From the NCBI RefSeq assembly GCF_020515625.1, contig NZ_JAIWPJ010000002.1, positions 682,001 through 746,000 on the forward strand: a stretch of 64,000 nt of DNA, in the 5' to 3' direction. This DNA comes from Natrinema amylolyticum (GTDB lineage Archaea; Halobacteriota; Halobacteria; Halobacteriales; Natrialbaceae). The position numbers were made by a program, and so were the translations under genes. Below the pieces are notes generated by a model. It made no database searches and was not told the DNA's origin. It was given only the letters and a program-made list of their open reading frames with translations. Below are positions 1 through 64,000 of this stretch, in pieces (position 1 is the first letter of the stretch; each line of letters opens with the position of its first letter).

Positions 1-1119
1 CTCCTCTTACTGATGGCGGGGTGTGTCACGCTGCCGAATAGCGGCCCCACGCTGTCGGACCTCGAGCGAGAGATCACCGCGGCCGAGCCGCCCGACGAAA
101 TCTCTGCGACGGTCGAGGATCGTCGGACGGTCGACGGCGAGACGACCCGGTACACCGAAACCGTCTGGCTCCGAGCCGACGGCGCGAGCCGGGTCGAAAC
201 CAGTCCCACCGACCGCGACGCCGGCACCGTCATCGTCGACGACGGCGATCGACGCTGGCACTACGACGCTGCCCACGACTGGGCGACGCGTCTCGAGACC
301 GACCCGGACGCAACGCCGTATCTCGAGGGGCTGTACGCACAGCAGGCACGGTATTTCGAGGCCTACGAGATCGCGGCGGTCGAAGAGGCGACCGTCGACG
401 GCCGAGTGACCTACCACGTCACGTTCGATCCGCCGGCCAACGAGACTATCGAGCGGTCGATCAGCGTCCTGATCGAGGACACCGAGTACGTCGTTCCGCT
501 GGCGACCAGCGAGCGCGAAGCCGCCGACCGCAGCGCCGACCGCATCGAGGTCTGGTACGATCAGGAGACGCTGTTCCCGGTCAAACAGGCTATCGAGGGC
601 GACGGCGTGACGCTCGAGCGGACCTACCGAAACGTCTCGGTCGACGGTGAGATCGACGACGAGCGCTTCGCGTTCGACCCAGCGACGGACGGGAACGGAA
701 CCGACGTCGAGAGCGTTACACTGCCGTCGATCGACTCGTACGAGAGCGTCGAGGCAGCCGATGAGAGCGTGCCGTTCGCGGTCGCCGAACCGCCGGCCGA
801 CGCGGTGCCCGAGTCGGTCGAACGCGACTCGATCACGAGGTACGAGTTCCCCGACGAAAACCGAACGCAGGTGTCGATCCGGTATCGGACGCCGACCGAC
901 GAGACGGTCTCGGTCACGACGAGCGACGGGCCGCGGCGGTTCGCGACCGGCGGCGACGCGGTCGCGGTCGGAAACACGACGGGGACCATCGCCGAGACCG
1001 ACGAGGGGACGGAACTGCAGTGGTCGTGTGGGGACCGCTACTATTCGGTGTTCGCCGGGCACGCCCTCGACGACGGGACCGCACTGCGAATCGGCGAATC
1101 GCTCTCGACAGGCTGTTAA
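1..1119 (+). CDS. LolA/RseB-like lipoprotein, 5' end cut by window
   Basis: This is a secreted lipid-anchored protein of unknown function. The reading frame is open from the first base and reads L-L-L-L-M-A-G-C, the end of a lipoprotein signal peptide with lipobox LMAGC, so the true start lies just outside the window. The mature part resembles the LolA/RseB/DUF4367 superfamily: it has repeated acidic beta-strand-like segments, a W-x-Y-D motif near residue 80, and the block DQETLFPVKQ near residue 185. A C-terminal domain has a WSCG motif and ends in Cys. It is a tandem paralogue of the next gene (same blocks in the same order) and of a third copy at 19591-20739. In bacteria this fold binds lipid or lipoprotein, but that role is not established in haloarchaea. 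Expected location is the outer face of the membrane. Confidence 0.8.
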   Translation, partial: LLLLMAGCVTLPNSGPTLSDLEREITAAEPPDEISATVEDRRTVDGETTRYTETVWLRADGASRVETSPTDRDAGTVIVDDGDRRWHYDAAHDWATRLETDPDATPYLEGLYAQQARYFEAYEIAAVEEATVDGRVTYHVTFDPPANETIERSISVLIEDTEYVVPLATSEREAADRSADRIEVWYDQETLFPVKQAIEGDGVTLERTYRNVSVDGEIDDERFAFDPATDGNGTDVESVTLPSIDSYESVEAADESVPFAVAEPPADAVPESVERDSITRYEFPDENRTQVSIRYRTPTDETVSVTTSDGPRRFATGGDAVAVGNTTGTIAETDEGTELQWSCGDRYYSVFAGHALDDGTALRIGESLSTGC

Positions 1120-1171
1120 TGCCGTCCGGAACCCGACACAATAATACATACCGGTGAGAGACACTCGAAAG

Positions 1172-2314
1172 ATGACACGACTGGGTCCGGCGCTGGGGCT
1201 CGCCGTCCTCGTCGTTCTGGCGGCGGGCTGTGTCACGCTTCCGGGCGGCGAGCGCGGTTCGACGCCGACCGCGGCGGAACTCGAAGCGCAGATCGACGAC
1301 GTCGACCCGCCGAGCGCTGCCACTGCGACGCTGGTGTCCGAGCGCGGTGATACCGTCGCGTACACCGAGGAGATGTGGCTGCGAGACGACGGTGCCACCA
1401 GGACGGAAACGACCGACGGTCGGTTCCGCAACGTCAACGACGGCGAGTGGGCCTGGTTCTACGACGTCGGTGCCGACCGAGTGACGGTGATCGACGCGAA
1501 CCGAACGCCGGACAGTCACTTCGCGTATCTCTACGACACGCAACGGACGTACTTCGACGAACTGGACGTCACCGCCATCGAGGAGGCGACGATCGACGGC
1601 CGTGAGACCTACCACGTCACGTTCGAGCCCCCTCGAGACGAGACCGTCGATACCGACATCACCGTCCTCGTCGGTGACACGGAGTTCGTGATTCCGCTCG
1701 AGACGAGCGAGACCGACGAATCCGCTGCTCCCGTCGCGGACCGGGTCGACGTCTGGATGGATCAGGAGACGCTGTTCCCGGTCAAACAGGAACTCGAGGG
1801 CGAGGGGATCGACCGAACGTGGACCTACACGGACCTCTCGTTCGGTGACGATATCGACGACGACCGCTTCGCGTTCGAACCTCCCGAAGACGCCGTCGTC
1901 GTCCAGAACGTGCATCCGTACGGCCGCTCGGTCGATTCGATCGCCGCCGCCGAGTCCGAGACGAACCTCACGGTCACCGAGCCGGCCCACCTCCCCGCGG
2001 ACCTCGAGCGCGACGAGATCGAGGTCACGCCGTCCCTCTCCGGGAACGCGACGACGGCCACGCTCCGGTACGCGGACGACGACCGGCGAACGATCCTCGT
2101 GAGTACGACCACGACGACGCGGCTGCCCGACGGAACCGGTGAGCCGATGACCGTCGGCGACCGGTCGATGACGAAAGTCGAGAGTCGGTTCGGGACCCAA
2201 CTCGCGTGGACCTGCGGTGAGCAGACGACCACCGTCTTCGCGACGTCAGAATTCGATCTCGAGACGGCGGTCGCGGTCGCGGAATCGATCGAGTGCGGAT
2301 CGGACTCGCGGTGA
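1172..2314 (+). CDS. LolA/RseB-like lipoprotein, tandem paralogue
   Basis: This is a second lipid-anchored surface protein (380 aa) with the same architecture as the gene 50 nt upstream. I chose the ATG at 1172 over an in-frame GTG at 1154 because it gives a compact signal peptide, MTRLGP followed by a hydrophobic stretch and the lipobox LAAGC. Shared blocks with the first copy include T-x-E-x-x-W-L-R near residue 70, DQETLFPVKQ near residue 200, D-D-x-R-F-A-F, and a W-T-C-G motif in the C-terminal domain. No enzyme residues are recognisable. The two genes are probably co-transcribed. Family membership in the LolA-like superfamily is inferred from the pattern of motifs, and the function is unknown. 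Confidence 0.8.
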   Translation: MTRLGPALGLAVLVVLAAGCVTLPGGERGSTPTAAELEAQIDDVDPPSAATATLVSERGDTVAYTEEMWLRDDGATRTETTDGRFRNVNDGEWAWFYDVGADRVTVIDANRTPDSHFAYLYDTQRTYFDELDVTAIEEATIDGRETYHVTFEPPRDETVDTDITVLVGDTEFVIPLETSETDESAAPVADRVDVWMDQETLFPVKQELEGEGIDRTWTYTDLSFGDDIDDDRFAFEPPEDAVVVQNVHPYGRSVDSIAAAESETNLTVTEPAHLPADLERDEIEVTPSLSGNATTATLRYADDDRRTILVSTTTTTRLPDGTGEPMTVGDRSMTKVESRFGTQLAWTCGEQTTTVFATSEFDLETAVAVAESIECGSDSR

Positions 2315-2409
2315 GCCGGTCGTACCCGTGCTCGAACTGTAACGGTCGTGCCCATCTCCGAGACTGCGACGCTGCGAAAAGATGACCCGTGAGACGATCG
2401 CTGTCGGCT

Positions 2410-3345
2410 CTACGTGTGTCGGTCGAGCAGGTCGTAGCTGCGTTCCCACTCGGCGTCCTCGTCGAAGTAGCGCTCGGCCAGCGGCTGGTCCGGGAGCTCG
2501 CCGACGGCGGATTTCTCTTCCTGGTAGGACGGCCGGTCCTCGTCGACGTAGTAGCGGCCGGTCAGAACGGTCCCCTCGTTGAGGACGTCCTCGGTCTCGT
2601 ACATCATCTCGGCGGCCTCGCGCCGGTCGGTGACGTCGAAGTCGTAGTCGTCGGACTCCTGGACGTCGATGTACGGGACGTACTGACGCGCGTCCTTGTT
2701 CCAGGTCGGACACTGGGTCAGGAAGTCGACGTGGGCGAAGCCGTCGTGTTCGATGGCCTCGGCGATGATCTCCTTCGCCTGATTCGGGTTGACCGCGGCG
2801 GTGCGGGCGATGTAGCTCGCGCCGGCGGTCAGCGACTGCGAGAGCGGCCGGATGGGCGTCTTCGCGCTGCCCGACGGCTGGGTCTTGGACTTGTGACCCT
2901 TCGGGCTCGTGGGCGAGGTCTGGCCCTTCGTCAGGCCGAAGATCTCGTTGTTGAACACGATGTAGGTCATGTCGTGGTTCTCCCGGGCCGTGTGGATGAA
3001 GTGGTTCCCGCCGATTCCGTAGCCGTCGCCGTCACCGCCCGCGGCGATGACCTCGAGGTCGGTATTGGCGAGTTTGGCGGCGCGGGCTACGGGCAGCGAA
3101 CGGCCGTGGATCGTGTGGAACCCGTAGGTATCGAGATAGCTGTTCAGCTTACCGGAACAGCCGATCCCGGTGACGGTCAGCACTTCTTCGGGGGTCTTGC
3201 CGACTTCCGGCAGGGCCTGTTTCAGTGACTTCAGGACCCCGAAGTCACCACAGCCCGGACACCAGGTCGGCTGCGGTTCGACGCTGGGGGTGAACTCGTC
3301 CCGGTCGATCTCCCGTTCCTCTCCGATTGCGTTGAATGCACTCAT
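2410..3345 (-). CDS. korB: 2-oxoacid:ferredoxin oxidoreductase, beta subunit
   Basis: This is the thiamine-diphosphate subunit (311 aa) of a CoA-dependent 2-oxoacid:ferredoxin oxidoreductase, which converts pyruvate or 2-oxoglutarate to the acyl-CoA and reduces ferredoxin. It shows CPGC at residues 29-32, Cys63 and a Cys near 213, the pattern that ligates the single 4Fe-4S cluster of the two-subunit halobacterial enzymes. The ThDP/Mg motif GDGDG is at 104-108, with N-N at 132-133. No separate ferredoxin domain is present. It lies 3 nt downstream of the alpha subunit gene and is surely co-transcribed with it. Whether the substrate is pyruvate or 2-oxoglutarate cannot be decided from motifs; the two-subunit form with this sequence pattern is often annotated as Kor. 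Confidence 0.93.
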   Translation of the reverse strand: MSAFNAIGEEREIDRDEFTPSVEPQPTWCPGCGDFGVLKSLKQALPEVGKTPEEVLTVTGIGCSGKLNSYLDTYGFHTIHGRSLPVARAAKLANTDLEVIAAGGDGDGYGIGGNHFIHTARENHDMTYIVFNNEIFGLTKGQTSPTSPKGHKSKTQPSGSAKTPIRPLSQSLTAGASYIARTAAVNPNQAKEIIAEAIEHDGFAHVDFLTQCPTWNKDARQYVPYIDVQESDDYDFDVTDRREAAEMMYETEDVLNEGTVLTGRYYVDEDRPSYQEEKSAVGELPDQPLAERYFDEDAEWERSYDLLDRHT

Positions 3346-3348
3346 TGG

Positions 3349-5253
3349 TCAGTCACCTGCTGCGGGTTCGATTCGCACCTGTGCGGTGGGTTCGCGGTCA
3401 TCGTCGGCGAGGTTGACTTCGTAGCCCTCGACGACCTCGGCGGGTTCGAAGGGGTTGCCGTTGTACTTCAGCAGACTGGTCATCTTCTCGCCGAACCGGC
3501 CCAGTTCCTTCTGGATCAGTCCGCGGAACTGTGCGGTGGCGTTCATCTCGACGACCATCGCCTCGTCGACGCTCTCCAGGAACTCGGTCACTTCGGTCTC
3601 GGGGAACGGCATCATGTCGGAGACGCTCATTCCCTTTACGGAGTGGCCGCTCTCGTTGAGCCGTTCGACGGCCTCGTGGACAGCACCGTGACTCGAGCCC
3701 CACGTGATGATCCCGTACTCGGCGTCGTCGTCGCCGAAGTAGGTCTGATTCGACTCGTGTTCCTCGTTGAGTTCCTCGCGGATGGAGTCGAGTTTCTCGA
3801 TGCGCCGCGTCATCTGGGCGACGCGGTTGTCGGGGTCTTCGCTGATGTGACCGACGGGCGAGTGCTCGTTACCGGTCGCGAGGTAGCGGCCGCCCTTTTG
3901 GCCGGGCAGCGACCGCGGAGCGACGTTGTTCTCGGCGTCCTCGTAGTTGAACCGTTTGAACTTGCCGCTCGCGTCGTGGGCCGCTTCGGCGAGCTCGTCT
4001 TCGGTCAGCGTCGAGCCCAGATCCGGTTTCGGCTCGCGGTCGAAGAACTCGACGTCGACGTTCTTGTTCTCGCCGGAGAGCTTCTGATCGTAGATGACGA
4101 TCGCCGGAAGCTGGTAGTCCCAGGCGATCTCGAAGGCCAGTCGGGTCTGCTCGTAGGCCTCCTCGATACTACTGGGGGCGAAGACGACTCGAGAGGAGTC
4201 GCCCTGGCTCGTGTAGAGGACGAACTCGAGGTCGCCCTGTTCGGGTTTCGTCGGCATCCCGGTCGAGGGGCCGGCCCGCATCGATTCGACGAGGACGAGC
4301 GGCGTCTCGGTCATCTCCGCCAGCCCGAGCGGTTCGGACATCAGCGCGAAGCCACCGCCGGAGGAGCCGGACATGGCCTTCGCACCCGCGTGGCTCGCAC
4401 CGAGTGCGAGCGCCGCGGCGGCAATTTCGTCTTCGACCTGTTCGGAGACACCGCCCATGTCGGGGAAGTTCTGCGCGAGAATGGTGAACACGTCCGTCCA
4501 CGGCGTCATCGGGTAGCCGGCGATGAATCGGCAGCCGGCGTCGATCGCGCCGTAGGCGATCGCGTTCGAGCCCGACAGCAGCGCCTGCTCGGTCTCGTGA
4601 GAGCCCTCGGGCGCTCGCAGGTCGTGCTCGAACTCGTACTCCTCCCGGGTCGTCTCGTAGGCCTCGTGAAGGATCTCGAGGTTCGCCTCGAGGACGTCGC
4701 CGCCCATGGCGTCGGACATCAGGTCCTCGATGTGCTCGAGGTCCATGTCTAGCAGCGCCGCCGTCACGCCGACACCGGCGGTGTTGCGCATGACCTCGCG
4801 GCCGTGTTCCCGCGCGAGTCCGCGCAGATCCATCGGGAAGACGTGCCAATCGTTCTCCTCGGCGCGGGCCTCGAGATCGATCGCTTCGACGTCTTCCTCG
4901 CTGATGAGGCCCTCGTCGTAGACGATGATCCCGCCCTCGCGGAGGTCGTCTAAGTTCTCCGAGAGGGGTTTGATTTCTTCGTTCCCGTAGTAGGCCTCTT
5001 CCTGCGGGTTGCGGGCGAAGGAGTCGCCCAGCGAGAGCAGGAAGTTGTAGCCGTCACCGCGTGACTGTACCTCTCGGTCTGCAGCCCGGATTTCGACGTA
5101 GGTGTGGCCACCGCGGATCCGCGACGGATAGTGGCGGTGTGTAAACACGTCGAGTCCCGAGCGCATCAGCGCCTTGGCAAAGTTCTGGCTCGTCGAGTCG
5201 ATCCCGTCGCCGGAACCGCCCGCGATTCGCCAGATAAGTTCGTCGCTGCTCAT
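3349..5253 (-). CDS. korA: 2-oxoacid:ferredoxin oxidoreductase, alpha subunit (gamma-alpha fusion)
   Basis: This is the large subunit (634 aa) of the ferredoxin-linked 2-oxoacid oxidoreductase. The N-terminal 200 residues are the gamma domain (IAGGSGDGIDST near the start, then SRIRGGH). The rest is the pyrimidine-binding alpha domain with the Y-P-M-T-P-W motif and SGSSGGGFALM, and a C-terminal transketolase-like domain follows. I chose the ATG at 5253 (MSSDELIW) because it starts exactly at the conserved domain; an upstream in-frame ATG at 5355 would add 34 residues with no family resemblance. Gamma-alpha fusion is the normal form in halobacterial enzymes. The gene heads an operon with korB. 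Its promoter lies in the AT-rich intergenic region shared with the divergent E2-OsmC gene. Confidence 0.93.
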   Translation of the reverse strand: MSSDELIWRIAGGSGDGIDSTSQNFAKALMRSGLDVFTHRHYPSRIRGGHTYVEIRAADREVQSRGDGYNFLLSLGDSFARNPQEEAYYGNEEIKPLSENLDDLREGGIIVYDEGLISEEDVEAIDLEARAEENDWHVFPMDLRGLAREHGREVMRNTAGVGVTAALLDMDLEHIEDLMSDAMGGDVLEANLEILHEAYETTREEYEFEHDLRAPEGSHETEQALLSGSNAIAYGAIDAGCRFIAGYPMTPWTDVFTILAQNFPDMGGVSEQVEDEIAAAALALGASHAGAKAMSGSSGGGFALMSEPLGLAEMTETPLVLVESMRAGPSTGMPTKPEQGDLEFVLYTSQGDSSRVVFAPSSIEEAYEQTRLAFEIAWDYQLPAIVIYDQKLSGENKNVDVEFFDREPKPDLGSTLTEDELAEAAHDASGKFKRFNYEDAENNVAPRSLPGQKGGRYLATGNEHSPVGHISEDPDNRVAQMTRRIEKLDSIREELNEEHESNQTYFGDDDAEYGIITWGSSHGAVHEAVERLNESGHSVKGMSVSDMMPFPETEVTEFLESVDEAMVVEMNATAQFRGLIQKELGRFGEKMTSLLKYNGNPFEPAEVVEGYEVNLADDDREPTAQVRIEPAAGD

Positions 5254-5564
5254 AGGTGGATCAGTGGCCAGTGGCCAACCGTACGCAGAATTTGCTCCAC
5301 GTGACCTAAAGACTTTGCTATAGATTACCAAGGAACTTTCGTGAAGAATGGACATCCTTTGAAGAATATGTATGAACGATCATTAGAATAGTCGGGAAAC
5401 TCGTTCATAATTGTCCACATTTGCCCAGTCGACCGACATCACCGATGGCGAGCCACTCGCGGTAATCGTCCCGAAGTGTTCGTTGGGACGCCGTGCTTTC
5501 CCGCCGCCGACCGGCGGTTTCGACGAGCGATACCTTTTACACTCGTTCCATGGTACTCCGTCGC
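5254..5564. promoter_or_regulatory. divergent promoter region with 9-bp inverted repeat
   Basis: This 311-base gap lies between two divergent genes, korA (minus) and the E2-OsmC gene (plus). Bases 5300-5420 are clearly richer in A/T than the flanks. Within them TATGAACGA (5371-5379) and TCGTTCATA (5401-5409) form a perfect 9-bp inverted repeat with half-site centres 30 bp apart, about three helical turns, which is the geometry of a site bound by a dimeric regulator or by two dimers. A TATA-like CTATAG is at 5319-5324. No gene is visible in the gap. The operator role is inferred, not shown. Confidence 0.45.
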
Positions 5565-7394
5565 ATGAGTTACATCGTCCGAATGCCGAAGCTCGGGCTC
5601 GAGATGGAACGCGGGACGCTCCTCGAGTGGACCGTCGACGAGGGGGCGTCGGTCTCCGAGGGCGACCTGCTCGCCGAGGTCGAGTCGGAGAAGAGCGTCG
5701 CCGACGTCGAGGCCCGCGAGGACGGGGTTCTCCGGCGGACGTATCTCGAGGTCGACGAGTCGGTGCCGCCCGGGACGCCGATCGGAATCGTCGCGCCGGC
5801 CGAGAGCGATATCGGTGAGCTCGAGGCGGAGGCGACGGCCGATCTCGAGGCCAACGTGGCAGTGGAAGACGAGATCGAACTCGGCGGAGACGAGCGGACG
5901 GTCGGCTCGGCGTCTGGCGGGAGTGGAAGCAGTGCGAGAGGGGGGACGGAGGCGAGCGATAGCAAGGCTTCCCCTCGGGCGCGAGAGCGAGCAGCGGAGC
6001 TGGACGTGGATCTCTCGACGGTCGAGGGGACCGGCTATCAGGGGGCGATCACCGAAGACGACGTCGAACGAGCGGCCGCCGAGGCTCCGACCGAGAGCAG
6101 CGATCCCGACGCGTCGCCGCGGGCGCGCAAACGCGCCGAGGAACTCAGTGTCGACCTCGCGACCGTCGAGGGAACCGGCTATCAGGGGGCGATCACCGAA
6201 GCGGACGTCGAAGCGGCCGCGGCGGAGACCGGCGGCGCGAGCCGGACCCTCGCGGACGAGCGCCCATTCGACGGAATGCGCCGGACGATCGCCGCCCGCT
6301 TGAGCGAGAGCTACCGCGAGGCCGTTCACGTGACCGTTCACCGCGAGGCCGACGCCGAGGCGCTGCTCGCCGCCGCCGACGCCGCGGACGAAGCCCTCGA
6401 GGCCGACGTCTCGGTTCAGGACATCCTCCTCCGGGCCGTCTCGGCGACTCTCGAGGCACATCCCTCGTTCAACGCCACGTTCGAGGACGGCGTTCACAAC
6501 CGCTGGGAGGAACACAACGTCGGCATCGCCGTCGACGTCGAACAGGGGCTCATCGCCCCGGTGTTGCCGGACGTGGGGGGAAAGTCCCTCGCGGAGATCG
6601 CTGACGGGCGACGGGAACTCGTCGACCGCGCGACGAGCGGCGACTACACGATGGACGACCTGCAGGGCGGGACGTTCACCGTGACGAATCTCGGTGTCCT
6701 CGGCGTAGAGTCGTTCGATCCGATCATCAACCCGCCGCAGGTCGCCATTCTCGGCGTCGACGCCGTCGCGGAGCGGCCGGCCCGCGGCGCGGACGACGGA
6801 CTCGAGTGGCGGCGACATCTCCCGTTCGACCTCACGTTCGACCATCGGGTCGTCGACGGTGCGGACGCCGCCCGGTTCCTCGAGACGCTCGTCGAACGCG
6901 TCGAAGACCCGCGGCCGCTCCTCCCCGAGACCGTCGCCGCCGCGGCCGACCGAGCAGACGAGAGCGAGGCCGGTAGCGGGGACGAGACGGAGATGCCGGG
7001 TCGCACCGTCACCGCCACGAACCCGGCGGGAATGCGGGGCCGCATCGAAGCCGGGTCCTTCGAGTGGACGTACGACGAACCGGAATCGAGCGGCGGCACG
7101 GAGACCGGTCCGACCCCGGTCGACGTCTTCCTCGGCGGGCTCGCATCGTGTCTCTCGCTGAGCACCAGATATCAGGCGAACAAACGCGACGCGTCGGTCG
7201 ACGAGATCCGAGTCGATGCGGACGCGATGCCGGCGGCGGGGTCGGTCGAGCGGATCGAGGCGACGATCCGGATCGACGCCGACGCGGACGACGAGACCAT
7301 CGCGCGGATCGTCGACCTCGGCGAACGGGGCTGTCACGTCTCGGAACTGCTCCGCGAGGACCTCCCGCTGGACCTCTCCTGGGATCGCATCTGA
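5565..7394 (+). CDS. dihydrolipoamide acyltransferase (E2) with two PSBDs fused to an OsmC domain
   Basis: This is the E2 core of an acetoin/2-oxoacid dehydrogenase complex (609 aa), which moves an acyl group from lipoamide to CoA. I see a lipoyl domain (about 1-80, swinging-arm Lys43 in ESEKS), two near-identical peripheral subunit-binding domains (about 135-171 and 183-219, each with T-G-Y-Q-G-A-I-T-E), and the acyltransferase domain (about 228-460) with H427-R-V-V-D431-G. An OsmC-like domain (about 475-609) follows, with GPTPVDVFLGGLASC (Cys529) and GCHVSELL (Cys590), the two redox cysteines of that family. The ATG at 5565 starts at MSYIVRMPKLG; earlier in-frame starts lack homology. It converges on the AcoX-like/E1 genes, so the complex is encoded on both strands. 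No E3 gene is in the window. The OsmC fusion is unusual. Confidence 0.92.
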   Translation: MSYIVRMPKLGLEMERGTLLEWTVDEGASVSEGDLLAEVESEKSVADVEAREDGVLRRTYLEVDESVPPGTPIGIVAPAESDIGELEAEATADLEANVAVEDEIELGGDERTVGSASGGSGSSARGGTEASDSKASPRARERAAELDVDLSTVEGTGYQGAITEDDVERAAAEAPTESSDPDASPRARKRAEELSVDLATVEGTGYQGAITEADVEAAAAETGGASRTLADERPFDGMRRTIAARLSESYREAVHVTVHREADAEALLAAADAADEALEADVSVQDILLRAVSATLEAHPSFNATFEDGVHNRWEEHNVGIAVDVEQGLIAPVLPDVGGKSLAEIADGRRELVDRATSGDYTMDDLQGGTFTVTNLGVLGVESFDPIINPPQVAILGVDAVAERPARGADDGLEWRRHLPFDLTFDHRVVDGADAARFLETLVERVEDPRPLLPETVAAAADRADESEAGSGDETEMPGRTVTATNPAGMRGRIEAGSFEWTYDEPESSGGTETGPTPVDVFLGGLASCLSLSTRYQANKRDASVDEIRVDADAMPAAGSVERIEATIRIDADADDETIARIVDLGERGCHVSELLREDLPLDLSWDRI

Positions 7395-7498
7395 GAGGGC
7401 CGGTGTCGCGAGCCCGGCGACGGTGCTTCACATCGCCGGTCGCGAATCGTTACGTCCCGTCCGATCCCGCTTTCGCCTGCCCGATTCTGATTTCGTCC

Positions 7499-8518
7499 TC
7501 ACTCGTCCTCGATGAGAGAGTCGGTCATGTCGAAGCAGCCGGCGGCCGCGCCCGTCTCGAGCACGGCGTCGATGTCGACGAGTCGCGGCCCGTCCGAAAC
7601 GGGCGTCAGTTCGACGGTCGCGTCCGTGAGTTCGAGCTCTCGTTCGCCGTCAGCGCCGATGACCCCGTCCGGCACGTCGAACGTGACGGCGTCGTTCGGG
7701 CCGAGCCGTTCGGCCGACGCGACGCCGATCGTCGCGGTGACTCCCGGTGCGACGATCGATCGGACGGACCGCGACGCGTCCTCGGGGTCGGCGAGTCGGA
7801 GCGCGACGCCGCCCCGTTCGTCGGGTGCGAGCGACTCGAGGCCGCCCGCGACGGCCGGCAGTCCGATGTCGCCGGGACGGGCCCGCGAGACGACCCCGCC
7901 CCGAAGGTCGCTCGGATCGAGCAGCGCGCGAGTCCCGACGAACGACTTCGCGGAGACTTCCACGGCCGCGAGTCCGGTCAGCCGTCGCTCGCCGGTCGGC
8001 GTCTCGGCTCGAGCCTCGACCATTCCGTGTCGCGTCGTCACCGCCTCGGCCGGGACCGCGTCGGTCGCGACGAGCGCCGCCGCTGCGCCCGCGACTGTGC
8101 CGTCGACGGCCGACGGGACGACGGTGTTCGTTCCCGTCGAAACCGCGACGAGCGGGACGTCGCCGAGTTCGAGCGCGGCGTCGCGGGTCGTCCCGTCGCC
8201 GCCGAGGACGACCGCGACGTCGACCGCATCGCGGAACGCCGCCGCCGCTCGACGAGTATCGGTCGCGGTCTCTTCGACCGGCATCTCGAGCGTCGATGCG
8301 TCGATTTCCTCGGGGGCCTCCGCGACCGCGTGATCGGCGATCCCGGTCCGGTCCGGCATGACCAGGACCTCGAGCCGATCGCCCGCGACGGTCAGGCCGT
8401 CGAGAACGCACTCGGCGACCCGGCGCTTCGCGTAGTCGTCCACGACGCTCGCGCCGCCGGTGAGGCGGCGGATGTCGCGGCCCGCGGCGGGGTTGACGAG
8501 CAGACCGATGGTCGTCAC
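7499..8518 (-). CDS. AcoX-like protein, ATP-NAD kinase fold
   Basis: This 339-residue protein belongs to the NAD-kinase/AcoX group. It has the N-terminal nucleotide-binding start GLLVNPAAGR, the GGDGT motif at 106-110 that binds the phosphate chain in NAD kinases, and the S-T-G-T-N-T block that follows. AcoX genes in bacteria lie inside acetoin dehydrogenase operons and their biochemical job is not settled. Here the gene follows the E1beta gene by 12 nt on the same strand, which supports an acetoin-type role for the whole locus. It could alternatively be a true NAD kinase, but the operon position and divergent C-terminal half favour AcoX. Confidence 0.82.
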   Translation of the reverse strand: MTTIGLLVNPAAGRDIRRLTGGASVVDDYAKRRVAECVLDGLTVAGDRLEVLVMPDRTGIADHAVAEAPEEIDASTLEMPVEETATDTRRAAAAFRDAVDVAVVLGGDGTTRDAALELGDVPLVAVSTGTNTVVPSAVDGTVAGAAAALVATDAVPAEAVTTRHGMVEARAETPTGERRLTGLAAVEVSAKSFVGTRALLDPSDLRGGVVSRARPGDIGLPAVAGGLESLAPDERGGVALRLADPEDASRSVRSIVAPGVTATIGVASAERLGPNDAVTFDVPDGVIGADGERELELTDATVELTPVSDGPRLVDIDAVLETGAAAGCFDMTDSLIEDE

Positions 8519-8530
8519 GTGCGGGCCCCG

Positions 8531-9538
8531 CTACGCGATCCGCTGGATCGCGGCCCTGACGTCGTCGTCGCCGGGCAGGACCTCTTCCTCGAGGTGCGGG
8601 CTGAACGGGATGTGAGTGTCCGGCGTCCCGACCCGCTGGATCGGCGCGTCAAGGCTGAAGAACGCGTCCTCCTGGACGCGTGCGACGATCTCGGCGTGAG
8701 TACCGTACGAGAGCGGGCTCTCGTCCGCGACGACAAGCCGACCGGTCTTTTCGACGCTCTCGACGATCGTATCGACGTCCAGCGGGTACAGCGAGCGCGG
8801 ATCGATGACCTCGACGCTGACCTCGCCCTCGAGGGTCTCGGCCGCGCCGAGGGACTCGCCGACGAGTCGCTGCGTGGCGACGACGGTGACGTCCTCGCCC
8901 TCGCGTTCGACGGCCGCCTCCCCGAGCGGGACGGTAAACTCCTCGTCGGTCGGCACCTCGCCCGACTGCTCGTAGATCATCTTGTTCTCGAAGACGAACA
9001 CGGGGTCGTTCGATCGGATAGCGGCCTTCGTCAGCCCCTTCGCGCTCGCGGGAGTCCCCGGAACGACGGCCTTCAGTCCCGGGAAGTGCGCGATCCAGGA
9101 GTGGACCGTCCCCGAGTGCTGGCTGGCGGCCCCCATGCCGCCGCCCTCAGTCGTCCGGACGGTGACCGGCATGTCGGCCTTCCCGCCGAACATGTAGCGC
9201 ATCTTCGCCATCTGGTTCATGATCTGTTCCATCGAGACGCCCGCGAAGTCCGAGAACATGAGTTCGACGACCGGCCGCGTCCCAGTCGCCGCCGCGCCGG
9301 TCGCGGCCCCCATGAAGCCGGCCTCGCTGATCGGCGTGTCCCGGATCCGTTCCTCGCCGAACTCCTCGAGCAGGCCGCTGGTCACCTCGAGGACGCCGCC
9401 GAAGAGCCCGACGTCCTCGCCCATGACGTAGACGTCCTCGTCGCGCTCGAGTTCCTCGCGGAGGGCCTGCCGGATCGCCTCCCGAACGGTCATCGTCTCG
9501 GTCTCGAGTCCCAGTTCCGCTTCCGTCTGTGCGGTCAT
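8531..9538 (-). CDS. 2-oxoacid/acetoin dehydrogenase E1 component, beta subunit
   Basis: This 335-residue protein is the beta half of the ThDP-dependent E1 decarboxylase/dehydrogenase. It begins with a short acidic leader and then TVREAIRQAL, the usual E1beta start. It contains GLFGGVLEVT, the conserved PISEAGFMGAATGAA block near residue 70, and the C-terminal transketolase-C domain with E-x-x-V-L-P near the end. Its start overlaps the end of the E1alpha gene by 4 nt (ATGA), so the two are translationally coupled. Together they form an alpha2beta2 E1 that reductively acylates the lipoyl group of the neighbouring E2. Substrate (acetoin, pyruvate or branched-chain oxoacid) cannot be read from the sequence; the AcoX neighbour points to acetoin. 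Confidence 0.9.
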   Translation of the reverse strand: MTAQTEAELGLETETMTVREAIRQALREELERDEDVYVMGEDVGLFGGVLEVTSGLLEEFGEERIRDTPISEAGFMGAATGAAATGTRPVVELMFSDFAGVSMEQIMNQMAKMRYMFGGKADMPVTVRTTEGGGMGAASQHSGTVHSWIAHFPGLKAVVPGTPASAKGLTKAAIRSNDPVFVFENKMIYEQSGEVPTDEEFTVPLGEAAVEREGEDVTVVATQRLVGESLGAAETLEGEVSVEVIDPRSLYPLDVDTIVESVEKTGRLVVADESPLSYGTHAEIVARVQEDAFFSLDAPIQRVGTPDTHIPFSPHLEEEVLPGDDDVRAAIQRIA

Positions 9539-10581
9539 CGGCGGTCACCTCCGTTCGCACCGCCGTCGGGACGCGCGGTCGCGGCGAACCGATCGAGTTC
9601 CGGCGGCCGATCGGCGAACATGTCCTCGTAGGCCGCGCTCGGCTCCGGTGGATCCGCCGCCTTCGCGTACTCGACCGCGTCATCGATCGTCGACTCGACC
9701 GCCGAACGCAGGTCCGCGAACTCGTCGTCGGTCAGTTCGCCGCGTTCGATCAGTCGGTCTCTGAACGATTCGATCGCGTCCCGGTCCTTCCAGCGTTCGA
9801 TCTCGGACTCGTCGCGGTAGGGCTCCTCGTCGCCCTCGTAGTGGCCGCGGTAGCGGTAGGTCTGGGCCTCTACCAGTGTGGGTCCGTCGCCGGCGCGGGC
9901 CCGCTCTCGGGCCTCGGCGACCGCTTCCGCGACGGCGGTGACGTCCATCCCGTCGACCGTCACCCCCGGAATGTCGTACGCCTGGGCCGTATCGCTCAGG
10001 TTGTCGACGTTGTGCTGTTTCTCGACGGGGGTGCCTTCCCCGTAGCGGTTGTTCTCGACGACGAAGATCGCCGGCAGGTCCCACGTCGCGGCGAGATTGA
10101 TCGCCTCGTGGATCTGGCCCTGTGCGACGGCCCCGTCGCCCAGGAAGCCGACCGCGACCTGATCGCGGTCCCGATAGTCGATCGTCAGCGCCGCGCCGGT
10201 CGCGAGCGGCGGTCCGGCACCAACGATCCCGTTCGCGCCGAGCATTCCCTCGTCGACGTCGGCGATATGCATCGAACCGCCCTTGCCGTTACAGTAGCCC
10301 TCGGCCTTGCCGTAGAGTTCGGCCATCATGTACTTCGGATCGAGCCCCTTCGCGATGCAGTGACCGTGACCGCGGTGCGTGCTCGCGATGTAATCGTCGG
10401 GCTCGAGCGACGCACAGGTGCCGACGCCGACCGCCTCCTCTCCGATATAGAGGTGGACGAACCCCGGTATCTCTCCGTCCGCGAACCGTTCCCCTGCTTC
10501 CTCGTCGAACGCCCGGATGGTCACCATCCGGCGCAACGCCTCCCGTCGGCCGTCCGCGCTGTCGAGGTCAAAGTCTGCCAT
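9535..10581 (-). CDS. 2-oxoacid/acetoin dehydrogenase E1 component, alpha subunit
   Basis: This 348-residue protein carries the ThDP/Mg motif of E1alpha, GDGAVAQGQIHEA followed about 20 residues later by V-V-E-N-N-R-Y-G. It also has the upstream GKGGSMH block and the ST-H-R-G-H-G-H motif. The ATG at 10581 (MADFDLDS) was chosen because in-frame starts further upstream run into the AT-rich promoter. A TATA-like ATATATC lies at 10614-10620, about 36 nt before the start. It is the first gene of an E1alpha-E1beta-AcoX operon. The residues around GKGGSMHI match the acetoin/pyruvate branch of the family, but fine substrate assignment is not possible. Confidence 0.9.
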   Translation of the reverse strand: MADFDLDSADGRREALRRMVTIRAFDEEAGERFADGEIPGFVHLYIGEEAVGVGTCASLEPDDYIASTHRGHGHCIAKGLDPKYMMAELYGKAEGYCNGKGGSMHIADVDEGMLGANGIVGAGPPLATGAALTIDYRDRDQVAVGFLGDGAVAQGQIHEAINLAATWDLPAIFVVENNRYGEGTPVEKQHNVDNLSDTAQAYDIPGVTVDGMDVTAVAEAVAEARERARAGDGPTLVEAQTYRYRGHYEGDEEPYRDESEIERWKDRDAIESFRDRLIERGELTDDEFADLRSAVESTIDDAVEYAKAADPPEPSAAYEDMFADRPPELDRFAATARPDGGANGGDRR

Positions 10582-10613
10582 GTGACCTGTCCTGTGGTAC
10601 GATATCATGTGCC

Positions 10614-10620
10614 ATATATC
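10614..10620 (-). promoter_or_regulatory. TATA-like element before the E1alpha gene
   Basis: An A/T run, GATATATGG on the minus strand, is set about 36 nt before the E1alpha start codon in an otherwise GC-rich region. A second A/T block (GATATAATC on the minus strand) lies about 25 nt further upstream. Either could position the pre-initiation complex. Spacing suggests a short 5' leader rather than a leaderless transcript. Confidence 0.35.
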
Positions 10621-10774
10621 TAGCATCCATAATCTGATTATATCACCGGCTAAACCCTCCAGATACCGAGAATGAAACCGATTCGTGGGAGCGTCGGTCG
10701 GTGACCGACGACAGTCGATCGCTACGGGACGACCGTCGCTCCCGGCCGCCTATCGCCTCCGTTCCGTCCGTCGG

Positions 10775-11554
10775 CTACCGCTCGAGTCCGTCGGGGACGA
10801 CCGGCTCGAGGCCGGTCTCCGCGACGAACTCGGCGAGGAAGCCGGCGCGGTCGGGAATCTCGTCGGGGTGATGGGAGTCGGTGCCGACGGTGACGGCCAC
10901 GTCGTGTTCGCGCAGGACAGTGAGAAACGGGGCCGAGGGATGGACGACTTCAGCATCGGTCAATGCTCGTCCGGCGTTGATCTCGGGGACCGTCCGCGAA
11001 TCGGTGAACGCCCGCGCCACTCGCCGGTAGTGCTCCGCCGTCGCTCGGCCTCGCAGCGGCGGCGTCCGCTCGAGCAGGTCCACGTGGGCCGCGATATCGA
11101 ACAGTTCCGACTCGACGAGCGCGACGAGTCGATCGAAGTAGCCGTCGACGACCGCGTCGCGCTCGGCGTCGGTCATCTCCGCGAAGTGGGACGCGACCTG
11201 GACGTTGTTCCCGTCGACGTCGTGGACGCTCCCGATCGCGTAGTCGAAGTCCGCCTCGGCGAGGAACGCGCCGATGGCCGCCTCGTCGCGCGGATCGTAG
11301 TCCATCTCGACGGCGTCGTAGATCTCGAGGTCGAAGTCCTCCCGCAGCCGTTCGATCCCCCGCCGCCGGCGCTCGTAGGTGAGATCGAGGTTGAACCCGT
11401 AGACGCTGCGCATCGACGCCGGCCGCTCGCGCGAGGCCACGTTACAGTGGTCGCTGAAGCCGACGCCCTCCAGACCGGCCGCCTCGGCCGCGCGGACCAT
11501 CCCCCTGAGGAAATCGCCGTCCGAGTAGTTCGAGTGGACGTGAAAATCCCGCAT
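10775..11554 (-). CDS. PHP-domain metal-dependent phosphoesterase
   Basis: This 259-residue protein is a PHP-family phosphoesterase, similar to HisK-type histidinol-phosphatases. It opens with MRDFHVHSNYSDGD, the first metal-binding motif (H-x-H then D). FSDHCN near residue 35 is the second motif, E-M-D-Y near 90 and D-Y-A-I-G-S-V-H-D near 113 follow, and TDSHHP near the C-terminus supplies the last ligands. All the expected trinuclear metal ligands seem present, so it is probably active. It is a single gene on the minus strand, divergent from the LUD gene. Histidinol-phosphate is one candidate substrate, but related PHP enzymes act on other phosphoesters and no his gene is nearby. Confidence 0.85.
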   Translation of the reverse strand: MRDFHVHSNYSDGDFLRGMVRAAEAAGLEGVGFSDHCNVASRERPASMRSVYGFNLDLTYERRRRGIERLREDFDLEIYDAVEMDYDPRDEAAIGAFLAEADFDYAIGSVHDVDGNNVQVASHFAEMTDAERDAVVDGYFDRLVALVESELFDIAAHVDLLERTPPLRGRATAEHYRRVARAFTDSRTVPEINAGRALTDAEVVHPSAPFLTVLREHDVAVTVGTDSHHPDEIPDRAGFLAEFVAETGLEPVVPDGLER

Positions 11555-11752
11555 ACGTCGTCGACCACGGACGGTAGGTTAGTAGTTGTGCTCGCGGAAC
11601 ACGTTTCGAACGAGCGGTGAGCCACCGTTTCCCGTCGCACAGCGGACATATTCGCTGCTCGATGGAAGTAACACTGGGGTAATCACCTAACACCGGTATC
11701 CGCGAGCGCTTAAGTCCGACACGTCCCCATTCACGTGTACGGATACATCTAA

Positions 11753-12409
11753 ATGTCACAGCAGAAATCAGAGTACGTAGACGACGCCGAGATCGACGCG
11801 ACGCTCGACGAACTCCCGACCGACGAGGCCGTCGAGGCGGCCGTCGAAAACCTCGAGGCCAACGGCTTCGAGGTCGTCGTCGCCGACTCGGCCGAGGAGG
11901 CCCTCGAAACGATCCAGTCGCAGATCCCCGCCGGTGCGTCGGTGATGAACGGCCACTCCACGACGCTCGAGGAGATCGGCTTCGCCGACTACCTGTCCGA
12001 GGGCGACCACGAGTGGGAGAGTCTGGCCGACGAAATCTGGAGCATCGACGACGACGCGAAGCGCCAAGCCGCTCGGCGAGAGTCACAGACCGCCGACTAC
12101 TTCCTCGGCGGCATCAACGCGATCTCCCAGACCGGCGAACTCGTCGCCGCCGACCGCTCCGGCAGTCGGATCGGCGCGTACCCCTTCGCCGCGAGCAACG
12201 TCGTCATCGTCAGCGGCGTCAACAAGATCGTGCCGACGCTCGACGACGCGCTTGAGCGCCTCGAGTCGGTGGCCTACCCCCTCGAGAACGAACGTGCGCA
12301 GGAGGCCTACGGCGTCGATTCGGCCATCGCCAAGGAACTCATCTTCCGACAGGAACTCGAGGAGGGTCGCACGACCGTCGTGCTCGTCCGCGATCAGTTG
12401 GGGTACTAA
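11753..12409 (+). CDS. LUD-domain protein (LutB/LutC-like, stand-alone)
   Basis: This 218-residue protein consists of a single LUD (DUF162) domain, as in lactate-utilisation proteins and YkgG. Recognisable blocks are M-N-G-H-S-T-T-L-E-E-I-G near residue 65, Y-F-L-G-G-I-N-A-I-S near 118, G-E-L-V-A-A-D-x-S-G-S-R-I and V-x-G-V-N-K-I-V-P-T. No iron-sulfur cysteines are present, unlike the LutAB-like fusion at 35250-37580. It stands alone, with no LutA or LutB partner next to it. The stop is followed after 18 nt by a perfect 11-bp stem hairpin. The role is uncertain; single LUD proteins are often unlinked to lactate genes. Confidence 0.85.
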   Translation: MSQQKSEYVDDAEIDATLDELPTDEAVEAAVENLEANGFEVVVADSAEEALETIQSQIPAGASVMNGHSTTLEEIGFADYLSEGDHEWESLADEIWSIDDDAKRQAARRESQTADYFLGGINAISQTGELVAADRSGSRIGAYPFAASNVVIVSGVNKIVPTLDDALERLESVAYPLENERAQEAYGVDSAIAKELIFRQELEEGRTTVVLVRDQLGY

Positions 12410-12427
12410 CGAGCCCGTCCGTCGGAC

Positions 12428-12452
12428 AGCGTCTCTGCACTGCAGAGACGCT
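12428..12452 (+). terminator. hairpin after LUD gene
   Basis: AGCGTCTCTGC and GCAGAGACGCT form a perfect 11-bp stem with a 3-nt loop, starting 18 nt after the LUD stop codon. No long T-run follows directly, so it may be an RNA-processing or stability element rather than a strict terminator. Confidence 0.5.
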
Positions 12453-12782
12453 ACCTGACACGGCAGTCTCTCTCGAACCCCACTGATCAGTACAGGCGGA
12501 GGCGTTACCGCTGGAGTCGAAACACAAGCGCTGGACCCGCGAGCGACCGAAGGGAGTGAGCGGCCTTTTTAGCGTAGATTTTTGCGCCGAGAGGTGAGTG
12601 AGCACAGCGAGTGGACCCGAGGCGAAAAAAGGTACTCGCGTACGTGTCGTGTGCTTTTCACCGTAGATATCCGACAAATTGGAGGGAGATAGCGTTGATC
12701 GCGGGTCGCGCTCGTCTGCTCTCGACTCAGTATACCGTCTCGTCCGCGAAACGGAATCGGGTGCGTGTTCCGGACCGGCGAG
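12453..12782. other. convergent intergenic region with low-complexity repeats
   Basis: This stretch lies between the convergent LUD and aroC genes and holds no supportable gene. It contains typical haloarchaeal intergenic sequence of the kind GAGCGACCGAAGGGAGTGAG, followed by T-runs at 12564-12569 and 12578-12582 (CCTTTTTAGC and GATTTTTGC). A second half-copy, GGTGAGTGAGCACAGCGAG, lies near 12592-12610 before an A-run at 12624. These T- and A-runs on both strands would suit bidirectional termination. Confidence 0.4.
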
Positions 12783-13934
12783 CTACTCGTTCCGCGGGCT
12801 GCTCGGGTGGTACTCAGTGTCGTACTCGCCTGGCTGATCGTCGACGCGGTCGGGATTGATTCGACCCGACAGGAGCATGAAGTCGACCAGCGTGAGCGCG
12901 AGCATCGCCTCGACCACGGGAACGCCGCGGGGCGGCAGGACCGGGTCGTGCCGGCCGATGACTTTCTCCTCCTTGATCTCGCCCGTCTCCCAGTCGGCGG
13001 TCTGCTGGGACTTGGGGATCGAGGTGGGCGCGTGCAGCGTGACCTCGCCGTAGATCGGTTCGCCGCTCGAGATGCCGCCCTGAATCCCGCCGTGGTCGTT
13101 CTCGACGGGCGTCGGATTGCCCTCGTTGTCGAACTCCCAGTCGTCGTTGCGCTCCTTGCCGGTCCACTCCGCCGCCTCGGTCCCGAGACCGAACTCGAAG
13201 GCCGTCGTCGCCGGCACCGACATCATCGCCTGCCCGAGTCGCGCGGACAGCGAGTCGAATCGGGGTGCGCCGAGGCCGACCGGAACGCCCTGCGCTTCGA
13301 AGTAGATGCTGCCCCCGATGGAGTCGCCTTCCTCCTGGTACTCCGCGATCCGTTCTTGCATTCGTTCGGCGGTTTCGGGATGCGCACAGCGGACGTCGTT
13401 CTCCTCGCTGTATTCCTTGATCTCATCGAAGCTCACGTCGGGCGCTTCGATGTCGCCGATCTGATTGACGTGGGCCTTGAGTTCGATCCCCTCCCGAGCG
13501 AGGATCTTCTTCGCGACCGCGCCGGCCGCGACCCAGTTGACCGTCTCGCGGGCCGACGAGCGGCCGCCGCCGCCCCAGTTTCGCGTGCCGAACTTCGCCG
13601 AGTAGGTGAAGTCGCCGTGGCTCGGTCGCGGCGCGGTGATGAATGGCTCGTACTTGCCCGATCGGGCGTCTTTGTTCTGGATGATCAATCCGATCGGCGT
13701 CCCGGTCGTGTAGCCGTCCTGAATCCCCGACTTGATCGAGACGGCGTCGGGTTCGCCGCGGCTGGTCGTGATCATCGACTGGCCCGGCTTTCGCCGGTCG
13801 AGATCCTCCTGAATGTCCGCTGCCGAGAGCTCGAGGCCGGCGGGACAGCCCGAAATAGTACAGCCCATCGCCTCCCCGTGGCTCTCGCCGAACGTGGTCA
13901 CCTGAAAGAGGCGACCGAAGCGGTTGCCGTTCAT
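12783..13934 (-). CDS. aroC: chorismate synthase
   Basis: This 383-residue enzyme makes chorismate from 5-enolpyruvylshikimate-3-phosphate, the last common step to aromatic amino acids. It needs reduced FMN. I see the three family signatures: FGESHGEAMG near the N-terminus, RPSHGDFTYSAKFG near residue 105, and the C-terminal block DPVLPPRGVPVVEAM. I chose the ATG at 13934 (MNGNRFGRLFQ) rather than a GTG two codons upstream, because the ATG start matches the family. It is the last gene before the convergent LUD region. The preceding pathway enzyme, aroA, lies 4 kb away on the same strand, separated by unrelated genes. Confidence 0.96.
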   Translation of the reverse strand: MNGNRFGRLFQVTTFGESHGEAMGCTISGCPAGLELSAADIQEDLDRRKPGQSMITTSRGEPDAVSIKSGIQDGYTTGTPIGLIIQNKDARSGKYEPFITAPRPSHGDFTYSAKFGTRNWGGGGRSSARETVNWVAAGAVAKKILAREGIELKAHVNQIGDIEAPDVSFDEIKEYSEENDVRCAHPETAERMQERIAEYQEEGDSIGGSIYFEAQGVPVGLGAPRFDSLSARLGQAMMSVPATTAFEFGLGTEAAEWTGKERNDDWEFDNEGNPTPVENDHGGIQGGISSGEPIYGEVTLHAPTSIPKSQQTADWETGEIKEEKVIGRHDPVLPPRGVPVVEAMLALTLVDFMLLSGRINPDRVDDQPGEYDTEYHPSSPRNE

Positions 13935-14117
13935 TACCACGTCCTCTGGGGCGCGGCCACTTAGCGGTGCAGGATTCGCGCTAGCGACGGCGTCGAATCC
14001 GGAATCCGCTCGGCCCGTTCGTGTCTCCTCGATGCACGCGGTCCGTCATTACCAGTAACTTTCTTTCATACCGATGTTTTCTTCCCTATAGAAGCGTATT
14101 GATTCACTGATAGATAC

Positions 14118-15254
14118 ATGGGGCGTCGTCGGAAACGGTCTCGAGGAGGGTGGACGAGGAGAGGGCTTCTCGCGAAAGGGGCGCTGATTAGCGGGGGCGC
14201 TTTGCTTCTCGGTGGGACGGGCGCGTTCTCCCACATCGGTGCAGACCGGTCCGTATCCGTCGGAACAGCCGACGATAGCAACGGATTTCTCGGTCTCGAT
14301 GTCACCGCGTCGGTACGGGCCGGAAGGGACGATCAGCGCCTCGTCGACGTCACGAACAACGCCACCGGAACCATCGCGGCAACGCTCTCCCTCTCGGACC
14401 CCGGTCAGGGGACGATCTCGAATCCCGACGTATCGCTCGACAGTGGGTCGACGCGGTCGATTCTCGTCTCCGTCGAAGGTGATAGCCCGACCGGCAGCGA
14501 TGCGCTCTCGTTCGAGATCGACGCGTCGAACGAGAACGTGAGTATTTCGGCGACGCGTCGCGTCGCAGTTACCGCCCCACCGACTCTCGAGCGACAGATT
14601 CGCGATCACACGCAGCACGGAAACGCAGCGTTCGGGATCTCCTATCGAGTCAGCCGCCTGCCGGACTTCGACAGGGTCGAAATCGAGGTCGAGAACGTCG
14701 ATGCCGGCCACATCGGTCGAGAGAGCTACGTCGAACAGAACGCGGAACGGACGGTATCGTATCCGCCCGGCGGCGGAAGCGACGGTGGAGCCGGCGGCGA
14801 CACCTACGAATTCCGGTTTCGCGTCTACGATCGATCCGGCGAAGTCACCGAGCTGTACACGGAAGCGAGGACCACTGCTAACGGTGAGAGCCCACCCGGC
14901 GACGATCTCAGCGACGAAGACGATCCGAAGCTCGTCGGGTTTACCGTCGCTAACGACGAACAGCACACGAACAACCGGTTCACCGTCGAATACGAAGTCG
15001 ACCGACTCGAGGCGTTCCGCGACGTCCAGGTCGCATTCGACAACACCGAGAACGACTGGTCCGATCGGACGAAGTCGAACGCTGCCGCCCCGACGGGGAC
15101 GGTCGCCTATCCCGAAGCGGGGCAACGCCAGGGCGGTGTAAACGGCGATACCTACGACGTCACCGTCGAAGTGTACAATCAGAGCGGCATTCCCGTCGAC
15201 AGTGGGACCGTCTCCATCGAAGCCGGGTCCAACGAGACGATCGAGTGGCCGTGA
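14118..15254 (+). CDS. Tat-exported protein with two repeated C-terminal domains, DUF1102-like start
   Basis: This 378-residue protein of unknown function is probably exported in folded form. It begins with a basic stretch and a twin-arginine motif (T-R-R-G-L-L-A-K), then a hydrophobic core and G-A-F-S-H-I. The segment after the signal (R-S-V-S-V-G-T-A-D-D-S-N-G-F-L-G-L-D) resembles DUF1102-type haloarchaeal surface proteins. Two copies of a module follow at about 170-250 and 285-365. Each has an N-x-x-F-x-x-x-Y-x-V-x-R-L start, an aspartate-rich middle, a V-x-Y-P tail and G-D-T-Y-x-x-x-x-x-V-Y. These look like beta-sandwich adhesion modules. The upstream DNA is AT-rich, with CTATAG about 28 nt before the start as a likely leaderless promoter. 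No operon partner is evident. Confidence 0.75.
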   Translation: MGRRRKRSRGGWTRRGLLAKGALISGGALLLGGTGAFSHIGADRSVSVGTADDSNGFLGLDVTASVRAGRDDQRLVDVTNNATGTIAATLSLSDPGQGTISNPDVSLDSGSTRSILVSVEGDSPTGSDALSFEIDASNENVSISATRRVAVTAPPTLERQIRDHTQHGNAAFGISYRVSRLPDFDRVEIEVENVDAGHIGRESYVEQNAERTVSYPPGGGSDGGAGGDTYEFRFRVYDRSGEVTELYTEARTTANGESPPGDDLSDEDDPKLVGFTVANDEQHTNNRFTVEYEVDRLEAFRDVQVAFDNTENDWSDRTKSNAAAPTGTVAYPEAGQRQGGVNGDTYDVTVEVYNQSGIPVDSGTVSIEAGSNETIEWP

Positions 15255-15461
15255 CCGATCTATGCTCGCAGTCGCCGTTCGCTCGGTGACCCCGAGGACC
15301 GACAGCACTGCCTAGGGTCGGCGGTGACTCAGCCTCTCTCTACTCGGAAGGCGATCGGTAGCCGTTCTCAGACGACCGATTTCGGATTCGCGGCTCGAGA
15401 TCAGTACGCGCGAGTCGATTCACGGACGCGAACGAGAAAGACAGAGGGGTGATCACGCGTC

Positions 15462-16649
15462 TCAGCGGCCGGTCGTTCCGGCGATCGTCGCCCAGAGCGA
15501 GACGACGGTCACGACGAAGGTCAACAGAATAGCGACGGTGTAGCCGCCGGTATAGGTGATGCTCGCAGTGCCGAGCAGCGGCATGACTAACGCGCTGGTC
15601 CCGATGGCGATATTGAACACGCCGACGATCGCGGTGTCCATCTCGGGATCGTAGATTCCCATGAGTAACGGCACGTACAACGTCGCACACCCGCCCAAAC
15701 CGATACCGATCAGGAAGACCGCGACTGCGAGCACCGACACCTGCGGCGCGAACAGCAGGACGATACCGACGGCCGAACAGCAGAGCGACGCGAGGAACGC
15801 CCGCCTCGAGCCGACGACGTCGGTGGCGTAGCCGCTGCCGACCCGCGAGATGATGCTAACGCCGCCGATCAGCCCGAACGCGGTCGACGCGCTCGCTTCC
15901 GTCAAGCCGCGAGACGCGAACAGATCGATCGCGAACGCCGCGAGGAGCTGATACCAGGCGAACGCGAGTCCGATACCGATGAACAGTAGTTGGAACGTCC
16001 GGGTCCCGACCAACCCGCCGACCCACTCGAGGAGATCGCCGGGCGCCGCCGCCGACTGGTCCGCCCATCGCGGCCGTCGACACGTGACGCCGGCGAGGGC
16101 GAACGCGACCGCGGTCACCGCCATAACGACGAGAAAGCCGCGGCGGACGCCGAACTGCGAGAGGACGCGTTGCCAGAGGGGCGGCAGTACGAACAGTCCC
16201 AATCCGTTCCCGACGAAAATGAGCCCCGTCGCGGCACCGCGGCGCTCCTCGAACCAGCGCGGGACGATCGACGCGAGCAGGACGAACACCGTCCCGAGCG
16301 CGAGCCCGAGAACGGCGAACACGACGGTCAGCCCGAGTCGGGACTCCGCGATGTACAGCGCCGGGGCGATCACGCCGGTAGCCCCCGCACAGGCGAGTAT
16401 CACGGCTCGAGCCGGCAGGCGCGCGGCGAACACCCCGACCGCACCGGATCCGATGAAGAAAGTGAACAGCATGACGGCGAAGACGGTCGAGAGCGTCACC
16501 TGCGGGATCCCGAAGGCCTCGCTGAACGGTCGCTGAAAGACGCCGTACGAGAACGGCGTTCCGAACGTAAACACCATCGCGATCGAACCGACGAGCGCGA
16601 CGATCCAACTGCGGCGGCCGTCGGGCGTCTCTCGGTGAGCACTCGTCAC
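15462..16649 (-). CDS. MFS transporter, OxlT/monocarboxylate-type
   Basis: This 395-residue integral membrane protein has 12 predicted hydrophobic segments and belongs to the major facilitator superfamily. The first helix contains GTPFSYGVFQRPFSEAFG, typical of the oxalate:formate/monocarboxylate antiporter branch. The loop between helices 4 and 5 has PRWFEERRGAATGLIFVGNGLG, the conserved W-F-x-x-R-R-G-x-A-x-G motif of that branch. It probably carries a small carboxylic acid; the actual substrate cannot be told. It is a single gene on the minus strand, facing the Tat-exported protein and 217 nt from the thiolase. Confidence 0.85.
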   Translation of the reverse strand: MTSAHRETPDGRRSWIVALVGSIAMVFTFGTPFSYGVFQRPFSEAFGIPQVTLSTVFAVMLFTFFIGSGAVGVFAARLPARAVILACAGATGVIAPALYIAESRLGLTVVFAVLGLALGTVFVLLASIVPRWFEERRGAATGLIFVGNGLGLFVLPPLWQRVLSQFGVRRGFLVVMAVTAVAFALAGVTCRRPRWADQSAAAPGDLLEWVGGLVGTRTFQLLFIGIGLAFAWYQLLAAFAIDLFASRGLTEASASTAFGLIGGVSIISRVGSGYATDVVGSRRAFLASLCCSAVGIVLLFAPQVSVLAVAVFLIGIGLGGCATLYVPLLMGIYDPEMDTAIVGVFNIAIGTSALVMPLLGTASITYTGGYTVAILLTFVVTVVSLWATIAGTTGR

Positions 16650-16735
16650 GTAACCGCCTCACTCGTACGACGGCGAAAACATTCTGATTCGGGGGCGCCG
16701 CCACGTTCCTCGCCCGCCCACGGAGACGTCTACGC

Positions 16736-16899
16736 TCGAGCGTTTCAGGGCAGTTCGAACTCGATCGCCGCTCCCTGACGCGACCACCTTTTGTCTCGGC
16801 CGATTCGCTCACTTCGTTCGCGAACGGCCTCGCAAAATCTGGACCAAAAAACCGAAATCGAGCGTTTCAGGGCAGTTCGAATTCGATCGCCGCTCCCTG
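16736..16899. repeat. duplicated 42-bp segment of the thiolase 3' end
   Basis: Bases 16736-16777 and 16858-16899 are the same 42-nt sequence with a single mismatch (C versus T at 16760/16882). The second copy is the true 3' end of the thiolase gene plus a few bases of downstream sequence. The first copy lies outside any gene and would encode the same last residues (G-A-A-I-E-F-E-L-P-stop) on the minus strand. It is a stray gene end, either a scar of a deleted tandem thiolase or a local 122-bp duplication. Confidence 0.8.
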
Positions 16900-18009
16900 G
16901 CCGAAGCCGACGCACTCGGTCGCAATGCCGCGGTCGACGCCCTCGCGGTTCATCTCGTGGATCAGCGTCACCGGCAGGCGCGCACCGGAACAGCCGAGCG
17001 GATGCCCGATCGCGATCGCGCCGCCGTTGACGTTGAGCTGGTCGTCCGGAATGCCGAGTTCGCGCTGGGAGTACAGCGTCTGGCTGGCGAAGGCCTCGTT
17101 GATCTCGACCAGCCCGTAGTCGTCAATTTCGCGACCCGCGCGCTCGAGCAGGCCCTCGGTCGCCGGCACCGGACCGACGCCCATGATCGTCGGGTCGACG
17201 CCGGCGACGTAGCTGGTCCCGACTTCCGCGAGCACCTCGAGGTCGTTCTCGTCCGCGAACTCCTTGCTAGTGAGCATGACGCCGGCAGCGCCGTCGGCGA
17301 TCTGGGAGGCGTTGCCGGGCGTGACGGTGCCGTCCTCCTTGAAGACCGTCGGGAGTTCGGCGAGTTTCTCGGGGGTCGTCCCCGGACGGAGGCCCTCGTC
17401 CTCGTCGTGGACGCCGTCCTCGGTCTCGATCGGAACGATCTCGTCGTCGAACTTCCCTTCCTCGGTCGCTTCGACCGCGCGCTGCTGGCTGCGCGCGCCG
17501 TACTCGTCCTGCTCTTCGCGGCTGATGTCGTACTCCTCGGCGACCTTCTCGGCGGTCATCCCCATCTGGAGGTTCCGCATGCCGTACTCCTCGTCGAGTT
17601 TCGGATACATCTCGCCGCTGTCGGCCGCGCCCATCTTGACGCGGCTCATGCTCTCGACGCCGCCGGCGATGACCGCGTCGTGGCGGCCCGCGGCGATCGA
17701 GTCCGCGGCGCTGATGATCGCCTGCGCTGAGGAGGCACACTGGCGGTCGATGGTCGTCGCGGGAACCGACTCGCCCAGTTCCGAAAAGAGTGCGATCTGT
17801 CGCGCGATGTTGGTTCGCTGCTCGGAGCGCTGCTGCGCACAGCCCCACATCAGATCGTCGACGGAATCGCCCTCTACGCCCGTCTCGGCGAGCATCTCGT
17901 CGACCAGCGGGATCGAGAGGTCCTCGCTGCGAACGTCCGCGAGCGCACCGTCTTCTCTTCCCTGTGCAGTTCTTACAGCGCTAACGATTACCGGCGTGTT
18001 AGCTGACAT
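16867..18009 (-). CDS. acetyl-CoA C-acyltransferase (thiolase)
   Basis: This 380-residue thiolase condenses or cleaves acyl-CoAs (acetoacetyl-CoA or longer beta-ketoacyl-CoA). The acylated cysteine is Cys91 in D-R-Q-C-A-S-S. N-E-A-F-A near residue 300, [10 protein letters not shown] near 336 and the second active Cys in T-E-C-V-G-F-G-Q-G near 366 complete the catalytic set. Length fits the family. Its promoter looks leaderless (TATA element at 18032-18040). It stands alone between the MFS gene and aroA and is not linked to other beta-oxidation genes here. It could serve fatty-acid oxidation or biosynthesis of polyhydroxyalkanoate precursors; the sequence does not decide. Confidence 0.9.
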
Positions 18010-18030
18010 TGTATGACATAATTTTTCGTG

Positions 18031-18040
18031 GATATAAATA
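18031..18040 (-). promoter_or_regulatory. leaderless-type promoter of thiolase
   Basis: On the minus strand TATTTATATC lies 22-31 nt before the thiolase ATG (18007-18009). This matches the haloarchaeal TATA box position for a leaderless transcript. A further A/T run (ATTATG) sits between it and the start. Confidence 0.5.
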
Positions 18041-18105
18041 GCTACCCCTGCCGGAAAGCCACCGATGAGGACGACGAAGAATCGGAAAGATAGCCGACGG
18101 CGGTA

Positions 18106-19404
18106 CTATTCCCGTCGCTCGAGCGAGACGCCGAGTTCCTCGAGCATGCCGAAGAAGCCGGGGAACGAGACGTCGACGTGATCGGCCCCCTCGATGGTGG
18201 TCTCGCCGTCGGCGACGAGGCCGGCAAGTGCGAGCGCCATGATGATTCGATGGTCCGCTCGGCCGCGAACGGTCGCGCCCTCGAGCGTCGACTCGCCGCC
18301 GTGGATCGTCAGCGAGTCCCGCTCTTCGGTGCTCTCGACGCCCATCTTGCCCAGCTCCTCGGCCATCGCGCTCACCCGGTCGGTCTCCTTGTACCGGACG
18401 TGCTCAGCGTTCGTAATGCGGGTGTCGCCGTCCGCGACCGCACCGAGCGTCGCGATCGTCGGCAGCAGGTCCGGCGTGTCTTCGACATCGACCTCGATTC
18501 CGGAGAGCGGGGCCCGCGAGACGTCGATCGTCCCCGCGTCCCGGTCCCAGTCGATGTCGGCACCCATCCGCTCGACGATCTCGACGATGGCGCTGTCGCC
18601 CTGTGCGCTGGGCTGGGCACCGTCGATGCGGACGCCCGCGCCCGTATCGCCGGCGATCGCACCCGCGGCGAGCGGGTACGAGATCGACGAGAAGTCCCCG
18701 GGCACGGCGTACTCGCCGCCCGCTGGCTCGTAGGACTGTCCGCCGTCGACTTCGAAGCCGGCGTCCGTGTGGCGAGCCTCGACGCCGAAATCCTCGAGCA
18801 CCTCGAGCGTGATGTCGACGTACGGCGCGGACTTGAGCTCCGTCTCGAGGTCGATCGCGATCCCCTCGTCGGTGACCGCGCCGGCCAGCAGGAGAGCGGT
18901 GATGTACTGCGAGGAGACGTCGCCCGGAATCGAGACTTCGCCGCCCGACAGCGGGCCGCTGACGACCAGCGGCGCCTGACCGTTTCCGCGGGTGCTGTCC
19001 GCCTCGGCCCCGAGATCGGAGAGGGCCTCGAGCAGCGGTCCCTGGGGTCGGGACCGCAGGGACTCGTCGCCGGTCAGCACCGTGGTGCCGTCCGCAAGCG
19101 CCGCCGCGGCGGTGACGAGTCGCATCGTCGTCCCGCTGTTCGTGCAGTCGATAACGTCCGCCGGCACGTCGGGACGGCCGTCGAAGCCGTCGATCTCGAG
19201 GGTCCCGTCGTCCCGCCGATCGACGTCGCCGCCGAACAGCTCGACCGCGCGAGCGGTCGCCTGCGTGTCCGCGCTCCAGAGCGCGTCGCGGACGGTCGCC
19301 TCGCCGGCGTACCCCGCCGCGAGGATCGCCCGGTGGGTGTAACTCTTCGAGGGCGGTGCCCGCGCCGTCCCCTCGACGCTCGAGGGCGTGATCGTGACGT
19401 TCAT
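18106..19404 (-). CDS. aroA: 3-phosphoshikimate 1-carboxyvinyltransferase (EPSP synthase)
   Basis: This 432-residue enzyme joins phosphoenolpyruvate to shikimate-3-phosphate in the shikimate pathway. The N-terminal P-P-S-K-S-Y-T-H-R block binds both substrates, N-S-G-T-T-M-R near residue 90 is the conserved PEP-site motif, and R-S-R-P-Q-G-P-L-L follows. Y-K-E-T-D-R-V near residue 338 and [11 protein letters not shown] near 382 complete the C-terminal domain. Full length, no anomaly. It is on the same strand as aroC but not adjacent, so each is probably expressed from its own promoter. Confidence 0.96.
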
Positions 19405-19590
19405 GCTCGCCCTGTGGGGTGGGTCCGTCTTACCGATACCGATCCCTGCAGGTACCGTGGGAACGGACCGGCGTGATCGACCGGAACCGGAGCGTCCCGT
19501 GACGGTGACGAGGAGGACACCCTCCAGTCGACTCGCACAGCGTCAGCGGCGTCCCCGATACCGCTCGGACGTCCCCAGCGCGCGCCGCCG

Positions 19591-20739
19591 CTATCGGCAC
19601 CCGATCGACGCCGCGATCTCCTCGAGCGGGGCGTCCTGAAGCAGGGCCGAGGCCTCGTAGCTCAGATCGTCACAGGTCCAGAAGACGCTCCGTTTCTTTC
19701 CGTCGCTCCGATAGGCCGTCCAGCCGTCGATCTCGATCTCCTCGAGGGCGTCGGGATCAAACCGCTGGAACTCCCGCACGGCCACGTAGAGTTCGCGTGC
19801 GACGACGTCCGGGTCGTCGTACCAGAGCGTCGCGGTGGTTCCGCCGACCGATTTCTCCCGCTCGACGACGGTGACGCGGTCGAGTTCGTACGCGTCCGGC
19901 ACGTCGGGATCCGGCAGCTCGTAGGGGAGGGCCGCTTCGGCGGCAGTTCGGGAATCGAAGACGCCCTCCGGGGGGCGACCGTCCGTGACGACGGTCGCGT
20001 CCGGCGGCAGCTCGTACGTGAACGCGTCCCGCGAGAGACCCCGATCGATCGAGAGATCCCTGTACGTGACCGTCAGTTCGTGCCGGACCTCGCCGCTCTC
20101 CGTGTGGACAGTTCGTTCCTTGATCGGATACCGGTACTCATCGTCGATCCACACCGTTCGAGTGACCTCCAGTTCCTCGAGGTCCTGAATGACGTCCACC
20201 GGCATGACGTAGGTCGTATCACCGACTACCAGTTCGACCTTCGGCCCGGCGTCGTCGACCGGCGGCCGCGTCTCGATGACGTGGGCCTCGCGACCGTCGA
20301 CGGTTTCGGTCCCCTCGTACCCCAGCCGAGACTCCGACAGCAGGTTCTCGAGGACGAGCCGCGTCCGATCGGTGTCGGCCTTGTTCGGGTGGTAGTTCTT
20401 CTCGACCCGTTCGGTCGACGGATCGTACTCCCACGTCGCCGTCCGGTTCGTCACGGTGACCGAGCCGGCCGGGACGTCCGGATCGGTCGACTCGACGACC
20501 TCGATGCGCTGCTTGGCCGGCGGCTCTCGAGCGATCGCTTCGGTCCGCTCGGCCCTGTCCTCGGTGGTTTCGACTCGGATGAGCCGCCGCGCTTCGAGGT
20601 CGGTCATGCCTCCCCGCCGCTCGATTGCGTCCCGAATGAGCGCCTCGCTCGAGGGAGTGTCGTCGGTATCGGACGTATAGCTCGTACAGCCGCCGAGTGC
20701 GACTGCGGCCCCCGTTGCCAGGATCCGGCGGCGATTCAT
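19591..20739 (-). CDS. LolA/RseB-like lipoprotein, third paralogue
   Basis: This 382-residue lipoprotein of unknown function starts at the ATG at 20739 (MNRRRILATGAAVALGGC), giving a short basic N-region, hydrophobic core and lipobox A-L-G-G-C. It shares the block order of the two copies at the window start: W-E-Y-D-P near residue 110, V-W-I-D-D-E-Y-R-Y-P-I-K near 205, a D-x-F-T-Y-E-L-P-P segment, and a C-terminal W-T-C-D-D motif with a final Cys. It is more diverged from the tandem pair than they are from each other. It is divergent from the M24 peptidase gene with about 100 nt between. The LolA-like assignment is inferred. Confidence 0.78.
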   Translation of the reverse strand: MNRRRILATGAAVALGGCTSYTSDTDDTPSSEALIRDAIERRGGMTDLEARRLIRVETTEDRAERTEAIAREPPAKQRIEVVESTDPDVPAGSVTVTNRTATWEYDPSTERVEKNYHPNKADTDRTRLVLENLLSESRLGYEGTETVDGREAHVIETRPPVDDAGPKVELVVGDTTYVMPVDVIQDLEELEVTRTVWIDDEYRYPIKERTVHTESGEVRHELTVTYRDLSIDRGLSRDAFTYELPPDATVVTDGRPPEGVFDSRTAAEAALPYELPDPDVPDAYELDRVTVVEREKSVGGTTATLWYDDPDVVARELYVAVREFQRFDPDALEEIEIDGWTAYRSDGKKRSVFWTCDDLSYEASALLQDAPLEEIAASIGCR

Positions 20740-20841
20740 ACGCGGGGAATTGCCACCTTTATTGATAAGTTTGTGGGTTCGAATCGATCCGAGACGACCG
20801 GGATCCCCGGGATTATGTAGGCCGCCGTCACACGTCCGTCT

Positions 20842-22038
20842 ATGAACGTCGACGTCGATCTCTCGGCGCTCCGCGAGTATCTGGCGGCCGAAGACCTGGA
20901 CGGCTACCTGATCGATGACGATGCCTCGGACTCGGACCAGCGGTACGTCTCGGGCTTTACCGCGCCGGATCCCTACCAGACGCTCGTCACGGCCGACGGC
21001 GTCCACCTGCTTGTCTCCGGGCTCGAGTACGGCCGAGCGAACGCGGAGGCGAACGCCGACTCGGTCACCCGCCGGGCCGCGTACGACTACCAGCGACTGG
21101 TGGCGGACCACGGCCAGTACGAGGGGAAGATTCGCACCCTCGCAGCGTTTCTCGAAGATCACGACGTCGCCTCCCTCGCGGTCCCTCGAAACTTCCCGAC
21201 GGGGACCGCGGACGGACTCCGCGAGCGCGGCCTCGCGGTGACGGTCGAACGCGAGGGCATCGTGACGGACATCCGCGCGACGAAAACCGAGTGGGAGGTC
21301 GACCAGATTCGGGCCAGCCAGCGGGCCAACGAGGCCGCGATGGCGAGGGCGGAGGAGCTGATCGCGACCGCGGACGTCGAGGACGGGATCCTGGTCCACG
21401 ACGGCGAACCGCTCACCAGTGAACGCGTCACCGAAGAGATCGAGGTCACCCTGCTGCGCCACGGCTGTGCGTTAGACGAGACCATCGTCGCCTGCGGGGC
21501 CGACGCCGCGGACCCTCACGATCGGGGCAGCGGCCCGCTCGAGCCCGACGAACTGATCGTGATCGACATCTTCCCGCGGGACAAGGAGACGGGCTACTTC
21601 GCCGATATGACGCGGACGTTCGCCCGCGGCGATCCCGGCGAGGAAGCCCGACGGCGGTACGAGGTCACGCACGACGCCTACGAGGCCGCCCTCGAGACGG
21701 TCGCGGCCGGCGCGACGGGTGCCGACGTTCACGACGCGGCCTGCGACGTGATCGAGGACGCGGGCTACGAGACGCTGCGAAGCGATCCCAACGCCGAGAC
21801 GGGATTCATCCACAGTACCGGCCACGGCGTCGGCCTCGACATCCACGAACAGCCCAGCGTCTCGCCCTCGGGCGGCGAACTCGAGCCCGGACACGTGATC
21901 TCGATCGAACCCGGCATCTACGATCCCGCGGTCGGCGGCGTCCGCATCGAGGACCTCGTGGTCGTCACCGAGGACGGCTACGAGAACCTGACGGAGTACC
22001 GGATCGGGCTCGAGCCGACGGCTGGCAACGGAGCGTAG
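20842..22038 (+). CDS. M24 family metallopeptidase (Xaa-Pro aminopeptidase-like)
   Basis: This 398-residue enzyme has a creatinase-type N-terminal domain and a pita-bread C-terminal catalytic domain. Metal ligands are in the expected order: I-V-I-D-I-F-P near residue 235, F-A-D-M-T-R-T-F near 253, T-G-H-G-V-G-L-D-I-H-E-Q-P near 330, I-E-P-G-I-Y near 354, and I-E-D-L-V near 370. That is the D-D-H-E-E set of a dinuclear metallopeptidase. It probably removes N-terminal residues before proline or cleaves X-Pro dipeptides. No partner genes. Confidence 0.9.
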   Translation: MNVDVDLSALREYLAAEDLDGYLIDDDASDSDQRYVSGFTAPDPYQTLVTADGVHLLVSGLEYGRANAEANADSVTRRAAYDYQRLVADHGQYEGKIRTLAAFLEDHDVASLAVPRNFPTGTADGLRERGLAVTVEREGIVTDIRATKTEWEVDQIRASQRANEAAMARAEELIATADVEDGILVHDGEPLTSERVTEEIEVTLLRHGCALDETIVACGADAADPHDRGSGPLEPDELIVIDIFPRDKETGYFADMTRTFARGDPGEEARRRYEVTHDAYEAALETVAAGATGADVHDAACDVIEDAGYETLRSDPNAETGFIHSTGHGVGLDIHEQPSVSPSGGELEPGHVISIEPGIYDPAVGGVRIEDLVVVTEDGYENLTEYRIGLEPTAGNGA

Positions 22039-22169
22039 ACGGTAATCGCGGGGAGAACGGGCGAGGACTGTCTCTCTCAGTACTTACTCCGATCCGGTCC
22101 TCGGCGTGCGGTGGCGCGCGCTGTCGAGTGCCCGAGCGGCAGCGAGGGCAGGCGACGACCTCGTGCGAG

Positions 22170-22396
22170 GGATGAGTGAGGGAGCAACGCGACTGAGCGA
22201 ATCGGCTGGGGAGGGTGTGGTTCTCACCGTTGCCACGGTAGCAGGACACTGCACTTCGATTACTGGCAGTTGAATATAGTGTGTGCCGGTGATCCCTAAC
22301 ATGACCTGGGAGCAAAGTGTCCTGCTACCGTGGCACCAAGGAGCAGCCACGCCCTCCCCAGCCGATTCGTTCGCTCCTCTCGTCGCTCACTCATCC
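22170..22396. repeat. long imperfect inverted repeat, 81-nt arms
   Basis: Left arm 22170-22250 and right arm 22316-22396 are reverse complements over three blocks. The inner block is 20 nt (AGTGTCCTGCTACCGTGGCA in the right arm), the middle block is 18 nt (CCCTCCCCAGCCGATTCG), and the outer block is 11 nt (CTCACTCATCC). Diverged segments join them. The loop (22251-22315) is AT-rich. There is no coding capacity. It lies between the convergent M24 and aldo/keto reductase genes. A palindromic miniature mobile element or a structured RNA are both possible; no target-site duplication is visible. Confidence 0.7.
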
Positions 22397-22399
22397 ACA

Positions 22400-22420
22400 G
22401 GAAGACGCTTCGCGTCTTCC
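22400..22420. terminator. hairpin beside the inverted repeat
   Basis: GGAAGACGC and GCGTCTTCC form a 9-bp stem with a 3-nt loop, directly after the right arm of the long inverted repeat. It lies 380 nt past the M24 stop and 167 nt past the reductase stop. Hairpins of this sequence type are common between convergent haloarchaeal genes. The rest of the gap up to 22586 shows no gene. Confidence 0.35.
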
Positions 22421-22586
22421 ACGCCTTCGTTCACTCCGTTCACGAAGCCCTCGCGCAGTTTCGGCCCGCGTCTCACCGCTCGTTCGACGCGGTCCAGCGC
22501 GCGCCACCGCAGGCCGGACGATCAGTCTGCACCTCGAGTGAGCGAATCGCACTGTGAGTACTGATCCTGCAGTACGATTCCCGAAC

Positions 22587-23603
22587 TCAGCGATAGCCGT
22601 CGGCGTCCGCGTCGCGAGCCTCGTCGATCCGCTCGAACTGGTCGTCGGAGAGCTCGAGGTCGACCGCGCCGACGTTCTCTTCGAGCTGGTCGGGCGTCCG
22701 CGCGCCGACGATCGGCACGCAGGTAAACCGGTCCTGTTCCATCAGCCAGCGCAGGGAGACCTGCGCGGGCGTGGCGTCGACCTCGCCCGCGACGGACTCG
22801 ACGGTCTCGAGGACGTCCCAGGCCTGCTCGGTCGCGTAGTAGTCGCCGAACATCTCGTCGAGGCTACCTCGAGAGCCGTCGGGCGCCTCGACGGAGCCGT
22901 CCTCGGCGCGGTCGTACTTGCCGGTCAGGAAGCCGCCCGCGAGCGGCGAGTACGGACAGACGGCGACGTCCTGGTCCGCACAGACCTCGAGGTAGTCGCT
23001 CACGTCGTCCGTGTCGGCGGCGTTGAACATCGGCTGCGTGACGTCGAAGCGCTCGAGGCCCTCGACGTCGCTGGTCCACAGCGCCTTGGTGAGCTTCCAG
23101 GCGGCCATGCTCGAGGCCCCCAGGTAGTGGACCTTGCCCTCGCGGACGAGTTCGGTCAGCGTCTGCATGGTCTCCCGGATCGGTGTGTTCTCGTCCCAGC
23201 GGTGGATGTAGTAGAGGTCGAGGTAGTCGGTTCCGAGCCGCTCTAAGGTCCCCTCGATCTGGGCGCGGATGTGCTTGCGCCCGAGACCGGAGTCGTTCGG
23301 TCCGGGCTCGCCCCGGCCGTTGAACGGGAAGTAGACCTTCGAGGCGAGGACGAGGTCCTCGCGGTGGTGGCCCCGATCCTCGAGCCACTCGCCGATCCAG
23401 CGCTCGCTCTTGCCGTTCGGATCGCCGTAGACGTTCGCGGTGTCGATGAAGTTGATGCCGTGCTCCCAGCAGGCGTCGAGCAGTTCGTGCGCTTCCTCGC
23501 GGTCGGTCTCGACGGTGCCGTCGCTTTCCTTTCCGAAGCGCCACGTGCCGAAGCAGAGTTTCGAGACTGTCGTGCCCGTATCACCGAGCGTCGTGTACTC
23601 CAT
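22587..23603 (-). CDS. aldo/keto reductase
   Basis: This 338-residue NAD(P)H-dependent oxidoreductase has the TIM-barrel AKR motifs. F-I-D-T-A-N-V-Y-G-D near residue 50 supplies the catalytic Asp and Tyr, L-A-S-K-V near 80 the Lys, and Y-Y-I-H-R-W-D near 120 the His. The C-terminal cofactor segment P-I-V-G-A-R-T-P-D-Q-L-E-E-N is present. I chose the ATG at 23603 (MEYTTLGDTG) because homologues start there; an upstream in-frame ATG adds nine unrelated residues. The closest type is the YajO/PdxI-like or potassium-channel-beta-like AKR group. The physiological substrate is unknown. Confidence 0.9.
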   Translation of the reverse strand: MEYTTLGDTGTTVSKLCFGTWRFGKESDGTVETDREEAHELLDACWEHGINFIDTANVYGDPNGKSERWIGEWLEDRGHHREDLVLASKVYFPFNGRGEPGPNDSGLGRKHIRAQIEGTLERLGTDYLDLYYIHRWDENTPIRETMQTLTELVREGKVHYLGASSMAAWKLTKALWTSDVEGLERFDVTQPMFNAADTDDVSDYLEVCADQDVAVCPYSPLAGGFLTGKYDRAEDGSVEAPDGSRGSLDEMFGDYYATEQAWDVLETVESVAGEVDATPAQVSLRWLMEQDRFTCVPIVGARTPDQLEENVGAVDLELSDDQFERIDEARDADADGYR

Positions 23604-23736
23604 GAGTGGCGGTTTAGCTGCGACCATCAAAACGCGTTTGGAAGCGGCGAGGTGGCGATCGGTATCGTCAGATCGCCGCGGGTGGCTCGAGCACGCAGCG
23701 TTAGACAGGCGACTCCCCTCGAGTATCCGCCGGCGG

Positions 23737-24693
23737 TCAGTCGAAGGAGGGGAGCACCTCGTCCTGGTAGAACTCGATGGCTTTCTCCTGTTCCTCGCCG
23801 ATCTGGTGGAAGTAGACGTGATCGTAGCCGGCGTCGACCGCCTGTTGGATGCTGTCGATGTGGGCCTGCGCGTCGGGCTCGGTCGTGGTTCCGGCCTCGG
23901 CGATGTCCTCTTTCTCGACCATCTGGGCGGCCTGCTCGAAGTGGGCGGGCGTCGGTAGCTCCTGCCCGAGTTCGCCCGGGATCGAGCCGTTGGGCCACTG
24001 CTCGTAGATCGTCTCGATCGCCGCCTCCTCGCTGTCTGCGTAGCAGCCGTGCAGTTGGGTGTACGTCGGCCCGTCGCCGCCGGCGTCCTCGTAGGCCTCG
24101 ACCGGCTCCTCCTTCGGACCGGAACACCAGAGGCCGTCTGCGGTCTCGGCGGTCCACTGCGCCGTCTGCGGGCCGAAGGCGCTCGCGATGGTCGTCGGCT
24201 GCTCGTCCGGCACCGTGTAGAGCCGCGCGTTCTCGACCGTGTAGTGCTCGCCGTGATGGCTCGTCGTCTCGCCGGTCCAGAGGGAGCGCATCACGTCCAT
24301 GGCCTCGTTCAGCATCTCGAGGCGCACGTCGTGTTCGGGCCAGCGCTCGCCGGTGACGTGCTCGTTTAAGTTCTCGCCGGTGCCGACGCCGAAGGTGAAC
24401 CGGTCGCCGAGCATCTCGTCGACGGTGGCGACGGCGTGGGCGACGTTGACCGGATGGATCCGGATCGTCGGACAGGTGACGCCGACGCCGACCTCGATCT
24501 CGTCGGTCGCCGTCGCGATCCCGCCAAGCGTCGACCAGACGAACGGCGACTCCCCCTGGGCGGAGACCCACGGGTGGAAGTGATCCGAGATCGAGAGGAA
24601 GTCGAAACCGGCGTCCTCCGCGCTGCGAGCGATATCGACGAGTTCGTTCGGGCCGTGTTCCTCGCTCGAGAGAGTGTAGCCGAGCTGTGGCAT
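23737..24693 (-). CDS. F420-dependent, luciferase-like oxidoreductase
   Basis: This 318-residue protein belongs to the bacterial luciferase-like/F420-dependent group and is closest in pattern to F420-dependent glucose-6-phosphate dehydrogenase-like enzymes. It begins MPQLGYTLSSEEHGPNELV; S-I-S-D-H-F-H-P-W near residue 35, G-V-G-V-T-C-P-T near 68, V-G-T-G-E-N-L-N-E-H near 102 and Y-F-H-Q-I-G near the C-terminus are typical. Coenzyme F420 is made by haloarchaea, which fits. Substrate unknown. A single gene, divergent from the ABC transporter operon. Confidence 0.87.
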   Translation of the reverse strand: MPQLGYTLSSEEHGPNELVDIARSAEDAGFDFLSISDHFHPWVSAQGESPFVWSTLGGIATATDEIEVGVGVTCPTIRIHPVNVAHAVATVDEMLGDRFTFGVGTGENLNEHVTGERWPEHDVRLEMLNEAMDVMRSLWTGETTSHHGEHYTVENARLYTVPDEQPTTIASAFGPQTAQWTAETADGLWCSGPKEEPVEAYEDAGGDGPTYTQLHGCYADSEEAAIETIYEQWPNGSIPGELGQELPTPAHFEQAAQMVEKEDIAEAGTTTEPDAQAHIDSIQQAVDAGYDHVYFHQIGEEQEKAIEFYQDEVLPSFD

Positions 24694-24748
24694 TCCCGAC
24701 CCGCTATCACGGACCGACGGGTAACGGTTGCACCTGCGAGGGCAAGAG

Positions 24749-24784
24749 CGCGGTTCGGAACGAACGAAGTGAGTGAGAACCGCG
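24749..24784. repeat. low-complexity hairpin between divergent genes
   Basis: CGCGGTTC (24749-24756) and GAACCGCG (24777-24784) form an 8-bp stem around GGAACGAACGAAGTGAGTGA. Such GAACGAAGTGAGTGA tracts recur between haloarchaeal genes, and similar sequence is present at 12540 and 16805. Its role is not known. Confidence 0.4.
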
Positions 24785-24870
24785 ATGCGAACGGTAACAC
24801 CGTGAGCGCGAAGTGAGGAGCGCCTGCGGGAACCGAACCCCTTACCCACGCCGCGCCGGAACCGACCCGT

Positions 24871-25863
24871 ATGGAAGCCGTAGTCGAAGCGACGGACCTC
24901 GAGAAGGCCTACGGCGAGACCGTCGCCCTGTCCGAGGCCTCGTTGTCGGTCGAGGGCGGCGAGGTCTTCGCGCTGATCGGTCCGAACGGGGCCGGCAAGA
25001 CGACGCTCGTCCGGGCGCTGACGGGGACGACCGCGCCCGACGGCGGGACGGCGCGGATCCTCGGCGCGTCGCCGACGGCCGTCGATCGCGACCGGCTCGG
25101 CGTGTTGCCACAGGCGTTCTCGCCGCCCGACAGACTCAGCGCGAGGGAACTGCTCGCCTACTACGCCGGACTCTACGACGACCCGCGCGATCCCGACGAC
25201 GTGCTTGCCGACGTCGGCCTCGTCGATACCGGCGACACCTGGTACGAGGACCTCTCGGGCGGCCAGCAGCGCCGCGTCTGCGTCGGCTCCGCGCTGGTCA
25301 ACGACCCCGACCTGCTCTTTTTGGACGAGCCAACGACCGGCATCGATCCCGCCGGCCGGCGCACCGTCTGGCGGCTGATCGAGGACCTCGCCGCGGGCGG
25401 GACGACGGTCGTCCTGACCACTCACGACATGGCCGAGGCCGAGCGACTGGCCGACCGCGTTGGCCTGCTCGCCGACGGCTCGCTCGTCGCACAGGGGCCG
25501 CCCGAACGCCTGATCCGCGACCACGGCGGCTCGAGTCGGCTCACCGTCGAAACGGCGGCCGACCCGGACGCCTTCGACGACCTCGAGTACCCGGTCGAAC
25601 GCCCCGAGCGCGGCCGGAATCGAAGCCCCGATAGCGCGGTCGTCGTCCGCGACATCGATCCCGCCGCGATCGGGGCCGTCGTCGACTATCTCGAGTCCCG
25701 CGACATCGAGTACACCGAGCTCTCGTGGGCCGAACCCGACCTCGAGGACGTCTACCTTTCCCTGGCGGACGCGACCGAGCGGGAGCGGACGGATCGACTC
25801 GAGAGCGACGGCGACGACGGCGGGGCCGGTTCGGATCTCGCGCAGGCGGGTGAGACCGCATGA
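24871..25863 (+). CDS. ABC transporter ATP-binding protein (DrrA/NatA-like)
   Basis: This 330-residue ATPase powers an ABC-2-type exporter. Walker A is G-P-N-G-A-G-K-T-T-L near residue 38, the signature is L-S-G-G-Q-Q-R-R near 128, Walker B is L-L-F-L-D-E-P-T-T-G-I-D-P near 148, and the H-loop is T-T-H-D-M near 186. A C-terminal extension of about 100 residues is acidic and variable. It overlaps the permease gene by 4 nt (ATGA), so the two proteins are made together. The exported substrate is unknown; this group covers drugs, lipids and sodium. Confidence 0.9.
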   Translation: MEAVVEATDLEKAYGETVALSEASLSVEGGEVFALIGPNGAGKTTLVRALTGTTAPDGGTARILGASPTAVDRDRLGVLPQAFSPPDRLSARELLAYYAGLYDDPRDPDDVLADVGLVDTGDTWYEDLSGGQQRRVCVGSALVNDPDLLFLDEPTTGIDPAGRRTVWRLIEDLAAGGTTVVLTTHDMAEAERLADRVGLLADGSLVAQGPPERLIRDHGGSSRLTVETAADPDAFDDLEYPVERPERGRNRSPDSAVVVRDIDPAAIGAVVDYLESRDIEYTELSWAEPDLEDVYLSLADATERERTDRLESDGDDGGAGSDLAQAGETA

Positions 25864-26633
25864 GCCGGATGGGACGCGTCGGAGCCGAGACGAGCGCCGG
25901 GTGGCGCTCGTTTATCCGGCGGCGGACGGCGGTCTTTTTCACCTTCTTCTTCCCGGTGATCCTGATCGTCATCTTCGGCGCGCTGATCCGCACTGATCCG
26001 ACCGGCGAGGGCCTGTTCACGGAGCCGGCGGCCTACTACGTGCCGGGCTATCTCGCCGTGGTCGTCCTGTTCACCCCGCTGTCGCGAATGGGAAGCGAGG
26101 TCGCGCGCCACCGCGAGGGGAGCCGCTTCGAGAAGCTCGCGACGACGCCGCTGACTCGCGGCGAGTGGTTGCTCGCCCAGACCGTCGTCAACGCCGCGAT
26201 CATCGGGCTGGCGAGCCTGCTCATCCTCGGACTGGTTATCCTGCTGACCGGCGCGGAGATCGCGTTCTCGCCGCTGCTGGTGCCCTACATCCTCGTCGGC
26301 GTCGTCTGCTTCTGCGGCGTCGGCGCGATGCTGGGCAGCTACACGGACTCGCAGGACGGCGCGGTCGCCGCCAGCAACGCGATCGGCCTTCCCCTCCTGT
26401 TCCTCTCGGAGACGTTCATCTCGCTGTCGCAACTGCCCGGCTGGTTCGAACCGCTCGTGAACCTCTCGCCGCTGACGTACTTCGCTCGCGGCGTGCGGGC
26501 CGCGACCTATTCGGGCGCGGAAACGCCCGCTGTCGCCGGCGTCGATCCCGCGCTCGCGAACCTCGCGATTCTCACCGTTCTCGCCGTCCTCGCGTTCGCG
26601 CTGGGCGCGCGGTCGATCCCGCGGACGGACTGA
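25860..26633 (+). CDS. ABC-2 type transporter permease
   Basis: This 257-residue membrane protein has six hydrophobic segments: one near residues 24-43, one near 61-72, two at about 105-133 and 138-160, one near 175-188 and one at the C-terminus near 230-252. The P-L-S-R-M-G-S-E-V-A-R-H-R-E-G loop and the T-P-L-T-R-G-E-W-L segment are typical ABC-2 features. It is translationally coupled to the ATPase upstream. The two genes form a complete half-transporter pair, which would dimerise. Confidence 0.87.
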   Translation: MSRMGRVGAETSAGWRSFIRRRTAVFFTFFFPVILIVIFGALIRTDPTGEGLFTEPAAYYVPGYLAVVVLFTPLSRMGSEVARHREGSRFEKLATTPLTRGEWLLAQTVVNAAIIGLASLLILGLVILLTGAEIAFSPLLVPYILVGVVCFCGVGAMLGSYTDSQDGAVAASNAIGLPLLFLSETFISLSQLPGWFEPLVNLSPLTYFARGVRAATYSGAETPAVAGVDPALANLAILTVLAVLAFALGARSIPRTD

Positions 26634-26743
26634 TCGCGGCGCGCTGACCCGAACCCGCGGGGAACCGATCCGAATCCGCGGCCCGTCGCTCGACGCGAGA
26701 ACGAACCGATTTACGCGCGGCACTCGAATCGACGGCAATCAGT

Positions 26744-28123
26744 ATGCGCCCAGGCCACCCCACGGAGCAGGCCGTCGGTATGGAGTACTACGTCAGCGAC
26801 GCGGACGGCGTCGGCGGCCGTCTCCGCGAGGACGACGCCGATTTCCGGGTGCGCGAACTCGAGCGCTTCGACACCGAACCCGTCGACGCGCCGACGGACG
26901 CCTACCCGCACCTCGTCTTTCGGGCGACGCTGCAGGGGTGGGACACCAACGACTTCGCCTCGCGGCTCTCGGACGCGCTGGGGATCTCCCGCGAGCGGGT
27001 CAACTGGGCCGGCACGAAGGACAAGTACGCCGTGACGACCCAGCTGTTCTCGGTCTACGGGGCCGACCCCGCGGACCTGCCGGAGATCGATGGCGTCGAG
27101 ATCGAGGTGCTCGGGCGGGCCGGGCGGAACCTCGAGTTCGGCGACCTCGCGGGCAACGCGTTCGAACTCGTGGTCACCGATCCCGAGCGGCCGGAAAACG
27201 CCGCGGCGATCACGGACGCGTTGTGCGAGTTCGGCGGCCTCGACGAGCGACATCGGAGCGGCGGCAGCGCGGACGGCTCGAGCGAGGACGCGACCTCGAT
27301 CGGCGTCCCCAACTTCTTCGGCCAGCAGCGCTTCGGCAGCCGTCGGCCGGTGACCCACAAGGTGGGCCTCGCGATCGCCCGCGACGACTGGGAGGGCGCG
27401 GTGATGGCCTACCTCGGGAACCCGACCGAGGCTGAACCCGAGTCGACGCAGGAGGCCCGGACCTTCGTCGAGGAGACCCGCGACTGGCAGGAAGCCCTCG
27501 AGCGCGTTCCGCACCGCCTGCGCTACGAGCGCTCGATGATCCACGCGCTCGCCGAGTACGACGGCGAGCCCGGTCCCGAAGAGTTCCGGGAGGCTCTGGA
27601 GCGGGTCCCGTCGAACCTCCAGCGGCTGTTCGTCCACGCCGCCCAGTCCTACGCGTTCAACCTGATGCTCTCCGAGCGGCTCGAGCGCGGGCTCCCCTTC
27701 GATCGCCCCGTCGAGGGCGACGTCGTCTGTTTCTCCGATACCGACGCTCCGGACGGGCTCGCACTGCCCGACACCGACCGGCTCCAGCGCGTCGATGAGC
27801 GCCGGGTCGACTCGGTGACCCGCCACTGCGAGCGCGGCCGGGCGTTCGTCACCGCGCCGTTGGTCGGCACCGAGACCGAACTCGCCGACGGCGAGCAGGG
27901 CGAGATCGAGCGCGCCGTTCTCGACGACCTCGGCCTCGAGCCCGCGGACTTCGACCTCCCCGGCGAGTTCGATTCGACCGGGACGCGGCGGGCCGTGCTC
28001 CTCCGGACCGACCTGCGCCTCGAGACGGAGCCGCTGACCCTCGAGTTCGCGCTGCCGAAGGGGTCGTATGCGACCGTCGTCTCGCGGGAGTATCTGAAGG
28101 TGAATTCGGTCGATCTCGGCTGA
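26744..28123 (+). CDS. truD: tRNA pseudouridine(13) synthase
   Basis: This 459-residue enzyme isomerises uridine 13 in tRNA and, in archaea, position 35 of some tRNAs. The catalytic aspartate is Asp93 in [23 protein letters not shown] near residue 187 is the second signature, and the large TRUD insertion domain follows. Archaeal members are longer than bacterial TruD, as here. The start at 26744 gives [16 protein letters not shown], which I recognise as the usual haloarchaeal start. It is followed by unrelated small genes. Confidence 0.94.
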
Positions 28124-28264
28124 TTCCCTTGGCTCGAGGCCGACCGTCGCCGCTCGAGTCGCTCGGCGAACTCCGCGCCGAAGCCTTTAGCATGCCGTCG
28201 CGACTGGTACCGAACGAATGGACTTCGTCACTCGTCGGCCAGCGACCCGGGCAAATCTCCACGT

Positions 28265-28561
28265 ATGATCGGAACGAACGAGACCCGCGAGATCGTCGAC
28301 TGGCGGAAGACGACCGAAGACGGGCAGACGGTGTACGAGATCGAGTACAGCGAACCCGTTCCGGAGCCGACGGGGCGATCGAAGGCGCTGTTCGGGGCGG
28401 GCAGCGGCGGAACGGTACCGGCCGGCGAGCAGTTCTTCGAAATGCCGGACGGCGAACGGATTCCCGCCACTGAGGCGGTGTTCGACGCCGAGGGAACGAC
28501 GCTCCGGGTCCGACACGAGCCGTCGGTGGTGGCTCGTCTCCGGCGCTACCTACCGTGGTGA
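28265..28561 (+). CDS. small acidic protein of unknown function
   Basis: This 98-residue protein is not one I recognise. It is soluble and acidic, with T-x-E-I-V-D-W-R-K at the start and a basic tail, V-A-R-L-R-R-Y-L-P-W. The tail codons are the first member of a 41-bp tandem repeat array that continues for three more copies past the stop codon. The reading frame shows typical third-position GC bias, so it is probably real. No operon partner: truD ends 141 nt upstream and the next gene begins 210 nt downstream. Confidence 0.6.
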   Translation: MIGTNETREIVDWRKTTEDGQTVYEIEYSEPVPEPTGRSKALFGAGSGGTVPAGEQFFEMPDGERIPATEAVFDAEGTTLRVRHEPSVVARLRRYLPW

Positions 28562-28688
28562 CGGCGATGGTGACCCGTCTCCGACGCTACCTGCCGTGGT
28601 GACGGCGATGGTGACCCGTCTCCGACGCTACCTGCCGTGGTGACGGCGATGGTGACCCGTCTCCGACGCTACCTGCCGTGGTGACGGC
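28525..28688 (+). repeat. 41-bp tandem repeat, four copies, copies of a gene's 3' end
   Basis: Units are 28525-28565, 28566-28606, 28607-28647 and 28648-28688. Units 2 to 4 are identical. Unit 1, which overlaps the end of the 98-aa gene, differs from them at five bases. Each of units 2-4 contains ATG, ten further codons and TGA (28567-28602, 28608-28643, 28649-28684), encoding MVTRLRRYLPW, nearly the C-terminus of the upstream protein. Because 41 is not a multiple of 3, the mini-ORFs lie in three different frames. Confidence 0.9.
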
Positions 28689-28770
28689 GACAACCGTTTC
28701 GACTCTCGGTCGAACTGGCGATCGTTCCTCTCGACAAAATAGTTAACTATCTGCCACGAAAGGGTTCCGT

Positions 28771-29097
28771 ATGTTCGAGCCGTTCTCGCTGTTCATGTCG
28801 GCGGTGTACGTCGTTCAGGGAGTGCTGGGTCTGGCCGAACAGCGCATCTATACCGACGAACAGCGATCGCGCGAACCGCTGCTCTCGCGGCTCCATCTCG
28901 CCAGTTCGATCCTGGTCACCACCGCCGGCGTCGCGAGCGCGTCGTGGGTCCACTGGAACGGCGTTCCGACGACGTGGTATCCGACCATTCTCGCCTGCGG
29001 ATTGCTCGTCTCGATTCTCGTGCAAGGGCGGATGTACCGCGCGGCGGGCGTCTCGCACAGTCCGGTGATCGACCGGGTGTCGGCACGCCTGCACTGA
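28771..29097 (+). CDS. small membrane protein, unknown function
   Basis: This 108-residue protein has hydrophobic segments at about 4-20, 44-63 and 70-86, giving three likely membrane helices, and a basic C-terminus. I do not recognise a family. An A/T-rich element (AAAATAGTTAACTATC at 28736-28751) lies about 27 nt before the start and suits a leaderless promoter. The next gene is convergent, with 10 nt between stop codons. Confidence 0.7.
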   Translation: MFEPFSLFMSAVYVVQGVLGLAEQRIYTDEQRSREPLLSRLHLASSILVTTAGVASASWVHWNGVPTTWYPTILACGLLVSILVQGRMYRAAGVSHSPVIDRVSARLH

Positions 29098-29107
29098 CCT
29101 CGCGCTC

Positions 29108-29629
29108 TCACTCGAGATAGTCCCGAAGCACCGCGCCGAAACCGGCAGCACCGATACAGACAGCCAGAATCCCGCCGACGCCGGTCAGCGCGAGCGCGCC
29201 GCTCATGGCCGCAGCGACCAACAGCCGCTTGAACCACTCGTCGTTGCGCCCGACGAGTCGATCGGCGATCGCGAGGTAGGCGATCGCGCCGCCGATCGCC
29301 CACACCAGATACGCGAGCACGAAGAGCGGGAACGCGATCAGGATCCCGATGATAGTGACGACCAGGAGGAGTATCAGGAGGCCGATCGCCAGCAGTGAGA
29401 CGATGCCGTACGCGAACGTCCCCACGGGTTCCTCGAGGACGTCCGCCATCATTCGCTCCGTATAGTCGGGCGCGACGGCGACCAGGATCACGCCGACGAC
29501 TAGCGTAGTCAGGAAGGCACCGATCGCACCCCCGAGGAGGCCGTCGGTCGTCCCGATATCGATATTGACGCCGGGATCCGCCTGCGCGATCGCTGCGACT
29601 GCGAGGCTCATATCCCCGAATTCGATCAT
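29108..29629 (-). CDS. membrane protein with four hydrophobic segments, unknown function
   Basis: This 173-residue protein has an N-terminal soluble part containing D-P-G-V-N-I-D-I, then strongly hydrophobic segments near 33-52, 75-97, 100-120 and 140-165. A glycine-rich motif (G-G-A-I-G-A-F) precedes the first. The sequence resembles haloarchaeal conserved membrane proteins without assigned function. It is a single gene divergent from the zinc-ribbon protein. I see no catalytic motif. Confidence 0.7.
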   Translation of the reverse strand: MIEFGDMSLAVAAIAQADPGVNIDIGTTDGLLGGAIGAFLTTLVVGVILVAVAPDYTERMMADVLEEPVGTFAYGIVSLLAIGLLILLLVVTIIGILIAFPLFVLAYLVWAIGGAIAYLAIADRLVGRNDEWFKRLLVAAAMSGALALTGVGGILAVCIGAAGFGAVLRDYLE

Positions 29630-29710
29630 ATTTCTTGAACGTCACAGTGGAATATAAACGGAGCGGTGCCGGCCCCCGGTCGCTGACAGCCTTTTGCTCG
29701 CTCGAGCCCT

Positions 29711-30172
29711 ATGGCACCTATGCACAGCAAACGACTGCAACGAGAGATCGACGAGCTCGTGGCTCAGGGCTGGACGATTGAGGAGGAGACCCCGGACCGC
29801 GTCGTGATGGTCGACCGGGAGTTCGGCTCGGTCGTCTCGCACGTCCTGGTCGCGGTCCTGACGTTCTGGTTCTCGATGGGACTGGGAAACATCGCGTGGG
29901 GCGCGTACAACTACGTCTCGAAGTCGCGTCGGCGCGTCCTCTGGGACGACGCCGTCGGCTGCCCGGCCTGCGGCGCGGATGTTCCGCCGGCCGCCGACTA
30001 CTGCCCGTCCTGCGGCGAAGCCCTCGAGGCGATCGCCGAACCGAACGAGGCCGTCGCCTGTCCCGAGTGCGGCGCGGTCGCCGCCGACGGCGCGCGATAC
30101 TGTCCGGCGTGCGGGACGTCTCTCTCGGACGCGGTCGATCGGTCATCGTCCGGGAACCGAACTGATACGTAG
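29711..30172 (+). CDS. double zinc-ribbon membrane protein
   Basis: This 153-residue protein starts with an amphipathic segment, L-Q-R-E-I-D-E-L-V-A-Q-G-W. One membrane helix follows at about residues 43-65. Its C-terminal half has two zinc ribbons: C-P-A-C then C-P-S-C-G, and C-P-E-C then C-P-A-C-G, a double zinc-ribbon arrangement. An alternative start at 29720 (MHSKRLQ) is equally good and would shorten it by three residues. The role is unknown; such proteins may bind nucleic acid or protein at the membrane. It precedes surE by 27 nt on the same strand, so the two may be co-transcribed. Confidence 0.78.
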   Translation: MAPMHSKRLQREIDELVAQGWTIEEETPDRVVMVDREFGSVVSHVLVAVLTFWFSMGLGNIAWGAYNYVSKSRRRVLWDDAVGCPACGADVPPAADYCPSCGEALEAIAEPNEAVACPECGAVAADGARYCPACGTSLSDAVDRSSSGNRTDT

Positions 30173-30199
30173 CTCGCCCGCTACCGAACGAGTACGGCA

Positions 30200-31045
30200 A
30201 TGGAACTGGACTCGGAGCCCCACATTCTCCTGACGAACGACGACGGGATCGACGCGCCCGGTATCCGGGCGCTGTACGACGCGCTCTCGGCGGTCGGGAC
30301 GGTCACCGTCGTCGCGCCCGACCGGAACCGGAGCGCGGTCGGCAGATCGCTCTCCTACGGCCGGACGAGTTCGTCGCGCGACGGCGATGACGACTTCTCG
30401 CTGAACCTAGAGACGGACTCGTTCACCTCGCCGGTCCCCCACACCGACCACGAACTCGGCTACGCCGTCGACGGCACCCCCTGTGACTGCGCCATCGTCG
30501 GCGCGAAAGGCCTCGAGCCCGAACCGGATCTCGTCGTCTCCGGCTGTAACTCCGGCGCGAACCTCGGCGCCTACGTCTTCTCCCGATCGGGGACCGTCAG
30601 CGCCGCCATGGAGGCCGCCTTCCTCGGGACCCCGTCGATCGCGATCTCGATGGACACGCTGGGCTACGACGACGACCTCGAGCCCGCCGACTTCGAGCGA
30701 GCGGGCGAGCTCGCCGCCGATCTCGTGACCGGCCTCCCCGGCACCGGCCTGTTCGATCGCGTAGACTACCTGAACGTCAACGTGCCGCGTCCCGACCGCG
30801 ATCCCAACGGGGTCGCGATCACGCGCCCGACCGAGGTCTACGAGATGGACGCGGCGTTCGAGGACGGCGCGTTTCAGCTGACCAACCGCCTCTGGCAACA
30901 GATGGCGAACCGGGACATCCCCGACGCCGAGGACACCGACCGCCACGCCGTCCTCGAGGAGGAGGTGTCGATCTCCCCGCTTCGGGTCCCCTACGACGTC
31001 GTCGACACGGAGCCGGTGCGGAACGTCTTCGATCGAATCCTGTAA
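30200..31045 (+). CDS. surE: 5'/3'-nucleotidase SurE
   Basis: This 281-residue enzyme dephosphorylates nucleoside monophosphates. It shows the SurE metal-binding start L-L-T-N-D-D-G-I-D-A-P-G, then V-A-P-D-R-N-R-S-A-V-G (catalytic Ser and Asn region), G-T-P-C-D-C-A near residue 92 and V-S-G-C-N-S-G-A-N-L-G near 113 with the further metal-binding Asn. Family-typical length. The gene is probably transcribed with the zinc-ribbon gene upstream. Nothing unusual. Confidence 0.93.
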   Translation: MELDSEPHILLTNDDGIDAPGIRALYDALSAVGTVTVVAPDRNRSAVGRSLSYGRTSSSRDGDDDFSLNLETDSFTSPVPHTDHELGYAVDGTPCDCAIVGAKGLEPEPDLVVSGCNSGANLGAYVFSRSGTVSAAMEAAFLGTPSIAISMDTLGYDDDLEPADFERAGELAADLVTGLPGTGLFDRVDYLNVNVPRPDRDPNGVAITRPTEVYEMDAAFEDGAFQLTNRLWQQMANRDIPDAEDTDRHAVLEEEVSISPLRVPYDVVDTEPVRNVFDRIL

Positions 31046-31275
31046 CGGCCGACTGTCGCGGCAACTGGTATTTCAGAGCCAGCACAGTTTAGGAAGTCGG
31101 CTCACAAGGGGGAGCCAATCGATCGATGGCGGACGGAAATCATTCGCCCGTCTCGACCGCCCGTCACCCGTCCCGGAAACAACTCTTTTCGAAGCGTTCG
31201 ACCGACGAACGACCACCGAACACCGGGTCCGGTCGGAAACACGCCTGTTTTACATCTGTCTCTCGAATCTCCGAT

Positions 31276-32037
31276 ATGGAGTGTCGCAACTGCGCATCGC
31301 CGCTCGAGAAACCCGGGGACTTCTGTCTGGTCTGTCGGGAGGCCAACACCGAGGCGATCGTCCTCGAGGCGGCGCGCGACAGGGCGACCATCACGCTGCT
31401 CGCCGGCGAGCCCGACGAGCCGACGGCGAGAGACGCCGAGATCGACGTCGACGAGCAGGTACTGGGCGAGACGACGATCACGACGACGCCCGAAGACGGC
31501 GAGAACGAACCGATCGAACTCCGGAACTTCGCCGGACTGATCGGCGACGAGATCCGCCGGAAGCGTCCCGAAGAGGTCTACGCCGGCGGTACGCGTGCGG
31601 TGATTCGCGCCGTCCGGGAGGACATCCACCACCCCTTCTACCGCGTCGACGACGACGATCCCGTTCGGGCGGTCCTCGAGCGCCGCGGGAATCGCGCGCT
31701 CGACGTCGTCGAGACGCCGCCGGCCGAGAAGATCAGCGGCAGTCACTCGACGCTCATCGGCGGCCGAACGGGGATGCGAGCCATCCACGCCGTCGCGGAC
31801 CACCCCCACGTCAAGAAGGTGATCCCCGGTCCCATCGACGCCGGCGGGAAGGGATCGCAGTCGGGCATGCGCGCGAAGGTGACCCGCGCCGACGACGGCG
31901 GCAACGTTCGCATGCTCCTGCGGGACGGCTCGAGCGTTCAGGAAAACCGCGTCGTGACGACCGCTCGCGACCGGGAGATGGGCGAGCGAATCCGAGACGA
32001 TCTCAACGACGTGCTCGCCGACGCGGAGTTCCAGTAG
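31276..32037 (+). CDS. DUF2103 zinc-ribbon protein
   Basis: This 253-residue protein begins at the ATG at 31276 (MECRNCASPL), directly at a zinc ribbon (C-R-N-C then C-L-V-C). An in-frame start at 31126 would add 50 residues of non-conserved sequence and is not favoured. The C-terminal part, H-S-T-L-I-G-G-R-T-G-M-R-A-I onward with H-P-H-V-K-K-V-I-P-G-P-I, is the DUF2103 domain. The function is unknown. The 230-base stretch between surE and this start holds no gene. Confidence 0.8.
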   Translation: MECRNCASPLEKPGDFCLVCREANTEAIVLEAARDRATITLLAGEPDEPTARDAEIDVDEQVLGETTITTTPEDGENEPIELRNFAGLIGDEIRRKRPEEVYAGGTRAVIRAVREDIHHPFYRVDDDDPVRAVLERRGNRALDVVETPPAEKISGSHSTLIGGRTGMRAIHAVADHPHVKKVIPGPIDAGGKGSQSGMRAKVTRADDGGNVRMLLRDGSSVQENRVVTTARDREMGERIRDDLNDVLADAEFQ

Positions 32038-32198
32038 CCGCTTCCCATGTGAGCCAGCGCTTCGGACTGTCGACCAGCGATGTCAGTTCCGCGACGGAGA
32101 GCGTCCCGCAGCAAATATTGTGAGAAGTCGATGGAAGTGTCAGTTCCTGCTGGTTGTCCGAGCCTTAACGGCCCGGCCGTAATTAGATATAATTAGCC

Positions 32199-32405
32199 AT
32201 GCTCGAGCGACCGGACGCCGTCCTGACCCTGATCCCGCTGTTGGCGGTGAGCGGCCTCGCCGTTCGCACGCTGCTCGCGGCCCCGGGCGTCGGCACGGGA
32301 CTGCTCACTGCGCCGCTCGCGATCGCCGGCTACCTCGCCGCACTCGCGCTCGTCTTCCTGGAACTGCTCGCGTGGCCGGTCGCCGAGCGCATCGGCGGCT
32401 CCTGA
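32199..32405 (+). CDS. small hydrophobic protein, two membrane helices
   Basis: This 68-residue protein has two hydrophobic segments (about 8-27 and 38-60) joined by a G-V-G-T-G turn and ends E-R-I-G-G-S. Not recognised. The AT-rich sequence TAATTAGATATAATTA lies just before the start. The ribosomal L37Ae gene begins 105 nt downstream with its own promoter. Confidence 0.6.
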
Positions 32406-32474
32406 CTGGAGACCGTCGACGGGTCGGCCGGCCAGCCGAGCCGTCGGGACTGCGGGAACCGTCGCGACTCAACA

Positions 32475-32483
32475 GGTTTAAGA
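32475..32483 (+). promoter_or_regulatory. promoter of the L37Ae-rpoP-pcc1 operon
   Basis: GGTTTAAGA lies 27-35 nt before the L37Ae start codon, the position and sequence of a haloarchaeal TATA box for a leaderless or near-leaderless transcript. Confidence 0.5.
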
Positions 32484-32509
32484 ATCCGCTGGCGATAGAG
32501 TGGACCACT

Positions 32510-32776
32510 ATGGCCAAGAAAGGACAGGTCGGTAGCGCTGGCCGCTTCGGTGCCCGCTACGGCCGCGTCGCCCGACGTCGCGTCAGCGAGATCGAAGACG
32601 ACATGGAAAACGCCGAGGTCGACGGCGACGACGTCACCCGCGTCGGTACCGGCATCTGGAAGAACGAGGAGACCGGCGAGGTCTTCACCGGCGGCGCGTA
32701 CCGCCCCGAGACCCCCGCCGGCCGCACGGTCACGCGCTCCATCCGCGCCGCCCTCGCAGAGGACGACGACGAATAA
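32510..32776 (+). CDS. rpl37ae: 50S ribosomal protein L37Ae, cysteine-free form
   Basis: This 88-residue protein is L37Ae (eL43) of the large ribosomal subunit. The family start [12 protein letters not shown], the central G-T-G-I-W and the C-terminal [11 protein letters not shown] all match. The unusual point is the middle: the family normally has a zinc ribbon with two CxxC pairs flanking G-T-G-I-W, and here there is no cysteine in the whole protein. The second pair region reads [10 protein letters not shown] in place of W-x-C-x-x-C-x-x-x-F. The gene heads the conserved archaeal operon with rpoP and pcc1 (17 nt to rpoP). The ATG at 32510 is clear from the family start and promoter spacing. 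Confidence 0.93.
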
Positions 32777-32793
32777 CGCGTTCCGATACCAGT

Positions 32794-32928
32794 ATGAGTT
32801 ACAAATGTTCCCGCTGTAAACGCGACGTCCAGCTCGACGAGTACGGTGGCGTCCGCTGTCCCTACTGCGGCCACCGCGTGCTCCTGAAAGAACGCAGCCG
32901 CGACGTCAAGGAAGTCGACGTCCAGTAA
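32794..32928 (+). CDS. rpoP: DNA-directed RNA polymerase subunit P
   Basis: This 44-residue protein is the small zinc-binding subunit Rpo12/RpoP of archaeal RNA polymerase. It reads [14 protein letters not shown], then V-R-C-P-Y-C-G-H-R, with the two CxxC pairs intact, and ends in V-D-V-Q. It lies 17 nt after L37Ae and 5 nt before pcc1, the standard archaeal order. Confidence 0.95.
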
Positions 32929-32933
32929 CCGCC

Positions 32934-33200
32934 GTGTCTTCTCACGACGCGACCCTCGAGTTCGACTACGAGACGCCGTCGCGTGCCGAACTCGTCGCCG
33001 AGAGCGTTGCCCGCGAGATCGGCGAGATCGACGACGACCGATCGCGGACCACCCTCGATCGAGACGGCTCGCGCGTTCGCATCGACATCGACGCCGCGGA
33101 CGCGGTCGCGCTCCGAGCGGCGCTGAACACCTGGTTCTCGCTGATCGACGTCGCCGAACGGACCGCCGACGCCGGCGAGGCTATTCTCGCCCCGGCGTAA
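32934..33200 (+). CDS. pcc1: KEOPS complex subunit Pcc1
   Basis: This 88-residue protein is Pcc1, the dimerisation subunit of the KEOPS complex that makes the tRNA t6A modification. It has the alternating beta-alpha pattern of the family, with the central strand R-V-R-I-D-I-D-A and the A-L-R-A-A-L-N-T-W helix that packs against Kae1. It starts with GTG at 32934, 5 nt after rpoP, a position conserved in archaea. Confidence 0.9.
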   Translation: MSSHDATLEFDYETPSRAELVAESVAREIGEIDDDRSRTTLDRDGSRVRIDIDAADAVALRAALNTWFSLIDVAERTADAGEAILAPA

Positions 33201-33275
33201 CTCGAGTCGAGCGAGTCGGACTGGCCCTGTACCGGCAGGCAACGCAGTCTTCGTCGTCGTTGCCGAACCCGCCGT

Positions 33276-33818
33276 ATGGCCGACCGGAACGGAACGTGGC
33301 TCGGGCTGCGGCGGGACGCCAAGCCGCTGGTGATCGCCGGCCTCGCGCTCGGACTCGGCTTGGGCGGCTTCTTCGACGGCATCGTCTTCCACCAGATCCT
33401 CCAGATCCACCACATGCTGTCGTCCTATCCGGACTCGAGCGTCGCGACCGATCTCGAACTCAACGTGATGGCCGACGGCCTCTTTCATCTCGCGACGTAC
33501 GTGTTCACTATTATCGGCGTCGTGTTGCTCTCGCGAGCGTGGCGCTTTCACTCGGTGCCGAACTCCGGGCGAACGCTGCTGGGCGCGGTGATCATGGGTT
33601 GGGGCGTCTTCAACCTCGTCGAGGGGCTCATTAATCACCAACTGCTCGGGATCCACCACGTCTGGCCCGCCGGTCCCGGCCCGCTCCTGCTCTGGGACGC
33701 CCTCTTCCTGCTCTGGGGGGCGCTCTTCCTCATCGGCGGATATCTCGTGATTCGAACCGACAGCGCCGCGACGCCGACGGCCAGTGACGACGCGGTCGCG
33801 ACGGACGGACGCGGATAG
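33276..33818 (+). CDS. DUF2243 membrane protein
   Basis: This 180-residue protein has four hydrophobic segments and the family motifs G-G-F-F-D-G-I-V-F-H-Q-I-L-Q-I-H-H-M near residue 30 and G-L-I-N-H-Q-L-L-G-I-H-H-V near 115. The many conserved histidines suggest metal or heme binding in the membrane, but no function is known. It sits inside the otherwise conserved L37Ae-rpoP-pcc1-pfdB-DUF3194 neighbourhood, between pcc1 and prefoldin, with 75 nt and 66 nt gaps. This suggests an insertion rather than a functional member. Confidence 0.85.
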   Translation: MADRNGTWLGLRRDAKPLVIAGLALGLGLGGFFDGIVFHQILQIHHMLSSYPDSSVATDLELNVMADGLFHLATYVFTIIGVVLLSRAWRFHSVPNSGRTLLGAVIMGWGVFNLVEGLINHQLLGIHHVWPAGPGPLLLWDALFLLWGALFLIGGYLVIRTDSAATPTASDDAVATDGRG

Positions 33819-33852
33819 GGATCCGGGCCGGCGGGACGGAAGACAAAGCTTG

Positions 33853-33860
33853 GCTTTATC
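33853..33860 (+). promoter_or_regulatory. TATA-type element before prefoldin beta
   Basis: GCTTTATC lies 25-32 nt before the prefoldin start codon, suiting a leaderless transcript. It shows that pfdB need not depend on read-through from pcc1. Confidence 0.5.
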
Positions 33861-33884
33861 AGTCCGGAGGGCGACGGTCGAGAT

Positions 33885-34280
33885 ATGCAAGGAAACCTGC
33901 CGCCGGAAGCACAAGAGAAAATCGAGCAGCTCCAGGACCTGCAGGAGACGGCACAGGAAGTCGCCGTCCAGAAGCAGGAAGCCGAATCGAGTCTCACCGA
34001 GGCGCAGAACGCCCTCGACGAGCTCGAGAACATCGACGAGGGAACGACGATGTACCGAAACGTCGGCGAACTCCTCGTCGAGACCGACTACGACCAGGCC
34101 GAGGAAGACCTCGAAGAGAAGGTCGACTCTCTCGAGATTCGACTCGAGACCCTCGAGAAGCAGGAAGAGCGCGTCCAGGACCAGTTCGAGAGCCTCCAGG
34201 AGGAGCTCGAGGACCTGCTCGGCGGCGGCATGGGCGGCGGTCCGGCCGGCCCCGGCGGCCCGGGCGCTGGCGGCGCGTAA
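33885..34280 (+). CDS. pfdB: prefoldin subunit beta
   Basis: This 131-residue protein is the beta subunit of the archaeal prefoldin hexamer, which hands unfolded proteins to the thermosome. It begins [13 protein letters not shown] and is almost all coiled coil, with a short beta-hairpin centre ([14 protein letters not shown]) near residues 52-65. A glycine-rich tail (G-G-G-M-G-G-G-P-A) ends it. It abuts the DUF3194 gene with no gap. Confidence 0.94.
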
Positions 34281-34535
34281 ATGCCGACTGACGAGCCGAC
34301 GGACGAGACCGTCGTCCAGACGGCCTCGGACGCCGCGGAAGGCGTCATCTTTTCACAGTACAAACAGTCCGACGTGCGCGATTACGACGTGACCGTCATC
34401 TTCGAGGACGGCGTCCTCGAGGTCGACGTCTACCTCAACGCGCCCGAGGGCGAGGACGAACCCGACCCCGAGCAGGTCGCCGACGACGCCGCGCTCGCGG
34501 CGCGACACGCGGTCGACGAGCTGTTCGAAGGGTAG
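34281..34535 (+). CDS. DUF3194 protein
   Basis: This 84-residue acidic protein begins immediately after the prefoldin beta stop codon, so it is surely co-translated. V-F-x-D-G-V-L-E-V-D-V-Y-L near residue 45 and the D-A-A-L-A-A-R-H-A-V-D-E-L-F helix at the end match DUF3194, which often follows prefoldin beta in haloarchaea. Function unknown. Confidence 0.85.
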   Translation: MPTDEPTDETVVQTASDAAEGVIFSQYKQSDVRDYDVTVIFEDGVLEVDVYLNAPEGEDEPDPEQVADDAALAARHAVDELFEG

Positions 34536-34623
34536 CGACCGACTACTTCCTGTCGGGCTCCGAACCTGACCGAGTCTGAGATCCATCTCCGAGCGACGCG
34601 GACGCTACCGATCTAGATAGCCG

Positions 34624-35067
34624 CTACCGACCGAGATATCCGCTGCCGACGTATGCGAGGGCGACGGCACCGACGAACAGCGCCACGCTCGCGACGGGTT
34701 CCGAGAGCGGTCCGATCGAGTCACCGGTGTAGCCCACCGCGACGAGCGCCGCGGCGACGGCGGTCGGGAACGGGCGTGCTGCCAGTTGCTGCCCGAAGGC
34801 GCGAAACCGCCAGTAGAGCATCTCGAGTTCCGATCTCACGGTCGCTCCGAGCGGTCGGTTCCCGTCCGGGTTGTCGGCCGGTTCGAACGCCGCGAGATCC
34901 GCCTCCTCGACCGTCGCGATCTCCCCGGTGTTGACCCGCCGACCGTCGGCGTCCCCGACCCGGAGCAGGGTGACGGTGTCGTCGCCCGTTCCGACGACGC
35001 GGTAGATCCCCGCCGGGTAGCCGCCGTCGGTCGGTCGAACGTGATCGCGCACGGTGAGCGAAACCAT
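34624..35067 (-). CDS. haloarchaeal membrane protein, unknown function
   Basis: This 147-residue protein has an N-terminal soluble domain, V-R-P-T-D-G-G-Y-P-A-G-I-Y-R-V-V-G, that looks like a small beta-barrel. Two hydrophobic segments follow at about 101-118 and 124-142. The ATG at 35067 (MVSLTVRDHV) was chosen because the extended frame upstream is not conserved in character. It is recognisable as a conserved haloarchaeal type but without an assigned function. It is convergent with the DUF3194 gene. Confidence 0.7.
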   Translation of the reverse strand: MVSLTVRDHVRPTDGGYPAGIYRVVGTGDDTVTLLRVGDADGRRVNTGEIATVEEADLAAFEPADNPDGNRPLGATVRSELEMLYWRFRAFGQQLAARPFPTAVAAALVAVGYTGDSIGPLSEPVASVALFVGAVALAYVGSGYLGR

Positions 35068-35249
35068 TGCTGACGTGAAGTCACCGGTCCGACATAATAG
35101 TGGAGGCTCGAGTCGCCGAGCGCGAAGCGAGAGAGGGAATCGCGGCACGCGATACCGCGGCCGCTCGGTTCGGCGGACAGCATCGATAGCCCCGTCTCGA
35201 CGACGTCTGCGAACGGCCGCTATCGCCGCGGGAGACTACCGAGCGCCCG

Positions 35250-37580
35250 CTACGCCCGATACTCACCGGGCGCGAGTAACTCGATCGGATGCGGCACGTC
35301 CCGCTCGAGCAGCGCCTCGAGCTGGTCGCCACACGAGGTGCCCGACGCGACGACGGTCTCTGCATCCTCGACCTGCGTCGCCAGCCGCTCGCCGACGTCC
35401 ATACTGAGCTCGTAGTATTCCCGCTTGTAGCCGAAGGAGCCGGCCATCCCGCAGCACTCGGCGCTCGAGGTCTCGGGCGCGTAGCCAGCGCGCTCGAGGA
35501 CGGCCACGGTCGGTGCCTCGAGGTCGAGCGTGCGCTGCTGGCAGTGGGAGTGGTAGGCGACCGGCTCCGCACCGTCTCCGGTCGACAGGACCGAGGGGTC
35601 GGCCCCGTTCTCGAGCAGGCCGTAGACGTACTCGCAGATCTCGTAGCTGCCGTCCCGGAGCCGCTCGAAGGACGACTCGGGCAGCAGGCGCTCGTACTCG
35701 CGGTGCATCGCCGCCAGATCGGAGGGTTCGATGACGACCACGTCCCGGCCGGCGTCGAGGTCCTCCGCCAGCGCGGCGTAGAGCCGGCTGGCCTGTCGGT
35801 CCGCCGTCGCGATCATTCCCTGGGAGAGCGCCGCGCGCCCGCTCTCCGGCAGGTCGGGAACCCGTACCGGGACGCCGAGCGCCTCGAGGGTCCGGACGGC
35901 AGCCTTCCCGCGGTCGACATCGACGTAGTTCGTGTAGACGTCGGGGTAGAGGACGACCTCGCGGTCGACGTCGGCCCCGACATCCCGTGAGTCGGCCCGC
36001 ATCGCGTGCTTTTTCGAAGCGGCGAAGCCGCCTCGCCCCTCGAACCAGTCGACGAGCGATTCCCGCCGGAACGTCGGCAGGTCGCGCCGCCGGTCGATGC
36101 CGATGGTGTGCTCGAGGAGCCCGCGGACGGGACCGGCGTCGGCGAGCCAGTTCGAGACCGGCGCGGTCGCGCTGGCGGCTTTCGCGACGGTGCCGATGTT
36201 CCCGAAAAAGCGCTTGCCGGGGTCGAGGCCACTGCCCTCCTCGTCGGGGGTGAGTCCGTCGACGAGGAAGTCGTAGGATTCGGGCTCGCCGCTCCGGTTG
36301 ACGCGGTCTCGGACGACGGTGTTGATCCACGGGATATCGATTTTCACCGGACAGGCGTCGACGCAGTTCGTACAGCCGGTACAGAGGTCGTTGAACTCAG
36401 CGGCCGATTCCTGGCCGTGAACGCCGGCCTCCCAGCCGGTCGCGATGCCGCCCGAGTAGGTTTCGCCGCCGAAGCCGTGGCCGCCGACGGACTGGAAGTT
36501 CGCACAGGAGTTCGAGCAGGCCCCACAGCGGATGCAGTACAGCGTCTCCCGAAGCTGGTCGTCCTCGCGCATGTCCGTGCGGCCGTTATCGAGCAGGACG
36601 AGGTGGAAGTCCCGGTTCGGGTCTCCGGTGTCGTCCGCCGTCTCCGCGATATCGTCCGCCGCGTCGTTACCGGTCGTGATCGGCTCGTCGGGCGAGTCGA
36701 AATCCAGCGTCGGCGAGTCGGTCGGCGGCGAGAGCATCGTCACGTACTGAGAGATCGGCTGGCCCGTCGCGCTCTTGGCGATGATATCGACGAACGGCTC
36801 GAGGTCAGACAGCGTCGGAATCAGTTTCTCGACGCCCGCGACCGCGACGTGCGTGTCGGGCGTGACCGCGCACTTGCGGGCGTTGCCCTCGTTCGTGACC
36901 AGCGCGATCGTCCCGCTGTCAGCGACGACGAAGTTCGCGCCGGTGATCCCCACGTCGGCGTCCGTGATGAGCTCGCCGAGGTGATCCCGGGCGAACCGAG
37001 TCAGCTCCTCGGCCGTCTCGAAGGGGTCGTCGGGGTCGAACCGCTCGTTGAACAGCTCGGCGATCTCCTCGCGAGAGATGTGCATCGCCGGACCGACGAT
37101 GTGGGAGGGCGTGTCGTCGGCCACCTGCAGCACCCACTCGCCGAGGTCGGTCTCGGTGACGTCGATCCCGTCGGCCTCGAGCGCGTCGTTCAGGTCGATC
37201 TCCTCGGTCGTCATCGACTTCGATTTGACGACCGACGGCTCCGCAGCGGCTGCGCCGTCGTCGGCTCCGTCCGCGGCCTCGCTCCGGACCACGTCGGACA
37301 CGTAGGCGTTCGCGTCCGCGGCGTCGTCGGCGACGTAGACGGTGCCCCCGTTCGCCTCGACTGCCTCGCGGACCGTCTCGATCAACTCGGGGAGCCGATC
37401 GATGGCGTCCTCCTTGATCGCCCGCGCGTCGGTCCGGAGGGCCTCGAGGTCGTCGGTTCCGCCGTAGGTCTCCTTTCGACGGGCGTTCGAGGCGCTCGCG
37501 TGGGCGTGGATCGCCGGCCCCTCGGTCTCGAGCAGGTGTCGAATCCGGTCGGCCTGCTCCGATCGCGTGCGTTGGGCCAT
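35250..37580 (-). CDS. LutB-LutA-like fusion: LUD iron-sulfur and CCG protein
   Basis: This 776-residue protein probably oxidises lactate or glycolate with its partner LutC-like gene. Its order is: a LUD domain (about 60-310, with V-V-K-S-K-S-M-T-T-E-E and V-A-G-V-E-K-L-I-P-T), two 4Fe-4S motifs (C-I-R-C-G-A-C-x-x-x-C near 351 and C-T-G-C-T-N-C-x-x-x-C-P near 401), and a C-terminal CCG-type (LutA/GlpC-like) region. Only the second CCG motif is intact (A-E-C-C-G-M-A-G-S-F-G near 710); at the first, family-typical cysteines are replaced (E-S-G-R-A-A-L-S near 595). In most bacteria LutA and LutB are separate. The LutC-like gene lies 1 nt upstream in the same operon. Confidence 0.87.
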   Translation of the reverse strand: MAQRTRSEQADRIRHLLETEGPAIHAHASASNARRKETYGGTDDLEALRTDARAIKEDAIDRLPELIETVREAVEANGGTVYVADDAADANAYVSDVVRSEAADGADDGAAAAEPSVVKSKSMTTEEIDLNDALEADGIDVTETDLGEWVLQVADDTPSHIVGPAMHISREEIAELFNERFDPDDPFETAEELTRFARDHLGELITDADVGITGANFVVADSGTIALVTNEGNARKCAVTPDTHVAVAGVEKLIPTLSDLEPFVDIIAKSATGQPISQYVTMLSPPTDSPTLDFDSPDEPITTGNDAADDIAETADDTGDPNRDFHLVLLDNGRTDMREDDQLRETLYCIRCGACSNSCANFQSVGGHGFGGETYSGGIATGWEAGVHGQESAAEFNDLCTGCTNCVDACPVKIDIPWINTVVRDRVNRSGEPESYDFLVDGLTPDEEGSGLDPGKRFFGNIGTVAKAASATAPVSNWLADAGPVRGLLEHTIGIDRRRDLPTFRRESLVDWFEGRGGFAASKKHAMRADSRDVGADVDREVVLYPDVYTNYVDVDRGKAAVRTLEALGVPVRVPDLPESGRAALSQGMIATADRQASRLYAALAEDLDAGRDVVVIEPSDLAAMHREYERLLPESSFERLRDGSYEICEYVYGLLENGADPSVLSTGDGAEPVAYHSHCQQRTLDLEAPTVAVLERAGYAPETSSAECCGMAGSFGYKREYYELSMDVGERLATQVEDAETVVASGTSCGDQLEALLERDVPHPIELLAPGEYRA

Positions 37581-37581
37581 C

Positions 37582-38088
37582 CTATCGGTCCTCCAGGACG
37601 ATCACGTGGACGTCGCCGGGCCCGTGCACGCCGTGGACGAGGTCGCCCATGTCCGCGGTCGCGCTCCGACCGGTCGCGAAGACGACGCTGTCCCGGCCCG
37701 CGTCGAACCCCGCTTCGAGTCGGTCGAAGCCGGCGCTGATGTCCGGCACGACGTCGCTCTCCGCGACGACCGCGACGTGTCGCTCCGGGTAGAGACTGAT
37801 CGGCTCCGCCCCGTCGGCCGTCGATTCGACGGCGACGGTGCCGTACTCCGCGATCGCGAAGCCCACCGGAGTGACGCCGGTCCGAGCGGCCGCCACCTCG
37901 GCGGTCGTCGGGTGGGTCGTCACCGAATCCGGAAGCGAGACCCCCTCGAAGGGCAGCGGGGCACCGACCGCTGGCTCCTCGACGATCCGCTCGATCCGCT
38001 CGCTCGCATCGGCGGCCGCGACGCGTTCGAGTCCCACCTCGAGTCCCTCGAGCGCACGTTCGAACCGACCGACAGTATCGACAGTCAT
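37582..38088 (-). CDS. LutC-like LUD-domain protein
   Basis: This 168-residue protein is a short LUD-domain subunit like LutC/YkgG. It contains T-P-V-G-F-A-I-A-E-Y-G-T-V near residue 88, L-Y-P-E-R-H-V-A-V-V near 112 and the C-terminal G-D-V-H-V-I-V-L-E-D. It ends one base before the LutB-LutA-like fusion starts. Together they would form the complete LutABC-type oxidase in two genes. The start at 38088 gives MTVDTVGRFE. Confidence 0.86.
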   Translation of the reverse strand: MTVDTVGRFERALEGLEVGLERVAAADASERIERIVEEPAVGAPLPFEGVSLPDSVTTHPTTAEVAAARTGVTPVGFAIAEYGTVAVESTADGAEPISLYPERHVAVVAESDVVPDISAGFDRLEAGFDAGRDSVVFATGRSATADMGDLVHGVHGPGDVHVIVLEDR

Positions 38089-38314
38089 TGACTCCCATAT
38101 CCGGGCGGACGATCAAGAGACTGATGGTCGATTCAGTGTCACTTCGCGCGGACGTCTGACCGATCGCCTCGCGATCGAATCACGACCGACCTGCTGACCG
38201 GGCTCAGCGTCGACGCGTCCGGTCACGCTTTCGGCGTTGTATTCGCACTCGAGGTGTCGGATTCCAATGTGTGAGGTACTTTGAGCCGTTCGGAAAACGT
38301 GCGGTGTGGTTTCA

Positions 38315-38743
38315 ATGGCTGACACTGAACTCGGCACCCACGAGTGGTGGGAGTCGTACAAGGAGACGGTGAACAGCGATCCGGAAATGGACGTCAGGGG
38401 CCACGATAAGTTCTCCGAGAACTTCTACGTCGAGATCGGGGACGAGCGCGTCCTCCTCGAAATGGACGGCGGCGAGATCGAGAACCTCGTCCCGAATCCG
38501 ACGATGAACCACCAGTGGTCGTTCGGCGTCGAGGGCGACCGCGAGACCTGGGAGGAGTTCGTTCGGGAGACCCCGCCCGCGTTCAACCACGAGATCATCG
38601 CGTCACACTATCGGACCGCGGTCCGCAACGAGGACGGCCACCTGCAGTTGACCGGCGACAACAAGCGGATCTTCCAGCATCTGCGCGCGTTCCAGCGAAC
38701 GCTCGATCTGATGCGGGTCGCCCACAACGACGGAGGGAGCTGA
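38315..38743 (+). CDS. SCP2 sterol-binding-like protein
   Basis: This 142-residue protein resembles SCP2-type lipid-carrier domains. It has V-L-L-E-M-D-G-G-E-I near residue 47, H-Q-W-S-F-G-V-E-G-D-R-E-T-W-E-E-F near 64 and a long C-terminal helix. The ATG at 38315 (MADTELGTHEW) is preferred over a GTG three codons earlier. It lies 1 nt before an alpha/beta hydrolase gene in the same operon. The pairing suggests a shared hydrophobic substrate, but this is an inference. Confidence 0.72.
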   Translation: MADTELGTHEWWESYKETVNSDPEMDVRGHDKFSENFYVEIGDERVLLEMDGGEIENLVPNPTMNHQWSFGVEGDRETWEEFVRETPPAFNHEIIASHYRTAVRNEDGHLQLTGDNKRIFQHLRAFQRTLDLMRVAHNDGGS

Positions 38744-38744
38744 G

Positions 38745-39710
38745 ATGACCGAATCCTACCAGCCGGGCGACGTCGAACCGATCAGCGGGTCGTACGTCCA
38801 CGTCGAAGTAGAAGGGGTCGACCACCGGATCTACTTCGAGGAGAACGGTCCCGAAGACGGGATCCCGCTGCTCTGCCAGCACACGGCCGGCAACAACTGT
38901 CAGGAGTGGCGCCACCTCCTGACCGACGAGGAGATCACCGAGGAATTCCGCGTCATCGCCCACGATCTGCCCTATCACGGGAAGTCGGTCCCCCCGACCT
39001 CGCAGGAGTGGTGGACCGAGGACTACACCATGACGGCCGAGAAGTTCACCGAGACGCTCGTGAACCTCGCCGACGCCCTCGAGCTCGAGGACCCGATCTA
39101 CATGGGCTCGAGCATGGGCGGCAACATCGCGCTCGAGCTGGCCGACTGGTATCCCGAGCGATTTCGGGCGCTGATCGGCCTCGAGTGCGGCGCTCACAGC
39201 CCGGGCTTCTACATCGACTGGCTCGACCACCCCGAAGTGAACACGACGGAGGTCAACGCCTACTCCTGTTGGGGGCTGATGGCACCCCAGAGTCCAGAGC
39301 AGACGCGACGAGAGACGATGTATCTCTACGAACAGGGCGCGACGGGCGTGTTCAAGGGCGACCTCTACTACTACTCCGTCGATCACGACTACCGAGACAA
39401 ACTCGATCAGGTCAACGCCGACGAGTGCCCCCTCTACATCGCCAACGGCGAGTACGACTACCTGACCACGCCCGAGGACGGCCGCCAGACCGCCGAGGGG
39501 ATCGGCGAGGGGGCGACCGCCGTCGAGTTCGCCGAGATCGGCCACTTCCCGATGAGCGAACATCCAGAGCTGTTCAACGCCTACATCACGGAGGTGCTCG
39601 CCGACGTCACCGGCGATCGAGACGAGGAGCTTCCGGACGTCCTTGAGCCCGATGACGTCGGCATCGAACTCCACCAACAGGGGCCGGCCCGCGAGAAACC
39701 GGCCGAGTAA
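38745..39710 (+). CDS. alpha/beta hydrolase
   Basis: This 321-residue hydrolase has the nucleophile elbow G-S-S-M-G-G with Ser123. Earlier the oxyanion-side segment L-L-C-Q-H-T-A-G-N-N is present. The acid is probably in N-G-E-Y-D-Y-L near residue 235, and the histidine is in I-G-H-F-P-M near 265. The substrate may be an ester or C-C bond substrate of moderate size. It is the second gene of an operon with the SCP2-like protein. Nothing in the sequence shows the exact reaction. Confidence 0.88.
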   Translation: MTESYQPGDVEPISGSYVHVEVEGVDHRIYFEENGPEDGIPLLCQHTAGNNCQEWRHLLTDEEITEEFRVIAHDLPYHGKSVPPTSQEWWTEDYTMTAEKFTETLVNLADALELEDPIYMGSSMGGNIALELADWYPERFRALIGLECGAHSPGFYIDWLDHPEVNTTEVNAYSCWGLMAPQSPEQTRRETMYLYEQGATGVFKGDLYYYSVDHDYRDKLDQVNADECPLYIANGEYDYLTTPEDGRQTAEGIGEGATAVEFAEIGHFPMSEHPELFNAYITEVLADVTGDRDEELPDVLEPDDVGIELHQQGPAREKPAE

Positions 39711-39883
39711 TCGTCCGTCATCGGTCGACCGCCGCTCCGTCGGATCCGGTCACGACTCCGTGTCGCTTTCTTTTATCGGGTCGACCCGCCGACCGTCGGT
39801 CTTGCCGCCTCGAGGCCGTGTTGTCTCTCGGGCAATACACAAGAGCTATATCGTATGTGTCTAGTTCTCACCTGACACTCACT

Positions 39884-40021
39884 ATGTCAGATACGACGTC
39901 CGGACCCCACCGATACGCCGAGCGAGAGGCGGACGACGGGACCCTCCGCATCTTCGATACGACGAACGATGCCGCTTGGATCGAGTCGGACACGTCGCTC
40001 TCGATCGCCTGGCAGACCTGA
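39884..40021 (+). CDS. small haloarchaeal protein, DUF7331-like
   Basis: This 45-residue protein reads MSDTTSGPHRYAE, then D-G-T-L-R-I-F-D-T-T-N-D-A-A-W-I-E-S-D-T-S-L-S-I. The pattern R-Y-x-E, hydrophobic strand, F-D-x-x-N-x-x-A-W-I-x-S matches a family of very small haloarchaeal proteins of unknown role. A second member is at 51360-51545. A TATA-like CTATATC lies 32-38 nt before the start. Confidence 0.7.
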   Translation: MSDTTSGPHRYAEREADDGTLRIFDTTNDAAWIESDTSLSIAWQT

Positions 40022-40141
40022 CCGGAACGAATCCGCCGTCGTGAGCGGTCGGAAATCGACGCTGCCTCGCGACTCAATCGGAGAATCGACGGTCGGAGTC
40101 GATACACCCCGACCGTTTCCATCGATGGTCGATCCGAGGGG

Positions 40142-41047
40142 CTACTGCATCGCCTTGACCCAACCGGGAACCGACGCCATCCCCTCTTTGTCCTCCCAGC
40201 CGTTCTCACGGAAGTAGCTCTCGAGGTCAGTGAATGCGAAGCCGAACCGTTCCTCGAGGGCGTCGATGTCGGCGTCGTAGCCGACCTCGTTGAACCACTC
40301 GCACATGACGGTGAACTCCTCGCCGAAGGAGTCGTAGGCGTCCTCGATCGGGACGTGGACGGGGTCGACGTCCCGTCCGGTGACCTCGGAGAGGATCTCC
40401 GCGGTCTCGGCCAGCGTCTTGTCATCGCCCGCGAGTTCGACGCGCTCGCCGACGAACTCGTCGGGGTTGGCGAAGGCGACCGCGGCGGCGCGGCCGACGT
40501 CGTCCACGTCGATCATCTGGAGGGAGACGCCCTCCTCGAGGGGGAGCGCGATTTGGCCGTCCTCGACGACGTCCTCCGCGAAGGCCTCGAAGTTCTGGAA
40601 GAAGAACACGGGCTGGAGAACGGTCAGCGGCAGGTCGAGTTCCTGAGCGTGCTGATCGATCTCCCACGCGGAATCGAAGTGGGGAATCCCCGTGTCTCGC
40701 TCGTGGCTGCCGACGCCGCTGAGGACGAACTGGTCGACACCCTCTTCGGCGGCGACCTCGGCGATGTTCTTCCCCTGCTGGACCTGCGCGTCGTACCCCT
40801 GCGTCCAGAAGTTCGTGACGGCGAAGACGGCGTCGACCTCGGCGACGTGGGGCGTCAGCGACTCCGTCTCGTTCAGGTCGCCTTCGACCATCGTCACGCC
40901 GCGGTCGGCCAGTTCTCGCGCTCGATCGCCGGAGGTGTCGCGGGTCAGGCCGGAGACGTCGAAGTCGGCGTCGGCCTCGAGCAGGTGTTCGACGACCGCG
41001 CCGCCCTGATTGCCGGTCGCGCCGGTGACGAGGACGCTCGTCGTCAT
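40142..41047 (-). CDS. NmrA-like NAD(P)-binding protein
   Basis: This 301-residue Rossmann-fold protein starts M-T-T-S-V-L-V-T-G-A-T-G-N-Q-G-G-A-V-V, the NmrA/HSCARG cofactor motif. V-L-S-G-V-G-S-H near residue 108 replaces the usual active Tyr-x-x-x-Lys of extended dehydrogenases, so it is more likely a redox-sensing or atypical reductase. V-L-Q-P-V-F-F-F-Q-N-F near 145 is typical for this group. A single gene, divergent from the MaoC gene. Confidence 0.87.
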   Translation of the reverse strand: MTTSVLVTGATGNQGGAVVEHLLEADADFDVSGLTRDTSGDRARELADRGVTMVEGDLNETESLTPHVAEVDAVFAVTNFWTQGYDAQVQQGKNIAEVAAEEGVDQFVLSGVGSHERDTGIPHFDSAWEIDQHAQELDLPLTVLQPVFFFQNFEAFAEDVVEDGQIALPLEEGVSLQMIDVDDVGRAAAVAFANPDEFVGERVELAGDDKTLAETAEILSEVTGRDVDPVHVPIEDAYDSFGEEFTVMCEWFNEVGYDADIDALEERFGFAFTDLESYFRENGWEDKEGMASVPGWVKAMQ

Positions 41048-41298
41048 CTCAGCTCACCTCCGTCGCCGGCGCTTCGTCGGTCGCGTGCGATACGGCTGCA
41101 GTTCGAGCGGTGTCATCAGCCGGGTTCATCACGTACGGGGATTCGGTCCGAACGGTCATATAGCGTTTTGGACGCGAAGGATACCACCTAACACTGATGT
41201 CACCATCTCTCGCGGCAGAAACGACGGCTCCGAACTCCGCGGCCGCGAACTACCGAACGGACTGTGGGATTTTCCGGCTCGCGTCCGAACGACTCCTC

Positions 41299-41739
41299 AT
41301 GCGCTACTTCGAGGACATAGCCATCGGCGACGAGGAGACCTTCGGCCGGTGGACAGTGACGAGAGACGAGATCGTCTCGTTCGCTCGGAAATGGGATCCA
41401 CAGCGGTTTCACGTCGATCCCGAGGCCGCGAAGAAATCGGTCCACGGCGGCCTCATTGCCAGCGGCTTCCACACGGTCGCGGTCGCGATGCGCCTCTGGG
41501 TCGACGAGTATCTGGACGACGTGGCGAACATGGGTGCACGCTACCTCTCCGAGCTCGCTTGGCACGAACCCGTTCGTCCCGGCGACACCCTCGCCGTCAG
41601 CGGCGAAGTGCTGGACGAGACGATTCCGGAACACACGGACGGCCACGGCTACCTCGACTACGAACTCACGGCCCGTGTCGACGACCAAGCGGTGATGACG
41701 ATGGTGACCGATCTCGTGGTGCAACGCCGCGGCGACTGA
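41299..41739 (+). CDS. MaoC-like enoyl-CoA hydratase/dehydratase
   Basis: This 146-residue protein has the hot-dog fold of MaoC dehydratases. F-A-R-K-W-D-P-Q-R-F-H-V-D-P-E-A-A near residue 30 is the hydratase-2 motif with Asp and His, and H-G-G-L-I-A-S-G-F-H follows. W-H-E-P-V-R-P-G-D-T-L near 92 is the typical second half. The ATG at 41299 (MRYFEDIAIGDEE) fits homologues; the in-frame start at 41197 would add 34 residues that look unrelated. It may act in acyl-CoA metabolism together with the thiolase elsewhere in the window, but there is no operon link. Confidence 0.87.
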   Translation: MRYFEDIAIGDEETFGRWTVTRDEIVSFARKWDPQRFHVDPEAAKKSVHGGLIASGFHTVAVAMRLWVDEYLDDVANMGARYLSELAWHEPVRPGDTLAVSGEVLDETIPEHTDGHGYLDYELTARVDDQAVMTMVTDLVVQRRGD

Positions 41740-41825
41740 TCGCTACTCGCGGCTCCGGATCTCACCACTCGAGCGTCGGTCTACCGGTCGACGCGGTCCG
41801 GAAAGAAACAAGAGGATAGAGCGAC

Positions 41826-42323
41826 TTACTCCGAGACCGTCAGTTCGCCGTAATCGAACTCCTCGCCCATCTCGGAGAGGGTCTCGAGCTCGTCTTGTTC
41901 CTCGCGGAGGGTCTGCTCTAAGGTGTCGGCGGCGTCGTCCATGCCGAGCTGGTCGGCCATCGGGATCAGGTTCCCGTAGACGGCGATCTCGTAGTGTTCG
42001 GACTTCTGCCCGGCGGCGATGTTGAACCGGTCGATGGCCTCCTGACTGGGATCTTTGTCCATGAACTCCTCGTGGGCCTCGATCATCCCCTCGACGACCG
42101 GGTCTTCTTCACCTTCCGCGGAGGCGTCGACCTGCTCGAATACCTCCTCGAGACGGTCGATGTGATTCTGGGTCTCCTCGCGGTGTTCCGCGAATCCCGA
42201 CGTGAGTTCCTCGTTCGAGGAGGTCTGCTCGAGTTCCTCGAGCGCGTCGACGAGGCGCTGTTCGGTGTGGTACGCGTGCTTGAGTCCGTCTACGAAGAGG
42301 TCTTCGGTTGAGTCTATAGTCAT
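41826..42323 (-). CDS. DUF892 (YciE-type) ferritin-like protein
   Basis: This 165-residue protein is a four-helix bundle of the DUF892/YciE type. It has L-F-V-D-G-L-K-H-A-Y-H-T-E-Q-R-L near the N-terminus, H-R-E-E-T-Q-N-H-I-D-R-L-E near residue 47, and Y-E-I-A-V-Y-G-N-L near 112. The E-x-x-H pattern could bind a di-iron centre. Members are linked to stress response in bacteria. It lies divergent from nothing close, with guaA 112 nt upstream on the same strand. Confidence 0.85.
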   Translation of the reverse strand: MTIDSTEDLFVDGLKHAYHTEQRLVDALEELEQTSSNEELTSGFAEHREETQNHIDRLEEVFEQVDASAEGEEDPVVEGMIEAHEEFMDKDPSQEAIDRFNIAAGQKSEHYEIAVYGNLIPMADQLGMDDAADTLEQTLREEQDELETLSEMGEEFDYGELTVSE

Positions 42324-42435
42324 AAGCGCTCGTCCGAGTGGACAGCGCTGAGTTCAATAAGCGGGCGGCTTGCGTCTGAGGCGGCCGATAGTGGCCCGTT
42401 CAGGCGCTGTACGGCGACCGGAGAGGACTGCGAGA

Positions 42436-42990
42436 CTAGTTGGATTCGCAGATCGCCAGGAAGTTCTCGAAGATCTCGTCGCCCTCCTCGGTGTGGGCGA
42501 CCTCGGGGTGCCACTGAACGCCGTAGAGATCGCGGTCGGTGTCGCTCATCGCCTCGACGTCGCAGACGTCGCTTCTCGCGGTCAGTTCGAAGCCTTCCGG
42601 CAGTTCCGTGACCTCGTCGGCGTGGCTCGCCCAGACGCGGGTCTCGGGATGCAGCGAGCCGGTCAGCGGGTCGTCGTCGTCGACGATGTCGACGGTCACG
42701 TCCGCGTAGCCGCCGTACTCACCGCTTCCGACGCTGCCGCCGAGTTCCGCGGCGATCAGTTGCATTCCCAGGCAGATGCCCAGCACCGGGATGTCCGCCT
42801 CGAGATAGTCGGCGGAGTTTCCGATTCGATCCATGTCCGGACCGCCGGAGAGGACGACGCCGTCGGCGTCGACGGCTTCGGGCGGCGTGTCGTTGTCGAT
42901 CAGCTCCGTGTCGACGCCGAGGTCGCGAAGCGCCCGGCGCTCTAAGTGGGTGAACTGTCCGTGATTGTCCACCACGACGATCTTCGTCAT
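42436..42990 (-). CDS. guaA: GMP synthase, glutamine amidotransferase subunit
   Basis: This 184-residue class I glutaminase supplies ammonia for GMP synthesis. The catalytic triad is Cys73 in G-I-C-L-G-M-Q, and His with Glu in Q-W-H-P-E-V near residue 161. Archaeal GMP synthases are often split into two genes, with the PP-loop ATPase subunit elsewhere, as here. The start at 42990 (MTKIVVVDNHGQ) is chosen over one seven codons upstream, because the conserved sequence begins there. Confidence 0.93.
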   Translation of the reverse strand: MTKIVVVDNHGQFTHLERRALRDLGVDTELIDNDTPPEAVDADGVVLSGGPDMDRIGNSADYLEADIPVLGICLGMQLIAAELGGSVGSGEYGGYADVTVDIVDDDDPLTGSLHPETRVWASHADEVTELPEGFELTARSDVCDVEAMSDTDRDLYGVQWHPEVAHTEEGDEIFENFLAICESN

Positions 42991-43141
42991 TGGGTGCTCG
43001 TAGCGGGTCACCCGGTAAAAGCGGTCCGAAAACCGATCCCGATTCCGGCGTCAGTGTCGGTCGACGCTGCCGGTCACTCATAACTGCTGCACAAATCGAT
43101 GGGCGGGCTTTTGATTATCCACACTAATCCCGGCGTAGAGT

Positions 43142-43363
43142 ATGGGTCGCACGAGTGTGGACGCAGGCGATATGCGGTGGGGGTGGACCTGCCCGCTGTG
43201 CGAGACGGACGTATCGGTCTCGAGAGATCCCGGTTCCGGGACCTTCCGATGGGAGTGTGACAACGGGGCGTGCGACGCGATCGGATTCGGCTTTAGCTCG
43301 CGGCGCAGGGCCCGACTCGCCCTCCGGGAGTATCGCGAACGGTATCGAAACATCTACCGCTAA
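43142..43363 (+). CDS. small zinc-finger protein
   Basis: This 73-residue protein has one zinc-binding unit, W-T-C-P-L-C-E near residue 15 and W-E-C-D-N-G-A-C-D near 38, with a basic arginine-rich C-terminal helix. It may bind nucleic acid. Promoter-like CTTTTGATTA lies about 28 nt before the start. I do not recognise a named family, though this type is common in haloarchaea. Confidence 0.68.
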   Translation: MGRTSVDAGDMRWGWTCPLCETDVSVSRDPGSGTFRWECDNGACDAIGFGFSSRRRARLALREYRERYRNIYR

Positions 43364-43414
43364 GTGCGGCTCGAATCGGAAAAACAGCTATTCCAGAGAC
43401 GGGGTTCCGGTACG

Positions 43415-43420
43415 TTTATG
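43415..43420 (+). promoter_or_regulatory. TATA element before small membrane protein
   Basis: TTTATG lies 25-30 nt before the ATG at 43445, in the leaderless spacing, and helps choose that start over upstream in-frame ATGs. Confidence 0.4.
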
Positions 43421-43444
43421 CGTTCGTCACCGGATGACAGACAC

Positions 43445-43582
43445 ATGCCAGTCGATCTCAGTGAATTCGACCATCCCTCGTGGCTCACTGCGGCAGGAAC
43501 GGGCATCGGGTACGCACTGATTCTCGCAGTGCTAACGCTGGCCATGTTCATCGTGCCGTGGCTCGTCTTTTCCGCCCTGTAA
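43445..43582 (+). CDS. 45-residue single-helix membrane protein
   Basis: This short protein reads MPVDLSEFDHPSW followed by one hydrophobic helix (about 15-42) ending F-S-A-L. The start at 43445 gives a compact protein and matches the leaderless promoter spacing. Tiny helix proteins of this sort are widespread in haloarchaea. Function unknown. Confidence 0.6.
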   Translation: MPVDLSEFDHPSWLTAAGTGIGYALILAVLTLAMFIVPWLVFSAL

Positions 43583-43711
43583 CGGACGGTATACTGTTGT
43601 AGCTCCGTCGAGTCCCTGGTCTCGAGTAGCGAGTCGTCGAGCAGATCCACCCTGGACGGCAACACTCATCACCGGCGGATCATCGACGGATCGAATCCAC
43701 CGCCGAGACAG

Positions 43712-44062
43712 CTATCGACTGTCGATCTCTTCGTGAATCGACTCGCCGTCCCCCTCTTTTGACTCCCACTCCCATTCGTCCTCGACTCTGATGCGTCCAT
43801 CATCGAGCAGTTCGACATCCCCGATAGAGTGTCCAGTAGCCGTCTCGTTGTTCTCGTTTATCTGAACGTACCGAATATCCCATTGCTCCCCATCGAAGGT
43901 CCCGACCAGGTGTCCATCGACGATCGCACCACCGGAGTAGTTCGCGTAGATTCGATTCCCGTCCTGTTCGAACTCGAATACGGTGTCTGCACCGACTTCT
44001 CCATCCTCGTCGTTTGCGACTCCGGCGAGTATCCGCCCGTCCAGGGAAATCTCCTTACCCAT
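43712..44062 (-). CDS. N-acetylglutamate-synthase-annotated (lipocalin-like) protein
   Basis: This 116-residue protein has the pattern G-R-I-L-A-G-V-A-N-D-E-D-G-E-V, F-E-F-E-Q-D-G-N-R-I-Y-A-N-Y-S-G-G-A-I-V-x-G-H-L-V-G-T, and H-S-I-G-D-V-E-L-L-D-D-G-R-I-R-V. That matches small bacterial proteins often annotated as N-acetylglutamate synthase, although they lack an acetyltransferase fold and are more likely beta-barrel binding proteins. Its DNA is visibly lower in GC than its neighbours, so recent transfer from bacteria is possible. A single gene with no operon partner. Confidence 0.7.
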   Translation of the reverse strand: MGKEISLDGRILAGVANDEDGEVGADTVFEFEQDGNRIYANYSGGAIVDGHLVGTFDGEQWDIRYVQINENNETATGHSIGDVELLDDGRIRVEDEWEWESKEGDGESIHEEIDSR

Positions 44063-44261
44063 AAATTAGCGGCCGTGTCGAATAGAATAATGATTCCGAT
44101 CGTCGGCACGCACACCCACTGCAGAGAGGTCTATGCCCGATCCCGTGGAATCAATACGAGCGGGGTCGAGTCCCTCGAGCGTTCGGTGGTACAAAGTCGC
44201 AGTCGCTCGAGCGAACGAAAAACGAAGAGAGAGAAATCGTCGTCGACCTCGAGTCAGCCGT

Positions 44262-45479
44262 TCAGGCGAAGGTTTTCGAGACCTCTTCGCCCTCGTCGGA
44301 CTCGGCTTGGACCTTGTCCCAGGCGCTGCGGAAGTCCTCCATCCGGATCTCGGTGCGGTCGTCGCGGATGGCGAACATGCCGGCCTCGGTACAGACGGCC
44401 TTGATGTCGGCACCCGACGCCTCCTCGGCGTCGACCGCCAGTTCGGCGAAGTCGACGTCGTCGGCGACGTTCATCCCGCGGGTGTGGATCTCGAAGATGA
44501 TCTCGCGACCCTCCGCGTTCGGCTTGGGCACCTCGATGAGGCGGTCGAACCGGCCGGGACGCAGGATGGCGCGGTCGAGCATGTCGAAGCGGTTGGTGGC
44601 GGCGATGATGCGGATCTCGCCGCGCTCCTCGAAGCCGTCCATCTCGGAGAGCAGCTGCATCATGGTCCGCTGGACCTCGGCGTCGCCCGAGGTCTTGGAC
44701 TCGGTCCGCTTGGCGGCGATGGCGTCGATCTCGTCGATGAAGATGACGGCGGGCTCGTGCTCGCGGGCGACGTCGAAGAGGTCGCGGACGAGCTTTGCGC
44801 CCTCGCCGATGAACTTGTGGACCAGTTCCGAGCCGGCCATCTTGATGAAGGTGGCGTCGGTCTGGTTTGCGACGGCCTTAGCGAGCATCGTCTTCCCCGT
44901 GCCCGGCGGCCCGTAGAGGAGAACGCCGCTCGGCGGGTCGATGCCGACGTCGTCGAACATCTCTGGCTTCTCGAGGGGCATCTCGACGGTCTCGCGGACC
45001 TCCTGCATCTGCTCCTCGAGACCGCCGATGTCCTCGTAGCTGACGTCGGGGCTCTCGGTGACTTCCATCACGCGGGCGCGGACGTCGGTCTCGTTCGAGA
45101 GCGGCTTGACGATGGACAGCGAGTTGTTGACCGCGACCCGGGCGTCGGGCTCGATGTCCTCGCGCATCTCGTCGGTGACCTCGGTCAGGGCCTCCTGATT
45201 GTTCCCGTGTTGTTTGATGATGACGCCCTCGTCCGTGACTTCCTGGACGGTGGCGACGAACAGCGGGGACTGCTTGAGCTTCTTGTTCTCGTGCGTGAGC
45301 CGCTCGAGTTTCTGCTGGTACTTGTTGTTCTCGGCGTTGGCGTCGAGGAGCTTGTCGCGCATCTCCTCGTTTTGCGCCTCGAGGATCTCCAGCCGTTCCT
45401 CGAGTGACTGTATTTTCTCCTGTTGGGACGCCTCGTCCTCGTCGTATGGGAGGTCGACGTCGTCCACGGTGTCGCTCAT
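44262..45479 (-). CDS. pan: proteasome-activating nucleotidase
   Basis: This 405-residue AAA ATPase unfolds proteins for the 20S proteasome. It has an N-terminal coiled coil (about 18-70), an OB domain, and an AAA domain with Walker A G-P-P-G-T-G-K-T at 190-197, Walker B V-I-F-I-D-E-I-D near 250 and the arginine-finger block R-P-G-R-F-D-R near 310. The C-terminus reads K-T-F-A; the usual docking signal is hydrophobic-Tyr-any residue, so here Phe replaces Tyr. The ATG at 45479 (MSDTVDDVDL) is placed 22-31 nt after a TATA-like element. It is divergent from a winged-helix gene. Confidence 0.94.
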   Translation of the reverse strand: MSDTVDDVDLPYDEDEASQQEKIQSLEERLEILEAQNEEMRDKLLDANAENNKYQQKLERLTHENKKLKQSPLFVATVQEVTDEGVIIKQHGNNQEALTEVTDEMREDIEPDARVAVNNSLSIVKPLSNETDVRARVMEVTESPDVSYEDIGGLEEQMQEVRETVEMPLEKPEMFDDVGIDPPSGVLLYGPPGTGKTMLAKAVANQTDATFIKMAGSELVHKFIGEGAKLVRDLFDVAREHEPAVIFIDEIDAIAAKRTESKTSGDAEVQRTMMQLLSEMDGFEERGEIRIIAATNRFDMLDRAILRPGRFDRLIEVPKPNAEGREIIFEIHTRGMNVADDVDFAELAVDAEEASGADIKAVCTEAGMFAIRDDRTEIRMEDFRSAWDKVQAESDEGEEVSKTFA

Positions 45480-45500
45480 CACCCGTTCTTTGGGTGCTGG

Positions 45501-45577
45501 TTCATAAGAGACTTCGGGTAGGTGCATTCGCGCTCGGTGTATAACTGTAGAGCATTAAATGGAATAGTAAATATTAT
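45501..45577. promoter_or_regulatory. divergent promoters of pan and the winged-helix gene
   Basis: On the minus strand CTCTTATGAA (45501-45510) is 22-31 nt before the pan start. On the plus strand TAAATATTA (45568-45576) is about 34 nt before the winged-helix start at 45606. The intervening stretch is AT-rich. The winged-helix gene has GGAGGT at 45597-45602, just before its ATG, a rare clear ribosome site in this window. Confidence 0.5.
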
Positions 45578-45605
45578 CACCTCGTATTCGGAATGGGGAG
45601 GTAGG

Positions 45606-45875
45606 ATGAGTACTTCAGAGCCGCTTCGACAGGAGACCAGCGAGCGCGGAACGTGGGACGATGTCCGGGACCTGCCCCCGAGCGCGAAACTCGTCGCGAA
45701 GGTCCTCGAGTACAACGAGACGATGACCCAACAACAGATCGCCGACGAGACGCTGCTGCCCTCCCGAACGGTCCGATACGCGCTGAACCGTCTCGACGAG
45801 GAGAACGTCATCGATTCGCGCTTTTCGTTCTCCGACGCCCGAAAGCGCCTCTACAGTCTCGACATTCAATCGTAA
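45606..45875 (+). CDS. winged-helix DNA-binding protein
   Basis: This 89-residue protein is a compact winged helix-turn-helix: L-P-P-S-A-K-L-V-A-K-V-L-E-Y-N, then the Q-Q-Q-I-A-D-E-T-L-L-P-S-R-T-V-R-Y-A-L recognition helix, then D-S-R-F-S-F-S-D-A-R-K-R-L-Y wing. It resembles MarR/TrmB-type domains and is probably a transcription regulator. It is divergent from pan, so it could regulate pan or itself. Confidence 0.83.
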   Translation: MSTSEPLRQETSERGTWDDVRDLPPSAKLVAKVLEYNETMTQQQIADETLLPSRTVRYALNRLDEENVIDSRFSFSDARKRLYSLDIQS

Positions 45876-46132
45876 CTGACGATCGGATCGCGACCGCTGC
45901 CGACTGGTTACTGACTCTCGCTTCGAGTCTTCTCCGTGTCGTCTCGAGATTTCGTCTCGATACTGCTGTCCGTTTTTCTGCAGTGGCACGGTCCCATCGA
46001 CGGACCAATACGGCCGGCTCGCGGCCCGTCGTCAGTGTGCAACGGCGTGCCCTCAGTTCCGCGTGAATTATCGCCTTTACTTTCACTCCGGTGACGGAAC
46101 CCCTTTAGGGCGGGCTCGCCAACGACTGGCCA

Positions 46133-47575
46133 ATGACGCGGGTTATCCATACGGGCGATACCCACATCGGGTACCAGCAGTACAACTCGCCCGAGCGGCG
46201 ACGGGACTTCCTCGAGGCCTTCCGATCGGTCGTCGAGGACGCGGTCGCCGACGACGTCGACGCGGTGATCCACGCCGGCGACCTCTTTCACGATCGGCGG
46301 CCGGATTTGGTCGATCTGCAGGGAACCGTCGACATCCTCCGGACGCTCTCCGACGCCGACATCCCCTTTCTCGCCGTCGTCGGCAACCACGAATCGAAAC
46401 GCGACGCCCAGTGGCTCGACCTCTTCGCGGATCTCGGACTGGCGACGCGACTGGGCGCCGATCCGATCGTCGTCGACGACGTCGCCTTCTATGGACTCGA
46501 CTTCGTCCCCCGCTCGCGCCGGGAGGATCTCACTTACGACTTCGACGCGGTGCCCGCCGACGCCGATCACGCGAGTCTGGTGAGCCACGGCCTCTTCGAG
46601 CCCTTCGCACACGCCGACTGGGACACCGAGACCGTCCTCGCGGAGTCGACGGTCGACTTCGACGCCGTCCTGTTGGGGGACAACCACAAACCGGACACCG
46701 TGGAGGTGCTCGACACCTGGGTCACCTACTGCGGGTCGACCGAGCGCGCGAGCGCCAGCGAACGCGAGGACAGGGGGTACAACCTCGTCGACTTCGAGGC
46801 CGACGGCGCGGTCGGCATCAGCCGCCGCGGCCTCTCCTCGACCCGCGAGTTCGTCTTCGTCGACGTCGAACTCGAGGAAGACGAGGGGATCGACCGCGTT
46901 CAGGAGCGGGTCCGCCAGCACGAGCTCGCGGACGCGGTCGTCATCGTCACCGTCGAGGGCGAGGGCCGTCCGATCGCCCCGGCGGCCATCGAGGAACTCG
47001 CGATCGACCGCGGTGCGCTCGTCGCCCGCGTCAACGACCGCCGGGAGCTCCCCGACGAGGACGAGGACGTGTCGGTCAGTTTCGCCAACCCGGACGACGC
47101 CGTCCGCGAGCGAGTGCGCGAGATGGGACTCAGCAACGCTGCCCTCGAGATCGACGAGACCGTCCGGAGCGGAGACCTCGCCGATTCGAACGTCCGCGAC
47201 TCCGTCGAGCGGCGGGTTCGGGACCTCCTCGAGGACGACGAGTCGGCGTTCGAGCCCGCACCGGAGCGCGAACCGAGCGACGAGGACGTGACGACGGTCG
47301 CCGACCAACTCGCCGAGGGGACGGATTCCGCGGCCGATTCGGCGGCCGACACCGAGCCGAACGGGGCAGCGGAACCCGCTGAGACTGCGGCCAACGGCGG
47401 CGCGGACCCGGCGGATGTCGCCGACACCGAGCGGGCAGCGGCCGACGCTGACAGCGAAGAGCCGGCGGACGCCGACGATCCCGCGGACCCGACCGAGGAC
47501 GACGCAGCTACCGGGTCGGCCGACGACGCCGACGATGCGGACGCCGACACCGCCTCGCTGGGTGATTTCGCGTGA
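46133..47575 (+). CDS. mre11: DNA double-strand break repair nuclease Mre11
   Basis: This 480-residue nuclease works with Rad50 in end resection. The phosphoesterase motifs are all present: T-G-D-T-H-I-G (Asp9, His11), H-A-G-D-L-F-H near residue 45, G-N-H-E near 84, S-H-G-L near 147 and G-D-N-H near 180. The last 120 residues are a long Ala/Asp/Glu-rich tail of low complexity ending L-G-D-F-A; it is common in haloarchaeal Mre11 but its role is unknown. Its stop overlaps the GTG start of rad50 by 4 nt. Confidence 0.94.
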
Positions 47576-50253
47576 GAGTCGACCGCGTTCGCCTGCTGAA
47601 CTTCAAGTGCTACGGCGACGCCGACCTCACGCTCGAGCGCGGCGTCACCGTCGTCCACGGCGTCAACGGCAGCGGGAAGTCGTCGCTGCTCGAGGCCGTC
47701 TTCTTCGCGCTCTACGGCTCGAAGGCCTTGGACGAGCGCACGCTGGACGACGTGATCACGACCGGCGAGGAGGAGGCCGAGGTCGAACTCTGGTTCACTC
47801 ACGACGGTCGCGAGTACCGCGTCGAGCGCCGGCTCAAACTGCGCGGCGACCGCGCGACGACGACGAAGTGCGTCCTCGAGACGCCGACCGAGACGATCGA
47901 GGGGGCTCGCGACGTTCGCCGAGAGGTGACCGAACTCCTGCGGATGGACGCCGAGGCGTTCGTCAACTGCGCGTACGTCCGCCAGGGCGAGGTCAACAAG
48001 CTCATCCACGCCTCGCCGAGCGACCGCCAGGACATGATCGACGACCTGCTCCAGCTCGGCGCGCTCGAGGACTACCGCGAGCGCGCCAGCGAGGCCCGAC
48101 TCGGCGTCAAAACGGTCCTCAACGGCCAGCGAGAGGTCCTCGAGGACGTCCGCAACCAAGTCCAGCAAAAGGAGGAGAAGGACCTCCACGAGCGACTGAA
48201 TAGCCTCGAGTCCCGGCGTACCGACGTCGCGGACGAGATCGAGCACTACGAAACGCAGCGCGAGCAGGCCCGGGAGACCCTCGAGACGGCCGCGGACGTC
48301 CTCGAGCGCCACGAGGAGACCCGCGAGGAGATCGCGGATCTGGCGGACGAGATCGAGGAGTTACGGTCGAAGATCAGCGAGACCGAGCGCAAGCGCGAGG
48401 ACGCGAGCGACGAACTCAGCGAACTCCGAGAGCGACGCGAGGCACTCGCGGACGAACGCGCCGAGCTGCTCGAAACCGTCGACCTCGGGGACGATCCCGA
48501 CGGAGAAGCGGTGCAGAGCCGCATCGCGGACCTGGAGGCTCGCGACGAGGAGCTCCGGGACGAGCTCGAGGACGTTCGCGTGACGATCACCGAAGGGACC
48601 AACGAAATCGAGCGACTCCGCGAAGAGGCAGACGATCTCGAGGCGCAGGCCGAGAGCGCTCGCGAGGAGGCCGACGAACTCGACGAGCGAATCGAGGCCG
48701 ACGAGGAGACGATCGCGGACCGCGAGGCGAAACTCGAGGAACTCGACGAGGAGATCGAGGCCGCACGGGCGACGTTCGACGACGCGCCCGTAGAATTCGG
48801 CGCGGCAGCGTCTCACCTCGACGACCTCGAGACCGAACGCGAGGAGCTGGTGTCGGAGATCAACGACGTCACTGCCGACATCCGGACCGCCGAGAACGCG
48901 ATCGAAGAGGGCGAACGCCTGCTCGAGGAGGGCAAGTGTCCCGAGTGCGGCCAGCCGGTCGAGGATTCGCCCCACGTCGACGTGCTGGACGAGCGCCGGG
49001 AGGAACTCGCCGATCTCGAGTCCGAGCGCGAGGGGCTCGAGGCGGAGCGTGACGATATCGACGACCGAATCGACCGCGCCGAGGGCCTCCGAGAGGCCGA
49101 ACGGCGGGTCGACCGGCTCGAGGAGAACCGCGACAACATCGAACAGTTGCTCGCCGAGAAACGCGAGACCCTCGCGGACCGGCGCGATCAGTGCGACCAG
49201 CTGCGAGCCGACGCCGAGGAGTACGCGGCCGACGCCGAGGAAAAGCGATCCGCGGCGGCCGAACGCGAAGACGAGGTGGCCGACGCGCGGGCCGAACTCG
49301 GCGAGATCAACACCGAGCGCGGGGAGCTCTCGGAGACGCTCGAGTCCCTCGAACGCGTCTCGGCGATCGCCGACGAGCGGGCGAGCCTCGAGAGCGAGAT
49401 CGAAACGCTTCGCGAACGACGACGTGACTGGCAGGAGATGAACGACGAGCGCCGCGAGACGCTCTCGGCGAAGCGAGACCGCAAGCGCGACCTCGAGTCG
49501 GAGTTCGACGAGGACCGCGTCGACACCGCTCGCGAGGACAAGGCGAACGCCGAGACCTACATCGAGCAGGTCGACGACAAACTCGACGAGCTCGAGGACC
49601 AGCGGACCGAGATTCAGAACGCTATCGGCGCGGTCGAGAACGAACTCGCAGAACTCGAGCGCCTCCGCGACCGCCTCGAGACCGTCGAAGATCGGTGCGA
49701 CCGACTCGAGTCGCTCTACGAGGAGGCCGAGACGCTGCAGACGACGTACGGGGAGTTGCGTGCGGAACTGCGCCAGCGCAACGTCGAGACCTTAGAGCGA
49801 CTGCTGAACGAGACGTTCGATCTGGTCTATCAGAACGACTCCTACGCGGCGATCGATCTCGACGGCGACTACCGATTGACCGTCTACCAGAAGGACGGCG
49901 AAGCCCTCGAGCCCGAGCAGCTGTCCGGCGGGGAACGGGCGCTGTTCAACCTCAGCCTGCGGTGTGCGATCTACCGGCTGCTCGCCGAGGGCGTCGAGGG
50001 AACGGCTCCGATGCCGCCGCTCATTCTCGACGAGCCGACGGTCTTCCTCGACTCGGGCCACGTCACCCAGCTCGTCTCGCTGGTCGAGTCGATGCGCGAT
50101 CTGGGCGTCGAACAGATCGTCGTCGTCAGTCACGACGAGGAACTCGTCGGCGCGGCCGACTCGCTCGTCCGCGTCGAGAAAGACGCCACCTCGAACCGCT
50201 CGCGACTCGAGCGCGGCGAGCCGCCGGAGGCGGAACTACTCGCGTCCGACTAA
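47572..50253 (+). CDS. rad50: DNA double-strand break repair ATPase Rad50
   Basis: This 893-residue SMC-like ATPase binds Mre11. Walker [10 protein letters not shown] is at residues 30-38. The zinc hook C-P-E-C is at 456-459 in the middle of about 600 residues of coiled coil. The signature [11 protein letters not shown] is near 785, with Walker B L-I-L-D-E-P-T near 820. It starts with GTG inside the mre11 stop (GTGA), so the two are translationally coupled. Length and layout are normal. Confidence 0.95.
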
Positions 50254-50293
50254 CGGCGCGAGTACGTCCACGGTTAGGGTGGCCGGTTCGAGT

Positions 50294-50755
50294 TCAGGAA
50301 CCGTCTCCCGTCGTCTCGGTTCCCGATCCGATGCTCGGTCGGATCGTCTCGAGCGCCGTCTCACAGTCCTCGGTGAGCCGATAGCCGCGTTCGCCGGTGA
50401 CCTCGGTTTCCTCGAGCAGCCCGGCGGCAGAGAGAACCGTGAGCCGACCGTGCAGGTCGCTCTCACAGAAGTCGTAGCCGTCGAGCAGGGTGCGAACGCC
50501 GAGCGCGCCTCGCTCCGAGAGCTCGACTAGTAGTCCGAGCGTCTCTTCATCGTGGACGTTCGTCAACAGCGTCAGAACGGGGTCACTGACGCTTCGCGCG
50601 GCCGTCTCGAGGGCGGATTCCTCGCCGACGGCCTCGAGACGGTCGTTCTGGATGTAACACTCGTTGCCGTTTTTGGGGTCGCGTACGAGACTCGCGCTAT
50701 CCGATTGCTTGAGAAGCAGGTACCGTTTGCCGGTGTCGTCCTCGACTGTTTTCAT
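50294..50755 (-). CDS. haloarchaeal winged-helix-like protein
   Basis: This 153-residue protein begins MKTVEDDTGKRYLLLKQS and has a C-terminal half rich in helix with L-L-V-E-L-S-E-R-G-A-L-G-V-R-T-L and S-D-L-H-G-R-L-T-V-L-S-A-A-G-L-L-E-E, which looks like a winged helix. Widespread in haloarchaea near mre11-rad50. Its start overlaps the stop of the gene upstream by 4 nt. Function unknown; a regulator is possible. Confidence 0.72.
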   Translation of the reverse strand: MKTVEDDTGKRYLLLKQSDSASLVRDPKNGNECYIQNDRLEAVGEESALETAARSVSDPVLTLLTNVHDEETLGLLVELSERGALGVRTLLDGYDFCESDLHGRLTVLSAAGLLEETEVTGERGYRLTEDCETALETIRPSIGSGTETTGDGS

Positions 50756-51309
50756 GGGCTGTCGTTCGGGTCCGGTGACCGGTCTTGGGGAACGCCCCCT
50801 GAAGTAGTTTCGGCTGCATCGGCCGACCGCGATTCGGTCGGTCCCGCGTCGGCCTCTGTCCCGCCGTCGGTGCCGGTATCGATCGCAGTGTCGGTGCCGT
50901 CGCCGGTATCGGGCTCGTCCGCCGTGTCAGCGCCGCCGTCCCGCTGGAACTGCCCGTATCGTCGACCGGCGAATCCGAACAGGACGACTCCGGCGGCGAC
51001 GAGGACGCCGCCGCGGAGCAGTTCCCCCTCGAATACGATCAGTAACAGCCCGAGTGACGCGACCAGCACGGCGGCGTTGAGGACCAATACCAGCGCCCAG
51101 AAGGTCTGGAGAACGTCGCTGGGAACGTCTGTCTCGGCGGTGGAAACGGTGGGCGGATCGATCGCGTCCGCCAAGTCGCTCAGATCGTCGTCCGGACCGT
51201 CGTCCCCCGTCGACACCTGCGGGACCGTGAGCCCGTCGCTCTCGGCATCGTAGAGGTCCTCTTCGGGGTCCCACTCCTCGGGTTCGTTCTCGGTCCGGTC
51301 GAATACCAC
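50752..51309 (-). CDS. membrane protein, haloarchaeal, unknown function
   Basis: This 185-residue protein has an acidic N-terminal region with F-D-R-T-E-N-E-P-E-E-W-D-P-E-E-D-L-Y-D-A-E, two hydrophobic segments (about 75-97 and 100-120), and a long, Asp/Thr/Gly-rich C-terminal tail that is probably disordered. The GTG at 51309 is chosen because the sequence upstream is basic and unlike the rest. It overlaps the next gene by 4 nt. Confidence 0.7.
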   Translation of the reverse strand: MVFDRTENEPEEWDPEEDLYDAESDGLTVPQVSTGDDGPDDDLSDLADAIDPPTVSTAETDVPSDVLQTFWALVLVLNAAVLVASLGLLLIVFEGELLRGGVLVAAGVVLFGFAGRRYGQFQRDGGADTADEPDTGDGTDTAIDTGTDGGTEADAGPTESRSADAAETTSGGVPQDRSPDPNDSP

Positions 51310-51359
51310 ATGCGGGACGATGCTCAGCGAGCGGAAAAACGTTCGCTTCGCGAGTGCCC

Positions 51360-51545
51360 TCAGGCCAGGTCCTCGAGCGTGAGCGTTCGGGAGGTCTCGA
51401 CCCACGCGAGCGGGTTCTGGGCGTCGTAGAAGACGATACCGTCTTCGGTCTCGTAGGATTCGATCGTTGCGGTCCCCGCGGGTTCGCTACTCGGCTCGCT
51501 CCGATCCGTCGCGTCGTCGTTCACATGGGTGGACACATCGATCAC
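51360..51545 (-). CDS. small haloarchaeal protein, DUF7331-like
   Basis: This 61-residue protein ends E-S-Y-E-T-E-D-G-I-V-F-Y-D-A-Q-N-P-L-A-W-V-E-T-S-R-T-L-T-L, the same core as the 45-residue protein at 39884-40021. It starts with GTG; a TATA-like CATATAATG on the minus strand (51569-51577) is about 29 nt upstream, which supports the 51545 start. A later GTG at 51536 is possible. Function unknown. Confidence 0.65.
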   Translation of the reverse strand: MIDVSTHVNDDATDRSEPSSEPAGTATIESYETEDGIVFYDAQNPLAWVETSRTLTLEDLA

Positions 51546-51645
51546 CTGATCTCATGCTATGTGTTACCACATTATATGTCTTGTTGCTCCCGCAAGCGTT
51601 CGGCGACGGACTCCCACAGGGGTATCGGAGGCGGGGATTGCAGGG

Positions 51646-51654
51646 GTTTTTATC
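51646..51654 (+). promoter_or_regulatory. leaderless-type promoter of polB
   Basis: GTTTTTATC lies 24-32 nt before the polymerase ATG at 51678. Since in-frame codons extend far upstream, this element helps place the real start. Confidence 0.5.
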
Positions 51655-51677
51655 CGCCGACTGCAAATCTCGGTATC

Positions 51678-54416
51678 ATGACTGAGGCGGGCCAGACCGG
51701 ACTCGCGGAGTTCGGCGGCGACTCCGAGGAGACCGACGACCGGCCGGACGAAGAGGCGGTTGCCATCGCCGGCAACGGCGGGTCCGACGCTGCGGAGGTG
51801 ATCGACGTCGTCGAGGAGACCCTCCCCGAACCCGAGGGCGACCTCGAACTCGCCGTGATGCAGGTCGACTACACGATCGCCGGCTACGGCGACGAGGAAC
51901 GACCGATCATGCACGTTTTCGGGCGCACGCCCGAGGGCGAACTCGAGCACGTGCAGGTCGTCGGCTTCAAACCGTACTTCTACGCGCCGACGGAGACGCT
52001 CGAGCGGCCGCCCGAAGAGCAGTACGACCGGTTGACCGGCAGTCGAGAGTACGGCGAGGACGGCGAACCCTACGAGAGCATTCGCGGCGAGAAACTCACC
52101 AAGATCTTCGGCCAGACGCCGCGAGACGTCGGGCAGATCCGTGACGACTTCGAGCACTACGAGGCCGACATCCTGTTCCCCAACCGGTTTCTGATCGACA
52201 AGGACGTCCGGAGCGGTATCCGGGTGCCGAAACGGCGCGCCGACGACGACTCGCTGGTCGTCCCCCACGACGAGGTCGAGGCGACCGACGTGCAGGCCGA
52301 CCCGCGGATCAACACGTTCGACATTGAGGTCGACGACCGCTCGGGATTCCCCGAGGACGGCGAGGAACCGATCGTCTGCCTCACCAGCCACGACTCCTAC
52401 CGGGACGAGTACCTCATGTGGCTCTACGAGGCCCCGATCGGCGACGGCGAGATTCCGACCGAGATCACGGAGTACGAGCCGATCGAGAACGAGATCGACC
52501 ACGAAGTACGATGCTTCGAGGAGGAAGAAGCCATGCTCGAGGCCTTCATCGAGTACGTCGAGACCACCGATCCCGACGTGCTCACGGGTTGGAACTTCGA
52601 GGACTTCGACGCGCCGTACTTCCTCGACCGTCTCGAGGAACTCGCGGGGCCCCACCACGAGTACGACCTCTCGATCGACCGGCTCTCGCGGGTCGACGAG
52701 GTCTGGCGCAGCAACTGGGGCGGTCCCGACATCAAGGGACGGATCGTCTTCGACCTGCTGTACGGCTACCAGCGGATGGTCTTCTCCGAACTGGACTCCT
52801 ACCGGCTCGACGCCGTCGGGGAGGAAGAGCTGGGCGTCGGCAAGGAACGGTACGCCGGCGACATCGGCGACCTCTGGGAGGGCGATCCCACCCAGTTGCT
52901 CGAGTATAACTTGCGGGACGTCGAGCTCTGCGTCGAACTCGACCGCCAGCAGGAGATCATCGCGTTCTGGGACGAAGTGCGGTCGTTCGTCGGCTGCAAA
53001 CTCGAGGACGCGCCGACGCCGGGCGACGCGGTCGACATGTACGTCCTCCACGAGGCCTACGGGCGGTTCGCCCTTCCCTCGAAGGGCCAACAGGAGGCCG
53101 GTGAAGAGTACGAGGGCGGAGCGGTGTTCGAGCCGATCACGGGTGTCAAGGAGAACGTCACCGTGCTCGACCTGAAGTCGCTGTACCCGATGTGCATGAC
53201 GACGATCAACGCCTCGCCGGAGACCAAGGTCGATCCCGACGAGTACGACGGGGAGACCTACGTCGCGCCGATCGGCGACGACGAGATTCACTTCCGCAAG
53301 GAACCGGACGGCGTCATGCGCGAGATGATCACCGAACTGCTGGCCGAGCGTGAGGAGAAGAAGGAGCTGCGAAACGAGCACGAACCCGGGAGCCTCGAGT
53401 ACGAGCAGTACGACCGCCAGCAGGGCGCGGTCAAGGTCATCATGAACTCGCTGTATGGGGTCTCGGGCTGGGAGCAGTTCAGACTCTACGACAAGGAGGC
53501 GGCGTCCGCGATCACCGCGACCGGCCGCGAAGTGATCGAGTTCACCGACGCGGCCGCACAGGAGCTGGACTATCAGGTCACGTACGGGGACACGGACAGC
53601 GTCATGCTCGAGCTCGGCCCCGACGTCTCGAAAGAGGACGCGCTCGAGCAGTCTTTCGAGATTGAGGAGTACATCAACGGCCGCTACGACGACTTCGCGC
53701 GCGACGATCTGAACGCCGAGGAACACCGCTTCCAGATCGAGTTCGAGAAGCTCTATCGACGATTCTTCCAGGCCGGGAAGAAGAAACGCTACGCGGGCCA
53801 CATCACCTGGAAAGAGGGGAAGGACGTCAACGACGTCGACATCGTCGGCTTCGAGTACCAGCGCTCGGACATCGCGCCGATCACCAAGGAGGTCCAGCAC
53901 CGAGTCATCGAGATGATCGTCCGCGAGGGCGACATCGAGGGGGCGAAGGAGTATGTCAACGGCGTCATCGAGGACGTGCTGGCCGGCGAGATCTCCCTCG
54001 AGAACATCGCGATTCCGGGCGGGATCGGCAAGCGACTGGACAACTACGACACCGATACGGCACAGGTCAGGGGAGCGAAGTACGCCAACCTGCTGCTCGG
54101 CACCAACTTCCAGCGCGGGAGCAAACCCAAGCGGCTCTACCTCGACCGCGTCGATCCCTCCTTCTTCGAGCGTCTCGAGGAAGAGGAGGGGTTCGACGCC
54201 CGCACCGATCCCCTCTACGGCGCGTTCAAGCGCGATCCGGACGTTATCTGTTTCGAGTACGAGGACCAGATCCCCGAGGAGTTCGCGGTCGACTACGACA
54301 AGATGCTCGAGAAGACGCTCCAGGGGCCGATCGAACGAATCCTCGAGGCGCTGGATATCTCGTGGGACGAAGTGAAAAGCGGGCAAGAGCAGAAAGGACT
54401 CGACTCGTTCATGTGA
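51678..54416 (+). CDS. polB: DNA polymerase B
   Basis: This 912-residue replicative/repair polymerase of family B has proofreading and polymerase domains. Exo I is F-D-I-E-V (Asp215, Glu217), exo II T-G-W-N-F-E-D-F-D near residue 304, exo III Y-N-L-R-D near 410. Polymerase motif A is D-L-K-S-L-Y-P near 498, motif B is K-V-I-M-N-S-L-Y-G near 587, and motif C is Y-G-D-T-D-S with Asp638 and Asp640. None of the three motifs is interrupted by an intein, although such insertions are frequent in haloarchaeal polB. The start at 51678 (MTEAGQTGLAEF) follows the promoter; upstream in-frame sequence is not conserved. Confidence 0.95.
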   Translation: MTEAGQTGLAEFGGDSEETDDRPDEEAVAIAGNGGSDAAEVIDVVEETLPEPEGDLELAVMQVDYTIAGYGDEERPIMHVFGRTPEGELEHVQVVGFKPYFYAPTETLERPPEEQYDRLTGSREYGEDGEPYESIRGEKLTKIFGQTPRDVGQIRDDFEHYEADILFPNRFLIDKDVRSGIRVPKRRADDDSLVVPHDEVEATDVQADPRINTFDIEVDDRSGFPEDGEEPIVCLTSHDSYRDEYLMWLYEAPIGDGEIPTEITEYEPIENEIDHEVRCFEEEEAMLEAFIEYVETTDPDVLTGWNFEDFDAPYFLDRLEELAGPHHEYDLSIDRLSRVDEVWRSNWGGPDIKGRIVFDLLYGYQRMVFSELDSYRLDAVGEEELGVGKERYAGDIGDLWEGDPTQLLEYNLRDVELCVELDRQQEIIAFWDEVRSFVGCKLEDAPTPGDAVDMYVLHEAYGRFALPSKGQQEAGEEYEGGAVFEPITGVKENVTVLDLKSLYPMCMTTINASPETKVDPDEYDGETYVAPIGDDEIHFRKEPDGVMREMITELLAEREEKKELRNEHEPGSLEYEQYDRQQGAVKVIMNSLYGVSGWEQFRLYDKEAASAITATGREVIEFTDAAAQELDYQVTYGDTDSVMLELGPDVSKEDALEQSFEIEEYINGRYDDFARDDLNAEEHRFQIEFEKLYRRFFQAGKKKRYAGHITWKEGKDVNDVDIVGFEYQRSDIAPITKEVQHRVIEMIVREGDIEGAKEYVNGVIEDVLAGEISLENIAIPGGIGKRLDNYDTDTAQVRGAKYANLLLGTNFQRGSKPKRLYLDRVDPSFFERLEEEEGFDARTDPLYGAFKRDPDVICFEYEDQIPEEFAVDYDKMLEKTLQGPIERILEALDISWDEVKSGQEQKGLDSFM

Positions 54417-54503
54417 GCTGGGCGCCCAGTGGCGCCCGAATTCGTTCGTCGGAACCGGCAATATCGACGACTTCAGCCCCTTTCCTCATCCGTCCCGTCA
54501 CAG

Positions 54504-54534
54504 CGACTGGAGCCGTGTAACGGCTCTCCAGTCG
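54504..54534 (+). terminator. hairpin after polB
   Basis: CGACTGG-AGCCG and CGGCT-CT-CCAGTCG pair into a stem of 12 base pairs with a 2-nt bulge and a 5-nt loop, 87 nt after the polB stop. It probably ends or protects the polB transcript. Confidence 0.4.
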
Positions 54535-54619
54535 GATCTCGCTGGTCACATTCGGTCCTCGTTTGAGAGACAGTTGAACTGAAATAGACGGGCCGTATCG
54601 CGGCTCAGTGTCGGATAAC

Positions 54620-54717
54620 CTGAACAGTGGTTTCCGAATCAGAAACTTATTTTGACTCTGAGAGACTGTATCCAATTGGATACGAAACCGTTATCAGTCA
54701 TACGACCCACTGTTCAG
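54620..54717 (+). promoter_or_regulatory. sufC: suf operon promoter with nested palindromes
   Basis: CTGAACAGTGG (54620-54630) and CCACTGTTCAG (54707-54717) are a perfect 11-bp inverted repeat. Inside lies an A/T element (CTTATTTTG at 54646-54654) that suits a TATA box. About 20 nt after it lies a perfect 16-bp palindrome GTATCCAATTGGATAC (54668-54683), where transcription would begin. A repressor bound at the palindrome would block initiation. The sufC start is at 54731. The site is outside the known motifs I can recall, so the regulator is unknown; the DtxR-type gene 4 kb downstream is one candidate. Confidence 0.55.
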
Positions 54718-54730
54718 ACGACAGAATACT

Positions 54731-55642
54731 ATGGCACGCCTCGAACTAACCAATCTGCATGCGGAAGTGGCGGAGGGCGACGAGACCATCCTCGAGGGCG
54801 TCAACCTCGAGGTCCAGTCGGGCGAGATCCACGCCCTGATGGGACCGAACGGCTCCGGGAAGTCGACGACCGCGAAGGTCATCGCCGGCCACCCGGCCTA
54901 CGAGGTCACCGAGGGCGAGGTCCTCCTCCACTTAGAGGAGGGCGAGTTCGGTGAGGACATCGATATCGACGAGGATCTGCGTACCTGGAACCTCCTCGAC
55001 CTCGAGCCCAACGAACGCGCCGCGCTCGGCATCTTCCTCGGTTTCCAGTATCCCGCCGAGATCGAGGGCGTCACGATGACGAACTTCCTCCGAACGGCGC
55101 TGAACGCCAAGATCGAGGAGCGCGAGGAGCTCTTCGAGGACGAGGAAGAGGAGGCCGACGAAGCGGAGGAAGACGAAGGCTTCGAGAACTCGCCGATGGA
55201 AGGCCCCGCGGACGAGGGCGAGGTCGGCGTCGCCGAGTTCCAAGGGATCCTCCAGGAGAAGATGGAGCAGCTGGAGATGGACGAGAAGTTCGCCCAGCGC
55301 TACCTCAACGCCGGCTTCTCCGGCGGGGAGAAGAAGCAGAACGAAGTACTGCAGGCCGCCATCCTCGAGCCCTCGATCGCCGTCCTCGACGAGATCGACT
55401 CCGGGCTCGACATCGACCGACTGCAGGACGTGTCGAACGGGATCAACGCGCTGCGCGACGAGCAGGGCACCGGGATCCTCCAGATCACCCACTACCAGCG
55501 CATCCTCGACTACGTCGAGCCCGATCACGTCCACGTGATGCTCGACGGCCAGATCGCCAAGAGCGGCGGTCCCGAGCTCGCCGAGAAGCTCGAGGACAAG
55601 GGGTACGACTGGGTCCGCGAAGAAGTCTACGGCACCGCGTAA
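54731..55642 (+). CDS. sufC: Fe-S cluster assembly ATPase SufC
   Basis: This 303-residue ATPase drives the SufBCD scaffold. Walker A is G-P-N-G-S-G-K-S-T (38-46), the signature F-S-G-G-E-K-K-Q-N is near residue 196, and Walker B with the D-loop is I-A-V-L-D-E-I-D-S-G-L-D near 216. An acidic insertion of about 40 residues (130-170, many Glu and Asp), absent from bacterial SufC, is a halophilic addition. It is the first gene of sufC-sufB-sufD. Confidence 0.95.
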   Translation: MARLELTNLHAEVAEGDETILEGVNLEVQSGEIHALMGPNGSGKSTTAKVIAGHPAYEVTEGEVLLHLEEGEFGEDIDIDEDLRTWNLLDLEPNERAALGIFLGFQYPAEIEGVTMTNFLRTALNAKIEEREELFEDEEEEADEAEEDEGFENSPMEGPADEGEVGVAEFQGILQEKMEQLEMDEKFAQRYLNAGFSGGEKKQNEVLQAAILEPSIAVLDEIDSGLDIDRLQDVSNGINALRDEQGTGILQITHYQRILDYVEPDHVHVMLDGQIAKSGGPELAEKLEDKGYDWVREEVYGTA

Positions 55643-55701
55643 CCGGATTCAGCTAGAACAACCGTAATAACGCTACAGCCGTAAACACAACTACATCAAT
55701 C

Positions 55702-57132
55702 ATGAGTTCCGATCAAGACCACCTACAAGAGACAGATACTGAAGCCCGGTTCGAGTTCAAGAAGGAGGAGAACTCCGCCGTCCGATCCGGCAAGGGCCTG
55801 ACCGAAGAGGTCATCCGAATGATCTCCGACGACAAGGACGAGCCCGACTGGATGCTCGAGCGGCGTCTCCGCGCGCTCGAGCAGTATCACAACATGCCGA
55901 TGCCGTCCGACTGGCCCGGCATGCCCGACCTCTCCGAACTGGACGTCGAGGAGATCATTCCGTACATCCGACCGGACGTCGACAAGCGCGAAGGCGTCGA
56001 CGACTGGACGGAGCTGCCCGACGAGATCCAGGACACGTTCGACAAGCTCGGCATCCCGGAAGCGGAGAAGAACGCCCTCTCGGGCGTCGGTGCCCAGTAC
56101 GAGTCCGAGGTCGTCTACCAGAACATGCAGGAGCAGTGGGAGGAGAAAGGCGTCATCTTCTGTAACATGGATGAGGCCGTCCGCGAACACCCCGAGCTCG
56201 TCAAAGAGCACTTCATGACGACCTGCGTGCCGCCGAGCGACAACAAGTTCGCCGCGCTGCACGGGGCCGTCTGGTCCGGTGGGTCGTTCGTCTACGTTCC
56301 GGAAGACGTCACCGTCGAGATGCCCGTTCAGGCCTACTTCCGGATGAACTCGGAAGGGATGGGCCAGTTCGAGCACACGCTCATCATCGCCGAGGAAGGG
56401 TCGGAAGTCCACTACATCGAGGGCTGTTCCGCACCCAAGTACGGCACCCACAACCTCCACTCCGGCGGTGTCGAAGTCTTCGTCGGCGAAGACGCCCACG
56501 TTCAGTACTCGACCGTCCAGAACTGGTCGAAGAACACGTTCAACCTGAACACCAAGCGCGCCATCTGCGAGGAGAACGGCACGATGGAGTGGGTCTCGGG
56601 CAGTATGGGCTCGAAAGTGACCATGCTCTACCCGTGTACGATCCTCAAGGGTCGCGGCTCGACTGACACCCACATCACCATCGCCCTGGCGGGCGAGGGC
56701 CAGGACATCGACACCGGTGCGAAGGTCTACCACAACGCGCCCGATACGAGTTCGACCATCGAGTCCAAGTCGATCGCCAAGGACGGCGGCCGTACCAACT
56801 ACCGCGGCCTCGTCCACATCGCCGACGGTGCCGAGGGTTCGAGCACCGCCGTCGAGTGTGACGCGCTGATGTTCGACAACGAGTCCACGTCGGACACCAT
56901 GCCGTACATGGAAATCGAGGAGTCGAAGGTCGACGTCGCTCACGAGGCGACCGTCGGCAAGATCGGCGACGAGGACATCTTCTACCTCCAGTCGCGCGGA
57001 CTGGACGACGACGACGCCAAGAAGATGATCGTCGCCGGCTTCATCGAGCCGATCACGGAGGAACTGCCGATCGAGTACGCGGTCGAACTCAACCGCCTCA
57101 TCGAACTCGAGATGGAGGGGAGCCTCGGATAA
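55702..57132 (+). CDS. sufB: Fe-S cluster assembly scaffold SufB
   Basis: This 476-residue scaffold protein assembles Fe-S clusters with SufC and SufD. Characteristic blocks are P-P-S-D-N-K-F-A-A-L-H near residue 177, V-H-Y-I-E-G-C-S-A-P near 234 (with a conserved Cys), and the C-terminal beta-helix with I-F-Y-L-Q-S-R-G-L near 430. Spacing of 59 nt from sufC and 1 nt to sufD indicates one operon. Full length. Confidence 0.95.
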   Translation: MSSDQDHLQETDTEARFEFKKEENSAVRSGKGLTEEVIRMISDDKDEPDWMLERRLRALEQYHNMPMPSDWPGMPDLSELDVEEIIPYIRPDVDKREGVDDWTELPDEIQDTFDKLGIPEAEKNALSGVGAQYESEVVYQNMQEQWEEKGVIFCNMDEAVREHPELVKEHFMTTCVPPSDNKFAALHGAVWSGGSFVYVPEDVTVEMPVQAYFRMNSEGMGQFEHTLIIAEEGSEVHYIEGCSAPKYGTHNLHSGGVEVFVGEDAHVQYSTVQNWSKNTFNLNTKRAICEENGTMEWVSGSMGSKVTMLYPCTILKGRGSTDTHITIALAGEGQDIDTGAKVYHNAPDTSSTIESKSIAKDGGRTNYRGLVHIADGAEGSSTAVECDALMFDNESTSDTMPYMEIEESKVDVAHEATVGKIGDEDIFYLQSRGLDDDDAKKMIVAGFIEPITEELPIEYAVELNRLIELEMEGSLG

Positions 57133-57133
57133 T

Positions 57134-58354
57134 ATGAGCGCAGGAACACAGGTACACGCCAATCTGACCGAAGAACAGGTACGCGAAATCAGCGGCGACC
57201 TCGACGAGCCCGAGTGGCTCCTCGAGACCCGTCTCGAGGCCCTCGAAGCACTCGAGGAGCTCGACATGCCGGACGTCATCCGGACGCCGGGTCGGGACTG
57301 GACGAACCTCCACGACCTGGACTTCGAGTCCCTCGTGGACCCGCTGAACGCGGCCGAGGACAAGGACCAGGTTGGTCCTGAGGAGGCCGAGGTCCTATCC
57401 TGGAGCGACGCCGTCCAGGAGCACGAGGATCTCCTGAAGGAGCACTTCGGCAGCATCGTCGACCCGAAGGAGAACTACCTGACGGCACTCTCGACCGCCC
57501 TCTTCAGTACCGGGACGGTCATCTACGTGCCCGAAGGCGTCGACGCCGAGGACGTCGCCATCCGAACCGAGCAGAACTCCCGCTCGCTGTTCAATTACAC
57601 GCTCGTCGTCACCGAAGAGTCCTCTTCGGTCACGATCCTCGAGCGCCAATCGACCGGCGCAGAACAGGACGAGCAGTACTACAGCGGCGTCGTCGAAGTC
57701 GCCGCCGGCGAGAACAGCTACGTGCAGTACGGCAGCCTCCAGAACCTCTCGGAGGAGGCCTACAACTTCACCGTCAAGCGCGGCGTCACCGACACCTACG
57801 CCACGATCGACTGGATCGAGGGCAACCTCGGCACGCAGCTGACCAAGACCGAGGTCTCGACGGAGCTTCGCGGCGACTCTTCGGAGACGCAGATCGTCGG
57901 GGCCTTCTACGGCCACAACGATCAGCACTTCGACCTCGATGCGAAGGTCTGGCATCGTGCGGAGCACACGACTGCAGACCTGATCACCCGCGGCGTCATC
58001 GACGACATCTCCCGCTCGGTCTACGAGGGCGTCCAGGACGTCGGTGCCGACGCCTGGGACACGAGTTCGTACCAGCGCGAGAATACGCTGATGCTAAGCG
58101 ACGAGAGCGAGGCTGACGCCTCTCCCCAGCTGATCATCAACAACCACGACACCGAGGCCAGCCACTCCGCGACGGTCGGCCAGATCGACGAGGAGGACCT
58201 GTTCTACATGACCTCCCGCGGTGTCGACCCGCGCTCCGCCCGCAACATGCTCGTCGAGGGCTTCTTCGTCCCGGTCCTCGAGGAGATCGACGTCGACGAG
58301 CTCCGCGACGATCTCTCGGAGCTGATCGGTGCGCGTCTGCGCCAGCGAGAGTAA
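57134..58354 (+). CDS. sufD: Fe-S cluster assembly protein SufD
   Basis: This 406-residue protein is the SufD partner of SufB, a beta-helix protein of the same superfamily but without the catalytic cysteine. It has S-R-S-L-F-N-Y-T-L near residue 155, T-V-K-R-G-V-T near 214 and L-F-Y-M-T-S-R-G-V near 356. No sufS or sufU follows; the cysteine desulfurase must be elsewhere. It begins 1 nt after sufB. Confidence 0.94.
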   Translation: MSAGTQVHANLTEEQVREISGDLDEPEWLLETRLEALEALEELDMPDVIRTPGRDWTNLHDLDFESLVDPLNAAEDKDQVGPEEAEVLSWSDAVQEHEDLLKEHFGSIVDPKENYLTALSTALFSTGTVIYVPEGVDAEDVAIRTEQNSRSLFNYTLVVTEESSSVTILERQSTGAEQDEQYYSGVVEVAAGENSYVQYGSLQNLSEEAYNFTVKRGVTDTYATIDWIEGNLGTQLTKTEVSTELRGDSSETQIVGAFYGHNDQHFDLDAKVWHRAEHTTADLITRGVIDDISRSVYEGVQDVGADAWDTSSYQRENTLMLSDESEADASPQLIINNHDTEASHSATVGQIDEEDLFYMTSRGVDPRSARNMLVEGFFVPVLEEIDVDELRDDLSELIGARLRQRE

Positions 58355-58462
58355 CCACCGTCGCCCCGATTCGTTTCGATTTGCGTTCTCCCCCTTTCGG
58401 CTGCCCGTTTTCACCGCCCGCGCTCCGAGACGACTAAGTAACAGCGGCTCCCTTGTCGAACC

Positions 58463-58957
58463 ATGAGTCTGGGACAGCGTGTCTCGAGCGACCACCAGCT
58501 GACCCGATTGCTGCAGATCGGGGTCGTGCTGGAGGAACTCGTCGAGTCACGCGCCGCCCACCACATCGAGTCCCTGCCCCCCGAAGAGCGGGCGGAATTC
58601 GACGAGGAGGTGGAAGAGTTGCTCGCGGAGGCCGCGACGGAGTCGGCCGAGCACCGCGAGCGACTCGAGGCGCTGATCGACGATCTCGAGGCGGAAACGG
58701 TCGGATACGAGGAGATCAATGCACTGGTCGACGCACAGTACGGTCCCCCGGAGGACACGGACGGTGTCCTCTACGATCAGTTGGCCAACGAGGAGACGGC
58801 CTACAAGTTCTACGACGACCTCATCGAAGCGATCGAGGCCTCCGACGCCGAGTTCGCGGTCGACCGCGACCGGCTGCTCGAGACGCTGTACGCCATCCGC
58901 GAGGAGGAAAAAGAGGGCGTCGAAGAAGTGACCGAGATCATGGAGCACAGAGCATGA
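58463..58957 (+). CDS. ferritin-like/rubrerythrin-family protein
   Basis: This 164-residue helical protein has glutamate-rich helices. E-L-V-E-S-R-A-A-H-H-I-E near residue 28, E-S-A-E-H-R-E-R-L near 58, E-E-T-A-Y-K-F-Y-D-D near 110 and R-E-E-E-K-E-G-V near 147 look like a ferritin-like di-iron bundle. Such proteins store iron or scavenge peroxide. It sits between sufD and a DtxR-type regulator in the same orientation, supporting an iron-linked role. Confidence 0.72.
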   Translation: MSLGQRVSSDHQLTRLLQIGVVLEELVESRAAHHIESLPPEERAEFDEEVEELLAEAATESAEHRERLEALIDDLEAETVGYEEINALVDAQYGPPEDTDGVLYDQLANEETAYKFYDDLIEAIEASDAEFAVDRDRLLETLYAIREEEKEGVEEVTEIMEHRA

Positions 58958-59093
58958 TTGGGACGACGAGCGCGCCACGAACGGCGGCCGTCAGCGCCGC
59001 TGAGATGCCGTCCGCGACGCGCATCGATCCCCGAGTTCGGTTATACCCACGAACGACTGACGCGACGCGCACTACTACTGACGGAGGGACGCT

Positions 59094-59528
59094 ATGAACA
59101 CTGCCGATCAATATCTCAAGGCGATCTACCTGGCACAGCGTATCGAGGACGGTCCCGCATCGACCGGGACGCTCGCGGACCTGCTCGAGGTGAGTCCGGC
59201 CAGCGTCAACGAGATGATCGGGAAACTCGAGGAGCGCGAACTCGTCGACCACGAGAAGTACAAGGGGGCCAGCCTGACCGACGAGGGGCTCGAACGCGCC
59301 CACAATGCCCTCCAGACCTACTGTATCATCGAGCGATTCCTCGCGAACGTCCTCGAGGTCGAGGAGTTTCGCGATGAGGCCCACGCCTTGGAGAGCGTTA
59401 TCGACGATACGGTCGCGGAGCGCCTCGATACGATCATCGACCGACCCGACCAGTGCCCCGACTGTTTCGACGCCGAGCAGGACTGCTGTGAACTGCTCGA
59501 GCTCGAGGCCAGCGGGCGGGCGGACTGA
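59094..59528 (+). CDS. metal-dependent regulator, DtxR/MntR family
   Basis: This 144-residue protein starts with the N-terminal winged helix of the DtxR family (M-N-T-A-D-Q-Y-L-K-A-I-Y-L with the metal ligand Asp, then V-S-P-A-S-V-N-E-M-I-G-K-L). A dimerisation and metal domain follows with E-E-F-R-D-E-A-H-A-L-E. The tail has cysteines C-P-D-C then D-C-C-E, beyond the standard ligands. It probably senses iron or manganese and represses uptake or suf genes. It starts 136 nt after the ferritin-like gene. Confidence 0.88.
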   Translation: MNTADQYLKAIYLAQRIEDGPASTGTLADLLEVSPASVNEMIGKLEERELVDHEKYKGASLTDEGLERAHNALQTYCIIERFLANVLEVEEFRDEAHALESVIDDTVAERLDTIIDRPDQCPDCFDAEQDCCELLELEASGRAD

Positions 59529-59967
59529 ATTCCCCGTTTCTCGCGTCACATCGGAGCGTTTGCGGACTCGGTTTGCGTACTCATTGTGTTCGACCAACGG
59601 GGCGGACGGGAAGCCGTGAATCGCTTACTCCATGGTTGCTTCCAGAGCGATCGCCCTCGACGGATCCGCCGCTCATCGGGTCGTGTACCGGAGGCGTTTT
59701 ATAGTGCGAGAAGAGACGAATGGGTAGACGGCACGGTCAGACAGTTACCTTTCAGCACGCGTGGTTTCCACGGGTGTGTTCACCTGACTGACCTACCCCG
59801 TCACTTCAACACTCTCGAGCGGTTGCTATCGCGGTTTCTGGGAGACGTCGACGGAGAGAGACACACTTCCTGCAGCACTACGTCGAGACTGGCCAGTGAA
59901 CTATATTGGAGGGTACCATCGATGACCGTCCCGCTCTTCGCCGCCGTCACGCCTCTTCAGACGCGCT
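59529..59967 (+). other. 439-base gap with a lone promoter-like element
   Basis: No supportable gene is seen here. TTTTATA at 59697-59703 has the look of a TATA box. Starting at 59720, 17 nt after it, is an ATG that opens a frame of only 23 codons (MGRRHGQTVTFQHAW). The region is less GC-rich than flanking genes. It might give a small RNA or tiny peptide, or be an empty spacer between the regulator and the phospholipase-D-like gene that converges on it. Confidence 0.35.
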
Positions 59968-61800
59968 TCAGGTGTGATCGGCTGCGTCCCGATCGCCGAA
60001 CCGGACGTATCGTCGGCCGACGATCGCAGCGGCCGCGAGAGCGACGATGACCGCGACACCGAGGCCGACCGGGAACGACTGCGAGCCGCCCGCCCAGTCC
60101 GCTTCGAACACGTCGGCGTAGTAGTTCGCGGCCGCCTCGCCGTGGAGCGCGACGAGCACCTCGCGGTTGTTCTCGAGCGAGTTCGAATTCCAGTTCGCAC
60201 TGCCCACGATCGCCGTTTCCCGATCGATCACCACGCCCTTGGCGTGAATCTTCGCGAACCGATCGGTGTCCTCGACGAGGCGGACCTCGAGCGAGAGGTC
60301 CTCCCGATCGGCGATCCGCTCGAGGTCGGCGACCAGCGCCTCGTTTCCGTCGGCGTTGTACCACGTCGAACCGAGCAGGAGTTTGACGTCGACGCCGCGG
60401 CGGGCCGCCTCGAGGGTCGACTCGAGCAGCGAGACGTCGGCGGCGACGCTGGGCTGGACGACGAGGATTTCGTCGTCGGCCGCGGCCAGTAGCTCCCGCA
60501 TCCGGAGGTCGGCGTTGTCCGGTGCGATCAGGAGTTCGGCCGACTCGACGGGCACCGTCGCCGGCTCGTGGTTCGTCGGATACTCGGACCCAGAGTCGGG
60601 CGAGACGCCCCGATTCTCGTCCTCGACGAACGAGGCGTTCGCGCGGTATGCCGCCCCGGTCGTCGTGTCCCGCCCCTCGAAGTCGGCTCGGAAAACCGTC
60701 GCGAGATCGGCCGCGAGCGCCTCGTTCTCGAGGCGGACGCCCCAGCCGCGGCTGCTCTCGCCGCCGACGCCCGCGGGCTTCCAGTTCTCGGTCGTGACCA
60801 GCACGCGGTCGTCGGCGACGGCGTATTTCGGGTGATGATACCGATAGCGCGCGTTCTCGCCGCCGATGACCCGAACATCGACGCCGCCCGCCTCGAGCGT
60901 CTCGAGGACGGCCTCGGTCGGTGCCGGCGTGCCGCCGACCGGGCTCGCCTCGAGGAGGACTGCGACGTCGACGCCGCGCTCGGACGCATCAACGAGGGCG
61001 GCGGCGATCGCGTCGGAAGTGACGGTGTAGCCCGCCAGCAGCAGGCGGTCGTCGGCGTTTCGGATCGTCTCTCGCGGAACCTCGGGACCGTCGGGGAGGA
61101 CGAACGCCGTCGCCTCGTCGACCGCAGTACTCGAGACGGGGAGACAGGTCGCGCCAGTGGGCCACCACTGGCCGCCGGTATCGTCGTTGTCGCTGTTCCT
61201 TCCGTTGTCGCCATTCGCTCCGTTCTCACCATCGGTAGCCGGGTCCGTCCGATACCATCGCTCCGCCGTCGGTGCGCGGTCGTAGGACACCGAATCGATC
61301 CCGGTCGTCGCGTTCCGAAGGCGGAGGTCGTCACCGTCGTTCGCGAGCTGGAGACGGCCCTCGAGTGCGAGGACCGGTCTCTCGGTCATCGTCGCCGCGA
61401 CGTTCGGCGCGGTACTCAGTGCGACGCGTCCCGAAACCGTCTCGTTCGGGAGGCGTGCCGTCGTGTGGCCGTCGGTGAGCGTGACGTTCTCGAGTCGGGT
61501 TTCGGGCGGCGTCTCGAGGACGACGAACTCGCCGCCGTCGCCGTCGGTCGCGGGATTCGGGGCGAGGCCGACGATCCGCGGTTGGGTCGGGACATCACTG
61601 CCGGTGTTTCCACTCGTGTCGGCCGCTCGAGGTGGACAGGCGAGGGCGGTCGCGTTGGCGTCCAGGTCGGCAGGTGCTCGAGCGGCGGGCCGATCGGTCA
61701 CTGCCGTTCCGTTGGCGATCGGAAAGCCCCCGAGCATCGTCGCGCTGACGACGAGACCACAGCCGAACGCGGCGACGAGGACGGCTCGCCGAGTATTCAT
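59968..61800 (-). CDS. phospholipase-D-like surface protein
   Basis: This 610-residue protein has a signal-type N-terminus (M-N-T-R-R-A-V-L-V-A-A-F-G-C-G-L), a lamin-tail-like domain (about 80-160), and two HKD catalytic motifs. These are H-P-K-Y-A-V-A-D near residue 323 and H-A-K-G-V-V-I-D near 519, each followed by the downstream N-W pair of phospholipase-D enzymes. A C-terminal membrane helix and basic R-R-Y-V-R tail end it. It is probably anchored outside the cell and cleaves a phosphodiester, either lipid or DNA. I chose the ATG at 61800 since homology-type sequence begins there. Confidence 0.85.
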   Translation of the reverse strand: MNTRRAVLVAAFGCGLVVSATMLGGFPIANGTAVTDRPAARAPADLDANATALACPPRAADTSGNTGSDVPTQPRIVGLAPNPATDGDGGEFVVLETPPETRLENVTLTDGHTTARLPNETVSGRVALSTAPNVAATMTERPVLALEGRLQLANDGDDLRLRNATTGIDSVSYDRAPTAERWYRTDPATDGENGANGDNGRNSDNDDTGGQWWPTGATCLPVSSTAVDEATAFVLPDGPEVPRETIRNADDRLLLAGYTVTSDAIAAALVDASERGVDVAVLLEASPVGGTPAPTEAVLETLEAGGVDVRVIGGENARYRYHHPKYAVADDRVLVTTENWKPAGVGGESSRGWGVRLENEALAADLATVFRADFEGRDTTTGAAYRANASFVEDENRGVSPDSGSEYPTNHEPATVPVESAELLIAPDNADLRMRELLAAADDEILVVQPSVAADVSLLESTLEAARRGVDVKLLLGSTWYNADGNEALVADLERIADREDLSLEVRLVEDTDRFAKIHAKGVVIDRETAIVGSANWNSNSLENNREVLVALHGEAAANYYADVFEADWAGGSQSFPVGLGVAVIVALAAAAIVGRRYVRFGDRDAADHT

Positions 61801-61979
61801 CGCTCCGTCTGGCCGCCTTTCCGTACTTAAAATATCGGAACCGGTCGGTCGGGCGTTCCGACGATACGGAACGTGTGCTGCACACACTGGAAGCGAGGGA
61901 TCTCACCCCGTCACCGACCGTATCGCTCTCGTCGTCCGAGCGGAAAATACTCGCGAGAACGGATCCCTGACCGCAATCC

Positions 61980-63323
61980 TCAGGCCGCGGGCTCGAGATC
62001 CACGCTCTCGGCCTCGGCCTGGACGAGGTAGGCGCGGTCGTCGTCGTAGTCGGCGACGATCTCGAGGGCCTCCTGCGTGCCGATGCGGTTGAGCGCCCAC
62101 GCGGCGCTGGCGCGAACGCGGTCGGCGTCGTCGTTCTCGAGGACGTCCGCGAGCGGCTCGATGGCGCGGGTGTCCCCGATGAGGCCGAGCGCGCGGGCGG
62201 CCCAGCTACGGACGTCGGCCTCGTCGGCGACGAGTTGCTGGGCGATCGGTTCAACCGCGTCCGCGGTACCGATTTCGCCGAGTGCCCGGAACGCGGGCTG
62301 CTGGAGGTTCGGGTTGGAATCGACGTAATCGACCAGCGTGTCGACGACCTCCTCGTCGTCGACGCCGATTTTGCCGAGGATCCGCATGGCGGCCTGATCG
62401 CGGCGGTTGGCCTTCTGGAGCATCGGATCGATGGCCTCCTCTGGGCCCATCCGCTCTAAGGCCTCCATGCAGTGGTCCTCCATGAAATCGGAGTCGAAGG
62501 TCTCGAGCGCGAGCAGGATCTGGTCGACGTTGCCCTGCTTCTCGTGGACCTTGAGCGCGTGCCACTCCGGCGGGAAGTCCTTGACGTGGTCGAGCACGTC
62601 GTAGTAACCCTCGCGGCGGAGCTGTTCGCGGATCTCGAGGTCCGTCCACTCGGTCGCGTCGTCGATCTCGCTCTGGAGGTCGTCGGTCGCCTCGAGCAGG
62701 CCGGCGATGGTCTCGGCGTCGTCGTCCGCGTCGAGGTCGGCGTCCGCGACGGCGTCGGCCGCGTCGTCGAGGGTCGCATCGAGTTGCTCGTCGACCTCGT
62801 CACCCTCGTCGACCAGCGCGACGGACGTTCCGAGTAGACCGTTGAGTTCGTCGAGGAAGCCGTCGATCGCCTCGATCAGTTCGGCGTTGCCCTCCTCGGT
62901 CCAGCGGGTGCTCGTGATCGTCCCGCTCGCGTCGTCGATCTCGCTCACGACGTCCTCGCCGTAGGGGCCGCGCTGGTCCTCCAGATCGGACTCCAGATCC
63001 GAGAGATCGCTCTCTATCTCGTCGTACTCCTCCTGGAGTTCCTCTTCGGGGGCGGGTTCCTCGTCTTCTTCGTCCTCGTCGTCGGTTTCGGGCGGCTCCG
63101 GCACCTCGACGCTCTCGAGTTCGGTCCGGAACGACTCGAGATCGGCCTCGACGACGTCCAGGTCGTCTTCGGTCTCGGCGGCCGCGAGGGTCGAGTCGAG
63201 CTCCTCGAGGTCGGCTGCCAGGGCCTCGAGTCGCTCACGGACGGCCTCGAGGTCGACGGACTCCGTCTCGTCCGCTTCCTCTTCGGCGGCCGCGTCGTCA
63301 CCGTTCGCCTCGTCCTCGCTCAT
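61980..63323 (-). CDS. HEAT-repeat protein
   Basis: This 447-residue acidic protein has a coiled-coil N-terminal half, mostly Glu, Asp and Leu, and a C-terminal half of HEAT/PBS-lyase repeats (about 260-440). The repeats carry the pattern A-L-x-x-I-G and A-A-x-A-L-x-x-I-G. Probably a protein-protein interaction scaffold. Its start is 66 nt downstream of the stop of the CDP-alcohol phosphatidyltransferase gene on the same strand, so the two could be co-transcribed. The function is unknown. Confidence 0.8.
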   Translation of the reverse strand: MSEDEANGDDAAAEEEADETESVDLEAVRERLEALAADLEELDSTLAAAETEDDLDVVEADLESFRTELESVEVPEPPETDDEDEEDEEPAPEEELQEEYDEIESDLSDLESDLEDQRGPYGEDVVSEIDDASGTITSTRWTEEGNAELIEAIDGFLDELNGLLGTSVALVDEGDEVDEQLDATLDDAADAVADADLDADDDAETIAGLLEATDDLQSEIDDATEWTDLEIREQLRREGYYDVLDHVKDFPPEWHALKVHEKQGNVDQILLALETFDSDFMEDHCMEALERMGPEEAIDPMLQKANRRDQAAMRILGKIGVDDEEVVDTLVDYVDSNPNLQQPAFRALGEIGTADAVEPIAQQLVADEADVRSWAARALGLIGDTRAIEPLADVLENDDADRVRASAAWALNRIGTQEALEIVADYDDDRAYLVQAEAESVDLEPAA

Positions 63324-63389
63324 GGTCCCACCTCGGGACGACGCCGACGCGTGACAGTGTACATACTCTACGGTCGTGTCAGCACGGCC

Positions 63390-64000
63390 CTAAGCGTTTC
63401 CATGCGCGTCGACCTCGCCGGTTCGTTCGGCGTCGCCCCAGTACAACCAGGGACTGCACGTCATGTACGCCAGGCCGAGCGTCAGGAGGGCGTAGGGAAA
63501 CGTCCGACCGGCGAAATCGGGAACGAGGATCGCGAGCGCGTGGACGACGCCCATGATCGCGGCGTCTCGAGCCAGCAGATCGGGGTACCGGATCCGCGAG
63601 ACCATCAGGTAACAGAACGCGCCGGTGACAGCGAGGACGAGCCACGGCTTCGGTTCGCCCGCGAGGATCGCCGCGCCGAGTACCGTCGCGGCCAGCGTCG
63701 TCTGGACCCCCTCGGTATGGCTCCCGGCGACATCGTAGGCGGTGTACATTCCCAGGCGAGTGACGGCCATGGCGACGAATAGCGCACAGACCGCCGTCAC
63801 GAGCAGGAGTTGGGGCGTGATCGATTCGAACCCGATCTCGAGGCCGTCGGTGACGACGACGAACGAGAGGACGGCGGGGGCGACGGCGAAGGAGGCGACG
63901 TCGGCGAGCGAGTCGAGATAGGGGCCGGCGTCGGTGCCGCCGTAGCGGCGCGCGAGGATGCCGTCGAGGCCGTCCGCGATCGCCGCCAGGAGGATGAGGC
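63390..64000 (-). CDS. pssA: CDP-alcohol phosphatidyltransferase (archaetidylserine synthase-like), 5' end outside window
   Basis: This membrane enzyme makes a phospholipid head group. Its frame runs off the right edge of the window, so the N-terminus is missing. The visible start reads L-I-L-L-A-A-I-A-D-G-L-D-G-I-L-A-R-R-Y then G-P-Y-L-D-S-L-A-D, the D-x-x-D-G-x-x-A-R...D-x-x-x-D motif of CDP-alcohol phosphotransferases. Five or six hydrophobic segments follow. The length and pattern fit a PssA-type archaetidylserine synthase, but other members use glycerol or inositol phosphates. It precedes the HEAT-repeat gene. Confidence 0.82.
   Translation of the reverse strand, partial: LILLAAIADGLDGILARRYGGTDAGPYLDSLADVASFAVAPAVLSFVVVTDGLEIGFESITPQLLLVTAVCALFVAMAVTRLGMYTAYDVAGSHTEGVQTTLAATVLGAAILAGEPKPWLVLAVTGAFCYLMVSRIRYPDLLARDAAIMGVVHALAILVPDFAGRTFPYALLTLGLAYMTCSPWLYWGDAERTGEVDAHGNA

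What the first reader, a model, noticed from the sequence alone, without database searches (positions are those of the whole stretch)
5565..7394. E2 acyltransferase fused to an OsmC thiol-peroxidase domain with doubled PSBD
Seen directly: lipoyl domain (Lys43), two PSBDs, acyltransferase with H427/D431, then an OsmC-like domain with both expected cysteines (Cys529, Cys590). Known: some Ohr/OsmC proteins are lipoyl-dependent peroxidases, taking electrons from lipoylated 2-oxoacid dehydrogenase components. A fusion would put donor and acceptor in one chain, so the swinging lipoyl arm could serve either CoA acylation or peroxide reduction. Inferred: the complex may protect itself or use NADH/E3 to detoxify organic hydroperoxides. 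This is the best candidate in the window for an undescribed system.
Basis: partly seen in the sequence, partly recalled or inferred. Interest (0 to 1): 0.78.

Follow-up and report, generated by a model that had tools for sequence, protein, structure and literature searches.

The report
Dehydrogenase E2 carrying an OsmC redox domain
In many salt-loving archaea the lipoic-acid-carrying core protein of a metabolic enzyme complex is fused to a two-cysteine redox domain of the OsmC family, and when evolution deletes the complex this redox domain is repeatedly kept, so it probably has a job of its own.

Summary
Window 5565-7394 encodes one 609-aa chain: lipoyl domain (K43), two E3-binding domains, acyltransferase (H427/D431) and a C-terminal OsmC domain (C529/C590). 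It is not an assembly artefact: I found 50 full-length E2-OsmC proteins in about 22 haloarchaeal genera, all keeping K43 and both cysteines. No fusion was seen among the E2s listed from 239 genomes around two bacterial anchors, or on plasmids. The gene sits between korAB and an aco-like acoX/E1b/E1a cluster.

The new result concerns separability. Ten haloarchaeal proteins are only lipoyl-like domain plus OsmC. All ten lost the lipoyl lysine and kept both cysteines. Seven of them lie at this same korAB-aroC locus with E1a, E1b and acoX gone. The tree needs about 6-7 separate changes. Both halves still evolve under purifying selection. So the OsmC domain works without an in-chain lipoyl arm. It also lacks the catalytic Arg and Glu of Ohr peroxidases (M490, invariant V519) and resembles the YhfA-type subfamily, whose activity is unknown.

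The fusion is supported; "lipoyl-dependent peroxidase in cis" is possible but unproven and cannot be the whole story. I found no paper describing it. New variant of a known kind.

The parts
5565..5804 (+). lipoyl domain; lipoyl-attachment Lys43 codon at 5691-5693
   Evidence: Pfam PF00364; K43 invariant in full-length fusions
5964..6089 (+). first E3/E1-binding domain (PSBD)
   Evidence: Pfam PF02817, two stretches; predicted helices 137-146 and 164-173
6111..6212 (+). second E3/E1-binding domain, 32 of 38 residues identical to the first
   Evidence: Pfam PF02817
6249..6929 (+). acyltransferase catalytic domain; H427 codon 6843-6845, D431 codon 6855-6857
   Evidence: Pfam PF00198; catalytic motif FDHRVVDG intact
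6999..7391 (+). C-terminal OsmC domain; C529 codon 7149-7151, C590 codon 7332-7334
   Evidence: Pfam PF02566; AF2 pLDDT 95.5; Foldseek to OsmC/Ohr/YhfA structures
7499..8518 (-). AcoX-like NAD-kinase-family protein, convergent partner of the cluster
   Evidence: Pfam PF01513; tblastn to bacterial NAD(+)/NADH kinases lying beside E1 alpha genes; synteny
8531..9538 (-). E1 beta of the 2-oxoacid/acetoin-type dehydrogenase
   Evidence: Pfam Transket_pyr and Transketolase_C, NCBIfam PRK09212 above cut-off
9535..10626 (-). E1 alpha of the 2-oxoacid/acetoin-type dehydrogenase
   Evidence: Pfam E1_dh; ortholog accompanies nearly all full-length fusions of this locus and is absent from most short-form genomes
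2410..5355 (-). korAB, 2-oxoacid:ferredoxin oxidoreductase, divergently transcribed neighbour that anchors the syntenic locus
   Evidence: NCBIfam OAFO_sf and PorB_KorB; conserved next to long, short and split forms in Natrialbaceae

Best explanation
The protein is the E2 core subunit of an acetoin/2-oxoacid dehydrogenase complex that carries an autonomous two-cysteine OsmC-type redox domain at its C-terminus. Most likely mechanism: Cys529, on the long central helix, reacts with an oxidant (organic hydroperoxide or peracid, or an oxidised thiol). Cys590 then closes a disulfide. Dihydrolipoyl arms of the complex, recharged by E1 or by NADH and E3, reduce that disulfide. The fusion places the redox domain beside its reductant and beside oxygen-exposed thiamine enzymes (E1, KorAB), but does not make the in-chain lipoyl arm essential. 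When the complex is lost, the OsmC domain survives and must be reduced in trans, by lipoyl domains of another E2 or by gamma-glutamylcysteine. Shown: domain make-up, invariance of both cysteines, synteny, recurrence of E2-less forms without lipoyl lysine, purifying selection. Inferred: electron source, peroxide substrate, disulfide cycle.
For: Fifty full-length fusions, all with K43 and both cysteines. Ten E2-less forms, all with both cysteines and none with the lysine, seven of them at the same korAB-aroC locus after loss of E1a/E1b/acoX. About 6-7 separate changes on the tree. dN/dS 0.18-0.19 in OsmC of close short-form pairs. The genomes with short or reduced forms keep another E2 in 11 of 11 and an E3 over the cut-off in 10 of 11. 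One genus has OsmC split off but still beside the cluster. The OsmC fold matches Ohr structures, including one described as interacting with dihydrolipoamide, 6ebg. Literature: Ohr is reduced by lipoylated proteins (PMC4069020, PMC5962072); haloarchaea hold millimolar gamma-glutamylcysteine (PMC7278568).
Against: Ohr's catalytic Arg and Glu are not conserved; the motif is YhfA-like and no peroxidase activity is known for that subfamily (PMC5962072). Some genomes keep an orthologous cluster with no OsmC at all (L128-L132), so the domain is not essential for the complex. No biochemical evidence exists.
Confidence: 0.45

Rival explanations
1. One reading: a lipoyl-dependent hydroperoxide reductase working strictly in cis, with the lipoyl arm of the same chain (or same core) serving CoA acylation and peroxide reduction in turn.
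For: Lipoyl lysine and both cysteines are invariant together in all 50 full-length fusions. Lipoyl-dependent Ohr/OsmC peroxidases exist (PMC4069020, PMC5962072).
Against: OsmC with both cysteines persists in ten forms without lipoyl lysine or acyltransferase and as a separate gene in one genus. Ohr Arg and Glu are missing.
Confidence: 0.2
2. The OsmC domain is not a peroxidase but a YhfA-like thiol/disulfide or sulfur-handling domain, or a redox switch that senses oxidants and tunes the complex.
For: YhfA-type motif: hydrophobic residue at C-10 and acid at C-9; close fold match to YhfA 1ml8, TM 0.85, rmsd 2.2; invariant V519, R588 and C590 with near-invariant H591 suggest different chemistry.
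Against: Retention after loss of the complex is hard to square with a regulator of that complex only. Hydroperoxide reductases are also among the best profile and fold matches.
Confidence: 0.25
3. An accidental fusion: OsmC is a passenger, or only a dimerising module that cross-links E2 trimers, without functional coupling to the complex.
For: Fusion is absent or split in several lineages. OsmC proteins are dimers (PMC5962072), so a structural role is conceivable.
Against: Both cysteines are invariant in 65 long, short and split homologues, which a structural role does not need. The fusion is kept across four families.
Confidence: 0.1

Closest known systems
Ohr (organic hydroperoxide resistance protein), lipoyl-dependent peroxidase; e.g. 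Xylella XfOhr
   Same: OsmC fold; two cysteines at equivalent positions; possible reduction by lipoyl groups
   Different: Catalytic Arg19 and Glu51 are replaced by M490 (variable) and V519 (invariant); Ohr is a free homodimer, here fused to E2
YhfA / OsmC-like subfamily (E. coli YhfA, PDB 1ml8)
   Same: Fold (TM 0.85), PxPh(D/E) motif before the first cysteine, both cysteines
   Different: About 19% identity; YhfA is a stand-alone protein of unknown activity
E2 (dihydrolipoyl acyltransferase) of pyruvate/acetoin dehydrogenase complexes
   Same: Lipoyl, PSBD and catalytic domains with intact catalytic residues; E1a, E1b and acoX-like genes beside it
   Different: Extra C-terminal OsmC domain; doubled PSBD; substrate unknown
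Haloferax volcanii OADH complexes (PMC8305020)
   Same: Haloarchaeal complexes, some with aco-like E1 subunits, with no proven substrate except isoleucine for one
   Different: No OsmC fusion described in the papers searched
Trichomonas OsmC with the incomplete glycine decarboxylase complex (Nyvltova 2016, title cited in PMC10332631)
   Same: An OsmC protein working with part of a lipoyl-bearing complex in peroxide removal
   Different: Separate proteins, not a fusion; the paper itself was not read here
Alpha/beta hydrolase-OsmC type fusion (PDB 9wo1, 400 residues)
   Same: OsmC domain at the C-terminus of a longer chain; second-best profile hit
   Different: No lipoyl domain; the identity of its N-terminal part is from memory and was not tested

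Membership tests
E2 of 2-oxoacid/acetoin dehydrogenase complexes | Lipoyl domain with acceptor lysine | tested here: met
   PF00364 and K43 in ESEKS; invariant
E2 of 2-oxoacid/acetoin dehydrogenase complexes | Peripheral-subunit-binding domain | tested here: met
   PF02817 twice
E2 of 2-oxoacid/acetoin dehydrogenase complexes | Acyltransferase domain with catalytic His and Asp | tested here: met
   H427 and D431 in FDHRVVDG
E2 of 2-oxoacid/acetoin dehydrogenase complexes | Partner E1 and E3 present | tested here: met
   E1b and E1a at 8531-10626; two E3 genes over cut-off elsewhere in the genome
Acetoin dehydrogenase (aco) systems | AcoX-type NAD-kinase-like gene with acoAB-like E1 genes | tested here: met
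   PF01513 protein between E2 and E1; bacterial relatives lie next to E1a relatives, e.g. NZ_CP062173.1
Acetoin dehydrogenase (aco) systems | Acetoin as substrate | not testable with these tools
   Haloarchaeal relatives have no proven substrate (PMC8305020)
Ohr/OsmC family (fold level) | OsmC fold | tested here: met
   PF02566 above cut-off; Foldseek probability 1.00 to OsmC/Ohr entries
Ohr/OsmC family (fold level) | Two conserved cysteines | tested here: met
   C529 and C590 in every long, short and split form
Ohr lipoyl-dependent peroxidases | Catalytic Arg and Glu around the peroxidatic Cys | tested here: not met
   Positions are M490 (variable) and V519 (invariant)
Ohr lipoyl-dependent peroxidases | Lipoamide-dependent hydroperoxide reduction | not testable with these tools
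   Needs purified protein
Ohr lipoyl-dependent peroxidases | Intertwined homodimer with active sites at the interface | not tested
   Only monomer models were made
YhfA/OsmC-like subfamily | Hydrophobic residue at C-10 and acid at C-9, both cysteines | tested here: met
   TPVDVFLGGLASC versus SPMEMVLMAAGGC of E. coli YhfA; assignment rests on this motif and the fold, not on a family-wide tree

The most novel reading that the evidence does not exclude
Haloarchaea built a redox-active E2 in which a YhfA-type OsmC domain with a new catalytic set (for instance D520, R588, H591) draws electrons from a 2-oxoacid/acetoin dehydrogenase core. When the complex is discarded, the protein is repeatedly cut down to a lysine-less lipoyl-like domain plus OsmC with a lasting cellular function. 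This would give a first function to YhfA-type OsmC proteins.
Probability: 0.25. Interest if true: 0.78.

Novelty: new variant of a known kind. Interest (0 to 1): 0.58.

Why it matters
It physically links a lipoyl-bearing complex to an OsmC domain, so it makes two open questions testable in culturable organisms: what YhfA-type OsmC proteins do, and why haloarchaea keep dehydrogenase complexes with no known substrate. The repeated natural deletions are a ready-made set of experiments on which parts of the protein the OsmC function needs.

Tried and rejected
Assembly artefact or frameshift: rejected, 50 fusions in many genomes. Loss of a cysteine in homologues: rejected. My first impression, that short lipoyl-OsmC forms prove direct lipoyl-to-OsmC transfer, was dropped when all ten proved to lack the lysine. 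Fusion in bacteria: the E2s listed at E<=1e-60 from 119 and 120 genomes around two bacterial anchors end at about profile position 447-511, none reaching the OsmC cysteines; on plasmids no place covers 80% of the query. A phylum-wide OsmC search gave no further long fusion; one long frame there, L142, was spurious with the second Cys missing. Long frames around other haloarchaeal OsmC hits (L112, L143-L145) are spurious open frames upstream of ordinary OsmC genes. Literature searches for the fusion found nothing relevant; the key Ohr paper (PMC2903379) is not held. No solved relative of the acoX-like protein was found.

Full report
WHAT IS THERE. The frame at 5565-7394 (+) encodes 609 residues with a lipoyl domain, two PSBDs, an intact acyltransferase domain and an OsmC domain, all above Pfam cut-offs. 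The only two cysteines of the protein are the two OsmC cysteines. The window is from a member of the Natrialbaceae near Natrinema/Haloterrigena (inferred from the nearest named relatives, and genome kinship).

SURROUNDINGS. korB and korA (2-oxoacid:ferredoxin oxidoreductase) are divergently transcribed upstream. Downstream and convergent lie an NAD-kinase-family gene, E1 beta and E1 alpha. Bacterial relatives of the kinase-like gene lie beside relatives of E1 alpha, and acoX of acetoin operons is described as a predicted NAD kinase (PMC9676059), so this is an aco-like cluster; the substrate is unknown, as for nearly all haloarchaeal complexes (PMC8305020). No E3 was found in the cluster; two E3 genes over the NCBIfam cut-off lie elsewhere in the genome. 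The genome has only two OsmC-family proteins: this one and a stand-alone one on contig 1.

DISTRIBUTION. An OsmC-domain search of 392 haloarchaeal genomes and the fetched neighbourhoods gave 50 full-length E2-OsmC proteins (window included) from about 22 genera in four families. All keep the lipoyl lysine and both cysteines; in an alignment of 24 the five key residues are invariant. E2s listed at E<=1e-60 from 119 and 120 genomes around two bacterial anchors stop before the OsmC cysteines, and no plasmid record covers 80% of the query in one place. The fusion therefore looks haloarchaeal, within the limits of these samples.

THE NATURAL DELETIONS. Ten proteins consist of a lipoyl-like domain plus OsmC with no PSBD or acyltransferase. 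Pfam finds OsmC in all ten and a weakened Biotin_lipoyl match in all ten, seven of them above the curated cut-off. All ten have lost the lipoyl lysine (R, S, A, T, S, G, A, T, G, H), while both cysteines remain; the placing of the lysine position is uncertain in the two most divergent ones (L095, L098), but no lysine lies at that turn in either. Seven lie at the very same locus as the window gene, next to korAB and aroC (six of them also next to the PHP gene), with E1a, E1b and acoX gone. Apart from G317, which has both a full fusion and a short form, the short-form genomes have no close E1a ortholog, but all keep another E2 and a dihydrolipoamide-dehydrogenase-like protein, over the E3 cut-off in 10 of the 11 genomes searched. 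In the OsmC tree the short forms need seven changes, six of them forced by well-supported branches; the tree rests on 133 columns, and transfer between species cannot be excluded for the three short forms at other loci. The persistence of a lysine-less lipoyl-like domain argues that the short forms derive from the long one, not the reverse. dN/dS between close short-form pairs is 0.18-0.19 for OsmC and 0.25-0.28 for the lipoyl-like part, so both are still selected, OsmC more strongly.

THE OPPOSITE LOSSES. In three other genera the complex is kept but the E2 has no OsmC. In g18, g4 and two of the three g19 genomes examined, its acyltransferase has lost the catalytic His and mostly the Asp (for example LTYDARAIGG), while lipoyl lysine and PSBDs remain. 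In g18 OsmC persists as a separate gene of about 131 residues between aroC and E1a. One g19 genome (L132) has an intact acyltransferase, three PSBD-like segments and no OsmC. So complex and OsmC are separable in both directions.

WHAT KIND OF OsmC. The domain model is confident (pLDDT 95.5) and matches OsmC, Ohr and YhfA structures. In Ohr the reactive Cys, Arg19 and Glu51 form a triad (PMC5962072). Here the Arg position is M490 and varies in the family, and the Glu position is V519, invariant in the 24-sequence alignment, with an acid next to it (D520). E. coli OsmC has the Ohr-type Glu (NPE); E. coli YhfA has the same pattern as the window protein. YhfA-type proteins have no known activity (PMC4069020, PMC5962072). 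The peroxidase label is therefore an inference from the fold and the cysteines.

MECHANISM. I favour an autonomous two-cysteine redox domain that is normally parked on a dihydrolipoyl-rich core and reduced by it, and that can be reduced in trans when the core is gone. A purely cis mechanism does not explain the short forms. A structural passenger does not explain invariant cysteines. A non-peroxidase thiol role is the strongest rival. One conceivable source of substrate is peracid or peroxide formed when oxygen attacks the thiamine carbanion in E1 or in the neighbouring KorAB; this is from general enzymology and was not tested.

NOVELTY. Each part is known; the combination, its conservation and its repeated pruning were not found in the papers searched. 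A subscription-journal report cannot be excluded.

Noticed in passing
L071 12413-13945 (-), L128 4992-6338 (+), L130 4903-6267 (+), L131 5000-6409 (+): Orthologous E2s in genera g18, g4 and g19 keep lipoyl lysine, PSBDs and the E1a-E1b-acoX cluster but have a degenerate acyltransferase domain (catalytic His lost, Asp mostly lost); how such a complex releases its acyl group is unexplained.
   Followed up: partly
L132 4753-6615 (+): An E2 of the same cluster with three PSBD-like segments, the first two 36 of 38 residues identical, and no OsmC domain.
   Followed up: no
window 5964-6212: The two PSBDs within one protein are often nearly as alike as orthologues between species, suggesting recent duplication or gene conversion in many lineages.
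   Followed up: partly
L100 8191-9567 (-): An intermediate: degenerate lipoyl region without the lysine, no PSBD found, but intact acyltransferase and OsmC.
   Followed up: no
window 13-1119 and 1154-2314 (+): Two tandem genes that look like paralogous lipoproteins (both start regions hold GCVTLP, similar bodies).
   Followed up: no
L108, L109, L110: More distant E2-OsmC fusions in genus g14 lie with a different E1 pair on the same strand and without the acoX-like gene.
   Followed up: no
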